Positions 1 through 64,000 of a stretch of DNA of 64,000 nt are shown piece after piece (position 1 is the stretch's first letter; each line of letters begins with the position of its first letter). The DNA comes from Sphingobium indicum BiD32 (GTDB lineage: Bacteria; Pseudomonadota; Alphaproteobacteria; Sphingomonadales; Sphingomonadaceae), in NCBI RefSeq assembly GCF_000382885.1, contig NZ_CAVK010000024.1, forward strand, positions 1-64,000. Direction: 5' to 3'. The notes beneath the pieces are model-generated. The model made no database searches. It saw only the letters and a program-made list of their open reading frames with translations, and was not told the origin of the DNA. The translations under genes and the position numbers were made by a program.

Positions 1-57
1 GACACCCCTCCACCACCAGCAAGCTGGCGGTCCCCCTCCCCTTAAAGGGGAGGATTT
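1..57. repeat. Intergenic palindromic repeat, right part of a longer element (copy 1)
   Basis: The first 57 bases match the right part of the element at 27205-27262. Both share GACACCCCTCCACCA, then a small hairpin, then CGGTCCCCCTCCCCTT, then a hairpin closed by AGGGGAGGA. The small hairpin differs between copies (CCAGC-AA-GCTGG here, TTTGC-TCC-GCAAA there), so pairing is kept while bases change. The left part probably lies outside the window. It sits downstream of the minus-strand Rieske gene and may help end transcription. No coding potential is seen in 58-144. Confidence 0.7.
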
Positions 58-144
58 TGAAATCTTCTACGATCAGAAAATCGCGAGGAAATGGGCGCCG
101 GAGCCACCGCTCCGACGCCCTTTTGCCTTCCCACAAACCCCCAA

Positions 145-1563
145 TCAAAGTTCGTCGTTCAGATATTTCATGATCGTGTTCTGGAACTGGCGGATCTGGA
201 TTTCCTGATAATTGGCCAGTTGCACCTTGCCGTTGAGCGAGGCTTTGAGGCCCGTCTGGACATAGGGGAGGTTTTCCATATCCTGCTCGAACACGTCGCC
301 CAATATGCCCAACTCCGGCGCTTCGGTCCATTTCTGGTCGACCGACAGAAACTTCATCGGCGGTGCCTTGGGGTGCGCCTGTCCCGGCGGCACGCGCGTC
401 AGGACACGCACTTCCATCAGGCAATGGTCGACATCGTGCCAGGGCCGCCAGCGATAGACGATATTGGGCTGGAACCCGGCCCAGGGGCTGAAATTGGGAA
501 AGACATTATAAAGCAGCGCGTCCATCATTTCCGCGTCGGACGCGAAGCTAACGTCATGGCCGAACATCGCGCTGGTCGTATCGCGCAGGGACGCGCCCAA
601 TGCCGCGCGCGCCGTCACGCCTTCGGGCACCTTGACGTTGTAACCGCCAGCCGCGGCTTCCTTGTCATCATAATTATCGGACGATCGGCCATTATATTTG
701 ACGAATTCGTCGACGATCCACTGTTCCGCCTTGCCCGCCGGATCGACATGGGGGGACATGGTGCCGAAAGGCGTGACCGTCAGGTTCACATAGTCACCAT
801 AGATATTGTACATCGAATTGGCGTCGCCGGTGAAGGGCAGCAATTGCGGATGGGTGACGACGGTGTGCCAGCTTTCCATGAAGGCCTCCATCACCACCTT
901 CCAGTTGGCGGGAACGACCTTGCCCACCCACATGGCGGTCGCGCATTCCTCATGCCGCCAGCGCTGAAAATGCTCCGGCATGGGCGCGAGAAATTCCTCC
1001 AGCGTCGGGCCGTCAGCGGCTTCGCGGATGAAAATATAGCCGCCCCAGCGCCCTACGCTGATTTCCGGCAGCGCCATCTCCTCTTCCTTGAGGTGGGAGA
1101 AATCCCAGCGGCAGGGGATTTTCTTGATCGATCCATCATTATTCCAGGTGAACCCATGGAAGGGGCATTGCAGTTCGGCCGACCAGCCATCCCCGGTCTT
1201 GAGCTTGCGCCCACGATGCAAGCAGACATTGGCGAAGGCCCGAACCGTCCCGTCCTCCTGTCGGATAAGCAGGAAGGATTTGCCAACATTTTCATAGACG
1301 ACATGGTCGCCAGCCTCGGGCAACTCCTCTTCGCGCGCGGCGAACTGCCAGGTGCGCGGCCACATTTTGCGATTTTCCGCGTCGAAAAATTCAGGTGCCG
1401 TATAGCGGCTGGCGGGGATCGGCTCCGACCCCAGATTCTCATATTCGTCGGTATAGAGAAATTCCGGCACTATGTTGGTGTCCGCGAGCATCAGGTCGCG
1501 AACGCTGGTGCCGGGGCAGCGCGGCAAGGGCGCGCCTTTGATCCGGGGGTCGCTTTCAGCCAT
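145..1563 (-). CDS. Rieske aromatic ring-hydroxylating dioxygenase, alpha subunit
   Basis: A 472-residue catalytic subunit expected to hydroxylate an aromatic or related substrate using electrons from a separate ferredoxin/reductase. The Rieske [2Fe-2S] ligands are visible as C114-x-H116 and C133-x2-H136. The mononuclear iron site is the ESWHTVVTH stretch (H233, H238). I chose the ATG at 1563 over one 18 bases upstream because GGAGAG lies 6 bases before it. Length suits the large-subunit family. No beta subunit, ferredoxin or reductase is adjacent, so electrons must come from elsewhere. A minus-strand SDR gene lies 90 bases upstream and is probably co-transcribed. The substrate cannot be read from sequence. 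Confidence 0.9.
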   Translation of the reverse strand: MAESDPRIKGAPLPRCPGTSVRDLMLADTNIVPEFLYTDEYENLGSEPIPASRYTAPEFFDAENRKMWPRTWQFAAREEELPEAGDHVVYENVGKSFLLIRQEDGTVRAFANVCLHRGRKLKTGDGWSAELQCPFHGFTWNNDGSIKKIPCRWDFSHLKEEEMALPEISVGRWGGYIFIREAADGPTLEEFLAPMPEHFQRWRHEECATAMWVGKVVPANWKVVMEAFMESWHTVVTHPQLLPFTGDANSMYNIYGDYVNLTVTPFGTMSPHVDPAGKAEQWIVDEFVKYNGRSSDNYDDKEAAAGGYNVKVPEGVTARAALGASLRDTTSAMFGHDVSFASDAEMMDALLYNVFPNFSPWAGFQPNIVYRWRPWHDVDHCLMEVRVLTRVPPGQAHPKAPPMKFLSVDQKWTEAPELGILGDVFEQDMENLPYVQTGLKASLNGKVQLANYQEIQIRQFQNTIMKYLNDEL

Positions 1564-1653
1564 TAGTTTCTCTCCTGCCATTCCGCCTGCTCTGCTGCGC
1601 GGGCCTAGCCGCGCACCGAAACCTTGGTCGTTCGTTCAAATATAGCGTCGCGA

Positions 1654-2421
1654 TCATTGCGCGACCATCCCCCCGTCGACGACAAATTCGCAGCCGGTGA
1701 TGTAGCGCGCATCATCGGACGCCAGAAATGCGACCATCGACCCGATGTCGGATGGTTCGCCCATCCGGCCCATTGGTATGGCGGCGACGATCTGGTCGAA
1801 CACGTCCTTATTGTCCGCGATCGCGACCTTTTGCATGTCGGTCCAGATCATGCCGGGATGCACAGTATTGACGCGGATATTGTCGCGCGCCGTTTCCAGC
1901 GCGACCGATTTGGAAAAAAGCCGCACGCCGCCCTTACTGGCGGCATAGGCAGCAGTCCCCTGCACCCCGACCAACCCGGCGATGGAGGAGAGGTTGACGA
2001 TCGACCCGCCATGACCCTGCGCCCGCATCTGGTCAACCGCGACTTTGGTGCCCAGATAGACGCTGTCCAGATTGACCGAAATCTGTTTATGCCAGTCGGC
2101 CGAGGTCATATCGCTCATCGCGCGCAGCACCGCGATACCCGCATTGTTGACAAGGATATCGATCTTGCCGAACGCCGCGACCACCGCGTCGATCAGCGCC
2201 GCCCAGCCTGCTTCGTCGGTGACGTCCTGCGCCATGGATTGGGCAGGAACCCCTTGCGCGCGCAATTCTTCGGCACGGGTGGCGACGGCAGCACTGTCCA
2301 GATCCGTGAGGTACAGGCTGGCCCCCTGCCCCGCCATTTTGAGCGCCGCGGCAAAGCCCAGTCCGTTCGCCGACGCCGCCCCCGTCACTACAGCTACCTT
2401 GCCCCTAAGGTCGATCATCAT
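1654..2421 (-). CDS. SDR family NAD(P)-dependent oxidoreductase
   Basis: A 255-residue classical short-chain dehydrogenase/reductase. The N-terminal Rossmann motif is TGAASANGLGFA, followed by NNAG (LVNNAGIA). The catalytic Ser and the Tyr-x3-Lys triad appear in NLSSIAG and YAASKGG. The C-terminal CEFVVDGGM is typical of the family. Two ATGs stand side by side at the start; GAGGA lies about 10 bases upstream. It is followed by the Rieske alpha gene on the same strand and is divergent from a second one. A role in oxidising a diol or alcohol made by the oxygenases is plausible but inferred. SDR substrates are not predictable here. Confidence 0.9.
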   Translation of the reverse strand: MMIDLRGKVAVVTGAASANGLGFAAALKMAGQGASLYLTDLDSAAVATRAEELRAQGVPAQSMAQDVTDEAGWAALIDAVVAAFGKIDILVNNAGIAVLRAMSDMTSADWHKQISVNLDSVYLGTKVAVDQMRAQGHGGSIVNLSSIAGLVGVQGTAAYAASKGGVRLFSKSVALETARDNIRVNTVHPGMIWTDMQKVAIADNKDVFDQIVAAIPMGRMGEPSDIGSMVAFLASDDARYITGCEFVVDGGMVAQ

Positions 2422-2610
2422 GCGCCAGAAATCCTCATCCGATAATTTGCATCGCAGAGTGACGCCTGTGCGGCGCGGTGCAACTAGCGCTAGTCAGAGT
2501 CCCCGACGTTCCGACGCGCGCTACCTATGACCTTATCGAGTTCCGGCACGGTCGCGCGCGCGCTATGCTGCGGCCAAAGCCATAGCGGCTTGGCATAGAG
2601 AGGGTATGGG
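2422..2610. promoter_or_regulatory. Divergent intergenic region with a perfect 12-bp palindrome
   Basis: The 189 bases between the SDR gene (minus) and the second Rieske gene (plus) must hold both promoters. A perfect palindrome ACTAGCGCTAGT lies at 2483-2494, roughly mid-way. That size and position would suit a dimeric repressor or activator controlling both units. No regulator gene is adjacent, so the protein that might bind is unknown. The plus-strand gene has AGAGGG 6-7 bases before its ATG. Confidence 0.4.
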
Positions 2611-3789
2611 ATGGGCTATCATGACGTCATCCGCCAGGAAGCCGAAAAGATGCTGGAATTCGTCGAGACCGGCACGACCGACAGCGCGACCGACACGATG
2701 GAAGTCCCCGCATCCGCCTATACCGATCCTGCCTATTGCGCGCGGGAGAAGGCGGAAATCTTCATGAAGATGCCGCTGCTGGCCGCGCTGACCGCCGAAA
2801 TGCCCCATCCGGGCGATTACAAGGCGATGGACCTGATGGGCAAACCGGTCCTCATCACCCGCAAGAGCGACGGAACGGTCGCCGCCATGCTGAACGTCTG
2901 CTCCCATCGTGGCATGATCCTGAAACCCGAAGGCCATGGCAATGCCAAACGCTTTTCCTGCCCTTATCATGCCTGGACCTACGCCAATGACGGCAAGCTG
3001 ATCGGCGTGGCCGAACCGCAAAAATTCGGCCCCGTTTGCAAGGAAGAACGTGGCCTGACGCAATTGCCGGTGGCCGAAGCGGGCGGGGTGATATGGGTGT
3101 GCCTGACACCAGGGCTGGAGTTCGACATTACCGCGCATCTGGGCGGGATGCTGGACGACCTAAACGCCTATGATCTGGGCAGCTGGCATTTTTGCGGGTC
3201 GCGGCGGATTTACGGACCCAACTGGAAGATCGCCTATGACGGCTATCTGGAGGGCTATCATTTCGCCGCTGCCCACCCGACCACCATCCACCCGCGCAGT
3301 TTCAGCAATATCATGCACTTCACCGCCTTTGGTCCGCATATGCGCGTGGGATATCCGCAGGTGCGGATCAAGGAAGCATTGGGTGCAATCCCGCGTGCCG
3401 ACTGGGGCGAGCATGAAAATGAAGGCTATGATTTCGTCCGCACCATCTTCCCCAATATCAGCATCTTCTTCGCGCCCGAAATCACCCAGGTCGCGCAACT
3501 CATTCCCGGCGACACGCCCGGCAGCAACACCACCAACCTGATGTTCATCCGCCGCCAGCCGCCAAGGGACGAGGCGGATGCGGCAGGCATAGAAGCGATG
3601 ATGGACTGGCTGCGCGACGTCGTGAATGACGAGGATTATGCCGTCGGCCTACAGGTGCAGAAGGGGCTGGAGTCCGGTGCGATTCCTTCGGTGATCTTTG
3701 GCCGCAACGAGCGCGGGAACCAGTATTTCCACAAATATGTGGACTATCTCCAGCGCGCTGACCCGAATGAAGCGCCGCCTGAGTTGTGA
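2611..3789 (+). CDS. Rieske 2Fe-2S ring-hydroxylating oxygenase, alpha subunit (shorter type)
   Basis: A 392-residue Rieske oxygenase. The [2Fe-2S] ligands are C97-x-H99 and C117-x2-H120. The mononuclear iron motif is EGYHFAAAH (H217, H222). It is about 80 residues shorter than the enzyme at 145-1563 and diverged in sequence, so the two are paralogues with probably different substrates. The ATG at 2611 has AGAGGG just upstream; a nearby ATG at 2606 is out of frame. No beta subunit or reductase follows. It is divergent from the SDR/Rieske pair and convergent with the CurA-type reductase. The substrate is unknown. Confidence 0.9.
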   Translation: MGYHDVIRQEAEKMLEFVETGTTDSATDTMEVPASAYTDPAYCAREKAEIFMKMPLLAALTAEMPHPGDYKAMDLMGKPVLITRKSDGTVAAMLNVCSHRGMILKPEGHGNAKRFSCPYHAWTYANDGKLIGVAEPQKFGPVCKEERGLTQLPVAEAGGVIWVCLTPGLEFDITAHLGGMLDDLNAYDLGSWHFCGSRRIYGPNWKIAYDGYLEGYHFAAAHPTTIHPRSFSNIMHFTAFGPHMRVGYPQVRIKEALGAIPRADWGEHENEGYDFVRTIFPNISIFFAPEITQVAQLIPGDTPGSNTTNLMFIRRQPPRDEADAAGIEAMMDWLRDVVNDEDYAVGLQVQKGLESGAIPSVIFGRNERGNQYFHKYVDYLQRADPNEAPPEL

Positions 3790-3816
3790 GGCGGAGCTTA
3801 TGTGAACGATCTGCTG

Positions 3817-4848
3817 TTACAACGTCGTCACACCCTCGTTCAGCCGCACCACCGTCTTGCCGGTCGTCTTGCCTGACATAAGATTGATGAAAGCGGCCGG
3901 GGCATTTTCGATGCCGGTGGTGACATTTTCCTGCGCGATCAAGGCACCCGACTTGATCCAGCCACCCAGTTGCGCCTCCGCTTCCGCCAGCATGTCGAGA
4001 TGCTCATAGGCCAGGAAACCGCGCATGGTGACGCGGTTCACCAATATCTGCCACAGGTTGCGGATCGGGTAAGGATCATTGTGGTTATTGTAATTGGCCA
4101 TCATGCCGCAGGTCACGATCCGCCCGAACGCCGCCATATTGGGCAGCATCGCGTCGAGGATGTGGCCGCCGACATTGTCGAAATAGACGCCGACCCCGTC
4201 GGGACAGGCCGCCTTGATCGCTGCGTCCAGATCCGGCGCTGCGCGATAGTCGATCGCCGCATCGATGCCGAACGTGCCGGTGACAAGCGCCGCCTTGTGC
4301 GTCGAACCGACGATGCCGACCGAGCGGCAACCGGACAATTTGGCGATCTGGCAGCCCACGCTGCCGACCGCACCTGCCGCCGCGCTCATCACCACCGTGT
4401 CCCCGGCCTGCATCTCGCCGATGCGCTTGAGGCCAACATAGGCAGTAATCCCCGACCAGCCGAGCGCGCCCATATAGGCGGTCAGCGGCACGGCTGGATC
4501 GACATGGACATTTTCGATCGCGAAGTTGGCGGGGTTGAGGATCGAATATTCCTCCCACCCGACAAAGCCGCGACCATAATCGCCCTCCTTGAAAGCCGGA
4601 TTGCGCGACTGGACGACACGACCCAGCACCATGGTCGGGATCAGGCCGCCGATCGCCACGGCGGGCAGATAGCTGTCATCATTGGCATCCAGCATTCCGC
4701 GCACGGCGGGGTCGATGGCGAAAACATCATTCTGGATCAGGATTTCGCCCTCCTCCAGCGCCCGCAAAGGATTTTCGACCAGCGCGAAATTCTCTGGAAC
4801 AGGTACACCGTGGGGACGCGAGGCAAGAACTATCTGGCGGTTGATCAC
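3817..4848 (-). CDS. NADP-dependent oxidoreductase, MDR superfamily (CurA/prostaglandin-reductase-like)
   Basis: A zinc-independent medium-chain reductase of about 343 residues, a family that reduces enones or alkenals with NADPH. Diagnostic segments are INRQIVLASRPHGVPVP at the N-terminus, the dinucleotide-binding SAAAGAVGSVGCQIAK and YFDNVGG. I place the start at GTG 4848: GGGGAGA lies 6 bases upstream and the protein then begins like family members. An ATG five codons upstream (4863) is possible but overlaps that ribosome site. It ends convergent with the Rieske gene 27 bases away. A link to the oxygenase group is positional only. Confidence 0.88.
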   Translation of the reverse strand: MINRQIVLASRPHGVPVPENFALVENPLRALEEGEILIQNDVFAIDPAVRGMLDANDDSYLPAVAIGGLIPTMVLGRVVQSRNPAFKEGDYGRGFVGWEEYSILNPANFAIENVHVDPAVPLTAYMGALGWSGITAYVGLKRIGEMQAGDTVVMSAAAGAVGSVGCQIAKLSGCRSVGIVGSTHKAALVTGTFGIDAAIDYRAAPDLDAAIKAACPDGVGVYFDNVGGHILDAMLPNMAAFGRIVTCGMMANYNNHNDPYPIRNLWQILVNRVTMRGFLAYEHLDMLAEAEAQLGGWIKSGALIAQENVTTGIENAPAAFINLMSGKTTGKTVVRLNEGVTTL

Positions 4849-5002
4849 GGCGTTTCTCCCCATGGGCTACGCCGCCCGCTATGCCCGGCCAGGTTGCCCC
4901 CTGACACTGGTGAAAGGTACAGCTTGGCGCGGACTTCCCAAGAAAAAGCGCGCGAAGCCTGTGGCCTCGCGCGCTTCAAGGTCGCGCTATGGGAGGGAAA
5001 TT

Positions 5003-6358
5003 TCAGCGCGAAGCGAACTGGCGGCCCTTGGTCGCAATGGCCCAGCGCTGCGGCGTCGCGCCCGGCGCGCCTTCGCGCACGAAGCACTGGCCGCGCTGCG
5101 ACTGGATGGTGCGGCACGCGGTCATCGCGTCGGTGCGGCTGGCAAAACCGCTGATGGCGAGGCGGTGATAGGGCTTGCCCTTGACCGTTGCCTGGCTGGT
5201 GAGGACCGGGAAGGCAGCGAGCGCGCCGTTGCGGCCCGCCATGCTCATCCATTTTTCCTTGGCAATGGCGGCGGTGTCATAGGCGCCAAGCTGGACAACC
5301 CAGTTGCTGGCACCGGTGCCGACCGGCTTGATGAATGCCGCCTGCTGCATCCCCGCGACCGGCGCGGATGGCGATGCGACAGCGATCTGCGCCTTGGCAC
5401 GCGCTTTCGCCGCGACAGGCTTCGCCCTGTGATCCTCGATAATGAAGTCGCGGGCAGCGACGCGAGTCGGCATGGGCCGGGCGATTGGCGCGGGTTCGAT
5501 GACAGGTGCCGCAGCCGGTTCGACCATCGCGACCTGCACCGGGGCTTCGGGCTGGGCTTCTGGCAATGGAGCGAGATCGGGCGACGCGGCGGCCATTTCG
5601 ACCGGTGCCGTGGCAGCAGGTGCCAGCGCCAGAGCGACCGGCTGGCCCGCATCGCCTGCATCAATCGTCACGCCCATCAGCGCAGCGACGCGCTGTGGCG
5701 CGGCGGAGGGTTCGGCGATCTGCGCCCAGTCGGAAATGCGCTTGTTGGCGGCCAGCGGATCGAGATCCATGCCCACGATCATGCGCGCGTCCTTCCAGCG
5801 ACCGGCGAGCGCATAGGCATAGGCCAGATTTTGGCGCGTGCGAGCGGTGGCGGATGGATCATGGATCGCTTGGGACAGGATGCGCACGCCTTCCGGCGCA
5901 TCACCGGCCATCGCCATCGCCAGGCCATAATCCCCGGCGGGAACGGTATCGGCATGGGCCAGCAGCAGACTGCGGGCAGTGTCCGCACGACCCTGCGCCA
6001 CATGCACCAGCGCCAGGCTGACGATCGTGCGCGCGTCATTATTGCCCAACGTCATGGCGTCGGCCAGCGCGGCTTGCGCCGATGCGAAACGACCGGCCAG
6101 CACATAGGCCCGGCCCAATATCTGGCGATAGGCGGCGTTCTGCGGCGCGAGCAGCACCGCTGCCTCCGCGGCCTGAACCGCCTTGTCACCATCACGGTCG
6201 GCCAGCGCCTTTTCAGCGGCGATGGCGAGCTTGGTCGGGTTGCCCTTTTGCTGGACAGCCGATGCGGAGGGACGAAAGGCCGCCCCGGTGCAGCCAACCA
6301 TCGTCGTGGCGACGAGCAGCGAGGAAATCGCCGCCTTTCCGAATGTGTTGCGCTTCAT
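5003..6358 (-). CDS. TPR- and SPOR-domain lipoprotein
   Basis: A protein of about 451 residues with a lipoprotein-like signal (LLVATTMVGC, lipid Cys 23). TPR-like helices follow (EKALADRDGDKAVQAAEAAVLLAP, then similar units to about residue 220). Next comes a long Ala/Pro-rich linker, and then a C-terminal SPOR domain starting at NWVVQLGAYDTAA. SPOR domains bind denuded septal peptidoglycan, so a periplasmic envelope or division role is expected. It is the last gene of a minus-strand trio after the ParA-like and ribbon-helix-helix genes, 19 bases downstream. A GTG four codons earlier (6370) is an alternative start; the ATG at 6358 has TAGGA close by. Confidence 0.85.
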   Translation of the reverse strand: MKRNTFGKAAISSLLVATTMVGCTGAAFRPSASAVQQKGNPTKLAIAAEKALADRDGDKAVQAAEAAVLLAPQNAAYRQILGRAYVLAGRFASAQAALADAMTLGNNDARTIVSLALVHVAQGRADTARSLLLAHADTVPAGDYGLAMAMAGDAPEGVRILSQAIHDPSATARTRQNLAYAYALAGRWKDARMIVGMDLDPLAANKRISDWAQIAEPSAAPQRVAALMGVTIDAGDAGQPVALALAPAATAPVEMAAASPDLAPLPEAQPEAPVQVAMVEPAAAPVIEPAPIARPMPTRVAARDFIIEDHRAKPVAAKARAKAQIAVASPSAPVAGMQQAAFIKPVGTGASNWVVQLGAYDTAAIAKEKWMSMAGRNGALAAFPVLTSQATVKGKPYHRLAISGFASRTDAMTACRTIQSQRGQCFVREGAPGATPQRWAIATKGRQFASR

Positions 6359-6377
6359 AGTCCTACCCACCCTTCAT

Positions 6378-6893
6378 TCACTGGTTGCCGCGCATGTGCG
6401 GCAACTGCTGTGTCAGCCGGTCAATTTCCGGCAGGCTGTTGAGAAAATTGTCGAGAGATTCCGTGACGATCTGCTGCGCCGAACGACCGGTGATCGCGCA
6501 AGCCAGACGCAGCTTGAGATGGCGATCGGCATCGATCCGCAACGTGAAGGCAGCCTTGCGGCCGGCCGTGGCTTTCGCCTTGCGGGGGGCGGGCTTGCCA
6601 GCCATGCGTTCGGCCAGTTCCTCCCGCTCGATAACAACCGGCGGCACTGGCGCTGCGACGGGAAGCGTTGTCGGCATCGGGGTCAGGCCGATCGCGACCG
6701 GCTGCTCATCCATCGGCAACGGCGCGGGTTCAACGTCGAAGCCCATGTCGTTCCAGCCCAGATCATCCTGCTGCACGGCAGCGCCAGCAACTCGGCCAAA
6801 GCCGAGCATGGGGCGGCGCATGGCGGGCTGGGCCGCGCCCTTGCGGGCGAGCAGGCCGGACGTGAGTGAAGCGAGGGGTTTGGGTTCTGCCAT
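6378..6893 (-). CDS. Ribbon-helix-helix protein, probable partner of the ParA-like ATPase
   Basis: A 171-residue protein with a disordered Ala/Pro-rich N-terminal two thirds. The C-terminal segment, around residues 113-160 (AAFTLRIDADRHLKLRLA, then GRSAQQIVTESLDNFL), has the strand-helix-helix pattern of a ribbon-helix-helix fold. A flexible arm plus RHH core is the layout of ParG-type centromere-binding proteins that stimulate ParF ATPases. It sits 15 bases after the ParA-like gene and 19 bases before the SPOR lipoprotein, so the three are probably one operon. It is much longer than ParG (about 76 residues), so homology is only suggested. It could instead be an adaptor between ATPase and cargo. 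Confidence 0.7.
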   Translation of the reverse strand: MAEPKPLASLTSGLLARKGAAQPAMRRPMLGFGRVAGAAVQQDDLGWNDMGFDVEPAPLPMDEQPVAIGLTPMPTTLPVAAPVPPVVIEREELAERMAGKPAPRKAKATAGRKAAFTLRIDADRHLKLRLACAITGRSAQQIVTESLDNFLNSLPEIDRLTQQLPHMRGNQ

Positions 6894-6908
6894 GATGCGT
6901 CCTCCCCC

Positions 6909-7628
6909 TTACTGGCCGATCACGCGGCGGCCGAAGCCCCCGCCGACCGGACGGGTTGCAACGGTGCCGACGCTGCCCTGCGGCACGGAAAAGACCGTGC
7001 GGCGGAAATTTTTTTCGAGCCGGTCGGAGATGTAAGACCATAGCGCCACGACCTCCGCTGCCGAACGCCCCTTTGGATCGACCTCCATCACGGTACGCCC
7101 ATCGATCATGGAGGCTGCGAAATCGGTGCGGTGGTGCAGCGTGATCGGGGCGACCGTGCCATGCTGTGACAGGGCAACGGCGGCTTCCGACGTGATCCGC
7201 GCCTTGGGCGTTGCGCCGTTGACGACGAAGATCAGCGGCTTGCCGGCGCGCTCACACAGATCGACGGTCGCGCCCACAGCGCGCAGGTCATGCGGGCTTG
7301 GGCGGGTCGGCACGACGATGAGTTCGGCGACGGAAATGACGCTCTGAATCGCCATGGTGATGGCAGGCGGGGTGTCGATGACGGCCAGCTTGAAGCCCTG
7401 CTGCCGCAATATTTCGAGATCGGCGGCGAGCCGCGCCACAGTGGTCTGGGCGAATGCAGGCAGTTCCGCCTCCCGCTCATTCCACCAGTCGGCCAGCGAC
7501 CCCTGCGGATCGATGTCGATCAGCACGACCGGGCCGGCACCGGCGATCTGCGCCTGCACGGCCAGATGGCCCGACAAGGTGGTCTTGCCCGATCCGCCCT
7601 TCTGCGATGCCAAAGCCAAAATCCGCAC
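6909..7628 (-). CDS. ParA/ParF-family P-loop ATPase
   Basis: A 239-residue positioning ATPase. The deviant Walker A is KGGSGKTT (residues 10-17), with IDIDPQGSLADWW as Walker A' and LAVIDTPPA as Walker B. It lacks the N-terminal helix-turn-helix of larger ParA proteins, matching the small ParF-like (type Ib) class. I chose GTG 7628: GGGGGGA lies 6 bases upstream and the Walker A then falls at the usual place; an in-frame start at 7670 would add 14 unlikely residues. No parB lies nearby and the next gene encodes an RHH protein, so this is not the chromosomal parAB locus. The cargo is unknown. Confidence 0.88.
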   Translation of the reverse strand: MRILALASQKGGSGKTTLSGHLAVQAQIAGAGPVVLIDIDPQGSLADWWNEREAELPAFAQTTVARLAADLEILRQQGFKLAVIDTPPAITMAIQSVISVAELIVVPTRPSPHDLRAVGATVDLCERAGKPLIFVVNGATPKARITSEAAVALSQHGTVAPITLHHRTDFAASMIDGRTVMEVDPKGRSAAEVVALWSYISDRLEKNFRRTVFSVPQGSVGTVATRPVGGGFGRRVIGQ

Positions 7629-7827
7629 GCAAATCCCCCCAGAAAATCCAGTTCCGTCTGGGATTGCCACGACCGCGCCTAAAATTCAGTTAATGGGCGG
7701 GGAAGTTTGATTGACGAAAGGTCAACAGGGTTAAGTCCATTTCAAGCATGATGTGCTCGTGATAATCAGACATTAACCTTGTTTCATCATAGCCGCTGCA
7801 AATCTATTGGCGCAGGAGCATGTGCAT
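7629..7827. promoter_or_regulatory. Divergent promoter region between the ParA-like operon and the Sel1/SPOR gene
   Basis: About 200 bases, AT-richer than the flanks, with several TTAA-containing stretches and a short inverted repeat TTGAC-GAAAG-GTCAA at 7711-7725. Both promoters must lie here. The shared region suggests that the two SPOR-domain units may be co-regulated. No clear operator can be named. Confidence 0.35.
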
Positions 7828-8853
7828 ATGAAGCGTATCTGGGGAGCTGTGGCTGTCGGCGCCATGATGGGCATCGCGGCGCCAGCAGTGGCCGACGTAA
7901 AGACCGGCGTGGATGCTTGGCAGCAGGGCGATTATGCCAAGGCGATCGGCGAATGGCGGCCGCTGGCGCAAAGCGGCGATCCAGACGCGCAATTCAATCT
8001 GGGGCAGGCCTATAAGCTGGGCCGGGGCGTCCAGCCGGACCTGAACGCCGCGATGGACTGGTATCGCAAGGCTGCGGCGCAAGGGCATTTGCGCGCGGAG
8101 GATAATCTGGGGCTGTTGATGTTCCAGCAGGGCGACCGGGCGGGGGCGATGCCCTATCTCCAGCGCGCGTCCGTGCGGGGCGAACCGCGCGCGCAATATA
8201 TTGTCGGCACGGCGCTGTTCAACGGCGACTTGATCGGCAAGGACTGGGTGCGCGCCTATGCGCTGATGACCCGCGCCTCCACATCAGGCCTCGCGCAGGC
8301 GACCACCAGCCTGGAGCAGATGGACAAATATATCCCCGAAGATCAGCGCAAGCAGGGTCTGGCGCTGGCAGCGACACTGGAACAGTCGGAAAAGGGCGGC
8401 GCGCTGGCATCGGCCAGTCCCGCGCCTGTCCGTTCTACGCCGTCCAGCGTGCGGACGACAGAACTGCCGCCATCGACCATCGCTCAACCGGTGGCCGCGC
8501 CACCCGCGCCCAAGCCGGTTCCGGTCAAGCCCAAGCCAGCGCCGCAGGTTGCGGCGGCCAAGCCCAAGCCGACACCACCAGCGCCCCGCCCCGCCAGCAG
8601 CGTGCCAGCGCCCGCCGCATCGGGGGGATGGCGCGTACAGTTGGGCGCATTTGGCGAGGAAGGCCGCGCTCGCGGTCTGTGGGGCCAGTTGACTGGCAAG
8701 GTGAGCGGCCTGTCTGCCTATCAGCCCTATCTGGTCAAGGCAGGCGCGGTGACGCGCTTGCAGGCCGGACCGGTTGCCAGCAGCGACGATGCCAGCCGTC
8801 TGTGCAGCCGGATCAAGGCGGCGGGCGCGGACTGTATTCCCAAGAAGATGTGA
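7828..8853 (+). CDS. Sel1-repeat and SPOR-domain periplasmic protein
   Basis: A 341-residue exported protein. A Sec signal peptide ends at AVA|D (residue 22). Sel1-type repeats follow to about residue 150 (DAQFNLGQAYKLGRGV, AAMDWYRKAAAQGH). A long Pro/Lys/Ala-rich linker comes next, and a C-terminal SPOR domain from GGWRVQLGAFGEE. SPOR domains bind glycan strands at division sites; Sel1 repeats mediate protein contacts. The ATG at 7828 has GGAG about 10 bases upstream; an in-frame TTG at 7807 is less likely because it would bury the signal peptide. It is divergent from the ParA/RHH/SPOR operon, which encodes a second SPOR protein. Confidence 0.88.
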   Translation: MKRIWGAVAVGAMMGIAAPAVADVKTGVDAWQQGDYAKAIGEWRPLAQSGDPDAQFNLGQAYKLGRGVQPDLNAAMDWYRKAAAQGHLRAEDNLGLLMFQQGDRAGAMPYLQRASVRGEPRAQYIVGTALFNGDLIGKDWVRAYALMTRASTSGLAQATTSLEQMDKYIPEDQRKQGLALAATLEQSEKGGALASASPAPVRSTPSSVRTTELPPSTIAQPVAAPPAPKPVPVKPKPAPQVAAAKPKPTPPAPRPASSVPAPAASGGWRVQLGAFGEEGRARGLWGQLTGKVSGLSAYQPYLVKAGAVTRLQAGPVASSDDASRLCSRIKAAGADCIPKKM

Positions 8854-8856
8854 CGA

Positions 8857-9756
8857 TCAGGCCGCCTTGGCCTGATCCACTATCCAGTCGCGAAACTGGC
8901 TGAGCGCCGGATGCTCCTGTGCGTCCACCGGGCGGGCGAGATAATAGGCCTGGTCGCTCGACAATGGCCGGGCGAACGGAATGACGAGGCTCCCCGACTC
9001 CAGTTCCGGCCGGATCAGGAAGCTGGGGATCAGCGCCACCCCTGCACCCGCCGCCGCGGCCTGCGCCAGCATCAGAAAATGTTCAAAAGCGGGAGCGGGC
9101 GGAAGCGTCCCTGCCTCCACCCCTGCCGCCGCGAACCAGCGTGACCAGGCGTCACGCCGCGAACTCTGGCTGAACAAGGGGGCCGCCAGCAGATCGGCGG
9201 GCTGCCGCAGCGGATGTGTGGCCAGCCAGCCGGGCGCGCAGACCGGCACGGCTTCTTCGCGAAATAGAAAATCCATCGTCGCGCCGGGCCATTCGTCGGG
9301 CGTGCCGAAATGGATGGCAGCGTCAAATTCCTCCTGCGCGAAATCGAACGGCTGTGATCGGGCGGCGAAATCGACCACAAGCTGGGGGTGCAACGCGCTC
9401 AGATGCGGCAGGCGCGGCGCGAGCCAGCGCATCCCGAAACTGGGCAGGGTCGCGATCCGCAGCGCCGTCGGCGATCGTCGCGTTGCCATGCGCGAGGTCG
9501 CTCGGCGAATGCGATCGAGCGCAGGCAGCAACTCATCGGCATAGGCTTGACCCGCATCATTGAGCCGCACCCGTCGCCCGACCCGGTCGAACAGCGGGGT
9601 TTGCAACCACGCCTCCAGTTGCGCGATCTGGCGGCTGACCGCGCTCTGGGTCAGCCCGATCGCCTCCCCCGCGCGAGAGAAACCGCCATGGCGCACCGCC
9701 GCCTCGAAACTGGTCAGCGCGGTCATGGACGGCAGCCATTTGCGATCCTCATCCAT
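8857..9756 (-). CDS. LysR-family transcriptional regulator, GcvA-like
   Basis: A 299-residue LysR regulator. The N-terminal winged helix-turn-helix reads ALTSFEAAVRHGGFSRAGEAIGLTQSAVSRQIAQLE. A substrate-binding domain fills the rest. The start region resembles GcvA-type members, which begin just before the LTSFEAA helix. It is divergent from the DUF1338/aldehyde dehydrogenase pair across 86 bases, the usual arrangement for a LysR activator and its targets. It ends convergent with the SPOR gene, 3 bases away. The effector is unknown; a lysine- or arginine-derived metabolite would fit the target genes but is inference. Confidence 0.9.
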   Translation of the reverse strand: MDEDRKWLPSMTALTSFEAAVRHGGFSRAGEAIGLTQSAVSRQIAQLEAWLQTPLFDRVGRRVRLNDAGQAYADELLPALDRIRRATSRMATRRSPTALRIATLPSFGMRWLAPRLPHLSALHPQLVVDFAARSQPFDFAQEEFDAAIHFGTPDEWPGATMDFLFREEAVPVCAPGWLATHPLRQPADLLAAPLFSQSSRRDAWSRWFAAAGVEAGTLPPAPAFEHFLMLAQAAAAGAGVALIPSFLIRPELESGSLVIPFARPLSSDQAYYLARPVDAQEHPALSQFRDWIVDQAKAA

Positions 9757-9842
9757 TCCATTCTCGCATCAATAGATGACAGCTCGCCATTTTGAAGGCG
9801 CAGCATAAGATGAGATAACGGCGCTGTCACCAGGAGCCACCT
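9757..9842. promoter_or_regulatory. Probable LysR operator/promoter region
   Basis: 86 bases between the divergent LysR gene and the DUF1338 gene. LysR regulators usually bind such intervals, so control of both genes from here is expected. I cannot single out one T-N11-A site with confidence. AGGAG stands 6 bases before the DUF1338 ATG. Confidence 0.4.
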
Positions 9843-10859
9843 ATGTCGAATGAGAATGATGGTCATGTCGTTGCGCTGACACTGGCTACGCTGGGGGAAG
9901 CGGCAGGACGCCGCACGCTGGACGCACTCGCGATTGACCCTGTTCTGTTGGCAGAGCGTGGCACCACGGTGTCGCGCGCGGCCTTTGCGATGGCGATGAA
10001 CGTCGCCCTGTTCGATGACCTGCTGAAGCGGGTAGCGACCGGTGCGGCCTATGTTGCCGACAAGGGCGCACGAGGCGATCGGGTAATGTTCGACCATGGC
10101 GCTTTGCGGGCCATCCGCTTGCCGGATGGGCCGACCGGCGCATTGCCCGGCGGGCAGGACGCCTTCACCCGCATCCTGCTGCCACTGGGCTACGCAATGG
10201 CGGCTATCTATCCGCTCGACCGGCTGCGCATGACCGGGCGCGCCTATGCCCATGTCGACAGGCCGGACGTGATCCCGCAATTCTTCCTGTCCGAACTGCA
10301 TGTCGACCGGTTCGATGCTGAATTTGGTGCGGTCGCCGCGCGAATATTCGGCACATCGCGCGACCCGCTGGGTGACGCAGAACAAGCGGTGCTGGCGCAC
10401 TATGGCGCGGGCGAGGCAGTGACGCTGGACGCCGCTGTCGCGGCATTGCCGGGGATTGTCGCCGCCTTCGACCGGCAGCATGAGATGCCAAGCTTTGCCG
10501 ATTATCAATTGCTGCTGTCCCGATCCAACGAGGCCGCCTGGATCGCGACCGAGGGTAATGCCTTCAACCATGCGACCGACCGGGTGGCCGATGTCGCCGC
10601 GCTGGCGGAGCGACTGAGGGCGGACGGCCAGCCGATCAAGGAGCGGCTGGAGATTTCCGCGACCGGCCGCGTGCGCCAGACCGCTTTCCGCGCCGATAGT
10701 GTGGAGCGACTGTTCGGCGATGGCGAATTGCGCGACGTGCCCGGCTCCTTCTACGAATTTATCAGCCGGGACATCGATCCGGCGACGGGCAGGCTGGACC
10801 TGGCGTTCGACACCGGCAACGCGACCGGCATTTTCGCCATGACAAGCGCGGGAGCATGA
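9843..10859 (+). CDS. DUF1338 family protein, HglS/YdcJ-like 2-oxoadipate dioxygenase/decarboxylase
   Basis: A 338-residue protein of the DUF1338 family. Its studied member HglS is an Fe(II) enzyme turning 2-oxoadipate into 2-hydroxyglutarate in lysine catabolism. The metal ligands expected in that family seem present: H85 (FDHGALR), H243 (FNHATDR) and E305 (FYEFISRD). AGGAG lies 6 bases before the ATG. Its stop codon overlaps the start of an aldehyde dehydrogenase (ATGA), so the two are translationally coupled. Together they could act on a lysine- or arginine-derived semialdehyde and keto acid. Family assignment is firm; the substrate is inferred from the family. Confidence 0.8.
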   Translation: MSNENDGHVVALTLATLGEAAGRRTLDALAIDPVLLAERGTTVSRAAFAMAMNVALFDDLLKRVATGAAYVADKGARGDRVMFDHGALRAIRLPDGPTGALPGGQDAFTRILLPLGYAMAAIYPLDRLRMTGRAYAHVDRPDVIPQFFLSELHVDRFDAEFGAVAARIFGTSRDPLGDAEQAVLAHYGAGEAVTLDAAVAALPGIVAAFDRQHEMPSFADYQLLLSRSNEAAWIATEGNAFNHATDRVADVAALAERLRADGQPIKERLEISATGRVRQTAFRADSVERLFGDGELRDVPGSFYEFISRDIDPATGRLDLAFDTGNATGIFAMTSAGA

Positions 10860-12262
10860 ACATGGTGTTGCAATCCTTCGATCCTGCCTCGCGCGAACTA
10901 GTCTGGGAAGGACCGGTCGCTGATGCCACCGCGTGCAACCGGGCGATTGCCGCGGCGCGCGCCGCCCTGCCCGGCTGGCGGGCGCTGGCGGTGGAGGATC
11001 GGGTCGCGATCGCGCGGCGCTATGCGCTGGTGCTGGGCGAACGACGAGCGGCGCTGTCCGAGCTTATTTCGCGCGAGACGGGCAAATTGCTCTGGGAAAG
11101 CGACGCCGAAATCGGGTCGATGATCGCCAAGGTCGATGTGTCGATCGCCGCCCATGCCGAACGTACCGGGGAACGGGCCACCGCCATGAATTTTGGCCGG
11201 GCGGTGCTGCGCCATCGCGGCCATGGCGTGATGGCGGTGCTGGGTCCGTATAATTTCCCCGGCCATTTGCCCAACGGCCATATCGTCCCGGCCCTGATCG
11301 CGGGCAATGCGGTGGTGTTCAAGCCGTCGGAGATTGCGCCTGCCACTGGCGCGGCGATGGCCGATGCATGGGCGGCGGCGGGATTGCCCGACGGCTTGCT
11401 GGGCGTCGTGCAGGGTGGCCGGGCAACCGGCGAAGCACTGGTCGCGGGCAATGTTGACGGGCTGTTATTTACCGGCTCGGCCGGCGCTGGCGCGGCCTTG
11501 CGGCGCGCGCTGGTGGACCGGCCTCATGTCATCATGGCGCTGGAACTGGGCGGCAATAATCCGCTGATCGCCTGGGACAGCCCGGATCAAGCCGCATCGA
11601 TCATCATCAATTCCGCCTTCATCACCACCGGCCAGCGCTGTTCCTGCGCGCGGCGGCTGATCGTGCCAATGGGTGCAGTGGGCGACCAGATCGTCGAGGC
11701 CGTCGAGGCGCTGGCGGCGCGGCTGCCGATCGCAGCGTGGAACGAGTCGGGAGACGCCTTCATGGGACCGCTGGTGTCGGATCAGGCCGCCGCGACCGCG
11801 CATCGCGCTGTCAGCGATCTGATCGCGCGCGGGGCGCGGGTGATCCGGCCCTTCAGGGGCCTTGAAGGCCGCAGCGCCGCCTTCGTCACCCCCGGCCTCA
11901 TTGACATGACCGGCATCGACAGCCCCGATGCGGAAATTTTCGCTCCCTTGCTGTCGGTGATCCGGGTGCCGGATTTCGATGCCGCGATTCACGCCGCCAA
12001 CGCCACCGCCTTTGGCCTGTCCGCCGGGCTGATCTCGCAGGACGCAGCACAGTGGGACCAGATGGTGGAGGAAAGCCGCGCAGGCGTAGTCAACCGCAAC
12101 CGGCCAACCACTGGCGCGGCGGGCAACATGCCCTTTGGCGGCCTTGGCGCATCAGGGAATCACCGGCCTAGCGCCTATTACGCCGCCGATTATTGCGCCT
12201 ATCCGATCGCCAGTTTCGAGGCGGACGCTGTGCAGGCCGTCCCGGTCAACGGGCTGGGCTGA
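10856..12262 (+). CDS. AstD-like aldehyde dehydrogenase (succinylglutamate-semialdehyde dehydrogenase type), copy 1
   Basis: A 468-residue NAD(P)-dependent aldehyde dehydrogenase. The general base is E230 (LELGGNNP) and the nucleophile C262 (GQRCSC). The GHGVMAVLGPYNFPGHLPNGHI and SGNHRPSAYYAADYCAYP segments are typical of AstD, the enzyme oxidising N-succinylglutamate semialdehyde in arginine catabolism. It overlaps the DUF1338 gene by ATGA; an ATG two codons later (10862) has better spacing from GGGAG. No astA, astB or astE is near. The DUF1338 partner suggests that 2-aminoadipate semialdehyde from lysine could be the real substrate, but this is inference. Confidence 0.85.
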   Translation: MNMVLQSFDPASRELVWEGPVADATACNRAIAAARAALPGWRALAVEDRVAIARRYALVLGERRAALSELISRETGKLLWESDAEIGSMIAKVDVSIAAHAERTGERATAMNFGRAVLRHRGHGVMAVLGPYNFPGHLPNGHIVPALIAGNAVVFKPSEIAPATGAAMADAWAAAGLPDGLLGVVQGGRATGEALVAGNVDGLLFTGSAGAGAALRRALVDRPHVIMALELGGNNPLIAWDSPDQAASIIINSAFITTGQRCSCARRLIVPMGAVGDQIVEAVEALAARLPIAAWNESGDAFMGPLVSDQAAATAHRAVSDLIARGARVIRPFRGLEGRSAAFVTPGLIDMTGIDSPDAEIFAPLLSVIRVPDFDAAIHAANATAFGLSAGLISQDAAQWDQMVEESRAGVVNRNRPTTGAAGNMPFGGLGASGNHRPSAYYAADYCAYPIASFEADAVQAVPVNGLG

Positions 12263-12269
12263 AGCGCCG

Positions 12270-12425
12270 TCATAACCCTAACCGCGCCCAGAAGTCATCC
12301 GGCGCGATCAGGGCGCTGTCGTCACGCGACCGGTCATGCCGCGACCAGCTGCTATGGGGAATGGTCACGCGCGGCACCGTTTCCGTGGGGCGCGACTGGC
12401 GGGGACGGGCGGTTTTACTGGTCAT
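12270..12425 (-). CDS. Small conserved-looking protein of 51 residues
   Basis: A short minus-strand frame from ATG 12425 to TGA 12270 with an excellent ribosome site (AAGGAG, 6 bases upstream). The protein is Arg/Ser/Pro-rich. It starts MTSKTARPRQSRPTE, has the central segment PHSSWSRHDRSRDD and ends in the hydrophobic patch DDFWARLGL. No signal peptide or membrane segment is visible. It lies 7 bases beyond the convergent aldehyde dehydrogenase. The strong ribosome site and structured C-terminus argue that it is real, but I recognise no function. The 203 bases upstream of it (12426-12628) hold no other feature I can support. Confidence 0.6.
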   Translation of the reverse strand: MTSKTARPRQSRPTETVPRVTIPHSSWSRHDRSRDDSALIAPDDFWARLGL

Positions 12426-12628
12426 CGTTTTCTCCTTGCATCAAGGGAACACGAAACCGGGCGTTGACGCTTTGGCACCGTGCGCTTTAGCCGTTGGTGA
12501 CGCGGAGCAAGCTGATCCTTCAAAAGCCGCGAAGCATGATGCTTGCCATTTTATCTAGCGATTGAGTTGGGAATGTCGAAATAGCTTTGCTTGGGGGATA
12601 TAGGGCGCTGGCTTTGGCCTTCGCCCGA

Positions 12629-13009
12629 TCAACCGAAGCGATGCAGGGCGCAGAGCTTGTTGCCATAGGGATCGCGCAGATAGGCAAGATAAAGTTTGCC
12701 AAAGCTCGCTTCGCGGATGCCCGGCGGATCTTCGCAGGGCGTGCCGCCTGCCGCGACACCCGCGGCGTGCCAGGCGTCGGTCTGTTCGGGCGAGGCCATA
12801 GTAAAGCCAATCGTTCCGCCATTGGCGCAACTGGCCGACTGGCCATCAATCGGCCTGGTCACCATGAATAGCGCGCCATCGTGCATGTATATCAGGCGCC
12901 CCCGATCATCGGTGAAGGATGGTTTGCCACCGATCGCCTGAAACAGCGCGTCGTAAAACACCTTGGCGCGATCAATATCGTCGGCACCGACCATGACGTG
13001 GCTGAACAT
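12629..13009 (-). CDS. VOC-family (glyoxalase/bleomycin-resistance fold) protein
   Basis: A 126-residue single-domain vicinal-oxygen-chelate protein. It has the usual beta-alpha-beta-beta-beta halves: FSHVMVGADDIDRAKVFYDAL at the start, and LYLAYLRDPYGNKLCALHR at the end. Members bind a metal and act as glyoxalases, dioxygenases or binding proteins; the substrate is not predictable. The ATG at 13009 has AAAGG about 7 bases upstream and places the first strand at the N-terminus as in the family. An in-frame start at 13108 would add 33 residues of non-homologous sequence. It is a single gene, not obviously part of an operon. Confidence 0.85.
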   Translation of the reverse strand: MFSHVMVGADDIDRAKVFYDALFQAIGGKPSFTDDRGRLIYMHDGALFMVTRPIDGQSASCANGGTIGFTMASPEQTDAWHAAGVAAGGTPCEDPPGIREASFGKLYLAYLRDPYGNKLCALHRFG

Positions 13010-13372
13010 GAAAATACCTTTGGGTGAGATCAGCGATGAGCCGACTATCGCCATGCGCCGGACACACGGAAAGAGCCAGTCACGCCAGCCCGGCCCGCAC
13101 CACTCCAATATCCTGGAGTCAGAAGATCGTGCTGTAGAGGAACCAGCCGACGATCAGCAGGCTCGACACGATGCAGATACGATCACCAAAGACGTCAATA
13201 CGAGACATCGAGAACATCCTTCCACCAAGGGCGATCTTCGTCGCCTCGAAGGAAAGATTACATCAGTTTTTACCGTGCGGAAACAGCAAAATTGCGATGA
13301 AGCCGCTCATGACCGCGATGGACCGCATTTCGCGGCTGTTGAACGGCTGTTTCAGTCACCCCTTTGCCGGGA
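13010..13372. other. Gene-poor interval of 363 bases
   Basis: Between the VOC gene and the DUF2093 gene only the 29-residue candidate at 13119-13208 stands out. Open frames of about 90-140 codons cross the interval, but they lack convincing ribosome sites and are rich in Arg, Ser and His as expected for chance frames. No hairpin with a T-run and no tRNA-like sequence were seen. Confidence 0.5.
13119..13208 (-). CDS. Candidate 29-residue single-span membrane peptide
   Basis: A minus-strand mini-frame from ATG 13208 to TGA 13119. AAGGA lies about 8 bases before the ATG. The peptide starts MSRIDVFGDR and then has the hydrophobic run ICIVSSLLIVGWFLYSTIF up to its end, enough for one transmembrane helix with a short charged N-terminus. 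That layout is common for small membrane peptides that tune larger membrane complexes. It sits alone in a gene-poor interval. Function is unknown, and chance cannot be excluded at this length. Confidence 0.4.
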   Translation of the reverse strand: MSRIDVFGDRICIVSSLLIVGWFLYSTIF

Positions 13373-13585
13373 TTAGCGAAATGCCGGGCCACGATGGCGA
13401 AGGAAAGAATCGGTTGCCTCCTGTGGCCCGCGATAGGCTTCCTGAAATTCGGCGCTCCAATATTTGAGGTCGTCCAGATCGATTCGCGCGCCGGACACGG
13501 CGCACAGGACAAACTGCCCCGGCCGCACGACATCGAAATGCGGCGTGTCATAATGCAGTACCGCCAGCCCCTGAATATCCGCCAT
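13373..13585 (-). CDS. DUF2093 domain-containing protein
   Basis: A 70-residue protein matching the small alphaproteobacterial DUF2093 family. The diagnostic stretches are LHYDTPHFDVVRPGQFVLCAV, SGARIDLDDLKYWS and EFQEAY. The family has no known function. The ATG at 13585 shares one base with the TGA of the upstream nitronate monooxygenase-like gene (TGATG), so translation is probably coupled. An in-frame TTG one codon earlier is unlikely. The tight coupling suggests a shared pathway or an accessory role. Confidence 0.8.
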   Translation of the reverse strand: MADIQGLAVLHYDTPHFDVVRPGQFVLCAVSGARIDLDDLKYWSAEFQEAYRGPQEATDSFLRHRGPAFR

Positions 13586-14994
13586 CAATCGCCCGTCAGT
13601 ATCCGGTCGACCAGTTGCTTGACGGTCGGGACGAAGCCATTGGAGTAGAAGGGGTCCTGCTTGAATTTGTAGGCGCCATGGCCTGCAAACACCAGATTAT
13701 CGTCCAGGTCACCGCCATGGACGGCTTCCTGCAATGCCTTCTGGATGCAGAAGCTGCGCGGATCGGCCAAACGGCCGGTCGAGTTGGTTTCGCTATCCAT
13801 CCAGCTGGAGAAAGCGCATTGGCTCAGGCAGCCCATGCAGTCGGTCTGATCCTTGCGGATGACCGCGCGTTCCTCGTCACCAACGAACACCAGCGTATTG
13901 TCAGGCGTCTTGAGCGCCGAAGTGAAGCCCTGCCCAAACCATTCGCGGGCGCGGTTAAGGTCGCCCAGCGTCACCCAGAAATGCTTGCCCTTCACGCCCA
14001 CGTCGAGCTGATGGGTATGGTCGCCCGCCTGTTCGGTGCTGAACGCGATTTGCCGTTCCGAGCGCGCTTCCAGGCTCCGCAGGAACGGGTTACGGACCGC
14101 CGAGCTGTAGAAACCGGTGGGCGAAAAACGGTGGAGCAGAATGTCGCCGGGGTTGAGCTGGGTCAGCAACTCCTTCCACGCCTGCGGGATCGGGCTTTCC
14201 TGCGTCAGCAGTGGACGGGTGCCGAACTGGAAAGCGATGGCCCCCAGTTCGGGATTGTCGATCCAGTCGTTCCAGTCCTTGAGCGCCCAGACACCGCCAG
14301 CCATGACGATCGGCACATCATCCGAAATGCCGCCTTCGCGCATGGTCGCGCGCAGGTCGCGAACGCGGGGGTAAGGATCTTGTGGCATTTTGGGGTCTTC
14401 GGCGTTGGACAGGCCGTTATGGCCGCCCGCCAGCCAGGGATCTTCATAGACCACCGCCGCCAGCCATTCCGCCGCCTTGGAATAGGCCCGCTTCCATAGC
14501 GCGCGAAAGGCGCGGCCGGAGGATACGATGGGCAGATAGCTGACATTGTAGGACGCCGCAATCTCGGACAGCTTATAGGGCATACCCGCGCCACAGGTGA
14601 CGCCAGCGACCATGCCTTTGGTCCTTTCAAGGACGCCGTGAAGCACGCGCTGTGCGCCGCCCATTTCCCACAGGACGTTGATGTTGATGGCGCCCTTGCC
14701 CCCGGCAATTTCATAGGCGCGCTTCACCTGTTCGACCGCGCCGTCAATGGCGTAGGCGACCAGTTCTTCATGGCGGTCGCGGCGGGTGCGGCCGTGATAG
14801 ATTTGGGGGATGACATTGCCGAAACTGTCATAGCTGTCGGCATTGACTGCCGACACCGTACCAATGCCACCAGCCGCCGCCCAGGCGCCCGAACTGGCAT
14901 GGTTGGACACCGCAACGCCCTTGCCGCCCTCGACCAGCGGCCAGACTTCACGGCCACCATAGACGATAGGCTTCAACCCCTTGAACAACGACAT
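13585..14994 (-). CDS. NAD(P)H-dependent flavin oxidoreductase, nitronate monooxygenase/PfaD-like
   Basis: A 469-residue TIM-barrel FMN enzyme of the nitronate monooxygenase superfamily. Segments supporting this are ASSGAWAAAGGIGTVSAVNAD, VTCGAGMPYKLSEIA, IVMAGGVWAL and IAFQFGTRPLLT. At 469 residues it is longer than typical nitronate monooxygenases (about 350). The extra C-terminal part carries a Cys cluster, DCMGCLSQCAF, which could hold a metal or iron-sulfur centre. The stop overlaps the DUF2093 start by one base. The reaction is uncertain; nitronate oxidation is a family default, not proven for this long form. Confidence 0.8.
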   Translation of the reverse strand: MSLFKGLKPIVYGGREVWPLVEGGKGVAVSNHASSGAWAAAGGIGTVSAVNADSYDSFGNVIPQIYHGRTRRDRHEELVAYAIDGAVEQVKRAYEIAGGKGAININVLWEMGGAQRVLHGVLERTKGMVAGVTCGAGMPYKLSEIAASYNVSYLPIVSSGRAFRALWKRAYSKAAEWLAAVVYEDPWLAGGHNGLSNAEDPKMPQDPYPRVRDLRATMREGGISDDVPIVMAGGVWALKDWNDWIDNPELGAIAFQFGTRPLLTQESPIPQAWKELLTQLNPGDILLHRFSPTGFYSSAVRNPFLRSLEARSERQIAFSTEQAGDHTHQLDVGVKGKHFWVTLGDLNRAREWFGQGFTSALKTPDNTLVFVGDEERAVIRKDQTDCMGCLSQCAFSSWMDSETNSTGRLADPRSFCIQKALQEAVHGGDLDDNLVFAGHGAYKFKQDPFYSNGFVPTVKQLVDRILTGD

Positions 14995-15081
14995 CTCCCG
15001 CGAAAAAGCGACACCGGACCCGACCGGGCAAAGGCCACTCTTATAGCAGCCTTTGCAGTGATTGACGAATTTCCGCGCGCC

Positions 15082-16212
15082 TTAGCGCAAAATGTCGGGG
15101 CTGGCCAGTGCCTCCCCGTACAGCTTGGCATAAGCGTCGACCATCACCTGTTCGGCATAGTCGCGGACGGCGCGGTGGCGATTGGCGGCCCCCAACCGGG
15201 CGCGCAGGTCCGGGTCGGCGGCGAGTATGCCGAGCGCGGCTGCAAGGCCCGCTTCATCGGACATGACGAAGGCGCGATTCTCCGGCGCGACCATATTGAT
15301 GACGTCGCCCACATCCATCGATGCGACCGGAACGCCCGCCGCCATCGCCTCGACCAGCGAGATCGGGAACTGTTCGCTGTCGGACGAAAGCGCGAAAATG
15401 TCGAACAGGCCGACGAAGCGCCAGGGCCGGTCCATGAAGCCCGCCATATGGAGATCGTCGAGGCCATGGGCGGCAGCTTCCGCCAGGATGGCATCGCGTT
15501 CCGGCCCCTCCCCTACCACCACCAATTGCAACCGGCCACGGTGCGCCGCGACGGCGCGGACCAGGCGTGGGATATTCTTGACCGGGCGCAATCCCGCCAG
15601 CGTGCCGACCAGCAGCTTGCCGGGCGACCGGCGCAGACCGGGAATGGCGTCGGACGCAGGCGGGTCGGCATAACGGGCGGTGTCGATGCCGTTGCGGATC
15701 AGATGGACCTTGGCAGCGGGCTGTTTCCAGACCTGCAGGGCGATGCTCTCCAGCCGGACCGAGGGGACGACCAGCGCGCTGGCGCGGCCAAGGGCCAGGC
15801 GGCGGTAGATGTTGCGCTGGGGCTTGAGACCAGTGGCTTCATCGGCATTGAAACCATCTTCATGATGGATGAGCGGAGGCATGGCCGACACTGAGCTGGA
15901 CAATCTGTGCGCCATCGCGGCGTCCATCGCGCCCCAATTGTAGGTAAGAATTAAATCATGTTTTTTCAAAAAGTTAGCTATGTCGCGAAATCGCCCTACC
16001 CCCGGCCTTCCGGCGAATGGCGGGGACGCGGGAAAGTCCACCCTGACCGCCGGGTCGATCGCAGTGCGGGCGCCCAGCGCGTCCCGATCCGCGCTGACAA
16101 TGCTATGCCGCGCCTTGTCACCCCATATGTTCATCAGGCGGATGGCGCGCGCTTCCTTCCCGCCCAGGGTGAAGCTGCCATGGACGTGGAGGATGTGTGG
16201 CGGTTCAGCCAT
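15082..16212 (-). CDS. Glycosyltransferase, GT4 family
   Basis: A 376-residue GT-B fold retaining glycosyltransferase. The N-terminus HVHGSFTLGGKEARAI has the Gly-rich acceptor loop. The C-terminal nucleotide-sugar domain has GTLAGLRPVKNIPRLV and SSDSEQFPISLVEAMAAGVPV, the usual E-x7-E region. The acceptor and sugar are unknown; cell-envelope or exopolysaccharide synthesis is the usual role. Its ATG lies inside the end of the preceding alpha/beta hydrolase gene (8-base overlap), so they form a coupled pair. No other polysaccharide genes are adjacent. Confidence 0.9.
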   Translation of the reverse strand: MAEPPHILHVHGSFTLGGKEARAIRLMNIWGDKARHSIVSADRDALGARTAIDPAVRVDFPASPPFAGRPGVGRFRDIANFLKKHDLILTYNWGAMDAAMAHRLSSSVSAMPPLIHHEDGFNADEATGLKPQRNIYRRLALGRASALVVPSVRLESIALQVWKQPAAKVHLIRNGIDTARYADPPASDAIPGLRRSPGKLLVGTLAGLRPVKNIPRLVRAVAAHRGRLQLVVVGEGPERDAILAEAAAHGLDDLHMAGFMDRPWRFVGLFDIFALSSDSEQFPISLVEAMAAGVPVASMDVGDVINMVAPENRAFVMSDEAGLAAALGILAADPDLRARLGAANRHRAVRDYAEQVMVDAYAKLYGEALASPDILR

Positions 16213-17074
16213 GCAGGACGCGGGTCAGCAACCGGTCGATCGCGACGATGCTTTCCGGCTCGTCCAGCGCGGGGGCATGGCCCACACCGGGCACGGTTAC
16301 CAGTTCCGCCTTTGCACCGATGTCGGCCACCATGTGCTGCGCCGTCTGTGCGCTCAGCAGGTCGGATCGTTCGCCGCGCAGCAGCAGGGTGGGAATATCG
16401 CGGAACGCAGCCATGACCGGCCACATATCGACGCCCGCTTCGCTCCCCATGGCGCGGATCGGTTCGGCGATGCGCATGTCATAGTCCAGCACGATCCGGC
16501 CCGCGCTGTTCAGGCGATAGAGGCGCTTGGCCATGGCCAGCCATTGTTCGAGATCATAGGCGGGATAGACGTCACGATTGGCCTCCTCCAGCGCGCGGGC
16601 GGCGTGAACCCAGCTGGGGTGCGACTGATTGACGCCGACATAGCTGCGGATGCGCGCCAGCCCCGCTTCGTCCAGCACCGGGCCGACATCGTTAAGCAGC
16701 GCGCCCGCCAGCCATTCTCGATGGGTCGCCGCGACCAGCATGGTGATGACCCCGCCCAGCGATGTGCCCACCGCGACGAAACGGGTGATGGCAAGATCGG
16801 CCAGTAACCGACTGATATCCTGCAAATAGGTAAGCGGCACATAGGTCATCGGGTCTTTGGCCTGCGCACTTTCGGCGCGGCCCCGCATGTCCGGGCAGAT
16901 CAGCCGCCACTCGCCCGCCAGCCGCGCGGCCATCGGCTCGAAATCGCGGGCGTTGCGGGTCAGGCCCGGCAGGCACAGCAAGGGCGGACGGCCATCATGC
17001 CCGCCGGCATAATCCCTATAATGCAGCCGCAGCCCATCGGGGGACCACCAATATCCGTCGCTATAGTCGACCAA
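16205..17074 (-). CDS. Alpha/beta-hydrolase fold protein
   Basis: A 289-residue hydrolase. The nucleophile elbow is GTSLGG, the oxyanion segment LCLPGLTRNARDF, and the catalytic His is in PGVGHAPALDEPE. The likely acid is the Asp of RGERSDLLS. I chose TTG 17074 because GAAGGA lies 6 bases upstream and the protein then begins at VDYSDGYWWSPDGLRLHYRDY as in related enzymes; a frame opening at 17137 would add 21 residues and run into the divergent selO gene. It is coupled to the downstream glycosyltransferase by overlap. The substrate is not predictable. Confidence 0.85.
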   Translation of the reverse strand: MVDYSDGYWWSPDGLRLHYRDYAGGHDGRPPLLCLPGLTRNARDFEPMAARLAGEWRLICPDMRGRAESAQAKDPMTYVPLTYLQDISRLLADLAITRFVAVGTSLGGVITMLVAATHREWLAGALLNDVGPVLDEAGLARIRSYVGVNQSHPSWVHAARALEEANRDVYPAYDLEQWLAMAKRLYRLNSAGRIVLDYDMRIAEPIRAMGSEAGVDMWPVMAAFRDIPTLLLRGERSDLLSAQTAQHMVADIGAKAELVTVPGVGHAPALDEPESIVAIDRLLTRVLHG

Positions 17075-17111
17075 GCTTGATCCTTCGGGTGTCGCTCCCC
17101 CATATCGCCAT

Positions 17112-18503
17112 ATGGACCATATCCCGCAAGCCGCCAAATTTCGCCCCGCCCGTCAAATCGACGCGCTGATGCCCGATATCGCCGATCCGGTCAGCGCAGC
17201 GAACTTTCCGCAGACGATCCTGCGCTTCCGTAACGACCGGGCGGCGGCGAGCGTCGGACTGGACGGGCTGAGTGATGAACAATGGATCGCACATTTCGGG
17301 CGGTTCGCGCCGCTGGAGGGATCGCTGCCCCGGCCGCTGGCGTTGAAATATCATGGCCACCAGTTCCGCCATTATAATCCCGATATTGGCGACGGGCGCG
17401 GCTTCCTGTTTGCGCAACTGCGCGATGATACGGGGCGCCTGATGGACCTGGGCACCAAGGGATCGGGCCAGACACCCTATAGCCGTTTTGGCGACGGACG
17501 ACTGACGCTGAAGGGCGGGATGCGCGAGATATTGGCGACCGAGATGCTGGAGGCGCTGGGCGTGCCGACATCGCGCACCTTTTCCATCATCGAGACCGGC
17601 GAGGCGCTGGAGCGCAATGACGAGCCGTCACCCACGCGCGGCGCGGCGATGGTGCGCCTGTCCCATTCGCATATCCGCATCGGTAGCTTCCAGCGGGCGG
17701 CCTTTCTTGAGGATAGGGCGTTGCTGGAGCGGCTGACCGACTATGCGCTGACGCATCTTTATGACGCAGAACCGGGCGACAATCCACCCGCGCAACTGCT
17801 GGGCCGGGTGGTTGAGCGGACGGCAGATCTGGCGGCGAGCTATATGGTCGCGGGGTTCGTGCATGGGGTGCTGAACAGCGACAATATCAACGTGACCGGC
17901 GAGAGTTTCGACTATGGGCCGTGGCGCTTTACGCCCCTGTGGGACGCAGGCTTTACCGCCGCCTATTTCGACCATCAGGGGCTGTATGCGTTCGGGCGAC
18001 AGGCCGAGGCGATCCACTGGGACGTGGCGCAACTCGCGGTATCGCTGCGCGCGCTGGTGGAGGCGGAACCGCTGATCGCGCAACTGGAGCGGTTTCCGGC
18101 GCTTTATGGCGAGACCATGGCGCGGCGCTTCTGCTGGCGGCTGGGGGTCGTGCCGGGGGACGGCGTCAACGCGATGGTCGAGGCGGCGGTGCGGGGCATG
18201 GTGACGACCGGAACCGGGATCGACCGCTTTTTCCATGACTGGCGTGGCGGGATGATGCGCGAAGGCGCGGATTATAGCGACGCGGCCTGGGGGGCATTTC
18301 GTGAGACTGTGGCAGGGTTTGCCCCTGTGCCAGGCGCGCGGGATCATGACTATTGGACGGACGAAGTGCCCTGCTCGATGTATATTGACGAGGTCGAGGC
18401 GATCTGGGGTGCGATTGCGGAGATGGATGATTGGGGACCGCTGCACGCGAAGGTCGCGGCGGTGCGGCGGATGGGGGCGGCGTATGGCGACGCGACAGCC
18501 TAG
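17112..18503 (+). CDS. selO: SelO/YdiU-family protein adenylyltransferase (pseudokinase fold)
   Basis: A 463-residue member of the SelO (UPF0061) family, whose studied members transfer AMP to Ser/Thr/Tyr of proteins and take part in redox stress responses. Typical signatures are YHGHQFRHYNPDIGDGRG near residue 80, DLGTKGSGQTPYSR, and VLNSDNINVTGESFDYGP, which has the Asn and Asp metal ligands. Length is near the usual 480. No good ribosome site precedes the ATG; the next in-frame ATG is at residue 20. It is divergent from the hydrolase gene across 37 bases. Confidence 0.9.
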   Translation: MDHIPQAAKFRPARQIDALMPDIADPVSAANFPQTILRFRNDRAAASVGLDGLSDEQWIAHFGRFAPLEGSLPRPLALKYHGHQFRHYNPDIGDGRGFLFAQLRDDTGRLMDLGTKGSGQTPYSRFGDGRLTLKGGMREILATEMLEALGVPTSRTFSIIETGEALERNDEPSPTRGAAMVRLSHSHIRIGSFQRAAFLEDRALLERLTDYALTHLYDAEPGDNPPAQLLGRVVERTADLAASYMVAGFVHGVLNSDNINVTGESFDYGPWRFTPLWDAGFTAAYFDHQGLYAFGRQAEAIHWDVAQLAVSLRALVEAEPLIAQLERFPALYGETMARRFCWRLGVVPGDGVNAMVEAAVRGMVTTGTGIDRFFHDWRGGMMREGADYSDAAWGAFRETVAGFAPVPGARDHDYWTDEVPCSMYIDEVEAIWGAIAEMDDWGPLHAKVAAVRRMGAAYGDATA

Positions 18504-18642
18504 GCAGAAAAAGACGGTCGATTGCTGGATCATCGGCTTGATCGTCGGTACCGGCTTGCTCGCTATCGCCCTGGGACGCCTGGCGGATTATGTAGCGAGC
18601 CGACTGCGGCCTGACGGCGTCGAACAGCATGATATTGATTGA
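18484..18642 (+). CDS. Candidate 52-residue membrane protein overlapping selO
   Basis: A short frame starting at ATG 18484, inside the last 20 bases of selO, and ending at 18642. The product is MATRQPRQKKTVD, then a hydrophobic run WIIGLIVGTGLLAIALG, then LADYVASRLRPDG and an acidic end. A basic N-terminus plus one strong membrane segment looks like a genuine small membrane protein rather than a chance frame. The ribosome site is only G-rich (GGGGGCGG). Function is unknown. Confidence 0.4.
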   Translation: MATRQPRQKKTVDCWIIGLIVGTGLLAIALGRLADYVASRLRPDGVEQHDID

Positions 18643-18683
18643 TAGCTGTTTCCTTAACCAATTTCTGCCATAGATCACGCCAA

Positions 18684-20117
18684 ATGGTCGCACCGCTTAC
18701 ATCCCATGAACCCGCCACCGGCGTCCTGCTCTGGCAGGGCGAGGCGGGGGATGTGGCGGCGGAGGTTGCGCGGGCGCGGGCGGCGTGGCCGCGCTGGGCG
18801 GCGCAACCGATCACCTACCGGATCGAGACGCTGCGGCGCTTCGTCAATGTCGTGCGACGGAACGAGGATGCGCTGGCCGATCTTATCGCGCGCGAAACCG
18901 GCAAGCCGCTATGGGATGCGCGCGCCGAAGTGGCAGGCGTGATGGCCAAGGTGGATATTTCGGTCGCGGCCTATTCCGAACGGACGGGGCAGAGGCGGCT
19001 GGAGGCGGCACTGGGTGCGCGACAGTCGGTGCGGCACAAGCCCCATGGCGTGATGGCGGTGCTGGGCCCGTATAATTTCCCCGCCCATCTGCCCAACGGG
19101 CATATCGTTCCCGCGCTGCTGGCGGGCAATGCGGTGGTGTTCAAACCGTCGGAAAAAACCCCGGCGGTAGGCGAAATGCTGGTCAATCTCTATCATGAGG
19201 CCGGCGTGCCGATCGAGGCGATGCGGCTGTTGCTGGGCGGGCCGGACGCGGGCAAGGCGCTGGCGGCGCATCCCGATGTCGGCGGCATATTATTCACAGG
19301 GTCCGCGCAGACCGGCATCGCGATCAACCGGCAATTCGCCGCGCAGCCATCCAAGATATTGGCGCTGGAGATGGGCGGCAACAACCCCATCGTCGTGTGG
19401 GATACGCCGGAAATCAACGCCGCCGCCGTGCTGGTGGTGCAATCGGCCTTCCTGTCGAGCGGTCAGCGCTGCACGGCCGCCAGCCGCCTGATCGTGAAAG
19501 ACAGCATCGCCGACGCCTTCATTGCGGAGGTCAAGAAACTGGCCGACCGGCTGATTGTCGATCACCCCCATGCCGACCCGACCCCCTATATGGGTCCGGT
19601 GATTGACAATCCGACCGCTGACGGGCTGACCGAGAGTTTCCTGTGGCTGATGAGCAATGGCGGCAAGCCGATCAAGCATATGGTGCGGCCCAAAAAAGGC
19701 CTGCCCTTCGTCAGTCCCGCGATCATCGACGTCACCGCCATGGCCGAGCGGCCCGATGTCGAGTTGTTCGGGCCATTGCTGCAGGTGATCCGCGTCGCTG
19801 AATTTGGCGATGCGATCGCGGAGGCCAATAATAGCCGCTACGGCCTGTCCGCCTCGCTGATCGGGGGTACGCCCGACCAGTATAACCAGTTCTGGGCCAA
19901 TGTGCGCGCAGGCGTCATCAACTGGAACCGGCCGACCAACGGCGCATCATCCTCCGCGCCGTTCGGGGGGGTCGGCATTTCAGGCAATCACCGGCCAAGC
20001 GCCTATTATGCCGCGGACTATTGCGCCTATCCGGTGGTATCGGCGGAAATCGAGCAACCGCGCGCATCGATCGGCGTGGGCTTGAAGGACATTGATGTCA
20101 GCGCCATGGGCGAGTGA
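18684..20117 (+). CDS. astD: Succinylglutamate-semialdehyde dehydrogenase (AstD type), copy 2
   Basis: A 477-residue aldehyde dehydrogenase closely related to the product of 10856-12262. It has LEMGGNNP for the general base and GQRCTAASR for the nucleophilic Cys. HGVMAVLGPYNFPAHLPNGHI and the C-terminal SGNHRPSAYYAADYCAYP are AstD signatures. In the AST pathway the enzyme oxidises N-succinylglutamate semialdehyde to N-succinylglutamate. No other ast gene is near. I prefer the ATG at 18684 (MVAPLTSHEP) over 18639, which would overlap the small upstream frame. Of the two copies, this stand-alone one is the better candidate for true AstD, since copy 1 is tied to DUF1338. Confidence 0.82.
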   Translation: MVAPLTSHEPATGVLLWQGEAGDVAAEVARARAAWPRWAAQPITYRIETLRRFVNVVRRNEDALADLIARETGKPLWDARAEVAGVMAKVDISVAAYSERTGQRRLEAALGARQSVRHKPHGVMAVLGPYNFPAHLPNGHIVPALLAGNAVVFKPSEKTPAVGEMLVNLYHEAGVPIEAMRLLLGGPDAGKALAAHPDVGGILFTGSAQTGIAINRQFAAQPSKILALEMGGNNPIVVWDTPEINAAAVLVVQSAFLSSGQRCTAASRLIVKDSIADAFIAEVKKLADRLIVDHPHADPTPYMGPVIDNPTADGLTESFLWLMSNGGKPIKHMVRPKKGLPFVSPAIIDVTAMAERPDVELFGPLLQVIRVAEFGDAIAEANNSRYGLSASLIGGTPDQYNQFWANVRAGVINWNRPTNGASSSAPFGGVGISGNHRPSAYYAADYCAYPVVSAEIEQPRASIGVGLKDIDVSAMGE

Positions 20118-20192
20118 AGCCCCGCACCGGACAAGATTTCCTAACCCCCTGCATACCCATTCTGAATTGAACTTCGCCTGCACCTTGTCCAC

Positions 20193-21005
20193 ATGGCAAG
20201 CATGGCTGACCCTGTATCTGATCCCGTTCAACCCGCTACCGTACATCTGGTGGGCGCGGGTCCGGGCGACCCGGAATTGCTGACGATCAAGGCGGTGCGC
20301 CTGATCCGTGACGCGCGGCTGATCGTGCATGACGGGCTGGTGTCGGACGAAATTCTCGCGCTGGCATCGCCGCAAGCGGAACTGATCAGCGTTGCCAAGC
20401 AGCGCAGCCGCCACTCGATGCCGCAGGACGCAATCAACGCGCTGCTGGTGCGTTTTGCACTGGCGGGCGAGTCGGTGGTGCGGCTGAAGGGCGGCGATCC
20501 GTTCATTTTCGGGCGTGGCGGCGAGGAAATGGAAGCGTGCCGCGCGGCGGGCGTGCCGGTGGAGATCGTACCCGGCGTCAGCGCGGCGATCGGCAGCGCG
20601 GCGCAGGCACAATTGCCGCTGACCCATCGCGACGCATCGAGCGCGGTGACTTTCGTGGCGGGCCAGTGCAAGGGGCTGACCGAACAGGACTGGTCGGGGC
20701 TTGCGGGCCACGGGCGCACGCTGGTCATCTATATGGGCGTGGCGACGGCGGCGCAGATTGCCGACAAGCTGATCGCCGATGGCGTGTCGCCCGCCCTCCC
20801 GGTCGCGGTGCTGGAAAATGGCACACGGGCGGATATGCGGACGCTGCGCACCTTGCTTGCCGACCTTGGCGACATGGTGGAACGGGAGGCGGTGGTCAGC
20901 CCGGCGCTGATCATCGTAGGTGAAGTGGCGCGCTATGCGCTGGCACGCGATGTGCTGGCGGGATGGGCGCAAAGACAGGATATTGGGGCGGAGATGCGTT
21001 CGTGA
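20193..21005 (+). CDS. cobA: Uroporphyrinogen-III C-methyltransferase (SUMT)
   Basis: A 270-residue S-adenosylmethionine-dependent methyltransferase making precorrin-2. The family signatures are VHLVGAGPGDPELLTIKA near the N-terminus, RLKGGDPFIFGRGGEE and PVEIVPGVSAAIG. Precorrin-2 leads to siroheme, the cofactor of the sulfite reductase encoded two genes on. It heads a five-gene sulfur operon and overlaps the next start by GTGA. It is the methyltransferase domain alone, without the dehydrogenase/ferrochelatase part of CysG. An ATG three codons downstream is also possible. Confidence 0.92.
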   Translation: MASMADPVSDPVQPATVHLVGAGPGDPELLTIKAVRLIRDARLIVHDGLVSDEILALASPQAELISVAKQRSRHSMPQDAINALLVRFALAGESVVRLKGGDPFIFGRGGEEMEACRAAGVPVEIVPGVSAAIGSAAQAQLPLTHRDASSAVTFVAGQCKGLTEQDWSGLAGHGRTLVIYMGVATAAQIADKLIADGVSPALPVAVLENGTRADMRTLRTLLADLGDMVEREAVVSPALIIVGEVARYALARDVLAGWAQRQDIGAEMRS

Positions 21006-21298
21006 AGATTTTGACGGGTAATGATCTGGCATCGGGCGACGTCATCTGGTGGGCGGGTGATGGCTGGTCGCGGCAGGTGAGCGATGCGGCCGATGTCGGC
21101 ACGCATGGCGACGAACTGGCCCGCGCGGAGGAAGCCGCGCTGCGGGTCGTGGGTGCCTATGTGATCGACGCGACCCTTGACGAGGACGGCGTCCGCCCGG
21201 CGCATATCAAGGACCGTATCCGCGCGTTCGGCCCGACCGTGCGCCCCGACCTTGTCGAACAACCAACCGAAGCCGACATCGGCAAGTGGGTGATCTGA
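21002..21298 (+). CDS. DUF2849 domain-containing protein of the sulfite-reduction operon
   Basis: A 98-residue protein beginning VKILTGNDLASGDVIWW and ending EADIGKWVI. It matches the small DUF2849 family found almost always between SUMT and sulfite reductase genes in alphaproteobacteria. I chose GTG 21002: it overlaps the cobA stop (GTGA) and has GGAG 8 bases upstream. The acidic, Trp-containing sequence lacks Cys, so it is unlikely to carry an iron-sulfur centre. The role is unknown; an accessory part in sulfite reductase assembly or electron supply is inferred from context. Confidence 0.85.
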   Translation: MKILTGNDLASGDVIWWAGDGWSRQVSDAADVGTHGDELARAEEAALRVVGAYVIDATLDEDGVRPAHIKDRIRAFGPTVRPDLVEQPTEADIGKWVI

Positions 21299-21301
21299 AC
21301 C

Positions 21302-22933
21302 ATGTATCGTTATGACAGCTACGACCAGGCCATCGTCGACGCCCGCGTCGAGGAATTTCGCGACCAGACCCAGCGCCGCCTGAGCGGTGCGCTGACCGAG
21401 GACCAGTTCAAGCCGCTGAGGCTGATGAACGGCCTCTACCTTCAGCTACACGCCTATATGCTGCGCGTCGCCATCCCCTACGGCACGCTGTCAGCCAAGC
21501 AGATGCGCAAGCTGGGCGAGATTGCGGGCAAATATGACAAGGGCTATGGCCACTTCACCACGCGCCAGAACCTGCAATATAACTGGATCAAGCTGGCCGA
21601 CGCGCCCGACATCCTCGCCGAACTGGCGACGGTGGAAATGCACGCGATCCAGACGTCGGGCAATTGCATCCGCAATATCTCGTCCGACCAATATGCCGGT
21701 GTCAGCGCCGACGAAGTGGCGGACCCCCGCCCCTGGGCCGAATTGCTGCGCCAATGGTCGAGCTTCCACCCGGAATTCACCTATCTGCCGCGCAAGTTCA
21801 AGATTGCGGTGATCGCCAGCGACGATGATCGCGCGGCGATGCGGCTGCATGACATCGGGCTGAAACTGGTCGAGCCCGACGGTGTGGTTGGCGCGGAAGT
21901 CTATGCCGGTGGTGGCATGGGACGCACGCCGATGGTTGCGCCGCTTATCAGGGACTTTGTGGCCGAAGATGAGATCATCTCTTATCTGGAAGCCTGCCTG
22001 CGCGTTTATAATCGCTATGGCCGCCGCGACAATAAGTACAAGGCGCGGATCAAGATCCTGGTCCACGAGATCGGCGTCGAGGAATATAGGCGGCAGGTCG
22101 AGGAAGAGTTTGCGCATATGCGCGAACTGGGCCTCAACCCGCCAACCCAGGAACTCGCCCGCATCCGCACCTTCTTCGCCGCGCCTGCTTATGAAAGCGG
22201 CCTGAGCGACGAGATCGACCGCAGCAACCCGGCCTTCGCCTTGTGGGTCGACCGGCAGGTCGCGGCGCACAAGGTGCCCGGCTATGCGATCGTCAATATC
22301 AGCCTGAAGCCGATCGATGGCATCCCCGGCGATGCGTCGGCCGAGCAGATCGCGCTGGCGGCGGATCTGGCCGAAGCCTATTCGTTCGACGAACTGCGCG
22401 TCACCCATGCGCAAAATCTGGTGCTGCCGCATGTGAAGAAGGCGGACCTGTACACTATCTGGCAAAAGCTGGTCGCGGCGGGACTGGCGGAGGCCAATCT
22501 GGACCTGATCACCGACATCATCGCCTGCCCTGGCCTCGACTATTGCGCGCTCGCCAATGCGCGGTCGATTCCCCTGGCCCAGAAGATCGCGGCGCGCTTT
22601 GCCGATGCGGAGCGGCAGGCGGATCTGGGCGAATTGAAGCTCAAGATTTCCGGCTGCATCAATGCCTGCGGCCATCATCATGCCGGGCATATCGGCATAT
22701 TGGGCGTGGACCGGAAGGGCGTGGAGAATTTCCAGCTGCTGCTGGGCGGATCGGGCGCGGAAGATGCGTCGCTGGGCCAGATCACTGGCCCCGGCTTTTC
22801 CGAAGATGGCGTGGTCGATGCGATCGAAAAGGTCACCGACATTTATCTCGCCGAGCGGGAGAACGGCGAACGCTTCCTCGACACCTATCGCCGCATCGGC
22901 ATGAAGCCCTTCAAGGAGGCGATCTATGGTTGA
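21302..22933 (+). CDS. cysI: Sulfite reductase hemoprotein (nitrite/sulfite reductase family)
   Basis: A 543-residue siroheme/[4Fe-4S] enzyme reducing sulfite to sulfide in assimilation. The cluster ligands are the C409-x5-C415 pair (CPGLDYC) and the C452-x3-C456 pair (CINAC). The N-terminal YMLRVAIPYGTLSAKQMRKLG and HFTTRQNLQYNWI segments bind siroheme and substrate. No flavoprotein partner (cysJ) follows, so it probably takes electrons from ferredoxin. It begins 3 bases after DUF2849 and overlaps DUF934 by 8 bases. The nitrite-reducing homologue is an alternative, but the cysH context favours sulfite. Confidence 0.93.
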   Translation: MYRYDSYDQAIVDARVEEFRDQTQRRLSGALTEDQFKPLRLMNGLYLQLHAYMLRVAIPYGTLSAKQMRKLGEIAGKYDKGYGHFTTRQNLQYNWIKLADAPDILAELATVEMHAIQTSGNCIRNISSDQYAGVSADEVADPRPWAELLRQWSSFHPEFTYLPRKFKIAVIASDDDRAAMRLHDIGLKLVEPDGVVGAEVYAGGGMGRTPMVAPLIRDFVAEDEIISYLEACLRVYNRYGRRDNKYKARIKILVHEIGVEEYRRQVEEEFAHMRELGLNPPTQELARIRTFFAAPAYESGLSDEIDRSNPAFALWVDRQVAAHKVPGYAIVNISLKPIDGIPGDASAEQIALAADLAEAYSFDELRVTHAQNLVLPHVKKADLYTIWQKLVAAGLAEANLDLITDIIACPGLDYCALANARSIPLAQKIAARFADAERQADLGELKLKISGCINACGHHHAGHIGILGVDRKGVENFQLLLGGSGAEDASLGQITGPGFSEDGVVDAIEKVTDIYLAERENGERFLDTYRRIGMKPFKEAIYG

Positions 22934-23366
22934 ATTTCTCTCCTTCCGCGACGGCGAATCCGCGCAGGAACCCGCCGTGACGGTCGAATCCTTCACCGGC
23001 CAGTCCAACGCCACCGCCGTTCGCATCGAACCGGGCGAAGATGCCCGCGAATTGCTGCCCCATCTGGATCGCATCTCGCTGATCGAGGTGAATTTCCCAG
23101 GTTTTGGCGACGGGCGCGGCTATTCGGCTGCGCGGATCGTGCGCGAAGCGGGCTATACCGGCGAATTGCGCGCGGTGGGCGATGTGCTGGTCGATCAGAT
23201 CGTCGCCATGCGCCGCTGCGGCTTTGACAGCTTCCATCCCGCCAAGGCGCTGGATGATGCTGCCGTCGATCGCGCACTCAACCGCTATGATGACGTCTAT
23301 CAAAAGGCGATCGACGGCCGCGTGCCTATTTGGGCCAAGCGGCACCCGGAGACACAGAATGGCTGA
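22926..23366 (+). CDS. DUF934 domain-containing protein of the sulfite-reduction operon
   Basis: A 146-residue member of the DUF934 family, seen between sulfite reductase and cysH in many proteobacteria. The C-terminal half has the characteristic LIEVNFPGFGDGRGYSAARIVRE, GELRAVGDVLVDQI and RCGFDSF segments. It overlaps cysI by 8 bases and cysH by 8 bases, so translation of all three is coupled. Function is not established; genetic context points to sulfite reduction. Confidence 0.88.
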   Translation: MVEFLSFRDGESAQEPAVTVESFTGQSNATAVRIEPGEDARELLPHLDRISLIEVNFPGFGDGRGYSAARIVREAGYTGELRAVGDVLVDQIVAMRRCGFDSFHPAKALDDAAVDRALNRYDDVYQKAIDGRVPIWAKRHPETQNG

Positions 23367-24144
23367 AGCCGCCCGCACGCTCGACATCATCGATGCCCGT
23401 CCCGCCTTTACCCAAGGCGATGCGGACGCGCTCAACGCGCGGTTTGAGGATGTGGGCACGCTGGATATGCTCAAGACGGTCTTTGCCGAAGGGCTGGCGG
23501 GCAACGTCGCTGTCGTCTCCTCGTTCGGGACCGAAAGTGCGGTGCTCCTGCATCTGGTGGCGCAGGCGGACCCGACCGTGCCGGTGATCTTCGTCGATAC
23601 GCTCAAGATGTTCGCCGAAACCTTGACCTATCGCGACACGCTGATCGACAGCTTCGGTTTCACCGACAGCCGCACCGTGACGCCAATTGCCGATGTGATC
23701 GCAAGGAAGGACGAGACTGGCCTGCGCTGGTCCTATGATCCCGATGGCTGCTGCGAAATTCGCAAGGTCGAACCGTTGAAGCGCGCCAAGGATGGGCTGG
23801 ACGCCTGGATTTCCGGTCGCAAGGCGTTCCAGTCGGTAACGCGGCAGAACCTGCCCCGTTTCGAGGTCGAGGATGGACGGCTCAAGATCAACCCGCTGGG
23901 TGACTGGACCAAGGATGATCTGGAGGCCTATTTCGCTGATCACGACCTGCCCCGCCATCCGCTCGAAGCGCAGGGCTATCTCTCGATCGGCTGCGAACCC
24001 TGCACGTCTAAGGTGCTGCCGGGCGAAGACCCGCGCGCTGGCCGCTGGCGCGGCTGGGACAAGGTGGAATGCGGCATCCATTCACCGGTCACGCCGATCC
24101 CCGTGATCGACCCGGAAGATCCGGCGAACATGCCGGTATTCTGA
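23359..24144 (+). CDS. cysH: Assimilatory adenylyl-sulfate (APS) reductase, [4Fe-4S] type
   Basis: A 261-residue reductase producing sulfite. It has SSFGTESAVLLHL as the nucleotide loop, the cluster ligands C131-C132 (GCCEIRK) and C212/C215 (GCEPC), and the catalytic C238 (ECGIH) near the end. The CC plus CxxC cluster marks the APS-using class; PAPS-specific enzymes lack it. The ATG at 23359 has GGAG 7 bases upstream and overlaps the DUF934 end. It closes the operon; a hairpin follows at 24151. The sulfate activation genes (cysD, cysN) are not in this window. Confidence 0.92.
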   Translation: MAEAARTLDIIDARPAFTQGDADALNARFEDVGTLDMLKTVFAEGLAGNVAVVSSFGTESAVLLHLVAQADPTVPVIFVDTLKMFAETLTYRDTLIDSFGFTDSRTVTPIADVIARKDETGLRWSYDPDGCCEIRKVEPLKRAKDGLDAWISGRKAFQSVTRQNLPRFEVEDGRLKINPLGDWTKDDLEAYFADHDLPRHPLEAQGYLSIGCEPCTSKVLPGEDPRAGRWRGWDKVECGIHSPVTPIPVIDPEDPANMPVF

Positions 24145-24150
24145 TCGGCA

Positions 24151-24186
24151 GGAGAGCGATTACCGCCAGACGCGGCGACGCTCTCC
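24151..24186. terminator. Possible operon-end hairpin after cysH
   Basis: An 8-bp inverted repeat GGAGAGCG (24151-24158) and CGCTCTCC (24179-24186) with a 20-base loop starts 7 bases after the cysH stop. No T-run follows, so it may be Rho-dependent or only stabilise the mRNA end. Confidence 0.35.
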
Positions 24187-24230
24187 CCCTCATTTGCGCG
24201 CACCCCTAAGAATCGCGGTGGATCATTCCT

Positions 24231-24250
24231 ATATGCCGTTTTCGGCATAT
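24231..24250. promoter_or_regulatory. Perfect 8-bp inverted repeat with T4 loop
   Basis: ATATGCCG-TTTT-CGGCATAT stands in the 242-base interval between cysH and the GT14 gene. It could be an operator half-site pair or a hairpin in the leader of the downstream gene, about 140 bases before its ATG. The loop is not followed by a T-run, so a terminator is unlikely. Nothing else stands out in 24187-24386. Confidence 0.35.
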
Positions 24251-24386
24251 GGCCGGGGCGGCCTCGCTTCGACCTGAACCCCCTATGCCGGTCGAACATC
24301 CCGTTTCGATGATTTTCCAAAAGGCTGGAAACACCTGCACCGCATGGGTCACTCGATCGATGCGCGTCTGATGGAGTGTGCCCTGC

Positions 24387-25298
24387 ATGATTGCCTATCT
24401 CATCCTTGTCCACCGTTTCCCTGAACAGTTTAAGCGGATGTTCCGCGCCATATATGTGCCGGGCAATCATTATCTGATCCATGTCGATCATCGATCAGGG
24501 GCAGCGATGCAGGCGGATGTCGCCGCCTTCCTGAAACCCTATGCCAATGCCGCGATGCTGCCGTCTCGCAAGATGTTGTGGGGCGGATACAGCCTGGTTG
24601 ATGCCGAACTGCGCGGCATGGCCAAGCTGCTGGAGATGGGCACGGACTGGCGTTACTTCATCAACTTGAGTGGGCAGGATTTCCCCTTGAAGTCGCAGGC
24701 CTATATCGCCGACTATCTGGCGCAGCATGACGGGACCGAATTCATCCGCGCCGTGCCGCAACAGGCGGTCCGCCCGGACACGATGAACCGGCTGAGCCAT
24801 TATTTCGTCGAAGCGTTCAACCGGATCGTGCGCACTGGCATCCCGCGACGTCGCATGGCCGGGATCACCCCCTATATTGGCACCCAGTGGAAGGCGGTTA
24901 CTCGCGATTTCTGCGCTTTTGTCTGTCGCGATCCCGCCGCGCTGCGATTCAAGAATTTCTATCGCCGTACCCTGATTGCCGATGAGGGCTTTTTTCAGAC
25001 GGTGATGATGAACGCCTTTGCGCCCGCTAAACAGGTCAATGACGATCTGCGCACGATCGACTGGATTCCCGATGGTGACATCAAGTTGCGCCCCCGAACG
25101 TTCGTGACCCGTGACGCGCTGCGACTCACGCTCAGCCCGGATCTGTTCGCGCGCAAATTCGATGCGCAGGAGGATAGCCATATCCTCGATCTGCTGGAGG
25201 CGCATTTGCTGATGGCTGCCGCCATAACGCTGCCCAAGCAGGCCGAACCGCACGCAACAATATTACAAGCCTCTGGACGGATCGCATCAGCGGCTTAA
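24387..25298 (+). CDS. GT14-type beta-1,6-N-acetylglucosaminyltransferase-like protein
   Basis: A 303-residue protein of the core-2/I-branching glycosyltransferase family (GT14). Indicators are IAYLILVHRFPEQFKRM at the start, HYLIHVDHRSG, WRYFINLSGQDFPLKSQ and the GTQWKAVTRDFCAFV segment with the following DEGFFQTVM. Bacterial members add sugars to envelope glycans, but the product here is unknown. I prefer ATG 24387 (GGAG 10 bases upstream) over GTG 24378. It is a lone gene between the sulfur operon and the DUF885 gene; no other glycan genes adjoin. Confidence 0.85.
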   Translation: MIAYLILVHRFPEQFKRMFRAIYVPGNHYLIHVDHRSGAAMQADVAAFLKPYANAAMLPSRKMLWGGYSLVDAELRGMAKLLEMGTDWRYFINLSGQDFPLKSQAYIADYLAQHDGTEFIRAVPQQAVRPDTMNRLSHYFVEAFNRIVRTGIPRRRMAGITPYIGTQWKAVTRDFCAFVCRDPAALRFKNFYRRTLIADEGFFQTVMMNAFAPAKQVNDDLRTIDWIPDGDIKLRPRTFVTRDALRLTLSPDLFARKFDAQEDSHILDLLEAHLLMAAAITLPKQAEPHATILQASGRIASAA

Positions 25299-25334
25299 GA
25301 GTCTCCCTCATTCAAGGATAAGGGAGACCATTTC

Positions 25335-27134
25335 ATGGACCGTCGCGATTTTCTGCTGTCCTCTGGTGCCGTTGCCATCGCCATCGCTGCCCCCCGCGCT
25401 TTCGCTCAGGGCAGCGACGATGCGCGCTTGTCGGCCGCGTTCACCGCCATTTTCGAGCGGCAACTGGACCTGTCGCCCAGCTTCGTCACCAGCCTGGGGC
25501 TGGACAAGGGCGCGCGCGCCGGGGCCAAGAGCCTGCTGGACGACAATAGCAAGTCGGCGATGATGAAGCGGCTGGCCGCGACGCAGGCGGCGATCAAGGA
25601 ACTGGAGGGATTCAAGTCCGCCAGCCTGTCCGACCCGCAGCGGCTGAACCTTGACGTCATCCTCTATGCGCTGGGGCAGCAGACGGTGGCGCCGGCGACA
25701 TTTGGCCTCAACAGCGCGGTGCGACCCTATCGCATCTTCCAGCAGGGCGGCAGCTATTTTTCGACGCCCGATTTCCTGAACACCGCCCATACCATCAACG
25801 TCGCCGCCGATGGCGACGCCTATCTGGCGCGGCTGGAGGCCTTCGCCCGCAACCTGCGCACCGACAGCGCGATGCAACGGGACGAGGCGGCGCGCGGCTA
25901 TCTGGCGCCGGGCTGGTCGCTCGACCTGACGCTGGGGCAGATGAAGAAGCTGCGCGATCAGCCGGCCGCAAGCAGCAGCCTGGTCCAGTCGCTGGTCAAG
26001 CGGGCAGCGGCCAAGGGGATAGCGGGCGACTGGCAGGCTCCGGCAGCGGCCATAGTGGAGAAGAGCATCTATCCCGCGCTCGACACGCAAATCGCGATGA
26101 TCGAGGGGCTGCGCGCCAAAACGGCAGCGGGCGATGGCGTGTGGCGCACTCCGCGTGGCGAGGAAATCTATGCCGCCGCGCTCAAGAGCGCGACCACGAC
26201 CGACCTGTCGGCGGCGGACATCCACGCCATGGGGGTGGAGCAGGTTGCCGACATCAGCGCGCAGCTTGACACGATCCTGCAAGGCGCGGGTTATACCAAG
26301 GGAACGATCGGCGAACGGCTGGCGGCGCTGAATGCCGATCCATCGCAAGTCTATCCCGACACGGCGCAGGGTCGCAGCGACCTGATCGCCGCGCTCAATG
26401 CCGAAGCGAAGCTGATGCAGGCGAAATTGCCGCAGGCCTTTGCGACCATTCCCGACACGCCGCTGGAAATCCGCGCCGTGCCGGTCGAGATTCAGGATGG
26501 CGCATCCAACGGCTATTATAATCGCGCGGCGCTGGACGGATCGCGCCCGGCGATCTTTTTCATCAATTTGAAGGCGATAGGCGACTGGCCAAAATATACG
26601 CTGCCCGCATTGAACTATCATGAGGGCGTACCGGGACATCACCTCCAGATTTCGACCGCCCAGACGGCAGGTGATATTCCCATGCTGCGCAAGACCGCGT
26701 TCATGAGCGCCTATAGCGAAGGCTGGGCGCTCTATGCCGAGCAGTTGTCGGACGAACTGAAAGCCTATGCGACCCCGCTCGACCGGGCGGGATACCTCCA
26801 GTCCTTCCTGTTCCGCGCGGCGCGGCTGGTGGTCGATACCGGCATTCATAGCAAGCAATGGAGCCGTGAGGAGGCCACCACCTATATGGTTGAAAAGACA
26901 GGGTTCACCCAGGCACGTTGTCAGCGAGAGGTCGAGCGTTACTGTACCCAGCCGGGACAGGCGACCAGCTACAAGGTCGGGCATGGCGTATGGAGCAAGG
27001 CGCGCGCCGCCGCGCAGGCGGCAATGGGTAACCGCTTCGATATCAAGCAGTTCCACGCCATTCTTGAGGAAGGCGCGATGCCGCTGTCCATGCTGGAAGC
27101 GCGGGTCGCAGCGCGGGCGAAGATGGGCGTTTAG
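25335..27134 (+). CDS. DUF885 family protein, exported putative metallopeptidase
   Basis: A 599-residue exported protein. The N-terminus MDRRDFLLSSGAVAIAIAAP has the RR and hydrophobic core of a Tat-type signal, cut near AFAQG. The zinc site candidate is HEGVPGHHLQ, the HExxxHH-like motif of DUF885 (gluzincin-related) proteins, with SEGWALYAEQL supplying a further acidic ligand. GGGAG lies 8 bases before the ATG. Family members are mostly uncharacterised peptidases; sphingomonads carry many copies. It is followed by a palindromic repeat and the convergent dnaB gene. Confidence 0.85.
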   Translation: MDRRDFLLSSGAVAIAIAAPRAFAQGSDDARLSAAFTAIFERQLDLSPSFVTSLGLDKGARAGAKSLLDDNSKSAMMKRLAATQAAIKELEGFKSASLSDPQRLNLDVILYALGQQTVAPATFGLNSAVRPYRIFQQGGSYFSTPDFLNTAHTINVAADGDAYLARLEAFARNLRTDSAMQRDEAARGYLAPGWSLDLTLGQMKKLRDQPAASSSLVQSLVKRAAAKGIAGDWQAPAAAIVEKSIYPALDTQIAMIEGLRAKTAAGDGVWRTPRGEEIYAAALKSATTTDLSAADIHAMGVEQVADISAQLDTILQGAGYTKGTIGERLAALNADPSQVYPDTAQGRSDLIAALNAEAKLMQAKLPQAFATIPDTPLEIRAVPVEIQDGASNGYYNRAALDGSRPAIFFINLKAIGDWPKYTLPALNYHEGVPGHHLQISTAQTAGDIPMLRKTAFMSAYSEGWALYAEQLSDELKAYATPLDRAGYLQSFLFRAARLVVDTGIHSKQWSREEATTYMVEKTGFTQARCQREVERYCTQPGQATSYKVGHGVWSKARAAAQAAMGNRFDIKQFHAILEEGAMPLSMLEARVAARAKMGV

Positions 27135-27138
27135 CAAT

Positions 27139-27262
27139 CCTTCCCCTGTGGGGGAGGTGGCAGGGCGCAGCCCTGACGGAGAGGTGTCACCCTATCGTGA
27201 GGGCGACACCCCTCCACCATTTGCTCCGCAAACGGTCCCCCTCCCCTTGCAGGGGAGGAATT
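27139..27262. repeat. Multi-hairpin intergenic palindromic element (copy 2, complete)
   Basis: A 124-base element filling the gap between the convergent DUF885 and dnaB genes. It folds into successive hairpins: TCCCC-TGT-GGGGGA; AGGGC-GCA-GCCCT; a long one joining GAGGTGTCACCCT to AGGGCGACACCCCTC; TTTGC-TCC-GCAAA; and CCTCCCC-TTGCA-GGGGAGG. The right part matches the first 57 bases of the window. It may end transcription from both sides. It looks like a REP/MITE-like element dispersed in the genome. Confidence 0.7.
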
Positions 27263-27264
27263 TC

Positions 27265-28752
27265 TTACTCGTAATCCAGATCCTGATAGCTATCGTCCGC
27301 CACATCGGAGAAGCGCGTAATCCGTGCGTCGAACTTCATGCGGATGCGCCCGGTGGAGCCGTGGCGCTGCTTGGCGACGATGACTTCGGCCAGGCCGTAG
27401 ATGCGGTCCATATTTTCGCGCCAGATGGCATAGGCCGATTCATCCTCGACCTTGGGTTCCTTGGCCGCTTCGTAATAATCCTCGCGAAACACGAACCAGA
27501 CCATGTCCGCGTCCTGCTCGATCGAGCCGGATTCGCGCAGGTCGGACAGCTGGGGTCGCTTGTCCTCTCGTTGCTCGACCGCACGGCTGAGCTGCGACAG
27601 GGCCAGCACCGGCACATGCAATTCCTTCGCCAAGGTCTTGAGACCACGCGAAATTTCCGAAATCTCGTTGACGCGATTTTCGTTGCCGCGCCCGGTGCCC
27701 TGGAGCAACTGGAGATAATCGACGACGATGAAGCCGACATCATGGCGACGCTTCAACCGGCGGGCGCGGGTGCGCAGCGCCGCGATGGTCAGGCCCGGCG
27801 TATCGTCGATGAACAAGGGCAGTTCCTGCAACTCGCGCGCGGCGCGGGAAAGGTTCTGGAAATCGGCGCGGCTGATCTTGCCCATGCGCAGTGCTTCGCC
27901 GCTGATCCCTGACTGTTCGGCCAACACGCGGGTCGCCAACTGATCCGCGGACATTTCGAGGGAGAAGAAGGCGGTCTTGGCCCCCATATTTTTTTCCGGC
28001 GGAATCCCGTCGGCATTGTCGCGCAACCAGCGCGAGGCGGCGTTATAGGCGATATTGGTGGCGAGCGAGGTCTTGCCCATGCCGGGACGGCCCGCCAGGA
28101 TCATGAGATCGGAATTGTGCAGACCACCGATCTTGGCGTTCAGGCTGTTGATCCCGGTGGTGATCCCCGACACATGGCCGCCGCTGTTGAGCGCGCGTTC
28201 GGCCACTTGCACGGCGGCGGTGGAGGCGGCGAGGAAGCTCTTGACCGATCCGCTTTCCCCCTCCCCTTCGGAGACCTTGTAAAGCGCGACTTCGGCCGCT
28301 TCTATCTGTTCGCGGGGATTGACATCCTCGCTAGTATCCATTGCATTTTCAACAAGTTCTCGGCCAACACTGACAAGCTGCCGTAACAGGGCGAGGTCGT
28401 AAATCTGCGACGCGAAGTCGCGCGCGCCGATCAGCGCCGCGCCATTACCGGTCAGTTGCGCCAGATAGCCCGCCCCGCCCAGTTCCTTGAGCGCCGGGTC
28501 CTGATCCAGCATCGGCTTGAGCGTCACCGGATTGGCGACCATGTCGCGATCCAGCAGCTTCATGATCGCGTCATAGATGCGGCCGTGCATCGGCTCGAAA
28601 AAATGCTCCGCCTTGATCTTGAGCTGGACATCCTCCGCCAGCCGGTTGTCGATCATCAGCGCGCCGAGCAGCGCCGCTTCCGCCTCCACATTGCGAGGGA
28701 GTTCAGGCGCGCCCGTTTCGGCGGCATTATTCATTTTTACCAATTCGACCAT
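27265..28752 (-). CDS. dnaB: Replicative DNA helicase
   Basis: A 495-residue hexameric helicase that unwinds DNA ahead of the replication fork. The N-terminal primase-interacting domain begins PRNVEAEAALLGALM. The RecA-like domain has Walker A GRPGMGKTS near residue 220, the Walker B region VGFIVVDYLQLLQGTGR, and LKTLAKELHVPVLALSQLSR. GRIRMKFD and a short acidic tail end the protein. Length is normal. It is convergent with DUF885 across the repeat at 27139, and divergent from the UPF0262 gene. There is no intein. Confidence 0.97.
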   Translation of the reverse strand: MVELVKMNNAAETGAPELPRNVEAEAALLGALMIDNRLAEDVQLKIKAEHFFEPMHGRIYDAIMKLLDRDMVANPVTLKPMLDQDPALKELGGAGYLAQLTGNGAALIGARDFASQIYDLALLRQLVSVGRELVENAMDTSEDVNPREQIEAAEVALYKVSEGEGESGSVKSFLAASTAAVQVAERALNSGGHVSGITTGINSLNAKIGGLHNSDLMILAGRPGMGKTSLATNIAYNAASRWLRDNADGIPPEKNMGAKTAFFSLEMSADQLATRVLAEQSGISGEALRMGKISRADFQNLSRAARELQELPLFIDDTPGLTIAALRTRARRLKRRHDVGFIVVDYLQLLQGTGRGNENRVNEISEISRGLKTLAKELHVPVLALSQLSRAVEQREDKRPQLSDLRESGSIEQDADMVWFVFREDYYEAAKEPKVEDESAYAIWRENMDRIYGLAEVIVAKQRHGSTGRIRMKFDARITRFSDVADDSYQDLDYE

Positions 28753-28874
28753 GGCTCCCTATTCCTCCGACCGTCGCCCGCGCGCAAGGGGCAAGGTCGA
28801 AACGACGCACCGAGAATGTGGATAAGTCCTGCTTGCATTTCGCGGGCTGCCGCCGCACTGAGGCTGATCGCAAT

Positions 28875-29357
28875 ATGGCCGACCCGCGCATCATAGACAT
28901 CAAGCTCGACGAGCGGACGATCCTGTGGCGCAATGCCGACGTCGAACAGGAACGGCGCATCGCGATCTTCGACCTGCTGGAGGATAATATGTTCGCGCCG
29001 CAGCGCGTTCATGCCGACGGCTATGCCGGGCCGTACAAGGTCGTGCTGCGGGTCGAGGACGGACGGCTGGTGATAGAGATCAACCGCGAGGATGACAGCG
29101 CGCTTGAAGCCATCATTCTGGGGCTGGGCCGGTTTCGCAGACCGATCCGCGAATATTTCGCCATTTGCGACAGCTATTATCAGGCGATCAGCAATGCCTC
29201 GCCCGCACAGATCGAGACGGTCGACATGGCCCGGCGCGGCATCCACAATGACGCGGCGGAAATGCTGCGCGAGCGACTGGAGGGCAAGATCGCGGTCGAT
29301 TTCGACACCGCCCGCCGCCTGTTCACGCTGATCTGCGTATTGCACATCAAGGGGTAA
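28875..29357 (+). CDS. UPF0262 family protein
   Basis: A 160-residue protein of the alphaproteobacterial UPF0262 family, of unknown function. Recognised segments are IIDIKLDERTILWRNADVEQE, ALEAIILGLGRFRRPIREYF and DTARRLFTLICVLH. The ATG at 28875 gives the usual family length; an upstream in-frame ATG (28818) would add 19 non-conserved residues. No Cys cluster, signal or membrane segment. It heads a plus-strand series with the GH25-like gene, cdd, dcd and a phosphatase, but shares no obvious pathway with them. Confidence 0.88.
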   Translation: MADPRIIDIKLDERTILWRNADVEQERRIAIFDLLEDNMFAPQRVHADGYAGPYKVVLRVEDGRLVIEINREDDSALEAIILGLGRFRRPIREYFAICDSYYQAISNASPAQIETVDMARRGIHNDAAEMLRERLEGKIAVDFDTARRLFTLICVLHIKG

Positions 29358-29386
29358 GGACAATCGGGCGGCTGACTCTGGGGGGA

Positions 29387-30055
29387 TTGCTGGTTCGTAT
29401 TGGGCTGGGGCTGGCGCTGATGGCGGCGCTGGCGCTGGCGCTGTTCCTCTATGCCCGCAACTGGGCACCGAACCGGGAGGATTATCCGGTGCAGGGGTTG
29501 AGCGTCAGTTCCGACAATGGCCCGGTCGACTGGGGTACGCTGGCGGCGCAGGGGGCGGACTTCGCCTATATCCGCGCGGCCAAGGGCGCCGACTGGCGCG
29601 ACCCCGATTTTGCCGCCAACTGGCGCGGCGCGCGCACCGCCGGGATGCGTTATGGCGCGATGCTGGAATTCAGCCTGTGCCGATTGGCCAGCGATCAGGC
29701 GACCCGCTTCATGACGACGGTGCCGCGCGACAATGCCGCCCTGCCTCCCGTCATCCGGCTGGCCTTCGACCCGGCCTGCACCGCGCGGCCGGGGCGCGAC
29801 CTGTTACTGTCGGAGCTGAACACGCTGGTCAATCTGGTCGAAGGCCATGCGGGCAAGACGGTGTTGCTCAACGTGGCCGAGGATTTCGACAAGCGGTATG
29901 ACATCGGTTCCGGCATCAACCGCACGCTGTGGCTGGACGGCAATTTCTTTCCGCCCGACTATGCCACGCGCCGCTGGGTGATGTGGACAGCCAGCGACAT
30001 GCGGCATATCGACGGGATTGACGGTCCGGTCAGATGGGATGTGGTGGCGCCATGA
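29387..30055 (+). CDS. Membrane-anchored GH25-fold protein lacking the catalytic acids (pseudo-muramidase)
   Basis: About 222 residues: an N-terminal membrane segment (IGLGLALMAALALALFLYA) and a GH25 lysozyme-like domain. The fold is clear from DNGPVDWGTLAAQGADFAYIRA, the SLCRLASDQATRF block and GIDGPV near the end. Compared with the usual GH25 pattern the acids are replaced: GIDVS is GLSVS (S39), ATEG is AAKG (K66), the VDLEF strand is VIRLAF (R124, A126), and GPVDLN is GPVRWD (R216). It is therefore probably a glycan-binding or scaffold protein. The start is uncertain: TTG 29387 is preceded at once by GGGGGA; ATG 29420 would cut the anchor. It overlaps cdd by ATGA. Confidence 0.75.
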   Translation: MLVRIGLGLALMAALALALFLYARNWAPNREDYPVQGLSVSSDNGPVDWGTLAAQGADFAYIRAAKGADWRDPDFAANWRGARTAGMRYGAMLEFSLCRLASDQATRFMTTVPRDNAALPPVIRLAFDPACTARPGRDLLLSELNTLVNLVEGHAGKTVLLNVAEDFDKRYDIGSGINRTLWLDGNFFPPDYATRRWVMWTASDMRHIDGIDGPVRWDVVAP

Positions 30056-30510
30056 CGCGCGAAGCAGAGATTGCGGAATTGGTGGCGGCGGCGCGCGGGG
30101 CGATGGCACATGCCCATGCGCCCTATAGCCGCTTTGCCGTGGGCGCAGCGGTGCGGCTGACCGACGGCAGCGTCGTGACCGGCTGCAATTTCGAGAATGC
30201 GAGCTATGGCCTGTCGCTGTGTGCCGAGACGGTTGCGCTGGCGACCGTCAATGCGCAGGGGCGACTGGCCGATGTCGCCGCGATTGCGGTGGTCGGTGGC
30301 GCGATGGACGGCGCGGGTGACGCCATCGTCACCCCCTGCGGCCGGTGCCGCCAGGTCATGAACGAAGCCGAGCAGATGGCCGGACGGCCCCTGGCCATCT
30401 ATTGCGCCACGCCCGATGGCGTGCAGATTGTCGAGCACAGCGTCGCGGTGCTGCTGCCCCATGCCTTTGGTCCCGCCGACCTTGGCATCACTCCTGTCAG
30501 GAAGAGTTGA
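30052..30510 (+). CDS. cdd: Cytidine deaminase
   Basis: A 152-residue zinc enzyme converting cytidine and deoxycytidine to uridine and deoxyuridine. The catalytic motif is LCAE (Cys ligand and general-base Glu) and the second zinc pair is in TPCGRCRQ. The N-terminal [13 protein letters not shown] and [10 protein letters not shown] segments are typical. The ATG at 30052 overlaps the preceding stop (ATGA), so it is coupled to the GH25-like gene. dcd follows 7 bases later, so this is a small pyrimidine-salvage pair. Length is that of the homotetrameric class. Confidence 0.93.
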
Positions 30511-30517
30511 ACACCCC

Positions 30518-31072
30518 ATGTCGATATTGTCAGATAAGTGGATTCGCGAACAGGCGCTGACAAACGCCATGATAGAGCCGTTCGTGGAGAGCCAGAAGCG
30601 CGACAATTGCATCAGCTATGGCCTGTCCTCCTATGGCTATGACGCTCGGGTGGCGGACGAGTTCAAGATCTTCACCAATATCGACAGCACCATCGTCGAT
30701 CCCAAGAATTTCGACACCAACAGCTTCGTCGATCGCAAGACCGACTGCTGCATCATCCCGCCCAACAGCTTCGCGCTGGCGCGGACGGTCGAATATTTCC
30801 GGGTGCCGCGCGACGTGCTGGTCATATGCCTTGGCAAATCCACCTATGCGCGTTGCGGCATCATCGTGAACGTCACGCCGCTGGAGCCGGGCTGGGAGGG
30901 GCATGTGACGCTGGAATTTTCCAACACGACCCCCCTGCCCGCCAAAATCTACGCCAATGAAGGGGCGTGCCAGTTCCTGTTCCTGAAAGGCAATGAGCCG
31001 TGCGAGGTCAGCTATGCCGACCGGGCGGGTAAATATATGGGGCAGCAGGGCGTGACGTTGCCGCGCCTGTGA
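30518..31072 (+). CDS. dcd: dCTP deaminase
   Basis: A 184-residue enzyme converting dCTP to dUTP for dTTP synthesis. The start [13 protein letters not shown], the [17 protein letters not shown] block, the core [25 protein letters not shown] with its catalytic Glu downstream in HVTLEFSN, and the C-terminal [13 protein letters not shown] lid are all family hallmarks. It begins 7 bases after cdd and precedes a phosphatase gene by 21 bases, in line with co-transcription. Length matches the monofunctional deaminase. Confidence 0.95.
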
Positions 31073-31093
31073 CGACGTGCCAGACTGTGACCC

Positions 31094-31864
31094 ATGAAAT
31101 GGTTGCGGACATGGCTGGCACGCGGGACGCCCATTGAGGCATTGCCTCCGCCGAGCGTGGGTGACCGCCGCGTCTATGCGATTGGCGATGTGCATGGCCG
31201 TGCCAACCTGCTCGACGCCCTGCTCATACTGATCGCGCGCGACGATGCCGAACGGGGCGCAATGCCCCCGCACATCATCCTGCTGGGCGATCTGGTCGAT
31301 CGCGGTCCATCATCGCGACAGGTGATCGACCGGGTGATGGCCATGGTTGCGTCGGGCGGCGATGTGCGCTGCCTTAAAGGCAATCATGAGGAAATATTCG
31401 TCCTCGCGGCGCGGGGCGAAGTACGGGCAGTGCCGGTCTTTCGGCGGATGGAAGGTGCATCCACGCTGGCCAGTTACGGACTGGACCCGATGTTGTTCCA
31501 GGTGATGACCGATGACGAGATTGTGGCGTGGATGCTGAACCATGTGCCGCGCGACCATGTCGATTTTCTCGACGCCCTGCCCGATCAGGTCGAAATGGAC
31601 AATTATCTGTTCGTCCATGCCGGTATCAGGCCGGGAGTGCCGATCGAGGACCAAAGCGGCGCGGACCTGCGATGGATCAGGCGCGAATTTCTGGATCATG
31701 GCGGCGCGCATCCAAAGATGATCGTGCATGGCCATAGCATCACTGACGATGTCGATCTCCAACCCAACCGGATCGGCATTGACACGGGTGCCTATTATTC
31801 CGGGCGACTGACTGCCATTGGCCTGCAAGGCACGGACCGCTGGTTTCTACAGACCAACGACTGA
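31094..31864 (+). CDS. PPP-family metallophosphoesterase (serine/threonine phosphatase-like)
   Basis: A 256-residue two-metal phosphatase. All motifs are visible in order: AIGDVHGR, LLGDLVDRGP, LKGNHEE, and VHGHS near residue 215. The FVHAGI segment adds a metal His. This layout matches bacterial PrpA/ApaH-like protein or nucleotide phosphatases; the substrate cannot be read. It lies 21 bases after dcd. No membrane or signal segment is present, so it is cytoplasmic. The 176 bases after it (31865-32040) are AT-rich and lead into the TonB receptor. Confidence 0.88.
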   Translation: MKWLRTWLARGTPIEALPPPSVGDRRVYAIGDVHGRANLLDALLILIARDDAERGAMPPHIILLGDLVDRGPSSRQVIDRVMAMVASGGDVRCLKGNHEEIFVLAARGEVRAVPVFRRMEGASTLASYGLDPMLFQVMTDDEIVAWMLNHVPRDHVDFLDALPDQVEMDNYLFVHAGIRPGVPIEDQSGADLRWIRREFLDHGGAHPKMIVHGHSITDDVDLQPNRIGIDTGAYYSGRLTAIGLQGTDRWFLQTND

Positions 31865-32040
31865 GATGATTTTGCTTTATCTTTTGCATTGCAGCATCAT
31901 CAAATAGTCACTGCACAGTCATAAGCTGTTGAGAAACATTCCATGGCTATGATCCCGAAAAAAAGCATAGCGGATTGCTACCTTTGCTTCGTTTCACAGG
32001 GATAGAGCGGTCCAGATGCTGCCATCCAGGGGAACAGATC

Positions 32041-34884
32041 ATGCGTGCTATTCATGCGTTAACCGGGCTTTGCCTGGCGTCTTGCCTTGTGCCTTCTTCT
32101 CAAGCCTTCGCAGCTGCAAAACAGGATTTGGCGCTGAGCCAGCGCCACAAGTTCGACATTCATGTCCAGCCGCTCAGCGGCGCGCTGCGCCAGCTTTCGA
32201 CCCAGTCTGGCGTGCGCATCCTGTTCCCCTATGATGAGGTGGCGGCGATCCGCAGCCGCCGGATTCAGGGCTGGCTGTCGACGCAGGATGCGCTGGCACG
32301 GTTGCTGGCGGGTACGAACCTGAAGATGGAACAGGCCGGTGTCGGCGTGATCGCGCTGGCCGCGCCTACCAATCGCAGCGTGGCGCGGCGCAGCCCGCTC
32401 TCACTCCAGTTCGCGCAAGCGAGCGTCGCAGGCGGAGCCGCCCCGGCGGCCCTTGCTCCCGCCCCCGAACCGATCGAGGATTCAACGCCGATCATCGTCA
32501 CCGGCACGCGCACGACCAACCGCACCGTCGCCGAAAGCCTAGCGCCGATCGACGTGTTGGGTGTCAAGGATCTGGAATCGAGCGGCAAGCAGTCGGTCCG
32601 CGACCTGCTCGGCACGCTGGTGCCCTCGATCAACGTGTCGAACAACGGCGCGGGCGCAAGCTGGGCCGTGCGCACCCTGTCGCTACGCGGCCTGGGCGGC
32701 GACCAGCTGCTGGTGCTGGTCAACGGCAAGCGGCGGCATAATTCGGCCACTTTGTTCATCAACGGATCGGTCCAGAACGGCCAGTCGCCGCCGGACCTTG
32801 ACCTCATCCCCGGCAATGCGATCCAGCGGATCGAAGTGCTGCGCGACGGCGCTTCGGCGCAATATGGCTCCGACGCGATTGCCGGGGTGGTCAACATCAT
32901 CCTGAAGAACGACACGGCCGGCGGCGCGGCGCTGACGCTGGGCAGCACGGCGGACAATGGCGGCGAACAGGGCCGGTGGCAGATCGACAACGGCTTTTCG
33001 ATCGGCCCGGACGGCGGCTATATCCATGTCGCGGCGGACGGCGTGTTGCAGGCCGGAACGCTGGTCAAAGGATCGCCGATCGCTGGTGCTTATTATCCCA
33101 CGGGCGATCCACGGAACGACGATCCCAATCTGGATCGTTACCGCGGCAAGGCAGGCCAGCCGGAGGTCATCGGCGGCAATATCAGCTACGACGCCATGCT
33201 GCCGGTGGGCGGCAGCCTGGAGGCCTATAGCTTTGGCACCTATTCCAAGCGCCACGCCGCAGGCTGGCTGACCTATCGCACGCCTGCCGCGCTTAACAAT
33301 ATCATCGAAATCTATCCCGAAGGCTATATCCCACGCATCCATGTCTATGACGAGGATTTCCAATATGCGCTCGGCCTGCGTGGCGAACTCGGCGGCGGCG
33401 TGCGTTTCGACCTTAGTTCCACCTATTCGCAGGACGAGGTCAAATATAAGCAGACGACATCGCTGAACCCCTCCATGGGTACGGCCAGCCCGACCAACTT
33501 CTATCTGGGCAAAATCCGGTTCGACGAATGGACCAACAATCTCGATTTCAGCAAGGAATTCGAGGTCGGCCTGGCCGAACCGCTATCGGTCGCGGTGGGC
33601 GCCGAATATAAGAAGAACAAGTTCATGATCGGGGCGGGCGACCCTGAATCCTATATTGACGGCCAGTATGTCTCGCCGCCTGGTGCTTGGCTAGCCGGGC
33701 GACAGCGCACCGGTGTCGGCGCGCAAGGCGTGACCGGTTTCGTCCCCGAAGGCGCGGGAAGCTGGAGCCGCAGCAACTGGAGCGCCTATCTCAACCTGGA
33801 AGGCAAGATTGTCGAGGGGCTGGAATTCGGCCTTGCCGGGCGGCATGAGGATTATACCGATTTCGGCACAACGGACACCGGCAAGGCGTCGCTCCGCATC
33901 GAACCGATGCGCGGCTTCGCGATCCGCGGCACCGCCAGCACCGGCTTTCGCGCCCCGACCCTGCAACAACAACATTATGCGTCATCATCGACCATCGGCG
34001 TGGTCCAGAACGGCGTCAGCGTCCTCTTGCCGGTGCAGGCGCTGCCGGTCGAGGGGGCGGCAGCCAAGGCACTGGGTGCCGTGCCGCTCAAGCCTGAAAA
34101 GTCCGTCAACTTTTCGGCCGGTATCGTGCTGACACCTGCACCGAACCTCAACATCACGGTCGATGCCTATCAGGTCAAGATCAAGGACCGCATCCTGCTG
34201 AGCGAGACGCTGAGCGGTCCGGTCGTCATCAACGCGCTGGAAGCAGCGGGCATTTATGGGATCGCGGGCGGTCTGCTCTTCTCCAACGCCGCCGACACCC
34301 GGACACGCGGTCTCGACATTGTCGGCACCTATCGTGCGGGGCTGGGCGATATGGGTCTGGCGACGATCAGCCTTTCGGCAAACTTCAACAAGACCATCTT
34401 CACCCATATCGATCCCGTCCCCGGACCGATCGCCGCATCGGGCCTGGCACTGATCGGCCGCACCAAACAGGGAGACCTGACCGAAGGCACGCCACGCAAC
34501 AAGTTCATCGCCAACGTCCTTTGGGAAAAGGACGATTTCAACATGAACCTGCGCGCGACACGCTTTGGCAAGATCGTCCAGCGCGCGAACGCGACGGCGT
34601 TCCACACCGCCGAATACACGCCCTGTGCCGTCAATGTCGTGAGCGACGTCTGCTTTCGCGACTATGTCGATGAAAAGCTGAAGCCCAAGATCATCGTCGA
34701 TCTCGAAATCGGTTATAAATTGACCAAGGGGGTCAAGCTGTCGGTCGGTGCGAACAACCTGCTCAACACCTATCCCAACAAGCTGAAGCCGGTAAACCAG
34801 TTCGTCGGTTTCCTCTATAACACCTATGCGCCCTACGGCATCAGCGGGGGCTTTTATTACGGCCGCCTGAACCTGGAGTTCTGA
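32041..34884 (+). CDS. TonB-dependent outer-membrane receptor with STN domain
   Basis: A 947-residue receptor. A signal peptide (to about residue 26) is followed by an STN domain at 40-107 (FDIHVQPLSGALRQLSTQSGV), a TonB-box-like IIVTGTR at 151-157, and a plug with SLRGLGGDQLLVLVNGKRR and VEVLRDG-like residues. Then comes a beta-barrel ending RLNLEF with the terminal aromatic. STN domains usually signal to anti-sigma factors of the FecR type, but none is adjacent; the ECF pair 4 kb downstream is a distant possibility. The ATG at 32041 has AGGGGA 7 bases upstream. A hydrolase gene follows after 2 bases, so the ligand may be its substrate. Confidence 0.92.
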   Translation: MRAIHALTGLCLASCLVPSSQAFAAAKQDLALSQRHKFDIHVQPLSGALRQLSTQSGVRILFPYDEVAAIRSRRIQGWLSTQDALARLLAGTNLKMEQAGVGVIALAAPTNRSVARRSPLSLQFAQASVAGGAAPAALAPAPEPIEDSTPIIVTGTRTTNRTVAESLAPIDVLGVKDLESSGKQSVRDLLGTLVPSINVSNNGAGASWAVRTLSLRGLGGDQLLVLVNGKRRHNSATLFINGSVQNGQSPPDLDLIPGNAIQRIEVLRDGASAQYGSDAIAGVVNIILKNDTAGGAALTLGSTADNGGEQGRWQIDNGFSIGPDGGYIHVAADGVLQAGTLVKGSPIAGAYYPTGDPRNDDPNLDRYRGKAGQPEVIGGNISYDAMLPVGGSLEAYSFGTYSKRHAAGWLTYRTPAALNNIIEIYPEGYIPRIHVYDEDFQYALGLRGELGGGVRFDLSSTYSQDEVKYKQTTSLNPSMGTASPTNFYLGKIRFDEWTNNLDFSKEFEVGLAEPLSVAVGAEYKKNKFMIGAGDPESYIDGQYVSPPGAWLAGRQRTGVGAQGVTGFVPEGAGSWSRSNWSAYLNLEGKIVEGLEFGLAGRHEDYTDFGTTDTGKASLRIEPMRGFAIRGTASTGFRAPTLQQQHYASSSTIGVVQNGVSVLLPVQALPVEGAAAKALGAVPLKPEKSVNFSAGIVLTPAPNLNITVDAYQVKIKDRILLSETLSGPVVINALEAAGIYGIAGGLLFSNAADTRTRGLDIVGTYRAGLGDMGLATISLSANFNKTIFTHIDPVPGPIAASGLALIGRTKQGDLTEGTPRNKFIANVLWEKDDFNMNLRATRFGKIVQRANATAFHTAEYTPCAVNVVSDVCFRDYVDEKLKPKIIVDLEIGYKLTKGVKLSVGANNLLNTYPNKLKPVNQFVGFLYNTYAPYGISGGFYYGRLNLEF

Positions 34885-34886
34885 GC

Positions 34887-37800
34887 ATGACGATCAGATC
34901 GGGCGTCAGCCGCCGCGAGGCGATCGCGGCGGGCGGGATCGGCTTGCTGGCGGCAGGGAGCGCTGCGTCGGTGGCGCAACCGGGCGGTGCGCCGACGGCA
35001 GGCAAGGAGACGATGGTGAGCGTCGAGGACGCCACGAATGTCGCGCTCACCCTGTCGCCCGATGGCAGCCGGATCGCCTTCGACCTGCTCGGCATATTAT
35101 GGACGATGCCGGTCGCTGGCGGACCGCTGAAACGGCTGACGGGGGATTTTGACGATCTGGCCCAGCCCGACTGGTCCCCTGACGGCACAAGGATCGCCTT
35201 TCAATCCTATCGCAGCGGCAATTTCCACATCTGGTCGGTCGCGGCCGATGGCGGCGACATGCGCCAGCATACAGACGGGCTGCTCGACGATCGCGAACCG
35301 CGCTGGTCGCCCGATGGCAAAAGCATCGCCTTTTCCAGCGACCGGGCGGACGGGCGCTATGCCATCTACCTGCTGGATGTCGCATCGGGGCGGGTGACGC
35401 CGTTGTCCAAAGGCACGACCAATGACAGCGAACCCTGCTGGTCGCCCGATGGCCAGCGCGTCGCCTATGTCGCGGGGGGCACGAAGCTGGTTATGGCCGA
35501 TGTCGCGACCGGAGCAATCAGCGACGTGGCATCGGTGCAGCCCTCCCCCGACCGCTTCAATCCATCGGCGATCATGGCACCCGCCTTCGCACCGGACGGT
35601 CGCATCGCCTATACCCGCGTCCAGCCGGGTTCTGTGACGCTGGTAGTGGACGGAAAAGATGTGATCGCGGGCGAAGATCTCTATCCCTTCCGCCCTGCGT
35701 TCACAGCGGACGGCGCGATCCTCTACGGCTCCGGCGGCAAGCTGCGCCGGTGGCGCGATGGCAAGGCAAATGTGGTGCCGTTCACGACGCAGGTGCCGGT
35801 GACGACGCCCGATTACCGCAAAAAGGCACGCGATTTCACCTCCAGCACGCCAAAGCCCGTGGTCGGCATTGCCGCGCCAATGCTCTCGCCCGATGGCAAG
35901 CAGATCGTCTTTGCCGCGCTCAACGACCTTTATCTGATGCCCGTCGGCGGCGCGCCGCGCATCATGGTGGGCGATGCCTTCCACAAATGCGATCCGGCCT
36001 GGTCGCCCGATGGCCGCATGATCGCCTATAGTTGCGACCGGGGCGGGACGCTGGACCTGTGGCTGCATGACGTCAGCACCGGCAAGGAACGGCAACTGAC
36101 CAACATCCCCGACAAGGCCGTGGCCTGGGGCAGTTGGTCGCAGGACGGGACGCTGATCGCCTTCCTCGATCAGGAAGGCGCGCTGCACACGGTCGAAGTC
36201 GCGACCGGCACCGTGCGCAAGCGCTTCGATGCGATCTGGGAGCCGGGGCGGCCAAGCTTTGGCCCGGATGGCCAGACCATCGCCTATGCCGCGTTCAAGC
36301 CGGTAACGGGCCGCTATCGCGAGGGATCGAGCCAGATATTGTCGGTCGATCTGGCCACCGGCAAGGGCAGCTATCGCCCGGTGTTCGATGGCAAGTCGCT
36401 GGGGACTCGCGGCCATGACGGGCCGGTCTGGTCGCCCGATGGCAAGGCGATGGCGTTCATATTCGCCAGCACCCTATGGGTAGCGCCGGTCTCGCCCGAT
36501 GGCAGTTTCACCGGCGCGCCACGGCAGGTCAGCACGGAACTGGCCGATGCGCCAAGCTGGAGCGGGGATTCGCGCACGCTCCTCTATCTGAGCGGCGGCA
36601 AATTGCGGCTGGTGCCGGTCACGGGCGGCAAGCCGCAGACCGTGCCTTGCCGCCTGACATGGGCCAATGCCAAGCCTTCGGGTCGCACCGTCATTAGGGC
36701 TGGCAAGGTCTGGGACGCCCTGTCCCCGACCTACAAGAGCGGCGTGGACGTTGTGATCGACGGCAACGTCATCACGGCGGTCACGCCGCACGGTGGGGCC
36801 GCGCCGTCCGATGCCAACGCCCGCTTCATAGACGCGCCGGACCTGACGCTGATGCCGGGCCTCATCGACATGCACACCCACCGGCAGATGGCGGGCTATG
36901 GCTATGGCGACCGGATGGGGCGGCTGTGGCTGGCGATGGGCATCACCGCGACCCGATCCCCCGGTTGCCCCGCCTATCATATGGTCGAGGACCGTGAGGC
37001 GATCCAGAGCGGCAAGCGCATCGCCGCGCGCCATTATGCGACCGGCGAAGCGATTGACGGCGGGCGCATCTTCTACAATTTCATGCGTCCCGTGACCGAG
37101 CCGGGGCAGATGGCGCTGGAACTGGAGCGCGCGCGGCTGCTCGATTATGACATGGTCAAAACCTATGTCCGCCTGCGCTACGACACGCAGAAGGAAGTCG
37201 TCGACGCCTCTCACCGCATGGGGATGCACCTGTCGTCCCATTATCATTATCCAGCGCTCCACAGCGGCATGGATTGCATGGAACATACCGGCGCGACCAA
37301 TCGCTACGGCTATTCGCGCACCATCACCGCGCTGGGCGGCGGCTATCATGACGTCAATGACCTGTTCTCCGCCGCCAAAGCGGGGCGGACGCCAACCCTG
37401 TTCGCCGCGACCGCGCTGCTGGGACAGGATGACAGCTTCACCCGCGATCCCCGGATCACCACCCTCTATCCCGACTGGGAATTGGCCAAGCTGGCCGGGC
37501 GGGTGAAGGCGATGTCGGGCGAAGGCGGCGCGATAATGCTGGCCTCGCTGGAGCGGCAGGTGGCGCAGATCAAGCAGATGCTGGCGGCGGGATGGCGCCC
37601 GCTATCGGGCACCGACGCCCCGATCGACCTGACCGCGATCAGCCTGCACCTCAACCTGCGCGGCATGGTGAAATATGGCGTGTCCGCGCTGGACGCCCTG
37701 ATGATGACGACGCGCTGGTCCGGCGAATTTCTGGGCGAGCCGATCGGCCGGATCGAGCGCGGGATGCTCGCGGACCTCATCCTGGTGGAGGGCGATCCGC

Positions 37801-38030
37801 TCATGGATGTCAGCGCCGTCGCCAATGTGCGGCAGGTGGTGGCCAACGGCGAGGTCCATACGCCCGATGCGTTGATGGCCCCGTTCGTGGGGGCGAAGCC
37901 ACAGGCGGACGTGACCCCGGTGCTGCCGATGCTGGCCGACGCGCACCAGCATATCTGGTGGCATGATGCCGACTATGTGGAGGCGAGCCGCGCCGCCTGT
38001 TGCGCGGGGCATGCGGTGGCGCATGTCTAG
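34887..38030 (+). CDS. Exported amidohydrolase with N-terminal TolB-type beta-propeller
   Basis: A 1047-residue exported hydrolase. A Tat-like signal (SRREAIAAGGIGLLAAG) is followed by many PD40/TolB repeats (LSPDGSRIAF, WSPDGTRIAF, WSPDGKSIAF) to about residue 600. An amidohydrolase barrel comes next: the HxH metal site is MHTH (H663, H665), with further ligands in SSHYHYP, MEHTGAT and SGTDAP near 908. Such fusions act on peptides or cyclic amides. The C-terminus has an unusual HQHIWWHD and two adjacent Cys. The start is 2 bases after the TonB receptor stop with GGAG 8 bases upstream, so they are co-expressed. Confidence 0.88.
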   Translation: MTIRSGVSRREAIAAGGIGLLAAGSAASVAQPGGAPTAGKETMVSVEDATNVALTLSPDGSRIAFDLLGILWTMPVAGGPLKRLTGDFDDLAQPDWSPDGTRIAFQSYRSGNFHIWSVAADGGDMRQHTDGLLDDREPRWSPDGKSIAFSSDRADGRYAIYLLDVASGRVTPLSKGTTNDSEPCWSPDGQRVAYVAGGTKLVMADVATGAISDVASVQPSPDRFNPSAIMAPAFAPDGRIAYTRVQPGSVTLVVDGKDVIAGEDLYPFRPAFTADGAILYGSGGKLRRWRDGKANVVPFTTQVPVTTPDYRKKARDFTSSTPKPVVGIAAPMLSPDGKQIVFAALNDLYLMPVGGAPRIMVGDAFHKCDPAWSPDGRMIAYSCDRGGTLDLWLHDVSTGKERQLTNIPDKAVAWGSWSQDGTLIAFLDQEGALHTVEVATGTVRKRFDAIWEPGRPSFGPDGQTIAYAAFKPVTGRYREGSSQILSVDLATGKGSYRPVFDGKSLGTRGHDGPVWSPDGKAMAFIFASTLWVAPVSPDGSFTGAPRQVSTELADAPSWSGDSRTLLYLSGGKLRLVPVTGGKPQTVPCRLTWANAKPSGRTVIRAGKVWDALSPTYKSGVDVVIDGNVITAVTPHGGAAPSDANARFIDAPDLTLMPGLIDMHTHRQMAGYGYGDRMGRLWLAMGITATRSPGCPAYHMVEDREAIQSGKRIAARHYATGEAIDGGRIFYNFMRPVTEPGQMALELERARLLDYDMVKTYVRLRYDTQKEVVDASHRMGMHLSSHYHYPALHSGMDCMEHTGATNRYGYSRTITALGGGYHDVNDLFSAAKAGRTPTLFAATALLGQDDSFTRDPRITTLYPDWELAKLAGRVKAMSGEGGAIMLASLERQVAQIKQMLAAGWRPLSGTDAPIDLTAISLHLNLRGMVKYGVSALDALMMTTRWSGEFLGEPIGRIERGMLADLILVEGDPLMDVSAVANVRQVVANGEVHTPDALMAPFVGAKPQADVTPVLPMLADAHQHIWWHDADYVEASRAACCAGHAVAHV

Positions 38031-38048
38031 ACGGGAAGGGCTGAATCT

Positions 38049-38125
38049 CCGTTCGGGCTGAGCCTGTCGAAGCCCAGTACTTCGTTCAAAGAAGAACAGC
38101 CCTTCGACAGGCTCAGGGCGAACGG
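38049..38125. repeat. Long inverted repeat (widespread TTCGACAGGCTCAG-type intergenic element)
   Basis: Left arm 38049-38075 and right arm 38099-38125 are imperfect reverse complements, with CTGAGCCTGTCGAAG facing CTTCGACAGGCTCAG. A 23-base loop separates them. It lies between the amidohydrolase (plus) and anti-sigma (minus) stops, a convergent junction, so it may act as a bidirectional terminator. Elements with this core are common in intergenic DNA of many proteobacteria. Confidence 0.75.
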
Positions 38126-38135
38126 GTTGTGGGTG

Positions 38136-38825
38136 TCAACGCCACCCCTTCGCCCGCGCCGCGCCCTCGCCCGCCGCGTCCACCGGCGCACCGTCGATCA
38201 GCGCGTCAACCGTCGCCATGACCCGTGCGTCGGATGACGACGCCTGACGATAGGCACTGCCCTGCCCCGCGCCCGGCAGCGCCTGCTGCACCTGCCAGCC
38301 CTCCCCCTCGCGGCAGGCGACGCCTGCGACTGCGCCGTCGAAGCTGCGGCACCAGCCGCCGCCCTTGCGCTGGAAGGTCAGGCCGATGCGGATCGCGGCA
38401 TCGCCCTGTGCCGACGCCAGTTGGGTGTCGAGCGCCTGCGCCAGATCGCCCTGCGCGACCATAACGCCATCGTGCAAGCCGATCGGACCGCCCTCCCCGC
38501 CCGTCAAACGACCAAGGCCGAGGCCCATAACGAGACTGGCGGCAATCGCCCCGCCCACAGCCCAACCGCGCCAGCGCGGCGTCGAGCGGACCAGTGGCGT
38601 GACCTTCGCGCTCTCCTCCAGCAGCGCGCGCATCGCGTCCGGCAGCGGTTCCTGCGCAATCGGCGCATAATGGCCGGCCAGCCGCTCGCGCAACCGGCGG
38701 TGCATCGCCAGTCGCTCCGCCAGCGCCGGATCATCCGCCACGGCGCGATCGACCCGGCGGCGGGTCACTTCGTCCAGTTCGCCATCGACCAGCGCGATCA
38801 GCATGGCTTCGTCAATATCGGTCAT
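38136..38825 (-). CDS. Anti-sigma factor, single-span membrane protein
   Basis: A 229-residue protein. The N-terminal DEAMLIALVDGELDEVTRRRVDRAV helix region resembles anti-sigma domains. A membrane segment lies near 85-106 (WAVGGAIAASLVMGLGLG) and a periplasmic domain of about 120 residues follows. No HxxxCxxC zinc motif is present, so it is not a ZAS-type redox sensor. Its ATG overlaps the sigma gene stop (ATGA), the classical coupled arrangement that keeps sigma and anti-sigma balanced. The periplasmic part may sense an envelope signal. Confidence 0.85.
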   Translation of the reverse strand: MTDIDEAMLIALVDGELDEVTRRRVDRAVADDPALAERLAMHRRLRERLAGHYAPIAQEPLPDAMRALLEESAKVTPLVRSTPRWRGWAVGGAIAASLVMGLGLGRLTGGEGGPIGLHDGVMVAQGDLAQALDTQLASAQGDAAIRIGLTFQRKGGGWCRSFDGAVAGVACREGEGWQVQQALPGAGQGSAYRQASSSDARVMATVDALIDGAPVDAAGEGAARAKGWR

Positions 38826-39310
38826 GCCGCTTCCCCCATCAGTTCGATCAGCGCCCCGCGCCCGCGCACCAGCCGCGATGTCAGCGTCCCCATCGGCACC
38901 CCCAGCACAGCGGCCGCTTCCTTGTAAGACAGCCCCTCCACCAGCACGAGCGCAATGGCTTCGCGCTGTTCGTCGGGCAGCGCCTGCATCGCCCGGTCGA
39001 CGTCGGACAAGTGGACATGCGCCTCAATATCCCGGTCTCCGGCATGGCCGACATGCTCGCCCGCTTCTGCCGGGGCAAAGGTTTTCGCTGCGCGCTGGCG
39101 GGCGCGGGCTTCGTCGATCCACAGGTTGCGCATGATCCGGTATATCCAACTGTCGAGGCGCGTGCCCGGCTGCCACTGGTCGCGCGCCTTGAGCGCCCGC
39201 TCCAGCGCGGCCTGACACAGGTCGTCGCCATCGGCACGATCCCGCGACAGGCTGGCGGCAAAACGCCGCAGCCTGGGCAGGATCGCCAGCAAATCATGCT
39301 CGAACGACAT
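38822..39310 (-). CDS. ECF-type RNA polymerase sigma factor
   Basis: A 162-residue group 4 sigma factor. Region 2 is FAASLSRDRADGDDLCQAALERAL and SWIYRIMRNLWIDEARARQR; region 4 is LPDEQREAIALVLVEGLSYKEAAAVLGVPMGTLTSRLVRGR. The ATG at 39310 has GGAGG 4 bases upstream and gives normal ECF length. It overlaps the anti-sigma start. It is divergent from a secreted subtilase gene, with an 11-bp inverted repeat in between. Auto-regulation and control of the subtilase and Gly-rich genes are likely but inferred. Confidence 0.92.
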   Translation of the reverse strand: MSFEHDLLAILPRLRRFAASLSRDRADGDDLCQAALERALKARDQWQPGTRLDSWIYRIMRNLWIDEARARQRAAKTFAPAEAGEHVGHAGDRDIEAHVHLSDVDRAMQALPDEQREAIALVLVEGLSYKEAAAVLGVPMGTLTSRLVRGRGALIELMGEAA

Positions 39311-39333
39311 CGGGCCTCCAATCACATGTTCCG

Positions 39334-39367
39334 GGGATGAAACGGGCCTGCCCGGTCGTTTCATCCC
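39334..39367. promoter_or_regulatory. Perfect 11-bp inverted repeat between ECF sigma and subtilase genes
   Basis: GGGATGAAACG (39334-39344) and CGTTTCATCCC (39357-39367) are exact reverse complements around a GC-rich 12-base centre. Each arm contains TGAAAC, a sequence like ECF -35 elements, and CGTTTC 13 bases on. It therefore could be a symmetric pair of divergent sigma-dependent promoters, or an operator. A strong hairpin in the leader is an alternative. It lies 23 bases upstream of the sigma ATG and 71 upstream of the subtilase ATG. Confidence 0.5.
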
Positions 39368-39438
39368 ACGACCTGAGAAAAAACGGAAATAATTGTGCAA
39401 TGGATCATTATGATGCCGAAAGGACCGGTGACAAAGAC

Positions 39439-40677
39439 ATGAAACTGACGTGCCCATGGATGATCGCCGGGCTGATCCTGATCGCGCCGGGCGCGCAGGC
39501 GCAGTTGCTGGGCGGCCCGGTAGGTCAGGTCGTGCCCGATGTGCTGGACCGGGTCGGCGGCGTGGTCGAGCGCAGCGGGCTGGAACGCCTGTCCCCGGCG
39601 CGGCTGGCCGATAGGCTGGTGGCGGCGCGGGCATCGCGGATCGGCGCCCTGCTGCGGCAACATGGTGAGGCGGTCGAACTGGACGACCGGCGCGAACCCG
39701 CGCGGCGCGGCGTGATATTGCTGACCGGGGCAGATGCAGCCAGTCTGGAGGCGCTGCGTGCCGCAGGTTTTGGCGTGGAGAGCGAGGCGATCGAGGGGCT
39801 GGACCTCAGCGTCGCGCGGCTCCAAGTTCCACAGGGTCGCAGTCTGGCGCGAGCGCTCAGGGATGTGCGGCGGATCGCCCCCATGGCGCAGGCGAGTGCG
39901 GACAATCTCTATTTCCCCGGCGGATCGGCCAATGGCGCGGCGACAGGCGGACTGGCGAGCAGCGGCACGGTGGGGCGCGGGGCGGCAGGGCTGATTGACG
40001 GCGGGGTCGCGCGGCATCCGGCACTGACCGGGCCGGTCGAACAGCGCGGCTTTGCGCGCGGCGCGCCACGGGCCAGCGCTCATGGCACAGCGGTCGCGTC
40101 ACTCATCAGCGGAACCGGCAGTGTGCGCGGCGCGGCACCGGGGACAGCCTTGCTGGTCGCCGATGTCTATGGCGACGATCCGGCGGGCGGCGGCGCTTTT
40201 GCGATCGTGCGAGCGCTGGGATGGATGGCGGCGCGTGGGGTGCCGGTGGTGACGGTCAGTCTGGTCGGGCCGGACAATCCGTTGCTGGCGGGCGCAATCC
40301 GGCTGGCGCGCGACAAGGGCGTCACAGTGGTCGCGGCCGTGGGCAATGACGGCCCGGCAGCACCGCCCGCCTACCCCGCCTCCTATGCCGGGGTGGTCGC
40401 GGTCACAGGGATTGACGGTCGCGGGCGACTATTGCCGGAAGCCGGGCGCGCGGCCCATGTCGATTTCGCCGCGCCTGGGGCAGACATGAACGCGGCGCGC
40501 AGCGATGGCGGCAAGGGCGCGGTACGCGGCACCAGCTTCGCCGCGCCGCTGGTCGCCGGGCGGTTGCTGGTGCGGGGCAGCCTGACTGCGCTGCGGGCTG
40601 AAGCGGAAACACCAAAGGGCAAGGCGCGGGGCTTCGGCCAGGGCATAATCTGCGCCAAATGCAGAAATAATGACTGA
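39439..40677 (+). CDS. Secreted subtilisin-like serine protease (S8)
   Basis: A 412-residue exported protease. The signal peptide runs to GAQA|Q22, so the mature form starts QLLGGPVG. A pro-region of about 150 residues follows. The catalytic triad is D187 (LIDGG), H215 (SAHGTAVASLISG) and S366 (RGTSFAAPLVAG), with the oxyanion Asn in VGND. The C-terminus ends in IICAKCRNND, a Cys pair. It is smaller than many subtilases and not fused to an autotransporter. ATG 39439 fits the signal peptide, but no strong ribosome site is seen; an ATG at 39400 is in frame. It is divergent from the ECF sigma gene. Confidence 0.88.
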   Translation: MKLTCPWMIAGLILIAPGAQAQLLGGPVGQVVPDVLDRVGGVVERSGLERLSPARLADRLVAARASRIGALLRQHGEAVELDDRREPARRGVILLTGADAASLEALRAAGFGVESEAIEGLDLSVARLQVPQGRSLARALRDVRRIAPMAQASADNLYFPGGSANGAATGGLASSGTVGRGAAGLIDGGVARHPALTGPVEQRGFARGAPRASAHGTAVASLISGTGSVRGAAPGTALLVADVYGDDPAGGGAFAIVRALGWMAARGVPVVTVSLVGPDNPLLAGAIRLARDKGVTVVAAVGNDGPAAPPAYPASYAGVVAVTGIDGRGRLLPEAGRAAHVDFAAPGADMNAARSDGGKGAVRGTSFAAPLVAGRLLVRGSLTALRAEAETPKGKARGFGQGIICAKCRNND

Positions 40678-40777
40678 TTTTTAATATGTTATCATTTTTT
40701 CCTGCCTTTGCGGGATGAAAGACCTTCGCCCTCCCGTTGTCCCTGCATTGCATCGACAATCAACAAGGAGATGAGCG

Positions 40778-41407
40778 ATGAAGAGCAAGTTCATGATCGT
40801 GGCGGCCTGTATCGCGACGCTGACGGCAGTTCCCGCTTCGGCCCAGTTGCTGGGTGGCAGCGGCGGCGGTGGTGGCCTTTTGGGTGGATCGGTTGGCGGG
40901 CTGGGCAGCGGTTTGGGCGGCACGCTCGGCGGATCGGGCAGCGGCGGCATCGGCCTCGACCGCAGCATCGACCTCGACAATGGCCGGGTCGGCGCCAGCG
41001 GATCGGGCAATGGCCGCGCCGATGGCAATGCCAGCGGTTCACTGACTCGCAGGGACAAGAGCCGCAGCGGCAGTGCTTCGGGTTCCGCCAGTGGATCGGC
41101 GGGCGGCAGCCTGGCCGTCGACACGCTGGGTACCAGCGACGCTCGCAACGCCGTGGGCAATGTGCGCGATCGTGCAGAAAGCGGCGTCGGCGCAGTACGG
41201 GATCGGGCCAGCGGTGCCGTCAGTGCAACGAAGGATCGGGCTGGACAGGCCGCTGGCGCGGTTCGCGATCGGGCTGGTTCAGCCGCCGGCAGCGCTACTG
41301 GCGCTGTGGACGGCGCAGCATCGATCGACGCCAGCGGCCAGGTTTCAGGGGGTGGACAAGGTGCCGGTTCGACCGATGCCGCTCCTGAAAGTCAGGCGGA
41401 CGATTGA
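40778..41407 (+). CDS. Secreted Gly/Ser/Ala-rich low-complexity protein
   Basis: A 209-residue exported protein. The signal peptide ends ASA|Q23, giving a mature start QLLGGSGG like the neighbouring protease. A Gly-rich part (to about residue 60) and a Ser/Gly-Asp/Arg part follow. Then comes a repeat region with RDRAESGVGAVRDRASGAVS-type units (period about 10-12) and an acidic end. There are no Cys and no known catalytic domain. AAGGAG lies 7 bases before the ATG. It could be a surface or matrix polymer, or a protease substrate. A strong terminator follows at 41474. Confidence 0.7.
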   Translation: MKSKFMIVAACIATLTAVPASAQLLGGSGGGGGLLGGSVGGLGSGLGGTLGGSGSGGIGLDRSIDLDNGRVGASGSGNGRADGNASGSLTRRDKSRSGSASGSASGSAGGSLAVDTLGTSDARNAVGNVRDRAESGVGAVRDRASGAVSATKDRAGQAAGAVRDRAGSAAGSATGAVDGAASIDASGQVSGGGQGAGSTDAAPESQADD

Positions 41408-41473
41408 CCCCGCAGGGGAAAAGGGGGCGACGGCCAAGTTCCAAGCCGTCGCATCCCGCCCCGCCGCCTGACC

Positions 41474-41509
41474 GGGCCGACGATCCAGACCGGATCGTCG
41501 GCCCTTTTT
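41474..41509 (+). terminator. Rho-independent terminator of the Gly-rich gene
   Basis: A perfect 13-bp stem (GGGCCGACGATCC, 41474-41486, with its complement at 41492-41504), a 5-base loop and five Ts (41505-41509). It ends transcription from the left. The stem core recurs in the terminator at 42527 on the other side of the esterase gene. Confidence 0.92.
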
Positions 41510-41512
41510 GCA

Positions 41513-42460
41513 TCAGTCGAGGACGAGCATCCGCCGGATCGCGCTGGTCAGGTCATTGCGCGATTGCTGCGCGACACGCGCGGTCGCCACCATATCGAAG
41601 GCGTGGATCGCACCGGGATAAACATGGGTTTCAACTGGCACCCCGGCGCCGGCGAGCCGCCTGACAAAATCGAGATCCTCGTCAAGGAACAGGTCGAGCG
41701 CCCCCACCCCCAAATAGGTTGACGGCAGGCCCGCCAGATCATCCGCCAGAGCGGGAGAGAACCAGCCCTTGCGCGCGTCGTCGCACCCATAATCCCCGCG
41801 CAACGCCCCCCAGCCAAACTGGTTGGAGGCGCGTGTCCAGATAAATTCGCCAGTGCTGGACGATTGCCAACGGCAGTCCGGCCCACCGGTCCGATGATCG
41901 AGCATGGGATAGATGAGGATCTGCCCGGCCAGCGCGATGTCGCCCCGGTCCCGTGCCATCAGGGCCAGCCCCGCGGCCAGCCCCCCGCCCGCGCTTTCGC
42001 CCATTACGACGATCCGCTGCGGGTCGATGCCCAGCGCGTCGGCCTGCGTCACCAGCCAGTCGAGCGCGGCATAGCAATCTTCCTGCGGCCCCGGAAATGC
42101 CGTTTCGGGTGCCAGTCGATAGTCAACCGATGCAGCGACGAAACCCATCGCTTGGGCTATCGGACCGATTGAGCGGCTCGCCATATCGGCCGTGCCCAGC
42201 ACCATACCGCCACCATGGATGTGCAATATCGCTGGACGGGGCGGACGGGCAGGATCGGCATTGAAGATATGAAGCGCCACATCGGGCGCGCCGTCGCGCC
42301 CCGGAATCAAGCGGATGTCGGGGGTTGCCACTGGTCCCGGCGTTTCCATCGTCGCCATCGCCTGACGCATGATCGGCAGGATGTCATGGCTCAGTTGCAG
42401 TTCCGGCAGAAAATCCAGCACTGGCGTGACTTCGGGATCGATCAGATGGCGGGTCGTCAT
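41513..42460 (-). CDS. Alpha/beta-hydrolase, HSL-family esterase/lipase
   Basis: A 315-residue esterase of the hormone-sensitive-lipase-like family IV. The oxyanion motif is HIHGGGMVLG, the nucleophile GESAGGG, the acid is probably an Asp in ALDLFLDED, and the His is in GAIHAFDM. VDYRLAPETAFPGPQEDC is also typical. It hydrolyses short acyl esters; the true substrate is unknown. Its gene lies between two terminators with similar stems, each belonging to a gene that points toward it. No signal peptide is seen, so it is cytoplasmic. Confidence 0.9.
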   Translation of the reverse strand: MTTRHLIDPEVTPVLDFLPELQLSHDILPIMRQAMATMETPGPVATPDIRLIPGRDGAPDVALHIFNADPARPPRPAILHIHGGGMVLGTADMASRSIGPIAQAMGFVAASVDYRLAPETAFPGPQEDCYAALDWLVTQADALGIDPQRIVVMGESAGGGLAAGLALMARDRGDIALAGQILIYPMLDHRTGGPDCRWQSSSTGEFIWTRASNQFGWGALRGDYGCDDARKGWFSPALADDLAGLPSTYLGVGALDLFLDEDLDFVRRLAGAGVPVETHVYPGAIHAFDMVATARVAQQSRNDLTSAIRRMLVLD

Positions 42461-42526
42461 GACCTCTCCTGCGGCTTTGTATCCTTGTCGGACATTATCC
42501 TATGCCAGCGACCGCCGGGCCACAAC

Positions 42527-42562
42527 GGAAAAGGCCGACGATCCTGACGGATCATCGGCCTT
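42527..42562 (-). terminator. Rho-independent terminator of ctrA
   Basis: A 14-base stem with one wobble position (AAGGCCGACGATCC at 42531-42544 against 42549-42562), a 4-base loop, and TTTT on the minus strand just after the stem (42530-42527). It lies 37 bases beyond the ctrA stop. Its core GGCCGACGATCC is the same as in the terminator at 41474. Confidence 0.85.
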
Positions 42563-42598
42563 TCCACCCCCCCTGGTAAGCGCGTTTGGGGCGAAGCG

Positions 42599-43306
42599 TC
42601 AGGCGACCTTGGCCTGCTCTTCCAGCGCCTCTTCCGGGTCGCGCAGCACATAGCCACGGCCCCAGACGGTTTCGATATAATTGTCGCCGCTGCACGCCAG
42701 CGCCAGTTTCTTGCGCAACTTGCAGATGAACACGTCGATGATCTTGAGTTCCGGTTCGTCCATCCCGCCGTAAAGATGGTTGAGGAACATTTCCTTGGTC
42801 AGCGTCGTGCCCTTGCGGAGCGAGAGCAGCTCCAGCATGGCATATTCCTTGCCGGTCAGGTGAACGCGATTGCCGTCCACTTCGACCGTCTTGGCGTCCA
42901 GATTGACCGCCAGCTTGCCGGTGCGGATGACCGATTGCGAGTGGCCCTTCGACCGGCGCACCACGGCATGGATGCGCGCGATCAATTCTTCGCGATGGAA
43001 GGGCTTGGTCACATAATCATCGGCACCAAAGCCGAAGGAGCGGACCTTGCTGTCCATCTCGGCAATGCCCGACAGGATCAGCACCGGCGTCTGCACCTTG
43101 GCAGCGCGGAGCTTTTTCAGCACGTCGTAACCGTGCATGTCGGGCAGGTTGAGATCCAGGCAGATGATGTCGTAATCATACAGCTTGCCGAGATCGAGAC
43201 CCTCCTCGCCCAGGTCGGTCGTATAGACATTGAAACCTTCGGTCGTGAGCATAAGCTCAATCGCCTTGGCGGTGGTCGGTTCATCCTCAATCAGCAGCAC
43301 GCGCAT
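42599..43306 (-). CDS. ctrA: Cell-cycle response regulator CtrA
   Basis: A 235-residue OmpR-type regulator, the master controller of the alphaproteobacterial cell cycle. The receiver domain has the acidic pocket (EDE) and phospho-acceptor D51 (CLDLNLPDM), with KPFHREEL supplying the conserved Lys. The winged-helix DNA-binding half contains [26 protein letters not shown] and [12 protein letters not shown], nearly invariant in CtrA. ATG 43306 has AAAGGGG 6 bases upstream; longer frames are not conserved. The C-terminus lacks the Ala-Ala pair known from Caulobacter and ends QAKVA. The upstream region carries five GANTC sites and a near-match CtrA box. Confidence 0.95.
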
Positions 43307-43514
43307 GTGAAGCCCCTTTGCGTCGCAGGTCCGTTCACCCCACCAGAACGGCATCTGCTCCAATTCATTAACCAAAAAACTTCTGAAGGTAAAAGGTTAA
43401 TTTTTCGCTAACCCGCAGAAATCCACGAGTCGCCAAAAAACGAATCTGTTTACAAAGAGTTGAAGCCGAAATGATTCCCAGCGAGTCAAGAAAGATTCAC
43501 CTGTGAAACGAACC
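43307..43514. promoter_or_regulatory. ctrA promoter region with five clustered GANTC sites and CtrA-like boxes
   Basis: This 208-base AT-rich interval lies between ctrA and the LysR gene, both on the minus strand. GANTC sites (CcrM methylation targets) occur at 43427, 43442, 43473, 43483 and 43494. TTAACC stands at 43368-43373, and TTAA-N7-CTAA at 43397-43411 is one base off the CtrA consensus TTAA-N7-TTAA. In Caulobacter, GANTC methylation and CtrA itself time ctrA promoters; the same logic is likely here. No start site can be placed exactly. Confidence 0.65.
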
Positions 43515-44408
43515 TTAGCAGCCATGATTGCGGGTGATGAAATCCAGCAGCGCATCGACGCGGGCAGGGCGCAGCCGGGAAGGTGGCGTGACGAGGTGTA
43601 GGCCAAATGGCGGCGCGCGCCAGTCGATCAGCAGTTCCTCCAGCTCGCCACTGGCCAGCGCGTCGCCGACGATGAAATCGGGCAGCCGGGCGATGCCGAC
43701 CCCGGCCCGCAGCGCAGGCAGCATCGCGTCGCCGCTATTGACCGTCAGGCGCGATCGGACCTGCACCACCACATTTTGCTGTCCCGGCCCGGTGAAGCGC
43801 CACACATCCGGGGTGGTGACATTGGAATAGCAGAAGCAGTCATGCCCGCTCAGATCGGACGGATGCACCGGCCTGCCGCGCGCCGCCAGATAGGCGGGCG
43901 AGGCGACGACATGGATGTTCACATCGGCCAGACGGCGCGCGCGCAGCGAACTGTCGGGCATGTCGGCGATGCGGATGGTGGCGTCCAGTCCCATCTCGAT
44001 CAGATCGATATGTGCGTCGGACAGATGCAGGTCGATGTCGACCAGCGGATGCTCCTGCGTGAAGCGGGCGATCAGCGGAGCGATGCGTTGCAGGCCAAAG
44101 CTCATCGGCGCGCCGAGCCGGACCACGCCGGACAGGTCGGCGGTTTCTTCCCGCGCAGCTTCCTCCGCCGCCTGCCCCTCCGCCAGGATGCGATGGGCAT
44201 GGTCGGCGAGCCGCTTGCCGCTTTCGGTCAGCGCCAGACGGCGGCTGGTGCGGTTGAACAGGCTGGTGTCGAGATGCTCTTCCAGCCGGGTCACGGCCTT
44301 GGACACGGTCGCCTTGGACACGCTCAGCGCCTTGGCCGCATCGGTGAAGCTGCGATGTTCCACCACGGCGGCGAACATCGCCCAGGCCTCAAAATCAGGT
44401 AGTCGCAT
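43515..44408 (-). CDS. LysR-family transcriptional regulator (probable pirin/WrbA-locus regulator)
   Basis: A 297-residue LysR regulator. Its winged helix-turn-helix is FAAVVEHRSFTDAAKALSVSKATVSKAVTRLEEHL. The ligand-binding domain runs from about residue 90 to the end. ATG 44408 places the HTH at the usual position; the longer frame to 44528 reads into the pirin promoter. It is divergent from the pirin gene across 106 bases. LysR-pirin divergence is common in proteobacteria and suggests control of the pirin-wrbA pair, perhaps in answer to quinone or oxidative stress (inference). Confidence 0.9.
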   Translation of the reverse strand: MRLPDFEAWAMFAAVVEHRSFTDAAKALSVSKATVSKAVTRLEEHLDTSLFNRTSRRLALTESGKRLADHAHRILAEGQAAEEAAREETADLSGVVRLGAPMSFGLQRIAPLIARFTQEHPLVDIDLHLSDAHIDLIEMGLDATIRIADMPDSSLRARRLADVNIHVVASPAYLAARGRPVHPSDLSGHDCFCYSNVTTPDVWRFTGPGQQNVVVQVRSRLTVNSGDAMLPALRAGVGIARLPDFIVGDALASGELEELLIDWRAPPFGLHLVTPPSRLRPARVDALLDFITRNHGC

Positions 44409-44514
44409 AGGGAAACAATCCGTTTCAATGCTGCTTGTTTCAGAAACGATGCTGAGGACTAAATTGGCGGAAAGCAAGCCGGAATGTCCGGTCGATATCT
44501 GGAAAGGCAAGGAT

Positions 44515-45234
44515 ATGAACACGCACACCGCAAACCGTATCGAGCGCCGCCCCTTCGCGTCGCTGGGCCACGCCGATCATGGCTGGCTGAACGCACGGCA
44601 CCATTTTTCGTTCGCCGATTATCATGACGAGGACCGCATGAACTGGGGCGCAATCCGGGTGTGGAATGATGACGAGATCGGCCCGCGTTCGGGCTTTCCG
44701 CCCCACCCCCATGCCGACATGGAAATCATCACCTATGTCCGCACCGGCGCGATCACCCACAAGGACAGTTTGGGTAATCAGGGGCGCACCGAAGCGGGCG
44801 ATGTTCAGGTGATGTCGGCCGGCACCGGCATCCGTCACGCCGAATATAATCTGGAGGATGAAACGACCACCCTGTTCCAGATCTGGGTCATTCCGCGCGC
44901 ACGCGGCGGCAGTCCAAGCTGGGGTGCCAAACCGTTTCCGCGCGGCGAGCGGTCAAGCAAGCTGGTCGTGCTGGCCAGCGGCTATGACGAGGACGCAGAA
45001 GCGCTGCGCATCCGCGCCGACGCCCGCCTGCTGGGCGGGACGATCAAGGCGGGCGACAGCGTGACCTATGACAGCGCGGACGGCCGCCATCTCTATCTGG
45101 TGCCGGCCACCGGACGGATCACGATCGACGGCGAGACGTACGAGGCACGCGACGGCGCGGCGATCATCGGCGGCGCGCCCATCACGATCACCGCGATCGA
45201 GGACGCCGAAATCGTCCTGGTCGACAGCATCTGA
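44515..45234 (+). CDS. Pirin family protein (YhaK/YhhW-like quercetinase type)
   Basis: A 239-residue bicupin. The metal ligands of the N-terminal cupin are H64 and H66 ([10 protein letters not shown]), H108 and E110 (GIRHAEYN). Relatives such as E. coli YhhW oxidise quercetin; others are redox-dependent regulators. ATG 44515 has GAAAGG 7 bases upstream and starts close to the conserved [23 protein letters not shown] region. It is divergent from a LysR regulator and is followed by a terminator and wrbA. The natural substrate is unknown. Confidence 0.9.
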
Positions 45235-45270
45235 AGTTACCGGCCCGTCCTTCCCCCGGACGGGTCGGCC

Positions 45271-45321
45271 GCCGCCCGCGCGCTCTCCCCCCTCCCTTGC
45301 GCGGGCGGCATCCCTTTTTTT
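45271..45321 (+). terminator. Rho-independent terminator between pirin and wrbA genes
   Basis: An 11-bp GC-only stem (GCCGCCCGCGC at 45271-45281 with its complement at 45299-45309), then ATCCC and seven Ts (45315-45321). A smaller CCCGTCC/GGACGGG hairpin stands just upstream. It would limit readthrough from the pirin gene into wrbA, so wrbA may need its own promoter or depend on partial readthrough. Confidence 0.8.
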
Positions 45322-45344
45322 CCCATCCTTCAAGGAGATACATC

Positions 45345-45944
45345 ATGGCTAAGGTTCTGATCCTTTATTATTCCTCCTACGGTCACATCGAAATGATGGC
45401 CAAGGCCGTTGCCGAAGGCGCAGCCGAAGCGGGCGCACAGGTCGACATAAGGCGCGTACCCGAAACCGCGCCGCTCGAAGTCGCGAAGAACGCGCATTTC
45501 AAGCTGGATCAGGACGCCCCGGTCGCGACCGTCGCAGAACTGGCCGATTATGACGCGATCATCATCGGCACCGGCACCCGCTTTGGCCGGATGTCGAGCC
45601 AGATGGCCGCGTTCCTCGACCAGGCTGGCGGCCTGTGGGCGCGCGGCGCGCTGAACGGCAAGGTCGGCGGCGCCTTCACCTCAACCGCCAGCCAGCATGG
45701 CGGACAGGAAACCACGCTCTTCTCGATCATCACCAACCTGCTGCATTTCGGCATGACCATCGTGGGTCTGGACTATGGCTTTCAGGGCCAGATGGGTGTG
45801 GACAAGGTGCGCGGCGGATCGCCCTATGGCGCGACTACGCTGGCCGATGGCGATGGCAGCCGCCAGCCGTCGGCAGAGGAACTGGACGGCGCCCGCTATC
45901 AGGGCCGCCGGATCGCCGAAACCGCGATCAAGCTGCACGGCTGA
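45345..45944 (+). CDS. wrbA: NAD(P)H:quinone oxidoreductase, WrbA type
   Basis: A 199-residue flavodoxin-like protein that reduces quinones by two electrons and guards against redox cycling. The phosphate-binding loop is [22 protein letters not shown]. The FMN-contact segments are [13 protein letters not shown] and [14 protein letters not shown], both diagnostic of WrbA. CAAGGAG lies 8 bases before the ATG. It follows the pirin gene on the same strand, with a terminator in between, and ends in a strong terminator at 46024. Confidence 0.95.
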
Positions 45945-46023
45945 CGGCTATCGGCTGACCACATCGTCTATGGACTGCAGCCTGCCGCGCCTTCGGGTCG
46001 TACCAAAGGTTGAGGCAAGCCGC

Positions 46024-46065
46024 AGGAGGCTGGCGCGTTAGGACTGTGCGCCAGCCTCCTCTTTT
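46024..46065 (+). terminator. Rho-independent terminator of wrbA
   Basis: A perfect 13-bp stem (AGGAGGCTGGCGC at 46024-46036 with its complement at 46048-46060), an 11-base loop and CTTTT. It stands between the convergent wrbA and S9 peptidase genes, 5 bases from the S9 stop. The T-run serves the plus strand. Confidence 0.9.
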
Positions 46066-46070
46066 ATGGC

Positions 46071-48050
46071 CTATTTCCCCGCCGCAAGAAGAAAGTCCGC
46101 GCTCTTCTGCAACATGTCGGCGCGCGCATCGCTGTCGTTCAGACTGTGGGTCAGCCCGTCATAAATGACCAACTGGCTGCGCTTGCCCGCCCCTTCCAGC
46201 TTGCCCTGCATTATCTTCGCCTGCGTGATGTCGACATTGCCATCATTGGTGCCGTGGAACATCAGAACAGGCGCGCGGAATTGCGCGGCATGGCTGGAGG
46301 GGGAAGCTTCCTCGGCTTCCGCCCCGGTGCCCATCCGCTGCTGTTGCACCAGATAGCTGCTGTCAAACTGCGCGCGTCGCAGTCGATCGCCAAAGTCAGT
46401 AACGGGTGCGATTGCAACGACCGCCTTGAACAGGTCAGGGTCAATCACCTGCGCCTGTAATGCCGCATAGCCGCCATAGGACCAGCCAGCGATGGTCAGC
46501 TTGGCCGGATCGGCAATGCCCTGCGCCACCAGCCAGCGCCCGGCATCGACCACATCGTTGATCGCCGTGCGCCAGGACCGATAGCCATTGCGCATTAGCC
46601 ATTGCTCACCAAAGCCCGCCGATCCGCGAAATTGCGGCTGGATCACAACAAAGCCGCGCGCCGCATAATATTGGACCATCCAGTCAAAACCCCATTCGTC
46701 GCGCGATTCCGGGCCGCCATGGGGCAGGACGATCGCTGGCAGCCCTTTGGCCGTCTCCTTGCCCGGTGGCAGTGTCAGATAGGCCGGGATGGTGACGCCA
46801 TCGGCGGCCTTGAAACTGACCGGCTTCATCGTCGCGAGTTGGCGATCGGCCAGTTCAGGACGATCGGGCATCAGTGGCGATAATTTGCGCGCCGTACGGT
46901 CAAACAGATAATATTGGCCGGGATCGACATCACTGCCTGCCCACACCAGCACCTTCTGCCCATCGCTGCTCATGTCGCCGATATGGATGGCCTTGCCACC
47001 CAGCGCCTTGCCCAGCGATGTGACCAGCGATGACGCAGCCGGATCAAAATAGACCGCCTCGCGATGTTCGAGCGCATAGCTTGCCCCCACAACCCGCCGG
47101 TCGCGCCCGACCCGGATCAACCCGGTGACATCGACCTGCGGATGAGCAAAGACGACTTTCTTTTCCAGGCCGGGATCAAGCGCGATCGACACCAGCGCGT
47201 CGCGACCGTTGGTCTTTTCAAAGCCGTAGGCGATGTTCTTCTGCGGATCGACGGCGAGCGGATAGAAACCGCTATTGTCACGCACATCATAGGTGGACAG
47301 GTCGCTCCAGCCGCTCTTGCCCTGCGGCCTATAAAGGAACTTATAAGTCCCCTTGGAATAGCCCGTTCCCTTGATCTCTTGCAGACCCATGACCCGGACG
47401 GTGCCGACGCCATCGGAGACATAGTCGATCGCCAATTTTGTCGGCGTTTCAATCCGCTTACTGCTGCCATTGCGGGTATCGATCCGATCGACGCCCAAGC
47501 CATCCAGCCGCTTTTCTACAAGGCTACCGATCTTGGCTTCTGGAACATAAGAACGCGTCATTAGTATCGCTCCGTCCTCGCCGGGCAACAAATCGACGAT
47601 GTCTCCGCCGCGAAAATCGTAGGACAGCGCATTCTGGCCACGCCGCTGGCTCAGTAGCTTGGCATTGCCGCCCGACGCATCGACGGCGAAAACATTGCTG
47701 AACCCGTAAACATCATCGGCGTATCGGGTCTCGCCATAAATCTGGCAGGCGAGCCGGGTAGCGGCGACCCAATCACAACGCGACAGATATTCCGGCTTGC
47801 CAGTCGTCGTCGCCGCGACAACCAGTTCCGCGCCTTCCTTCGCCTCCAGCACATAAGCGCGGCTGCTTCGTCCCGGTCCGGCGGAAACCAGCGCAATTTT
47901 CGATCCATCAGGCGAGATGCTGGCCGAAATCACCGTCTCACGCGCGCCAAACGCCTTGGCCAGCGCGTCGGGCGACGTTTGGGCGAGCGCCCCCTGTGCG
48001 GTTCCTGTTGCCAGAGCCGCCATTATCATTGCCTTGCCGAAACGGACCAT
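46071..48050 (-). CDS. Exported S9-family (prolyl oligopeptidase-like) peptidase
   Basis: A 659-residue exported serine peptidase. A signal peptide (MIMAALATGTAQGALA) is followed by a beta-propeller domain and a C-terminal alpha/beta hydrolase domain. The nucleophile is the Ser of GWSYGGYAA near residue 521, the acid is the Asp of HGTNDGNVD near 603, and the His is in DGLTHSLND near 637. HGGPESRDEWGFDWMVQY is the usual entry to the hydrolase part. Members release acyl or dipeptides from oligopeptides. It is divergent from the M28 peptidase across 150 bases, so both peptide-degrading enzymes could share control. Confidence 0.92.
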   Translation of the reverse strand: MVRFGKAMIMAALATGTAQGALAQTSPDALAKAFGARETVISASISPDGSKIALVSAGPGRSSRAYVLEAKEGAELVVAATTTGKPEYLSRCDWVAATRLACQIYGETRYADDVYGFSNVFAVDASGGNAKLLSQRRGQNALSYDFRGGDIVDLLPGEDGAILMTRSYVPEAKIGSLVEKRLDGLGVDRIDTRNGSSKRIETPTKLAIDYVSDGVGTVRVMGLQEIKGTGYSKGTYKFLYRPQGKSGWSDLSTYDVRDNSGFYPLAVDPQKNIAYGFEKTNGRDALVSIALDPGLEKKVVFAHPQVDVTGLIRVGRDRRVVGASYALEHREAVYFDPAASSLVTSLGKALGGKAIHIGDMSSDGQKVLVWAGSDVDPGQYYLFDRTARKLSPLMPDRPELADRQLATMKPVSFKAADGVTIPAYLTLPPGKETAKGLPAIVLPHGGPESRDEWGFDWMVQYYAARGFVVIQPQFRGSAGFGEQWLMRNGYRSWRTAINDVVDAGRWLVAQGIADPAKLTIAGWSYGGYAALQAQVIDPDLFKAVVAIAPVTDFGDRLRRAQFDSSYLVQQQRMGTGAEAEEASPSSHAAQFRAPVLMFHGTNDGNVDITQAKIMQGKLEGAGKRSQLVIYDGLTHSLNDSDARADMLQKSADFLLAAGK

Positions 48051-48200
48051 GCCACGTCTTCCCCCAATTTCTTGCCGTGCGTTCAGGGGCTAAGCGAAGC
48101 AGGTAGATGGCGCAACCGCCTTGCTTGCCCTTCCCCCCGCACAGTGGCATCACGGGGCATCACAATCGTATAACAATGATTTTTTGAGGGATATGCCCTG

Positions 48201-49892
48201 ATGCGAACGTCTTTGCTGGCCATTGCCGCCGCCCTTGCCCTGCCCATGATCCTGACCGCCTGCGCCACCGATGGCGCGGATGCGCCGCCAGCTTCAGCAT
48301 CGGCCAGGCCCGCTGCGGTCGAACCGTCGATCGACACGATGAAGCGGCTGGTGAAGGAATTGTCGTCGGACGCCTATGAGGGCCGCGCGCCCGGCTCGGC
48401 TGGCGAGGAAAAGACGCTGGCGCTGCTCGCCGCCGAGTTCGGCAAGCTGGGCCTCAAACCCGGCAACAAGGGCAGCTGGTTTCAGGATGTCCCGCTGGTC
48501 GAGATCAATGCGAAGAATGTATCGCCGCTCAGCTTCACCGGCGGCAAGAACGCGATCAGCGCGACCTATGGCCCGGAAATGGTCGTCGGCACCTATCGCA
48601 CCACCCAGCCCAAGATCGCGGTCAAGGACAGCCCGGTGGTGTTCGTGGGCTATGGCATCAACGCGCCTGAAAAGGGGTGGAACGACTATGCCGGGGTCGA
48701 TGTGAAGGGCAAGACGGTCATCATCCTGGTCAATGATCCCGATTATGAGACGCCGGGGCTGACCGGGCCGTTCAATGGCCGGGCAATGACCTATTATGGC
48801 CGCTGGACCTATAAATATGAGGAAGCAGCGCGTCAGGGGGCAGCCGCCGCGATCATTGTCCATGACACGGTGCCGGCCGCCTATGGCTGGAATGTCGTGC
48901 AGTCGAGCTGGACCGGGGCGCAGCATGTCGCCGACAGCGCGGACGGCAATGCGGGGCTGTCGTCCGCGATCGGCTGGATCCAGAAGGACAAGGCGGCGGC
49001 CCTGTTCGCCAGTGCCGGGCTGGACCTGAACGCGCAGATGGCGGCGGCCAAGAAGCCGGGGTTCAAGGCAGTGCCGCTGGGCGCAGTCAAGGCGTCGGTG
49101 TCGTTCGACAACGACCTGCGCAAACATATGTCGAAGAATGTCGTGGCGCTGCTGCCCGGCAAGACGCGGCCTGACGACTATGTCCTCTACAGCGCGCATT
49201 GGGACCATCTGGGCCGCTGCCAGGCCGCGCCCGATGGTGACGACATCTGCAACGGTGCGGTCGACAATGCGACCGGGACCGCCGCGCTGGTGGCGCTGGC
49301 GGAGGCCAATGTGAAGGCCGGACCGACCGACCGCAGCCAGGTGTTTCTGGCGGTGACGGCAGAGGAATCGGGGCTATTGGGATCAGCCTATTATGGCAGC
49401 AATCCGGTGTTCCCCTTCGCGCAGACCGTAGGCGGCGTGAATATGGACGCCCTCTCGGTCGCGGGTCTTGCCAAGAATGTCGTGGTGATCGGCAAGGGCA
49501 AGTCGCAGCTCGACGCCTATCTCGACCGGGCGCTGGGCGCGCAGGGGCGCGTTGCAACCTTGGAGCCGACGCCGGAGAAGGGTTATTATTACCGATCGGA
49601 TCATTTCAGCTTCGCCAAACACGGCCTGCCGATGCTCTATTTCGAGGGTGGCGAGGATCTGGTGACCGGCGGCACGACGGCGGGCATGGCTGCGGCGGAG
49701 GATTATACCAGGAACCGCTATCACGGGCCGAAGGATGAATATGATCCCAATTGGGACTGGACCGGGGTGCTGGCCGACCTGAAACTCTATTACACTGTAG
49801 GCCGCGACCTGGCGACCGGCAGCGACTGGCCCAACTGGGTCGAGGGCGACGAATTCCGGGGCATTCGCGACAAGGACCGGGCTGGGAAGTAA
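48201..49892 (+). CDS. M28-family zinc aminopeptidase lipoprotein
   Basis: A 563-residue lipoprotein. The lipobox is LTAC (Cys 21). The two-zinc site is visible in order: H of SAHWDHLG (near 331), bridging D of GAVDNATG (near 353), E-E of TAEESG (386-388), D of NMDALS (near 415) and H of YHGPKDEY (near 507). An inserted PA-like domain occupies roughly 130-290. GAGGGA lies 9 bases before the ATG. It is expected to trim peptides in the periplasm. It is divergent from the S9 peptidase gene. Confidence 0.93.
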   Translation: MRTSLLAIAAALALPMILTACATDGADAPPASASARPAAVEPSIDTMKRLVKELSSDAYEGRAPGSAGEEKTLALLAAEFGKLGLKPGNKGSWFQDVPLVEINAKNVSPLSFTGGKNAISATYGPEMVVGTYRTTQPKIAVKDSPVVFVGYGINAPEKGWNDYAGVDVKGKTVIILVNDPDYETPGLTGPFNGRAMTYYGRWTYKYEEAARQGAAAAIIVHDTVPAAYGWNVVQSSWTGAQHVADSADGNAGLSSAIGWIQKDKAAALFASAGLDLNAQMAAAKKPGFKAVPLGAVKASVSFDNDLRKHMSKNVVALLPGKTRPDDYVLYSAHWDHLGRCQAAPDGDDICNGAVDNATGTAALVALAEANVKAGPTDRSQVFLAVTAEESGLLGSAYYGSNPVFPFAQTVGGVNMDALSVAGLAKNVVVIGKGKSQLDAYLDRALGAQGRVATLEPTPEKGYYYRSDHFSFAKHGLPMLYFEGGEDLVTGGTTAGMAAAEDYTRNRYHGPKDEYDPNWDWTGVLADLKLYYTVGRDLATGSDWPNWVEGDEFRGIRDKDRAGK

Positions 49893-49905
49893 TCTAACTC
49901 TACCT

Positions 49906-49979
49906 CCGTTCGCTTCGAGCGTAGTCGAGAAGCCGCAAACACCGGCTATGCGTTTCTCGACTTCGCTCGAAACGAACGG
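49906..49979. repeat. Long inverted repeat between convergent genes
   Basis: Arms 49906-49934 and 49951-49979 are near-perfect reverse complements (CCGTTCGCTTCGAGCG against CGCTCGAAACGAACGG, and GTCGAGAA against TTCTCGAC) around a 16-base loop. It lies between the M28 gene and the convergent DUF6265-like gene, where it can end transcription from both sides. It differs in sequence from the repeats at 38049 and 63861 but is the same kind of element. Confidence 0.75.
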
Positions 49980-49991
49980 AATTTGGAGACT

Positions 49992-50435
49992 TCACTCCCC
50001 CATCGGCGCGTAGGACCAGCCTTGCTTTTCGCTACCGTCGATCTTCGAGATTTCGGCCTTGAGCAGCTTCTCCTCACGCCAGTAGCGGATGCGCTGGGGA
50101 TAATCATGGGCAGCGTTGGCAAACACGATCTCGGTCGCGCTCTGCGATTCTATGGCGAAGCGCGCGGCGCGCGCGCCCTTGGGCGATGCGTAGAAGGCGA
50201 TGCTGCCGTCGGGGTCGATCTGGATGCGGGTCTGTTCCCAAAATTCCAGCGTGGTCCCCTTCCCCGTGCGCGCCGCGCCCAGCAATATGCCACCGCGCGG
50301 GCCGGACCAAAATTCCTCTGACCAGTTCTCACCGTTGCGTTCCACCCATGCCCCCGCGATCCAGCCGGGCAGTTCGCCCGCCTGCACCGCCAAAGGCGTC
50401 ATCGCCAGCATGAGGCCCATGATTAGTGCGCGCAT
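49992..50435 (-). CDS. Small exported protein, DUF6265-like
   Basis: A 147-residue protein with a signal peptide ending AVQA|G (residue 19). The mature part has LPGWIAGAWVERNGENWSEEFWSGPRGGILLGAART and, near the end, FANAAHDYPQRIRYWRE. These resemble the DUF6265 family, predicted beta-barrel periplasmic proteins of unknown function. GGGGAG lies 8 bases before the ATG. It is convergent with the M28 peptidase across an inverted repeat, and about 100 bases from the divergent aguA start. No catalytic motif is seen. Confidence 0.7.
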   Translation of the reverse strand: MRALIMGLMLAMTPLAVQAGELPGWIAGAWVERNGENWSEEFWSGPRGGILLGAARTGKGTTLEFWEQTRIQIDPDGSIAFYASPKGARAARFAIESQSATEIVFANAAHDYPQRIRYWREEKLLKAEISKIDGSEKQGWSYAPMGE

Positions 50436-50532
50436 ACCCTGTTCTCCCCTGTCCAGACCGGACGCACCACGCTATGGAGCGCCCCGACCCCTATATCACG
50501 CATCGCCGTGCCCGCCGAGTAAGGACAGACAG

Positions 50533-51525
50533 ATGACATTCCGCATGCCCGCTGAATGGGCACCGCACGACTGGACCTGGATCGGCTTTCCGACCAACCC
50601 CGCCGAATGGCCCGGCGCGTTCGAGGATGCGCGGGCGCAGATCGCTGCCTTCGCCAGCGCGCTCCACGCCGGGGGCAAGGGCGAAGATGTCCGGCTCGTT
50701 GTCGCCAACGCAGCGGACGCGGACGCTGCGCGCGCCCTGGTCGCGCCGGGCGTCACGATCGTCGAGCAGAGACTGGGCGACGTCTGGCTGCGCGATACCG
50801 CGCCAATCGCGGTGCTGAACAGGGGAGCGCGGGCACTGGTCGATTTCGGCTTCAACGGCTGGGGCGGCAAATATCAGATGCCGGGGGACGAGGATATCGG
50901 CGCGCGGCTGGCCGCGACCACCGGCCTGCCGACATCGACCCAGCATTGGATATTCGAGGGCGGCGCGGTCGACACCGATGGCACCGGCCTGTTCGTGACC
51001 ACCGAGCAATGCCTGCTCAACCCCAATCGCAATCCCGGCCTCGACCGGGGGAAGATCGAAACGTTGCTGGCCGGCAGCCTTGGCCTGTCCGACATGCTGT
51101 GGCTGGGCGACGGGTTGCTGAACGATCATACCGACGGCCATGTCGACAATCTGGCGCGCTTCGTGGGCGAAGGCCTGCTGGCGCTGCCGATCGCCACGAC
51201 CGATGACGATCCTAACGCGGCGATCTACGCCGATGCACGCGCGCGGGCCAGAGCGCATGGCTTGGACGTCGTGGACATCCCCTCGCCCGGCCTGGTGATC
51301 GTGGATGGCGAGCCGATCCCGGCCAGCTACATGAATTTCTACATCGGCAACGCAACCGTCATCGTGCCTGTCTATGGCCAGCCCAATGATCAGGCGGCGC
51401 TCGATACGCTCGCGCCTTTCTTTCCGGGCCGGGATATTGTCGGCCTGGGCAGCGACGCCATATTGTCGGGCGGCGGCAGCTTCCACTGTTGCAGCCAGCA
51501 GATGCCCACAAAGGGTGACCAATGA
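50533..51525 (+). CDS. aguA: Agmatine deiminase
   Basis: A 330-residue guanidino-group-modifying enzyme converting agmatine to N-carbamoylputrescine and ammonia. Signatures are MPAEWAPHDWTWIGFP at the start, GDVWLRDTAPI, LNDHTDGHVDNLARF and the catalytic Cys in GGSFHCCSQQMP (C319 or C320). ATG 50533 has AAGGA 7 bases upstream; a longer frame reaching 50200 reads across the divergent gene and is not real. Its stop overlaps the start of a small TonB-C-like gene (ATGA), beyond which lies aguB. Confidence 0.93.
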   Translation: MTFRMPAEWAPHDWTWIGFPTNPAEWPGAFEDARAQIAAFASALHAGGKGEDVRLVVANAADADAARALVAPGVTIVEQRLGDVWLRDTAPIAVLNRGARALVDFGFNGWGGKYQMPGDEDIGARLAATTGLPTSTQHWIFEGGAVDTDGTGLFVTTEQCLLNPNRNPGLDRGKIETLLAGSLGLSDMLWLGDGLLNDHTDGHVDNLARFVGEGLLALPIATTDDDPNAAIYADARARARAHGLDVVDIPSPGLVIVDGEPIPASYMNFYIGNATVIVPVYGQPNDQAALDTLAPFFPGRDIVGLGSDAILSGGGSFHCCSQQMPTKGDQ

Positions 51526-51854
51526 GACTGAAAGCCGGCCTTCCACTTATAGCGATTCTGAGTTCCCTCTCCTCCGGCGCCATTTCCCAAGGTGGTGGAG
51601 CCACCACCGAAGGTTATTCTAAGCTAGCTTTACGAGAGGAACGCGAAGCAAGTTTGCATTTCAAAGTCGCTATAGGCGCTGAAGGCATAGCGAAGGATTG
51701 CACCGTCACACAGAGTTCTGGTTCGCAAGAATTAGACGATGCGGCCTGCAAGATAATTATGAAACGTGCTCATTTTAAACCAGCCCGGAACGCCAAAGGT
51801 GAGCCGGTTGAAGATGTCTACGAAAGCCGCTTTGTCTGGAGAGTTCCGCAATGA
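51522..51854 (+). CDS. Small exported TonB C-terminal-domain-like protein, atypical codon use
   Basis: A 110-residue protein. After a hydrophobic N-terminus (signal-like, to about residue 22) it has a TonB C-terminal pattern: LHFKVAIGAEGIAKDCTVTQSSGS, ELDDAACKIIMKRAHFKPARN and SRFVWRVPQ. It lacks the TonB transmembrane anchor-plus-proline spacer, so it is a stand-alone domain. Codons ATA (four times), AGA, TTA and CTA are frequent here but rare in its neighbours. It overlaps aguA and aguB with ATGA at both ends; removing it would restore direct aguA-aguB coupling. This points to insertion of foreign DNA. A link to polyamines is not evident. Confidence 0.75.
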   Translation: MRLKAGLPLIAILSSLSSGAISQGGGATTEGYSKLALREEREASLHFKVAIGAEGIAKDCTVTQSSGSQELDDAACKIIMKRAHFKPARNAKGEPVEDVYESRFVWRVPQ

Positions 51855-52699
51855 CCAAAGTAACCGTCGCCGCGCTTCAGCTCAGCTTTTCCGACGACAT
51901 GGCCGAGAATATCGCGCGCGTCGCAACCCATGTGACCAAGGCCGCCGCGCGCGGGGCGAAGATCATCCTGCCGCCGGAGTTGTTCGAGGGTTCCTATTTC
52001 TGCCGGGTCGAAGATGAAGCCCTGTTCGCGCGCGCGCTGCCGGTGGACGAGCATCCCGCCGTGCAGGAAATGCGCAAGCTGGCCAAGGATCTGGGCGTCT
52101 ATATCCCGACCAGCTTCTTCGAGCGCGACGGGCAGCATCATTATAATTCGCTGGCGATGATCGACGATCAGGGCGAGATTATGGGCGTCTATCGCAAGAG
52201 CCATATTCCCGACGGGCCGGGCTATGAGGAGAAATATTATTTCCGCCCCGGCAATAGCGGCTTCAAGGTTTGGCCGACCAGATATGGCACGATCGGCGTC
52301 GGCATCTGCTGGGACCAATGGTATCCCGAATGTGCACGGGTGATGGCGCTGATGGGCGCGGAAATGCTGTTTTATCCGACCGCGATCGGCTCCGAACCCT
52401 ATGATGCGGACCTCGACACCAGCCGGATGTGGCGGCGGGCGATGATCGGCCATGCCGTGTCCAACTGTATGCCGGTCATCGCTGCCAACCGCATCGGTGA
52501 GGAGGATGGCCAGTCCTTCTACGGCCATAGTTTCATCAGCGACCAGTGGGGCGATTTCGCCGCCGAAGCCGATGCCAAAGATCTGGGCGCGCTGGTAGCA
52601 ACGCTGGACCTGACGGCAGCGCGAACCCATCGCGCGGGCATGGGTTTCTTCCGCGATCGGCGGCCCGACCTTTATGGGCGGATCGCACAGGATATCTGA
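51851..52699 (+). CDS. aguB: N-carbamoylputrescine amidase
   Basis: A 282-residue nitrilase-superfamily enzyme hydrolysing N-carbamoylputrescine to putrescine, CO2 and ammonia. The catalytic triad is E43 (PPELFEG), K117 (YRKSHIPDG) and C154 (GICWDQWYPE). YEEKYYFRPGN and the QSFYGHSFISDQWG segment are typical of AguB. Its ATG overlaps the preceding stop (ATGA), with GGAGAG 7 bases upstream. With aguA it completes the agmatine-to-putrescine route. It is convergent with the acyltransferase gene 2 bases away. Confidence 0.93.
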   Translation: MTKVTVAALQLSFSDDMAENIARVATHVTKAAARGAKIILPPELFEGSYFCRVEDEALFARALPVDEHPAVQEMRKLAKDLGVYIPTSFFERDGQHHYNSLAMIDDQGEIMGVYRKSHIPDGPGYEEKYYFRPGNSGFKVWPTRYGTIGVGICWDQWYPECARVMALMGAEMLFYPTAIGSEPYDADLDTSRMWRRAMIGHAVSNCMPVIAANRIGEEDGQSFYGHSFISDQWGDFAAEADAKDLGALVATLDLTAARTHRAGMGFFRDRRPDLYGRIAQDI

Positions 52700-52701
52700 C
52701 G

Positions 52702-53682
52702 CTACAGCAGCAGGCGGCGCGCGGGCGGACAGGCCGCTATCGCGCGCCACAGCATGAACGGCACGATCAGCGCGATCGCCAGCAACCATATCTTGCCCAG
52801 ATAAGGCGTGAGATAGTGGATGAAGGCAACGTGCAGATACATGATGACCAGCGACGCCCGGCCCAGCGACGCCAGCGGCGCGGCATAGGGCGCGATCCGG
52901 TGGGCGATCGCGACGATCAGCAGCGATGTCGCAATGGCTGAACCGATCGACAGCAGCGGCCAGCCATAATCGGCGGCCTTCATATTCAGCGTCGGGAACC
53001 ACCCCGCAAGGCCAGCGAGCGCCAGCAGCGCCAGCGGCACGATCAAGGCCTTGCGCCAGCCGATACGCGCCCACGCCGCGCCAACCCATAGCAGCACGAA
53101 GGCCATGGGAACGCTGAGCAAGCCCAGCGGCGACGCCTGTGTCATCCAGCCCAGCGCATAAGCCCCTCCCGTCACCGGGATCAACAGCAACGCCCAGCGC
53201 CGATCTAAAGGATCGGGCCAACGGCTCAGCACGATGTTGAACAGGATGCGCGCAAACATCAGGCACGGCACGAACCAGAAAATCGTATAAGGCCCGCGCA
53301 GCCAGAAGCCGCCCAGCAGGATCGGCAGCAGATCGTCGGGCCATTGGCGAAAGATCGGTCGCCCGCCTTTCATCGGCTCGATAATCTGGTCCGCGGCGAT
53401 CAGCAGCGTCAGGAAAATGGCGTAGGGCCGCATCTGGCAAGCGACCTGCCGCAGGGTGAAACGCCCCACCGGCTGCGGCCGGGACAGCATCCCCGAAAGC
53501 AGGAAAAACAGCGGCATGTGAAAGCTGTAGAGCGCATCGCGCACCGGCCCACGCGTCCAGACATGGCCGGCTACGACCGCGACGATGCCAATCCCGCGCG
53601 CGACATCGACCCAGTCGAGCCGGCCGCCCGCAGCCTTGTTGCCCTTCTCCCTATTCTCCCCCCTATGCTCCATAGCCTCCAC
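52702..53682 (-). CDS. Acyltransferase 3-family membrane protein
   Basis: A 326-residue integral membrane protein with about ten hydrophobic segments. The entry motif is RLDWVDVARGIGIVAVVAGHVW (with the catalytic His candidate), then YSFHMPLFFLLSGML, as in AT3 (OafB/NodX-like) acyltransferases. These add acetyl or other acyl groups to sugars or lipids. The start is unsure: the frame opens at GTG 53682; the ATG three codons later sits too near GGAGG. It is divergent from the pseudouridine synthase gene across 29 bases. Confidence 0.88.
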   Translation of the reverse strand: MEAMEHRGENREKGNKAAGGRLDWVDVARGIGIVAVVAGHVWTRGPVRDALYSFHMPLFFLLSGMLSRPQPVGRFTLRQVACQMRPYAIFLTLLIAADQIIEPMKGGRPIFRQWPDDLLPILLGGFWLRGPYTIFWFVPCLMFARILFNIVLSRWPDPLDRRWALLLIPVTGGAYALGWMTQASPLGLLSVPMAFVLLWVGAAWARIGWRKALIVPLALLALAGLAGWFPTLNMKAADYGWPLLSIGSAIATSLLIVAIAHRIAPYAAPLASLGRASLVIMYLHVAFIHYLTPYLGKIWLLAIALIVPFMLWRAIAACPPARRLLL

Positions 53683-53711
53683 GCCCTATAGGACGGGACG
53701 CGCGCGTCAAT

Positions 53712-54425
53712 GTGCCCCTGCCCTGTTTCCCGATCGGACCCCTTTCCTTGGCCCTGCTTACCGACCATGTCCTCTTCATCGATGGCGAGGCCATCATTCT
53801 CGACAAGCCTGCCGGTCTGCCGGTCGATGCGCCGCGCGACGGGTCGATCGCGCTGGAAAATCATCTCCAATCGCTGACCTTCGGCTTTGCCCGCTGGCCG
53901 TTGCCGGTCCACCGGCTGGACCGCGACACCAGCGGCTGTCTGCTGCTCGCCCGCAATCCCAAGGCGCACAAGCGCTTCGCGGGCGTGTTCGAGGCCGGGA
54001 CGGTTGCCAAACGCTATGTCGCGGTCATTGACGGTGTTCCGGCCGAAGAGAGCGGCACCATCGAACTGTCGCTGTCCAAGATCAGCAGCGCGAGCGAAGG
54101 CTGGCGCATGATCCCGGCCAAGGCGGGCAAGGTCGCCGTCACGCACTGGCGCAAGGTCGCGGAGAAGGACGGCCGCGCGCTGATCGCCTTCAAGCCACAG
54201 ACCGGGCGGACCCACCAGATCCGCGTCCATGCCTTGCATGGCCTGGGTTTCGGCATCGTCGGCGATCCGGTCTATGGGACAGGCGGCGTGCCGATGCTGT
54301 TGCACAGCCGGTTCCTCAGCATCCCGCGCGGCGACAAGCCTGCCGCAGAGGCGACCGCCCCCCTGCCCGCCACCTTTGCGGATGCCGGGTTCGATCAGGC
54401 GCTACTGGACCAGGCGGGGCTTTGA
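53712..54425 (+). CDS. RluA-family RNA pseudouridine synthase
   Basis: A 237-residue single-domain pseudouridine synthase. The catalytic motif is HRLDRDTSG (D70), preceded by VLFIDGEAIILDKPAGLPV, and the C-terminal KPQTGRTHQIRVH is also diagnostic. No S4 domain is present, so it resembles RluA/RluC-core or TruC-type enzymes acting on rRNA or tRNA. The start is uncertain: GTG 53712 is the first in-frame start. The arfB gene follows after 30 bases. Which uridine is modified cannot be told. Confidence 0.9.
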   Translation: MPLPCFPIGPLSLALLTDHVLFIDGEAIILDKPAGLPVDAPRDGSIALENHLQSLTFGFARWPLPVHRLDRDTSGCLLLARNPKAHKRFAGVFEAGTVAKRYVAVIDGVPAEESGTIELSLSKISSASEGWRMIPAKAGKVAVTHWRKVAEKDGRALIAFKPQTGRTHQIRVHALHGLGFGIVGDPVYGTGGVPMLLHSRFLSIPRGDKPAAEATAPLPATFADAGFDQALLDQAGL

Positions 54426-54455
54426 CCCTGGCGGTCGAACAGATACACTGTTGCC

Positions 54456-54881
54456 ATGGTCGCCATCGCCATCACCCGCTCCATCGCCATCGATAGCGAA
54501 GAAATTGTCGAAAGCTATACCCGCGCATCGGGACCGGGCGGGCAGCATGTCAACACCACCGACAGCGCGGTGCTGCTGCGCTTCGACGTGGCCAACTCGC
54601 CTGGCCTGCCCGATGCGGTGAAAAATCGGCTCGCGGACCTCGCTGGATCGCGGATGACGCGCGAGGGTGTGCTGATCCTGCGCAGCGAAGGCGCCCGGTC
54701 GCAGCTGCTCAACCGTCAGGATGTCCGCGACCGTCTGATCGCCCTGATCCGCGAAGCCACCATCGTCCCCAAAAAACGCCGCCCGACCAAACCCACCAAA
54801 GCCTCGCAAAAACGCCGGGTCGAAGGCAAGGTGAAGCGCGCGACCGTCAAGCAGGGGCGCGGCAAGGTGCGGGTGGATTAG
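54456..54881 (+). CDS. arfB: Alternative ribosome-rescue factor, peptidyl-tRNA hydrolase ArfB
   Basis: A 141-residue ArfB (YaeJ/ICT1-like) protein. The catalytic GGQ is at 28-30 within SGPGGQHVNTTDSAVLLRF. The C-terminal tail from about residue 105 is very basic (KKRRPTKPTKASQKRR) and inserts into the empty mRNA channel of stalled ribosomes. It frees stalled ribosomes without needing a stop codon. It follows the pseudouridine synthase; both act on ribosomes, which suggests co-expression. Length is normal. Confidence 0.93.
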   Translation: MVAIAITRSIAIDSEEIVESYTRASGPGGQHVNTTDSAVLLRFDVANSPGLPDAVKNRLADLAGSRMTREGVLILRSEGARSQLLNRQDVRDRLIALIREATIVPKKRRPTKPTKASQKRRVEGKVKRATVKQGRGKVRVD

Positions 54882-54938
54882 GCGTTAGCGATAGATCGTC
54901 TCAAGTCGTTTACGAATTAACTATATCTCCCTGTCTAG

Positions 54939-56207
54939 ATGCAGCGTCGCATCCCGCGCGCGCAGGTCATGGATCGGTTGAATATGGGTCAGTCGCCGCA
55001 GAACGTCAGCATAGTGCCCGCTCGCCTGGCATCATCGCACCTTTTAATATTGTGGTTGGGCGCGACCTTCCTTGGGACCGTGCTGATCCTGTCCGACCTG
55101 TTGCAACTGGACGGCGTGCGTCTGACGCAGGCCCGCCTGATCGTCGGTCGGGATTTCCTGAACGTCTGGTCCGGCGGACGCCTTGCACAGGATGGCCAAC
55201 TCGCGACGCTCTACGATTATCAGGCCTATATGGCATGGCAGGCGTCGATATTCGGGCCGCTCGACCCGTATAACTATTCCTATCCGCCCCACAGCCTGTT
55301 CCTGGCGATGCCGTTTGCAACGCTGCCCTATCCGTTGGCGTTAGCGATCTGGACGCTATTGGGCACAGCCTTTTTCATGTGGGCGGCGCGCGCCTATATA
55401 CCTGATACGCTTTCGCTGACCCACGCGATCCTGACCCCTGCCGCGATCGTCAATATCTGGGCCGGTCATTATGGTTTCCTTATTGGCGGCCTGTGGCTGC
55501 TCTATTTTCACTATTTGGATCGCTTTCCCGGCCGCAGCGGCGCGGTGGCGGGACTGTTGACGCTCAAGCCCCATCTCGGACTGCTGATCGCGCTGACGAT
55601 GCTGCTTCGCAAAAAGATACGTCCGATCCTGATCGCGTGCGTAGTAGCGTTAAGCCTGATTGGCCTTAGCATCCTGATGTTCGGCGGCGATCTGTGGCGG
55701 ACATGGTTGGTCGAAACCTCAGCACTTCAGACCCGGATCATGACTGCGCCTGGTCCAAAATTCTATTATTTCATGATGCCGTCCGCCTATATCGCGCTGC
55801 GCGAAGCCCCCGCCTCGCTTGCTTTCATGGCCCAGACTGGCTTCGCTATCGCCGCGCTGGCCCTGTTCTGGAAGGCGCGGGATGCACGGGCGCAGGATCT
55901 GGCGTTCGTCAGCGCTTCGGCCACAGCCGTGATCATGCCCTATATTTTCAACTATGACCTCACCGTATGCAGCCTTGGCTTTGCCATCCTGCTGTTCGGG
56001 CGGTGGGAGACGCTCACGACCTGGGAAAGGGCTGCGCTCTGGTTCGCCTTTGCCGCGCCGTTGCTGGTCATGGTGTTCAACCCGATCGGGCCATTGTCGC
56101 TGCTGGCCGGACTATTCGTCCAGGCAAGCCACGCGACAGGTCGGAACGGCGAAGCGACTCCGCCGATGTTCGGTTGGCAAAAGTGGCGAGGACATGCATC
56201 CACCTGA
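54939..56207 (+). CDS. GT87/DUF2029-type membrane mannosyltransferase-like protein
   Basis: A 422-residue polytopic membrane protein with some ten hydrophobic helices. The first periplasmic loop carries VGRDFLNVWSGGRLAQDG, with the Asp of the GT-C fold, and YNYSYPPHSLFLAMPFATLP. GLLTLKPHLGLLIALTMLLRKK is typical of DUF2029 proteins, which use polyprenyl-phosphate sugars. The target is unknown. The ATG used is at 54939; another in-frame ATG lies ten codons on. It ends before the fRMsr gene on the same strand. Confidence 0.82.
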   Translation: MQRRIPRAQVMDRLNMGQSPQNVSIVPARLASSHLLILWLGATFLGTVLILSDLLQLDGVRLTQARLIVGRDFLNVWSGGRLAQDGQLATLYDYQAYMAWQASIFGPLDPYNYSYPPHSLFLAMPFATLPYPLALAIWTLLGTAFFMWAARAYIPDTLSLTHAILTPAAIVNIWAGHYGFLIGGLWLLYFHYLDRFPGRSGAVAGLLTLKPHLGLLIALTMLLRKKIRPILIACVVALSLIGLSILMFGGDLWRTWLVETSALQTRIMTAPGPKFYYFMMPSAYIALREAPASLAFMAQTGFAIAALALFWKARDARAQDLAFVSASATAVIMPYIFNYDLTVCSLGFAILLFGRWETLTTWERAALWFAFAAPLLVMVFNPIGPLSLLAGLFVQASHATGRNGEATPPMFGWQKWRGHAST

Positions 56208-56253
56208 CTATCACCCTCTGGCCCCGCCCGGTCCCCATCACTATATCCGCCCC

Positions 56254-56739
56254 ATGTTCGACTTCGCACCCACCAACACAGCCGACAAGGCAACGCTCTA
56301 CGCGGACATGGTCTTTGCCGCCGATGCGCTGACGCGCGATGAGCCGGATCATGTCGCCAACATGGCCAATATCGCCGCGCTGATCTGGCAATATCTGCCC
56401 GACCTCAACTGGGCGGGCTTCTATCGCATGGTGGGCGGCGAACTGGTGCTGGGGCCATTTCAGGGCAAGCCTGCCTGCATCCGCATCCCACTTGGACGCG
56501 GGGTATGCGGCACGGCGGCGGAGACAGGCGAGACGCAACTGGTTGCCGACGTCCACGCCTTTCCGGGGCACATCGCCTGTGACGCCGCCAGCGCGTCGGA
56601 AATCGTCGTGCCGGTCGTTGTCGATGGCCAGGTGATCGGCGTACTGGATCTCGACAGTCCGCTTGCCGCCCGCTTCGACTCGAATGACGCGCAGGGACTG
56701 GAGGCGCTGGTCGCGCGGATTGCGGCGCGGATCGGCTAG
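56254..56739 (+). CDS. msrC: Free methionine-(R)-sulfoxide reductase (GAF domain, fRMsr)
   Basis: A 161-residue GAF-domain reductase for free Met-R-sulfoxide. The three Cys are present: C75 (KPACIRIPLG), C85 (GRGVCGTA) and C109 (GHIACDAASASEIVVP). LNWAGFYRM and GELVLGPFQGKPA are near-identical to known family patterns. ATG 56254 gives the usual length; an ATG 20 codons earlier (56194) would add a Pro/His-rich stretch. It is 46 bases beyond the GT87 gene. It helps repair oxidative damage in the cytoplasm. Confidence 0.92.
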   Translation: MFDFAPTNTADKATLYADMVFAADALTRDEPDHVANMANIAALIWQYLPDLNWAGFYRMVGGELVLGPFQGKPACIRIPLGRGVCGTAAETGETQLVADVHAFPGHIACDAASASEIVVPVVVDGQVIGVLDLDSPLAARFDSNDAQGLEALVARIAARIG

Positions 56740-56831
56740 GGCGTTAACCCTCTTTCCTCTCACGGCGGCGCATTTCGCCCCGTTTCGGGACAGGAATTAT
56801 GCCGCCGACTCATGGATAGGCGCGGATCGCC

Positions 56832-56887
56832 ATGCTAAACAGAGCGTTAGCATTTTGACCCGACTGGCGCTTTCCCGCCGCGGGAAA
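56832..56887. promoter_or_regulatory. Two inverted repeats in the leader of the RcnB-like gene
   Basis: ATGCTAA (56832-56838) with TTAGCAT (56847-56853), and TTTCCCG (56871-56877) with CGGGAAA (56881-56887), lie in the 164-base region before the gene at 56904. The first could be a protein-binding site, the second a hairpin close to the ribosome site (AGGGAG at about 56891-56896). Confidence 0.35.
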
Positions 56888-56903
56888 ACAGGGAGCGTTA
56901 ACC

Positions 56904-57998
56904 ATGCGGACATCCGGCCTTCTCCTTCTGGGCGCAAGCATTGCGCTGGCAGGCGCGGCCAGCCCGGCCGTGGGCCATGGCACGACCGGCGGCTGGTCGG
57001 GCGGCGACTGGAAGGGTGGCGGTCGGCCGATGATCCATGCGCCACGTCCGGGCATGAACTGGAATGGCGGTCATCGCTGGGGTCCGCGTCAGAATGGCCG
57101 CTGGTTTGCGGGCTGGCGCGCGCCGGGCGGCTGGAACGGCTATCAACGTCCGGTCTATGGCTATGTCCTGCCGCGCTACTGGATCAGCCCCTCTTACTAT
57201 ATCGGCAATTACGGCACCTATGGCCTCCCCGCCCCAGCCGCAGGCTATGGCTGGTCGCGCTATTATGACGATGCCGTCATGACCGATCGCTATGGCCGGG
57301 TTTATGACAGCCGCAGCAATATCGCATGGGACCGCTATGAAGGCGGCTATGGCGATGATGGCTATTATGACGATCATGGAGATTATCGTCGCCCGGACAA
57401 TGGCCTGGGCGGCGCGGCGATCGGCGCGGTAGTTGGCGGTGTCGCGGGCAACCGCATCGCCGGGCGCGGCAACCGCACCGCCGGCACGCTGATCGGCGCA
57501 GGCGTTGGCGCGATTGCCGGTGCCGTGATCGACAAGGCGGAGGATGCCCCCCGTCGCGGCGCTGCGCCGCCACCGCGCCGTCCGGGTGCAGGCTATGATT
57601 ATGGTTATGGCTATGCCGACGACAGCGTGACCACCCAGAATGACTATGAAGGTCGCTGGACCGGCACCTGGACAACCGCCGATGGCAAGCGCACCAGCGG
57701 CACCTACGAAGGCCGGTTCGAGGGCGAAGTGCGCGGCGCAGGCGTGGACTATGATGCGCCAGCCTATGCAGGCCAGCCGCACTGGGCGCAGGGACCAGCA
57801 CAGGGACCAGCCCACGGTCCGGCGCATGTCACCACCCATGGCGGTGGCGGCTATGTGTCGGGCGGCTATTATTACCCCGCACCGATCGTGACCACGGTGA
57901 CGATCGAGCCTGCAGTTACGACGACGACCACTACGACCTACGTGACCCAGCGGGTCGGCTATCGCAAGCCAGCCCGCCGGACATGTCGCTGCAAATAG
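56904..57998 (+). CDS. Exported RcnB-like protein with glycine-zipper 2TM domain
   Basis: A 364-residue exported protein. A signal peptide (to about residue 24) precedes Gly/Trp/Arg-rich sequence and an RcnB-like segment (GYVLPRYWISPSYYIGNYGTYGL, then a D-GRVYD-type end). A glycine-zipper domain follows near 168-213 (GGAAIGAVVGGVAGNRIAG, then GTLIGAGVGAIAGAVID), like 17-kDa surface antigens. The C-terminal third is Tyr/Gly/Pro/Thr-rich, with a run of Thr and a CRCK end. RcnB of E. coli aids nickel/cobalt tolerance; that role is only suggested here. AGGGAG precedes the ATG by 8 bases. Confidence 0.8.
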   Translation: MRTSGLLLLGASIALAGAASPAVGHGTTGGWSGGDWKGGGRPMIHAPRPGMNWNGGHRWGPRQNGRWFAGWRAPGGWNGYQRPVYGYVLPRYWISPSYYIGNYGTYGLPAPAAGYGWSRYYDDAVMTDRYGRVYDSRSNIAWDRYEGGYGDDGYYDDHGDYRRPDNGLGGAAIGAVVGGVAGNRIAGRGNRTAGTLIGAGVGAIAGAVIDKAEDAPRRGAAPPPRRPGAGYDYGYGYADDSVTTQNDYEGRWTGTWTTADGKRTSGTYEGRFEGEVRGAGVDYDAPAYAGQPHWAQGPAQGPAHGPAHVTTHGGGGYVSGGYYYPAPIVTTVTIEPAVTTTTTTTYVTQRVGYRKPARRTCRCK

Positions 57999-58019
57999 GC
58001 GCTTACAGGCGACAAATCG

Positions 58020-58051
58020 GGGCCGCGTCTTACAAAGGGCGCGGCCCTTTG
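58020..58051. terminator. Terminator between convergent RcnB-like and GGDEF/EAL genes
   Basis: An 8-bp GC stem (GGGCCGCG, 58020-58027, with CGCGGCCC, 58040-58047) and a short TTTG. It stands 22 bases past the RcnB-like stop and just before the convergent stop at 58053. The T-run is short, so efficiency is uncertain. Confidence 0.65.
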
Positions 58052-58052
58052 A

Positions 58053-60548
58053 TCATGCTTTGGGTGGCGTGATAACGGCAAAGGGCTGCGGGCGGCCCAG
58101 GTGAAAGCCCTGGCCGATGATGCAGCCATGGGCCAGCAGCCGATCGGCCTGCGCCGCGCTCTCCACCCCTTCCGCGACGACATCCATGCCAAAGCTGACA
58201 CCCAGCTTGACAATGGCATCCACAATCGCGGCATCGCCTGCATCCTGTTCGATGTTGGACACGAAACTGCGATCGATCTTGAGGATGTCGACCGGATATT
58301 GTTTCAGGTGGCTGAGCGAGGCAAAGCCTGTGCCGAAATCGTCCAGGGCAATGCGCACCCCCGCATCTGAAAAATGCCTTAGCACATGCCCGACCTGCCC
58401 AGCGCCCCGCCCCAGAAAAACGGTTTCCGTCACCTCTATTTCCAGATGTTCCGGCGGCACAGTGAATAGGGCGAGTTGCTCCAGCACCCGTTCGGCAAAG
58501 TCATCGCGCGCAAAATCGGCGGCAGATGCGTTGACTGCGATCCGCCCCGGATCATAGCCGGCATGCAACCAGTTGCGCACATCGCGCAACACCGCGTCCA
58601 GCATCTGCCCGGTCAGCGCGACAGCAATTTCAGCATCTTCAAAACCCGCCGCTATGCTGCCCGGCAGTTGCAGGCCCAAACGCGGATGGTGCCAGCGCAA
58701 CAGCGCTTCATAGCCCAGCACCCGGCCACTGCGCAGATCGACCTTGGGCTGATAATAGGGGGTGACCAGCCGATCTGCGATGATCTTCCTTGCCATGCCG
58801 ATCATCGAACTGCGCTGCTGCGCCTGCGCCCGCAGGTCGGAATGGAACAGGGTCAGGCGACCACGCCCGGCAGCCTTCGATGCGTAGAGTGCCAGGTCGG
58901 CCGCCTTGAGCAGATCCGCCGCCCGGTCGCCATGATCGCCAAACACGGCGCCGCCAATGCTGACCCCGCAATCGATCGAGCGGCCATTATGGATATGGGG
59001 TATGCGCAGGCTTTCGATCAGCTTTGCGCTCCACGCCTCCAGGGCCGCGCCGTTGGTCAATGACGGCGCAATCAGGCCGAACTCGTCGCCCCCCAGCCGC
59101 CCCAGCACCGCATCAGGGGGTGCGATGGCGGCAAGACACCGGGCAAAGGCGCAAAGCAAGGCGTCGCCCGCATCATGGCCCAGCGAATCATTGGTGCGCT
59201 TGAGATCGTCAATGTCGAGCAGCAGCAGGCCAAAGCGGTTGCCGGTGCGCGCCTGCCGTTCGGCCATTTCGTCCAGCGTTGCCTGCCACAAGGCGCGATT
59301 GGGCAGCCGGGTCATAGGGTCATGCGTTGCTGCCCAGCGTATGCGATCCTCCGCGTCGCGCTGGTCGGTGACGTCCAGAAAGGTGACGATAACGCGCAGC
59401 GCCCGGCCCGATTCCGATCGCGTGGTCCAACCGCTGCTCCTGATCCAGCGCAGGGCACCATCATTCGCGCGGTAAACCCGCAGCGTCGCCTCGAAATGCG
59501 GCGGCACCGCCCCGTCAGCCACGGAAGCCAGCATGCCACGCAGTGTCTCGCGATCATCGGGATGGACCAGCGACAGCGCCAGTTCGCTGGTCGCAGGATG
59601 ATCCTCGCTCAGACCCAGCATATCGCGGAACTCAGGCGACCAGCGCCGCGCACCACTAATCGTGTCGAAATCCCATATGCCCAGCCTAGCGGCCTGCACG
59701 GCCAGACGGGAGCGTTCCTCGCTCTCAGCCAGCGCATGTTGGGCAAGCTTTTGCGCGTGGACATCCTCCAACGTGCCATACCAGCGGACGATCTGCCCCT
59801 GCGCATCGCGGCGCGCAGCTGCGCGCGCGCGCATCCAGCGATAGCCCCCATCGCGTAGCCGAATACGATAATCGATATCTATCGGCGCGCCGGTTTCCAG
59901 ATGCGCGCTCCACAGCGCGATGGTGCGGGCCAGGTCATCGGGGTGCAGCGCGGCAAGCCAGCCGGCCCCTAGCGCCTGCTGCGCTGTCATGCCGGTCATG
60001 TTCAGCCAGAGCGGTCCTACTTCTTCAATTGCGCCATCGGGTCCGGCTGTCCATGGCACCTGCGGGCTGAGTTCGACCGACCAGCGATAATGTTCGCGGC
60101 TTTCGGCCAGCGCCCTTTCCAGCGCGCGCGCTTCGCGATCGTGGCGGTCGTGAATATCCTCGACCGTGCCATAATAGCGAACGAGACCATCTATGCCATT
60201 CATCCGTCGCAAACGGATCAGGCACCAGCGCCGCTGTCCGTCGGCGCCAAGCAGGCGCACGGTCAGGGGTAGTGGCTCTTCCTCGACGACCGCAGCCTTC
60301 AGCAGGGCACGACGGTCTGCGCGGTCCAGCAACGCGCGCCATGCCCGACCGGTTTGGCCGCCATCCTGGTCGATCGCCACTATCCTGCCCCGCTCATCGG
60401 CAATCCAGCGCGACAGTGAAGGTGACAGATAGTCAAAGACCGGCGAAAAGATCAGTTCGTTTCGATATAGTAATGAATTATCAGCGCGCCGACCATCATC
60501 CAGCGCCCGCCGGTAGTCGTCAAATCGGCGCTCAGCAAAGCGATCCAT
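58053..60548 (-). CDS. PAS-GGDEF-EAL cyclic-di-GMP signalling protein
   Basis: An 831-residue soluble protein. Three PAS-like units occupy roughly 30-135, 150-270 and 280-398; each ends in the RWYGTLEDVH-type PAC pattern. The diguanylate cyclase domain has intact GGDEF at 486-490. The phosphodiesterase domain has intact EAL at 614-616, VTETVFL, DDFGTGFASLSHL, ILKIDRSFV and EGVES. Both active sites look complete, so it may make or break c-di-GMP depending on PAS signals. No membrane segment is seen. A lone gene; the 146 bases between its start and bpt hold no other gene. Confidence 0.92.
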   Translation of the reverse strand: MDRFAERRFDDYRRALDDGRRADNSLLYRNELIFSPVFDYLSPSLSRWIADERGRIVAIDQDGGQTGRAWRALLDRADRRALLKAAVVEEEPLPLTVRLLGADGQRRWCLIRLRRMNGIDGLVRYYGTVEDIHDRHDREARALERALAESREHYRWSVELSPQVPWTAGPDGAIEEVGPLWLNMTGMTAQQALGAGWLAALHPDDLARTIALWSAHLETGAPIDIDYRIRLRDGGYRWMRARAAARRDAQGQIVRWYGTLEDVHAQKLAQHALAESEERSRLAVQAARLGIWDFDTISGARRWSPEFRDMLGLSEDHPATSELALSLVHPDDRETLRGMLASVADGAVPPHFEATLRVYRANDGALRWIRSSGWTTRSESGRALRVIVTFLDVTDQRDAEDRIRWAATHDPMTRLPNRALWQATLDEMAERQARTGNRFGLLLLDIDDLKRTNDSLGHDAGDALLCAFARCLAAIAPPDAVLGRLGGDEFGLIAPSLTNGAALEAWSAKLIESLRIPHIHNGRSIDCGVSIGGAVFGDHGDRAADLLKAADLALYASKAAGRGRLTLFHSDLRAQAQQRSSMIGMARKIIADRLVTPYYQPKVDLRSGRVLGYEALLRWHHPRLGLQLPGSIAAGFEDAEIAVALTGQMLDAVLRDVRNWLHAGYDPGRIAVNASAADFARDDFAERVLEQLALFTVPPEHLEIEVTETVFLGRGAGQVGHVLRHFSDAGVRIALDDFGTGFASLSHLKQYPVDILKIDRSFVSNIEQDAGDAAIVDAIVKLGVSFGMDVVAEGVESAAQADRLLAHGCIIGQGFHLGRPQPFAVITPPKA

Positions 60549-60694
60549 CGCCAGCCCCCGCCCAATTCGCCATAGTCGCGTTCATCATGACAAGGCTAGC
60601 AGCGAAAGTTAAATAACCTTCCCACTCTTCCATCATTTTGATCGAATTTAGTTGGCGTGGGTGGAAATCGCACGAAGTCGATGTAATCGGGATG

Positions 60695-61513
60695 TTATTT
60701 ACGAAACATGCTCGCCAGTTCGACAGGCAGCGGCGGCTCATCCCGTTGGGCCACATCACGAATAGCCTGATCCTGCTCGTCAGGATCGAACCGGACCCAA
60801 CCAGACCGGCTCAATTTTTCGAGCGGCCGATAGCGGACTTTATATTGCATCCGCTGCGACCCATCGACCCAGTACCCCAGATAGACATAGGGTAGCCCCG
60901 CCGCCGAAGCGCGCAGGATATGGTCCATGATGATGAAATTGCCCAGCCCCGGACGATTGTCCAACTCAGTGTCGAAGAAACTGTAGATCATCGACAACCC
61001 GTCGCCCTGCCGGTCGGTCAGGCAGGCACCGACCAGTTTGCCGACGCGCCCGTCAACGCCGGGTTCGCGATATTCGACGATATGGCTGTCTACCGGGGTC
61101 TGTTCGACCATGTCGGCAAAATCCATTTCGTCCATCTCGGTCATGCCGCCGCCAGGGTGCCGCGCCGACAGATAGCGCTGGAGCAGCGCATATTGCTCCT
61201 CGGTCGACCAGGGCTTGCAGGCGGTAACGGTCAGGTCGCTGTTGCGGCGGATCAGCTTGCGCTGGGTCGCGTTCGGACGAAATTCACCAGTAACGACACG
61301 CACCGAAACGCACGCGGAACAATCCGCGCAACTGGGACGATAGGCGACATTCTGGCTGCGCCGAAAGCCGATGCGACCCAGCGCATCGTTCAGTTCAGCG
61401 GCATTGTCGCCGTTCAGCTCGGTAAACACCTTCCGCTCGCTCCGCCCCGGCAGATAGGGACAAGGCGACGGATTGGTCACGAAGAAGCGAGGAAAACGAA
61501 AGGGTGCAGTCAC
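60695..61513 (-). CDS. bpt: Aspartate/glutamate leucyltransferase
   Basis: A 272-residue aminoacyl-tRNA-protein transferase adding leucine to N-terminal Asp or Glu, marking proteins for N-degron proteolysis by ClpAP. The start has [19 protein letters not shown] with the first conserved Cys; the core has [18 protein letters not shown], and the end [24 protein letters not shown]. These identify the Bpt/ATE family. Length is normal. It is separated by 114 bases from the threonine ammonia-lyase gene upstream on the same strand. Confidence 0.93.
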
Positions 61514-61627
61514 GCTCCAATATCCCCTTCGTGGCGGCGGCGCGGGTGGATCATGTCCCGACTATGCCGTTGCCGCGTCCCTATGAAAAGAGCGTTTACC
61601 ACGAAAAGTTAACGGAGTGTTCCTATG

Positions 61628-62875
61628 TCAGGCAACTTCGATCGGCGCGACCTCATAGCCAGCCTCGCCCAGTGCCGCGATCAGCCGCTGGAGATGGGCG
61701 CGATCACGGGTTTCGCACTCGACGTCCAGGCTCAACCCCTTGGCGGGCAGGTTGGTGAAGATGCGCTGATGCGCCAGTTCCAGGATGTTGACGGCTTCCT
61801 GATCAAAAATCTTGGCAACATGGAACAGCGCGCCCGGCCGATCCTGCAGGATGATGCGCAGCCGCGCCAGACGGCCCGACCGGGCCAGATCGCGCAGCAG
61901 CACATTAGCCAGCAGCCGCGTGTCGATATTGCCCCCGGTCAGGATCAGCCCGACATTGCGGCCGACAAATTGTTCGCGATAGGTGAGCAAGGCAGCAAGG
62001 CCGGCGGCCCCTGCCCCTTCCACCACAGTTTTTTCAATCTGGAGCAGCAGGCTGAGCGCCTCCTCCAGTCGCCGCTCGGTGACCAGCAGCACGTCGTCGG
62101 CCAGCCGCTCGACAAAGCGGCGGGTCAGTTCGCCAGGCTGCTTGACGGCAATGCCCTCGGCCAGCGTATCGCCATCGCAGGGCAGGTCCGCGCCCTTGAT
62201 GAAATCATACATGGACGGATAAAGTTCTGCCTGCACGCCGACGAGCCTTATATCCGGCTTCATCGCCCGCGCTGCCGTCGCCATGCCGGAAAACAGGCCA
62301 CCGCCACCGATCGGGATGATCAGCGTGTCGATTTCCGGCGCATCCTCCAGCATTTCGAGCGCGACGGTGCCCTGCCCCGCCATGATGTCCGGCTCGTCAA
62401 AGGGATGGATGAAGGTCAGCCCCTGCTCCACCTCCAGCAGGCGCGCATGGGCATAGGCGTCGTCGAACTTCTCGCCATGTTGCACCACCGTCGCGCCATG
62501 ACCCTGCGTCTGGGTGATCTTCACCGTCGGCGTGGTCGTGGGCATGACGATGGTGACAGGCACGCCCAGCCGCTTGCCATGATAGGCTAGCCCCTGCGCA
62601 TGATTGCCCGCCGACGCGGCTATGACGCCCTTCGCCTTGGCTGCCTCGTCCAGTTGCAGCAGGCGGTTCAGCGCGCCGCGCTCCTTATAGGCGGCAGTAA
62701 ACTGGAGATTCTCGAACTTCAGATAGACGTTGCAGCCCAGCATGGTCGAGAGCGTCTGGCTAATCAGCGTCGGCGTCTTGACGATGGAACCGGCAATCCG
62801 GGTCCGCGCGGCAAGTATGTCATCGACGGTGATCGGCAGCGGCAAGGCGCTCTCTATCTTGGCTAAGCTGTTCAT
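61628..62875 (-). CDS. ilvA: Threonine ammonia-lyase with C-terminal ACT domain
   Basis: A 415-residue PLP enzyme deaminating threonine to 2-oxobutyrate. The PLP Lys is K64 (AAYKERGA); the phosphate loop is IIPIGGGGLFSG and ASAGNHAQGLAYHGKRLGV is characteristic. A single ACT domain lies at about 335-410 (LRIILQDRPGALFHVAKIF). This is the shorter single-ACT type, distinct from the 514-residue two-ACT IlvA of E. coli. It could serve isoleucine synthesis or threonine breakdown. It is divergent from the dehydrogenase gene at 62973. Confidence 0.9.
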   Translation of the reverse strand: MNSLAKIESALPLPITVDDILAARTRIAGSIVKTPTLISQTLSTMLGCNVYLKFENLQFTAAYKERGALNRLLQLDEAAKAKGVIAASAGNHAQGLAYHGKRLGVPVTIVMPTTTPTVKITQTQGHGATVVQHGEKFDDAYAHARLLEVEQGLTFIHPFDEPDIMAGQGTVALEMLEDAPEIDTLIIPIGGGGLFSGMATAARAMKPDIRLVGVQAELYPSMYDFIKGADLPCDGDTLAEGIAVKQPGELTRRFVERLADDVLLVTERRLEEALSLLLQIEKTVVEGAGAAGLAALLTYREQFVGRNVGLILTGGNIDTRLLANVLLRDLARSGRLARLRIILQDRPGALFHVAKIFDQEAVNILELAHQRIFTNLPAKGLSLDVECETRDRAHLQRLIAALGEAGYEVAPIEVA

Positions 62876-62972
62876 GGAGCCGCCCCCTAGCGGAAAATTG
62901 CGCGTGAAGAAACTGGCACTGTCGGAAAACTGGCCCTATGGCTGGGTCTGGCGCAGTAAATATACGGGGCAT

Positions 62973-63842
62973 ATGGCTAATATCGCGTTTATCGGCCTGG
63001 GCGTCATGGGCGGCCCGATCGCAGGCCATCTGGCAAAGGCGGGGCACAGCCTCACCGTTTACAATCGTTCCATCGGCAAGGCGAAGAGCTGGGCGGAAGC
63101 CTATGGCGGCACGGTGGCGATCAGCCCGGCCAAAGCCGCCGAAGAAGCGGACATCGTCATCAGTTGCGTCGGCACCGACGATGACCTGAGCCAAGTGACA
63201 CTTGGCCGCGAGGGCGCTTTCCGCACGATGAAGCCGGGCGGACTGTTCATTGACCACACGACCGTGTCGGCGCGGATCGCGCGGCAATTGTTTGTCGAGG
63301 GCGAAAGCCGCGGCATCCACAGCGTCGATGCGCCGGTATCGGGCGGTCAGGCGGGGGCTGAAAATGGCAGACTGTCGATCATGTGCGGAGGCAGCGAACC
63401 GGCGGTCACTGCCGCCAAGATCGTCATGAACGCCTATGCCGCGCGGATCGTCCATGTCGGTGGCGCAGGCGCTGGCCAGACCACCAAGATGGTGAACCAG
63501 ATCTGCATCGGCGGCGTGTTGCAGGGGCTGGCCGAAGCGTTGCGCTTTGCCCAAGCGGCGGAGCTGGACCTGGACGCGGTGTTCGAGGCGATTTCGGGCG
63601 GCGCGGCGCAAAGCTGGCAGATGGACAATCGCTGGAAAACGATGGCGCAGGACAGTTTCGATTTCGGCTTTGCGGTCGATTGGATGCGCAAGGATTTGGG
63701 GCTGGCGCTGGAAGAAGCGCGGGCCAATGGCGCGACCCTGCCGCTGACGGCGATGGTCGATCAATTTTACGCCGATGTGCAGGCGCTGGGCGGCAACCGG
63801 CAGGATACCAGCGCGCTGGTGCGAAGGATTACGCGGGCGTGA
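62973..63842 (+). CDS. Beta-hydroxyacid dehydrogenase (3-hydroxyisobutyrate dehydrogenase family)
   Basis: A 289-residue NAD(P)-dependent oxidoreductase. The Rossmann motif is FIGLGVMGGPIAGHLAKAGH (G8, G10, G13). The substrate loop is DAPVSGGQAGAENGRLSIMCGG and the catalytic Lys is in GAGQTTKMVNQI. Substrates in the family include 3-hydroxyisobutyrate, tartronate semialdehyde and succinic semialdehyde; it cannot be told here. ATG 62973 begins directly at the first strand. A longer in-frame opening overlaps the divergent ilvA start and is unlikely. It ends before an inverted repeat. Confidence 0.9.
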   Translation: MANIAFIGLGVMGGPIAGHLAKAGHSLTVYNRSIGKAKSWAEAYGGTVAISPAKAAEEADIVISCVGTDDDLSQVTLGREGAFRTMKPGGLFIDHTTVSARIARQLFVEGESRGIHSVDAPVSGGQAGAENGRLSIMCGGSEPAVTAAKIVMNAYAARIVHVGGAGAGQTTKMVNQICIGGVLQGLAEALRFAQAAELDLDAVFEAISGGAAQSWQMDNRWKTMAQDSFDFGFAVDWMRKDLGLALEEARANGATLPLTAMVDQFYADVQALGGNRQDTSALVRRITRA

Positions 63843-63860
63843 GCGGTAACTTGGTCGGTC

Positions 63861-63940
63861 GTCATCCTGACGAAAGTCAGGATCCAGAGTCTCCCGCGCT
63901 GTGCGTGGCGTCCTGGATCCCGGATCAAGTCCGGGATGAC
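63861..63940. repeat. Inverted repeat, CTGGATCCCGGATCAAG-type intergenic element
   Basis: GTCATCCTGACGAAAGTCAGGATCCAG (from 63861) is largely the reverse complement of CTGGATCCCGGATCAAGTCCGGGATGAC (to 63940). It forms a long imperfect hairpin, with smaller hairpins nested in each arm. Elements of this kind are widespread in alphaproteobacterial intergenic DNA. It follows the dehydrogenase stop and may end its transcript. The last 60 bases hold an ATG at 63986, too close to the edge to call a gene. Confidence 0.75.
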
Positions 63941-64000
63941 AGAAGGAAGCGCGGATTGGCGAGGTGGGTGACTGCCCTCGCCGCCATGACCTTCACCCTC

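Follow-up and report, generated by a model that had tools for sequence, protein, structure and literature searches.

The window analysed here is a stretch of 64,000 nucleotides from Sphingobium indicum BiD32 (contig NZ_CAVK010000024.1), and all positions are counted from its first letter. Three genes lie in a row on its forward strand. The upstream partner is an aguA-like gene (50533..51525, +), recognized by its open reading frame and a Pfam match, that encodes a PAD_porph family deiminase of 330 aa. The downstream partner is aguB (51851..52699, +), which encodes an N-carbamoylputrescine amidase of 282 aa. Nested between them is a gene of 110 aa (51522..51854, +), which carries a TonB C-terminal domain after a hydrophobic N-terminus and has no proline-rich spacer; it was characterized from its open reading frame, Pfam, codon statistics, and AlphaFold and Foldseek. 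Of the two names given to the partners in an earlier, sequence-only reading of this DNA, aguB is secure, as its product passes the N-carbamoylputrescine amidase equivalog model (443.1 bits with a cut-off of 410.25). The name aguA is a looser fit: the Pfam match to PAD_porph is strong at 338.8 bits, but on the agmatine deiminase model TIGR03380, whose cut-off is 381.8, the protein reaches only 228.4 bits, in a match that is split into two stretches.

The three genes are joined by ATGA overlaps. The ATG of the nested gene at 51522 is overlapped by the aguA stop TGA at 51523-51525, and the aguB ATG at 51851 is overlapped by the stop of the nested gene at 51852-51854. Each overlap sits in a CAATGA hexamer (51520..51525 and 51849..51854, both +) formed by the terminal Gln codon and TGA stop of aguA on the left and of the nested gene on the right. 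The coordinates, the frame, both hexamers, and the overlaps, re-read from the sequence, agree with the first description. Within the 3' end of the nested gene, GGAGAG (51838..51843, +) resembles a Shine-Dalgarno sequence and is a suggestive candidate for that of aguB. Its duplex with the anti-Shine-Dalgarno sequence has an energy of -6.4 kcal/mol, whereas 300 ATGs picked at random from the window have a median of -3.2, and 5% of them stand at -7.0 and 27% at -5 or below, so that signals of this kind are weakly above random. By Pfam and TIGR profiles, the direct neighbors of the nested gene are the aguA-like gene and aguB; exbB and exbD do not adjoin it.

The composition of the nested gene is atypical, as had been proposed. 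Per 110 codons, ATA is found 4 times where 0.65 is expected, AGA twice (0.16), TTA twice (0.13), and CTA once (0.22). The gene has a GC content of 0.506, a GC3 of 0.455, and a codon adaptation index (CAI) of 0.42; the same values are 0.665, 0.818, and 0.734 for aguA and 0.612, 0.762, and 0.754 for aguB. Against 255 stretches of 110 codons taken from 43 long ORFs of the window, a CAI this low was found in 1/255 and a GC3 this low in 0/255, a comparison that is conservative because some of the 43 ORFs are surely spurious. The CAATGA at both ends, read earlier as a sign of insertion, does not carry that meaning. The hexamer occurs 16 times on the forward and 13 times on the reverse strand of the window (29 in total), ATGA, the overlap itself, supplies four of its six letters, and the rest follows from a terminal Gln codon before the stop, so the repeat is no evidence of an insertion mechanism.

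A probably unanchored TonB domain

The nested protein matches the TonB C-terminal family PF03544 with 48.6 bits (cut-off 24.6) and TIGR01352 with 31 bits (cut-off 27.1). Only 31 residues precede the Pfam match, with no proline-rich stretch among them, which bears out the earlier description of a TonB C-terminal domain that lacks the usual spacer. The genome has four other TonB_C matches, all in longer open frames (226-324 aa). In the AlphaFold model (mean pLDDT 79.7), residues 41-110 have block means of 88-98, the first 30 residues have values of 44-53, and the fold runs strand-strand-helix-strand. The best Foldseek matches are TonB domains, the top two from structures determined with TbpA and FoxA (E 5.8e-4 and 9.5e-4; 18-20% identity). 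The model thus supports an intact TonB domain. All 23 aligned sequences have Cys60 and Cys76, which are predicted to form a disulfide. The proline of the YP motif has been lost in this genome and is kept in the copy of Sphingobium sp. AS12 described below.

The N-terminus begins with MRLK followed by GLPLIAILSSL, that is, two positive residues and a hydrophobic core with a mean hydropathy of 2.04 over 11 residues, features from which export of the protein is predicted. A TonB energy transducer has the same C-terminal fold and sequence in common with the nested protein; however, the transducer is anchored for work with ExbB/ExbD, has a proline-rich spacer, and has exbB and exbD as gene neighbors, none of which is evident here. 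A full-length sphingomonad TonB of 219 aa encoded beside MotA_ExbB and ExbD genes (genome G023, locus L009) is 50% identical over residues 23-110 and has the same cysteine pair. Compared with this protein, the nested gene corresponds to the last ~85 residues alone, placed behind a different N-terminus. Because it has no spacer, the product probably does not bridge the periplasm as an ordinary energy transducer would.

The product is most likely a periplasmic, unanchored TonB domain and a putative mild competitor of TonB. This proposal draws on work with related fragments. In vitro, unanchored TonB fragments are described as binding FhuA and the TonB box of BtuB (PMC11658791), and Howard et al. 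2001, as cited in PMC9769762, is reported to show that the TonB periplasmic domain synthesized in vivo inhibits transport by FecA and FhuA. The E. coli case is likewise a TonB periplasmic domain made in vivo, but to judge from its title it concerns a laboratory construct, whereas the nested gene is natural and its role is predicted from sequence. The link seen between the nested gene and polyamines is one of shared position.

Near relatives and the direction of change

Among the matches listed, the closest copy of the nested gene is found in Sphingobium sp. AS12 (most likely G062 in the genome set, where the genome analysed here is G000), with 77% identity and the same place and ends. Of the remaining junction copies in the genus, that one alone has CAATGA on both sides. 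Two further relatives, G085 and G056, have aguA genes 96% and 94% identical to that of G000 and a bare junction that reads GGGATGACCATGACC. In G000 the left edge of the nested gene reads GGGTGACCAATGA and the right edge CCGCAATGACC. The TGACC-ATGA of the bare junction can still be made out at the left edge, and the more distant G070 has a similar 2-bp spacing, which together favor the bare form as the older state.

A DNA tree built from the M28 peptidase gene, aguA, and aguB of 12 genomes has the order (G091,(G000,(G062,(G056,G085)))), with moderate support at the two forks that matter (81/85 and 93/95). A clade of G000 with G062 is not rejected (AU p 0.066), and G056 and G085 may therefore either never have had the nested gene or have lost it, in which case their bare form would be secondary. 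The simplest reading is a single gain after the G091 split, with or without a loss in G056 and G085. Between G000 and G062, dS is 0.32 for the nested gene and 0.33 for aguB by NG86 (0.26 vs 0.41 by YN00), which suggests that the nested gene and its flank are of much the same age in these genomes. With near relatives that do not have the gene and with its atypical codons, the proposed insertion between aguA and aguB stands in its essentials: the nested gene is most likely a derived addition to an aguA-aguB pair, inserted as an overlapping middle cistron, where we infer the direction of the gain from the comparison with these relatives. The further idea that it is cargo with defined ends fares differently and is taken up below.

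A variable slot between aguA and aguB

The junction comparison covered 93/94 genomes of the genus, G000 included; G063 was left out since the genes were not found there. The gap is shorter than 60 bp in 43/93 genomes, and within these G005, G006, G032, and G064 have a direct aguA/aguB ATGA overlap. Another 14/93 have a gap of 85-227 bp in which queries for three kinds of genes recognized nothing. An intact gene for a membrane protein of ~117 aa occupies the junction in 12/93 genomes, a DUF2501 gene in 15/93, and a TonB_C gene in 7/93 (G000, G062, G007, G066, G049, G076, and G050). In 2/93 (G022, locus L101, and G011, locus L110), the gap holds a remnant of the membrane gene, its C-terminal part, as expected of a decaying occupant. 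Two kinds of occupants are found together in 0/93. The junction is a variable slot, with at least three unrelated small genes in one genus, and this variable middle position of aguA-X-aguB is a more interesting finding than the nested gene itself. The 86/93 genomes with no TonB_C gene at this position also lead to the rejection of a three-gene order ancestral in all relatives, which, together with normal codon use, the sequence-only reading had named as fatal to its proposal.

The occupants can be described in some detail. All 8 single-domain junction TonB_C proteins score above the Pfam cut-off, and in G050 (L128) two different TonB_C genes stand in tandem from aguA to aguB. DUF2501 (PF10696) is found in 20/94 genomes at 21 places, and 16 of the 21 places, in 15 genomes, are the aguA-aguB junction (loci L043, L046, L058, L061, L062, L064, L065, L082, L091, L108, L117, L120, L152, L153, and L154). 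A Pfam family for the ~117-aa membrane gene was sought and not assigned: the protein of G012 had no match at E 0.001, and the best match of that of G235, DUF2062 (0.087), was below the cut-off. A hydrophobic start was seen in all nine TonB_C genes and in one representative each of the membrane, DUF2501, methyltransferase-like, and ThuA kinds, the last two of which come from other genera. Of the unrelated membrane genes, 8/12 could also start at an ATG placed in this -4 overlap with aguA, which makes the overlap a property not peculiar to the nested TonB_C gene. GC content of the TonB_C gap is below that of its flanks in 7/7 genomes (mean -0.060); membrane-gene gaps (-0.002, n=12) and DUF2501 gaps (+0.015, n=15) are on average not GC-poorer.

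By eye, the 106-132 bp gaps of G001, G024, G087, G039, G045, G047, and G091 (loci L041, L042, L044, L045, L048, L052, and L103) appear to share similar, possibly hairpin-forming, REP-like repeats; a repeat search at one locus with such a gap found no repeat in it.

The slot extends to other genera of the Sphingomonadaceae, where 20 junctions, mostly with long gaps, were fetched from the 150 matches listed per search. The membrane gene, recognized from ORF sequences, is found in seven of them (G235, G202, G262, G215, G136, G103, and G094), and in G094 it is joined by a further methyltransferase-like gene, which G248 has alone. The junction of G148 holds a ThuA protein, that of G214 (L171) a 219-aa protein with two TonB_C domains, that of G164 a gene on the opposite strand, and that of G259 a 2.5-kb stretch with other ORFs. 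In 8/20, the gap is short and has no ORF of 60 aa. The loci of other Sphingomonadaceae, in this genus and beyond, resemble the one analysed here in that the junction holds a small gene, with an ATGA overlap with aguA available in several; they differ in that X is a DUF2501, ~117-aa membrane, methyltransferase-like, or ThuA protein, whereas here it is a TonB_C protein. As a control, the tonB-exbB junction, covered to a flank of 1.5 kb, spans 31-113 bp in 76/82 loci (65 genomes, 38 of this genus); the 6 loci dropped had no exbB in reach and comprise the agu-junction copy of G076 and TonB genes elsewhere.

Outside the agu junction, G314 (L233) has a 342-aa frame with two clear and one weak TonB_C-like stretches in tandem, and G357 (L208) encodes a 129-aa TonB_C protein with a hydrophobic N-terminus at a locus with no aguA or aguB.

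Origin of the nested gene and its meaning

The best explanation, to which we give a probability of roughly one half, is a recent gain of an exported TonB-domain gene at a variable junction, with a product predicted to compete with full-length TonB. A recent ancestor shared by G000 and Sphingobium sp. AS12 would have acquired, at the start codon of aguB, one short gene that joins an export signal to a TonB C-terminal domain of the sphingomonad type. Across this family, small genes appear to be gained and lost repeatedly at the junction. Insertion may have occurred by illegitimate recombination at ATGA. The new middle cistron would be translationally coupled through the 4-base ATGA overlap at each of its ends, an arrangement in which the coupling of aguA to aguB can persist. 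The product would be exported, would fold as a TonB C-terminal domain held by the Cys60-Cys76 pair, and would most likely bind the TonB boxes of outer-membrane transporters with no transmission of energy.

After AS12, the nearest sequences among the matches listed are the C-terminal domains of full-length sphingomonad TonBs. The foreign look noted earlier holds for composition; a distant donor finds no support here, and the domain resembles the tails of sphingomonad TonBs. The searches made found no donor. An origin in a phage or plasmid was considered and set aside, with 0 matches to the nested protein in phages and three weak ones in plasmids (31-36% identity), annotated as energy transducer TonB or TonB family protein.

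A somewhat unlikely alternative is that a TonB_C gene was already present in the common ancestor, was lost or replaced in most lineages, was kept in G000 and AS12, and owes its odd codons to fast evolution. Its presence at the junction in seven genomes of the genus, twice over in G050, and the double-domain gene of G214 in another genus fit such an ancient gene. In a domain tree of 68 rows, from which matches under 60 bits were left out, the copies from the junction are spread over two or three places, with few columns and with long branches that meet. For the 8 single-domain sequences of the junction, monophyly is not rejected (AU p 0.36), so one old capture followed by many losses may also account for them. 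A tree of the M28 peptidase was made for 25/30 genomes (no match reached E 1e-60 in G049, G076, G060, or G018, and the only match in G003, a 33% paralogue, was set aside), and to place the TonB label of 5 rows on it takes 5 changes. The domain tree pairs G007 with G066 (100/94), but the M28 tree puts G066 in the clade of G000 (100/97). Along with these conflicts, an ancient gene has against it the 86 junctions of the genus with no TonB_C gene and the membrane gene that fills the slot in the seven other-genus genomes. From these trees and the low GC content of the TonB_C gaps, repeated capture of TonB_C genes at the junction is plausible, though not a firm claim.

An unlikely alternative is that the gene is a decaying or nearly neutral passenger, tolerated since it leaves the coupling of aguA and aguB undisturbed. 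Between G000 and G062, its dN/dS is 0.35 (NG86) or 0.48 (YN00), with 0.05 or 0.04 for aguB, and in neutral simulations 187/4000 runs retain the 85 identical residues that were observed, so that conserved residues are in marginal excess, and 24% keep the frame open; selective constraint would appear to be at best weakly present. The remnants of another occupant in G011 and G022 also suit a passenger. However, the frame is intact in both species at 46/333 differing bases, and the invariant residues of the domain are kept, both cysteines included.

The notion of a cargo gene with defined ends was followed by searches for a second site. A pattern-limited scan of GTDB contigs returned 1 relative, AS12; the matches listed in 94 genomes of the genus were G062 alone and then full-length TonBs; and among the matches listed in 397 genomes of the family, with at most 11 candidates scored per genome, there was no second site. 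The same small gene with the same ends was thus not seen in other operons among the matches listed, and a cassette with signature ends was rejected. If the gene were a true cassette, one that moves singly, enters at ATGA, and duplicates CAATGA, this would suit the atypical composition, the ATGA at both ends, and the patchy distribution across the genus, but such a cassette is highly improbable given these searches, a repeat explained by Gln-stop and overlap, and a second two-sided CAATGA in G062 only. Among the matches listed in the literature, no title concerned a nested TonB domain or the aguA-aguB junction; the titles included ones on the comparative genomics of Stenotrophomonas and on siderophores of Shewanella.

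The junction offers a concrete and well-sampled case of unrelated small genes found at one position in different species of a single genus. Bare, occupied, and decayed states lie side by side, and the gain and loss of operon genes could be dated there. On a broader and more speculative view, which we hold to be improbable as it stands, the junction would be an exchange slot of the Sphingomonadaceae for single envelope-protein genes, maintained because translational coupling outlasts the swaps, and unanchored TonB domains would have been captured repeatedly as natural competitors of TonB, tuning TonB-dependent uptake with polyamine metabolism. The TonB-dependent transporters of this bacterial group are the subject of a review (PMC7142613). 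If the unanchored TonB domain binds such transporters, it would be a natural counterpart of the laboratory inhibitor.
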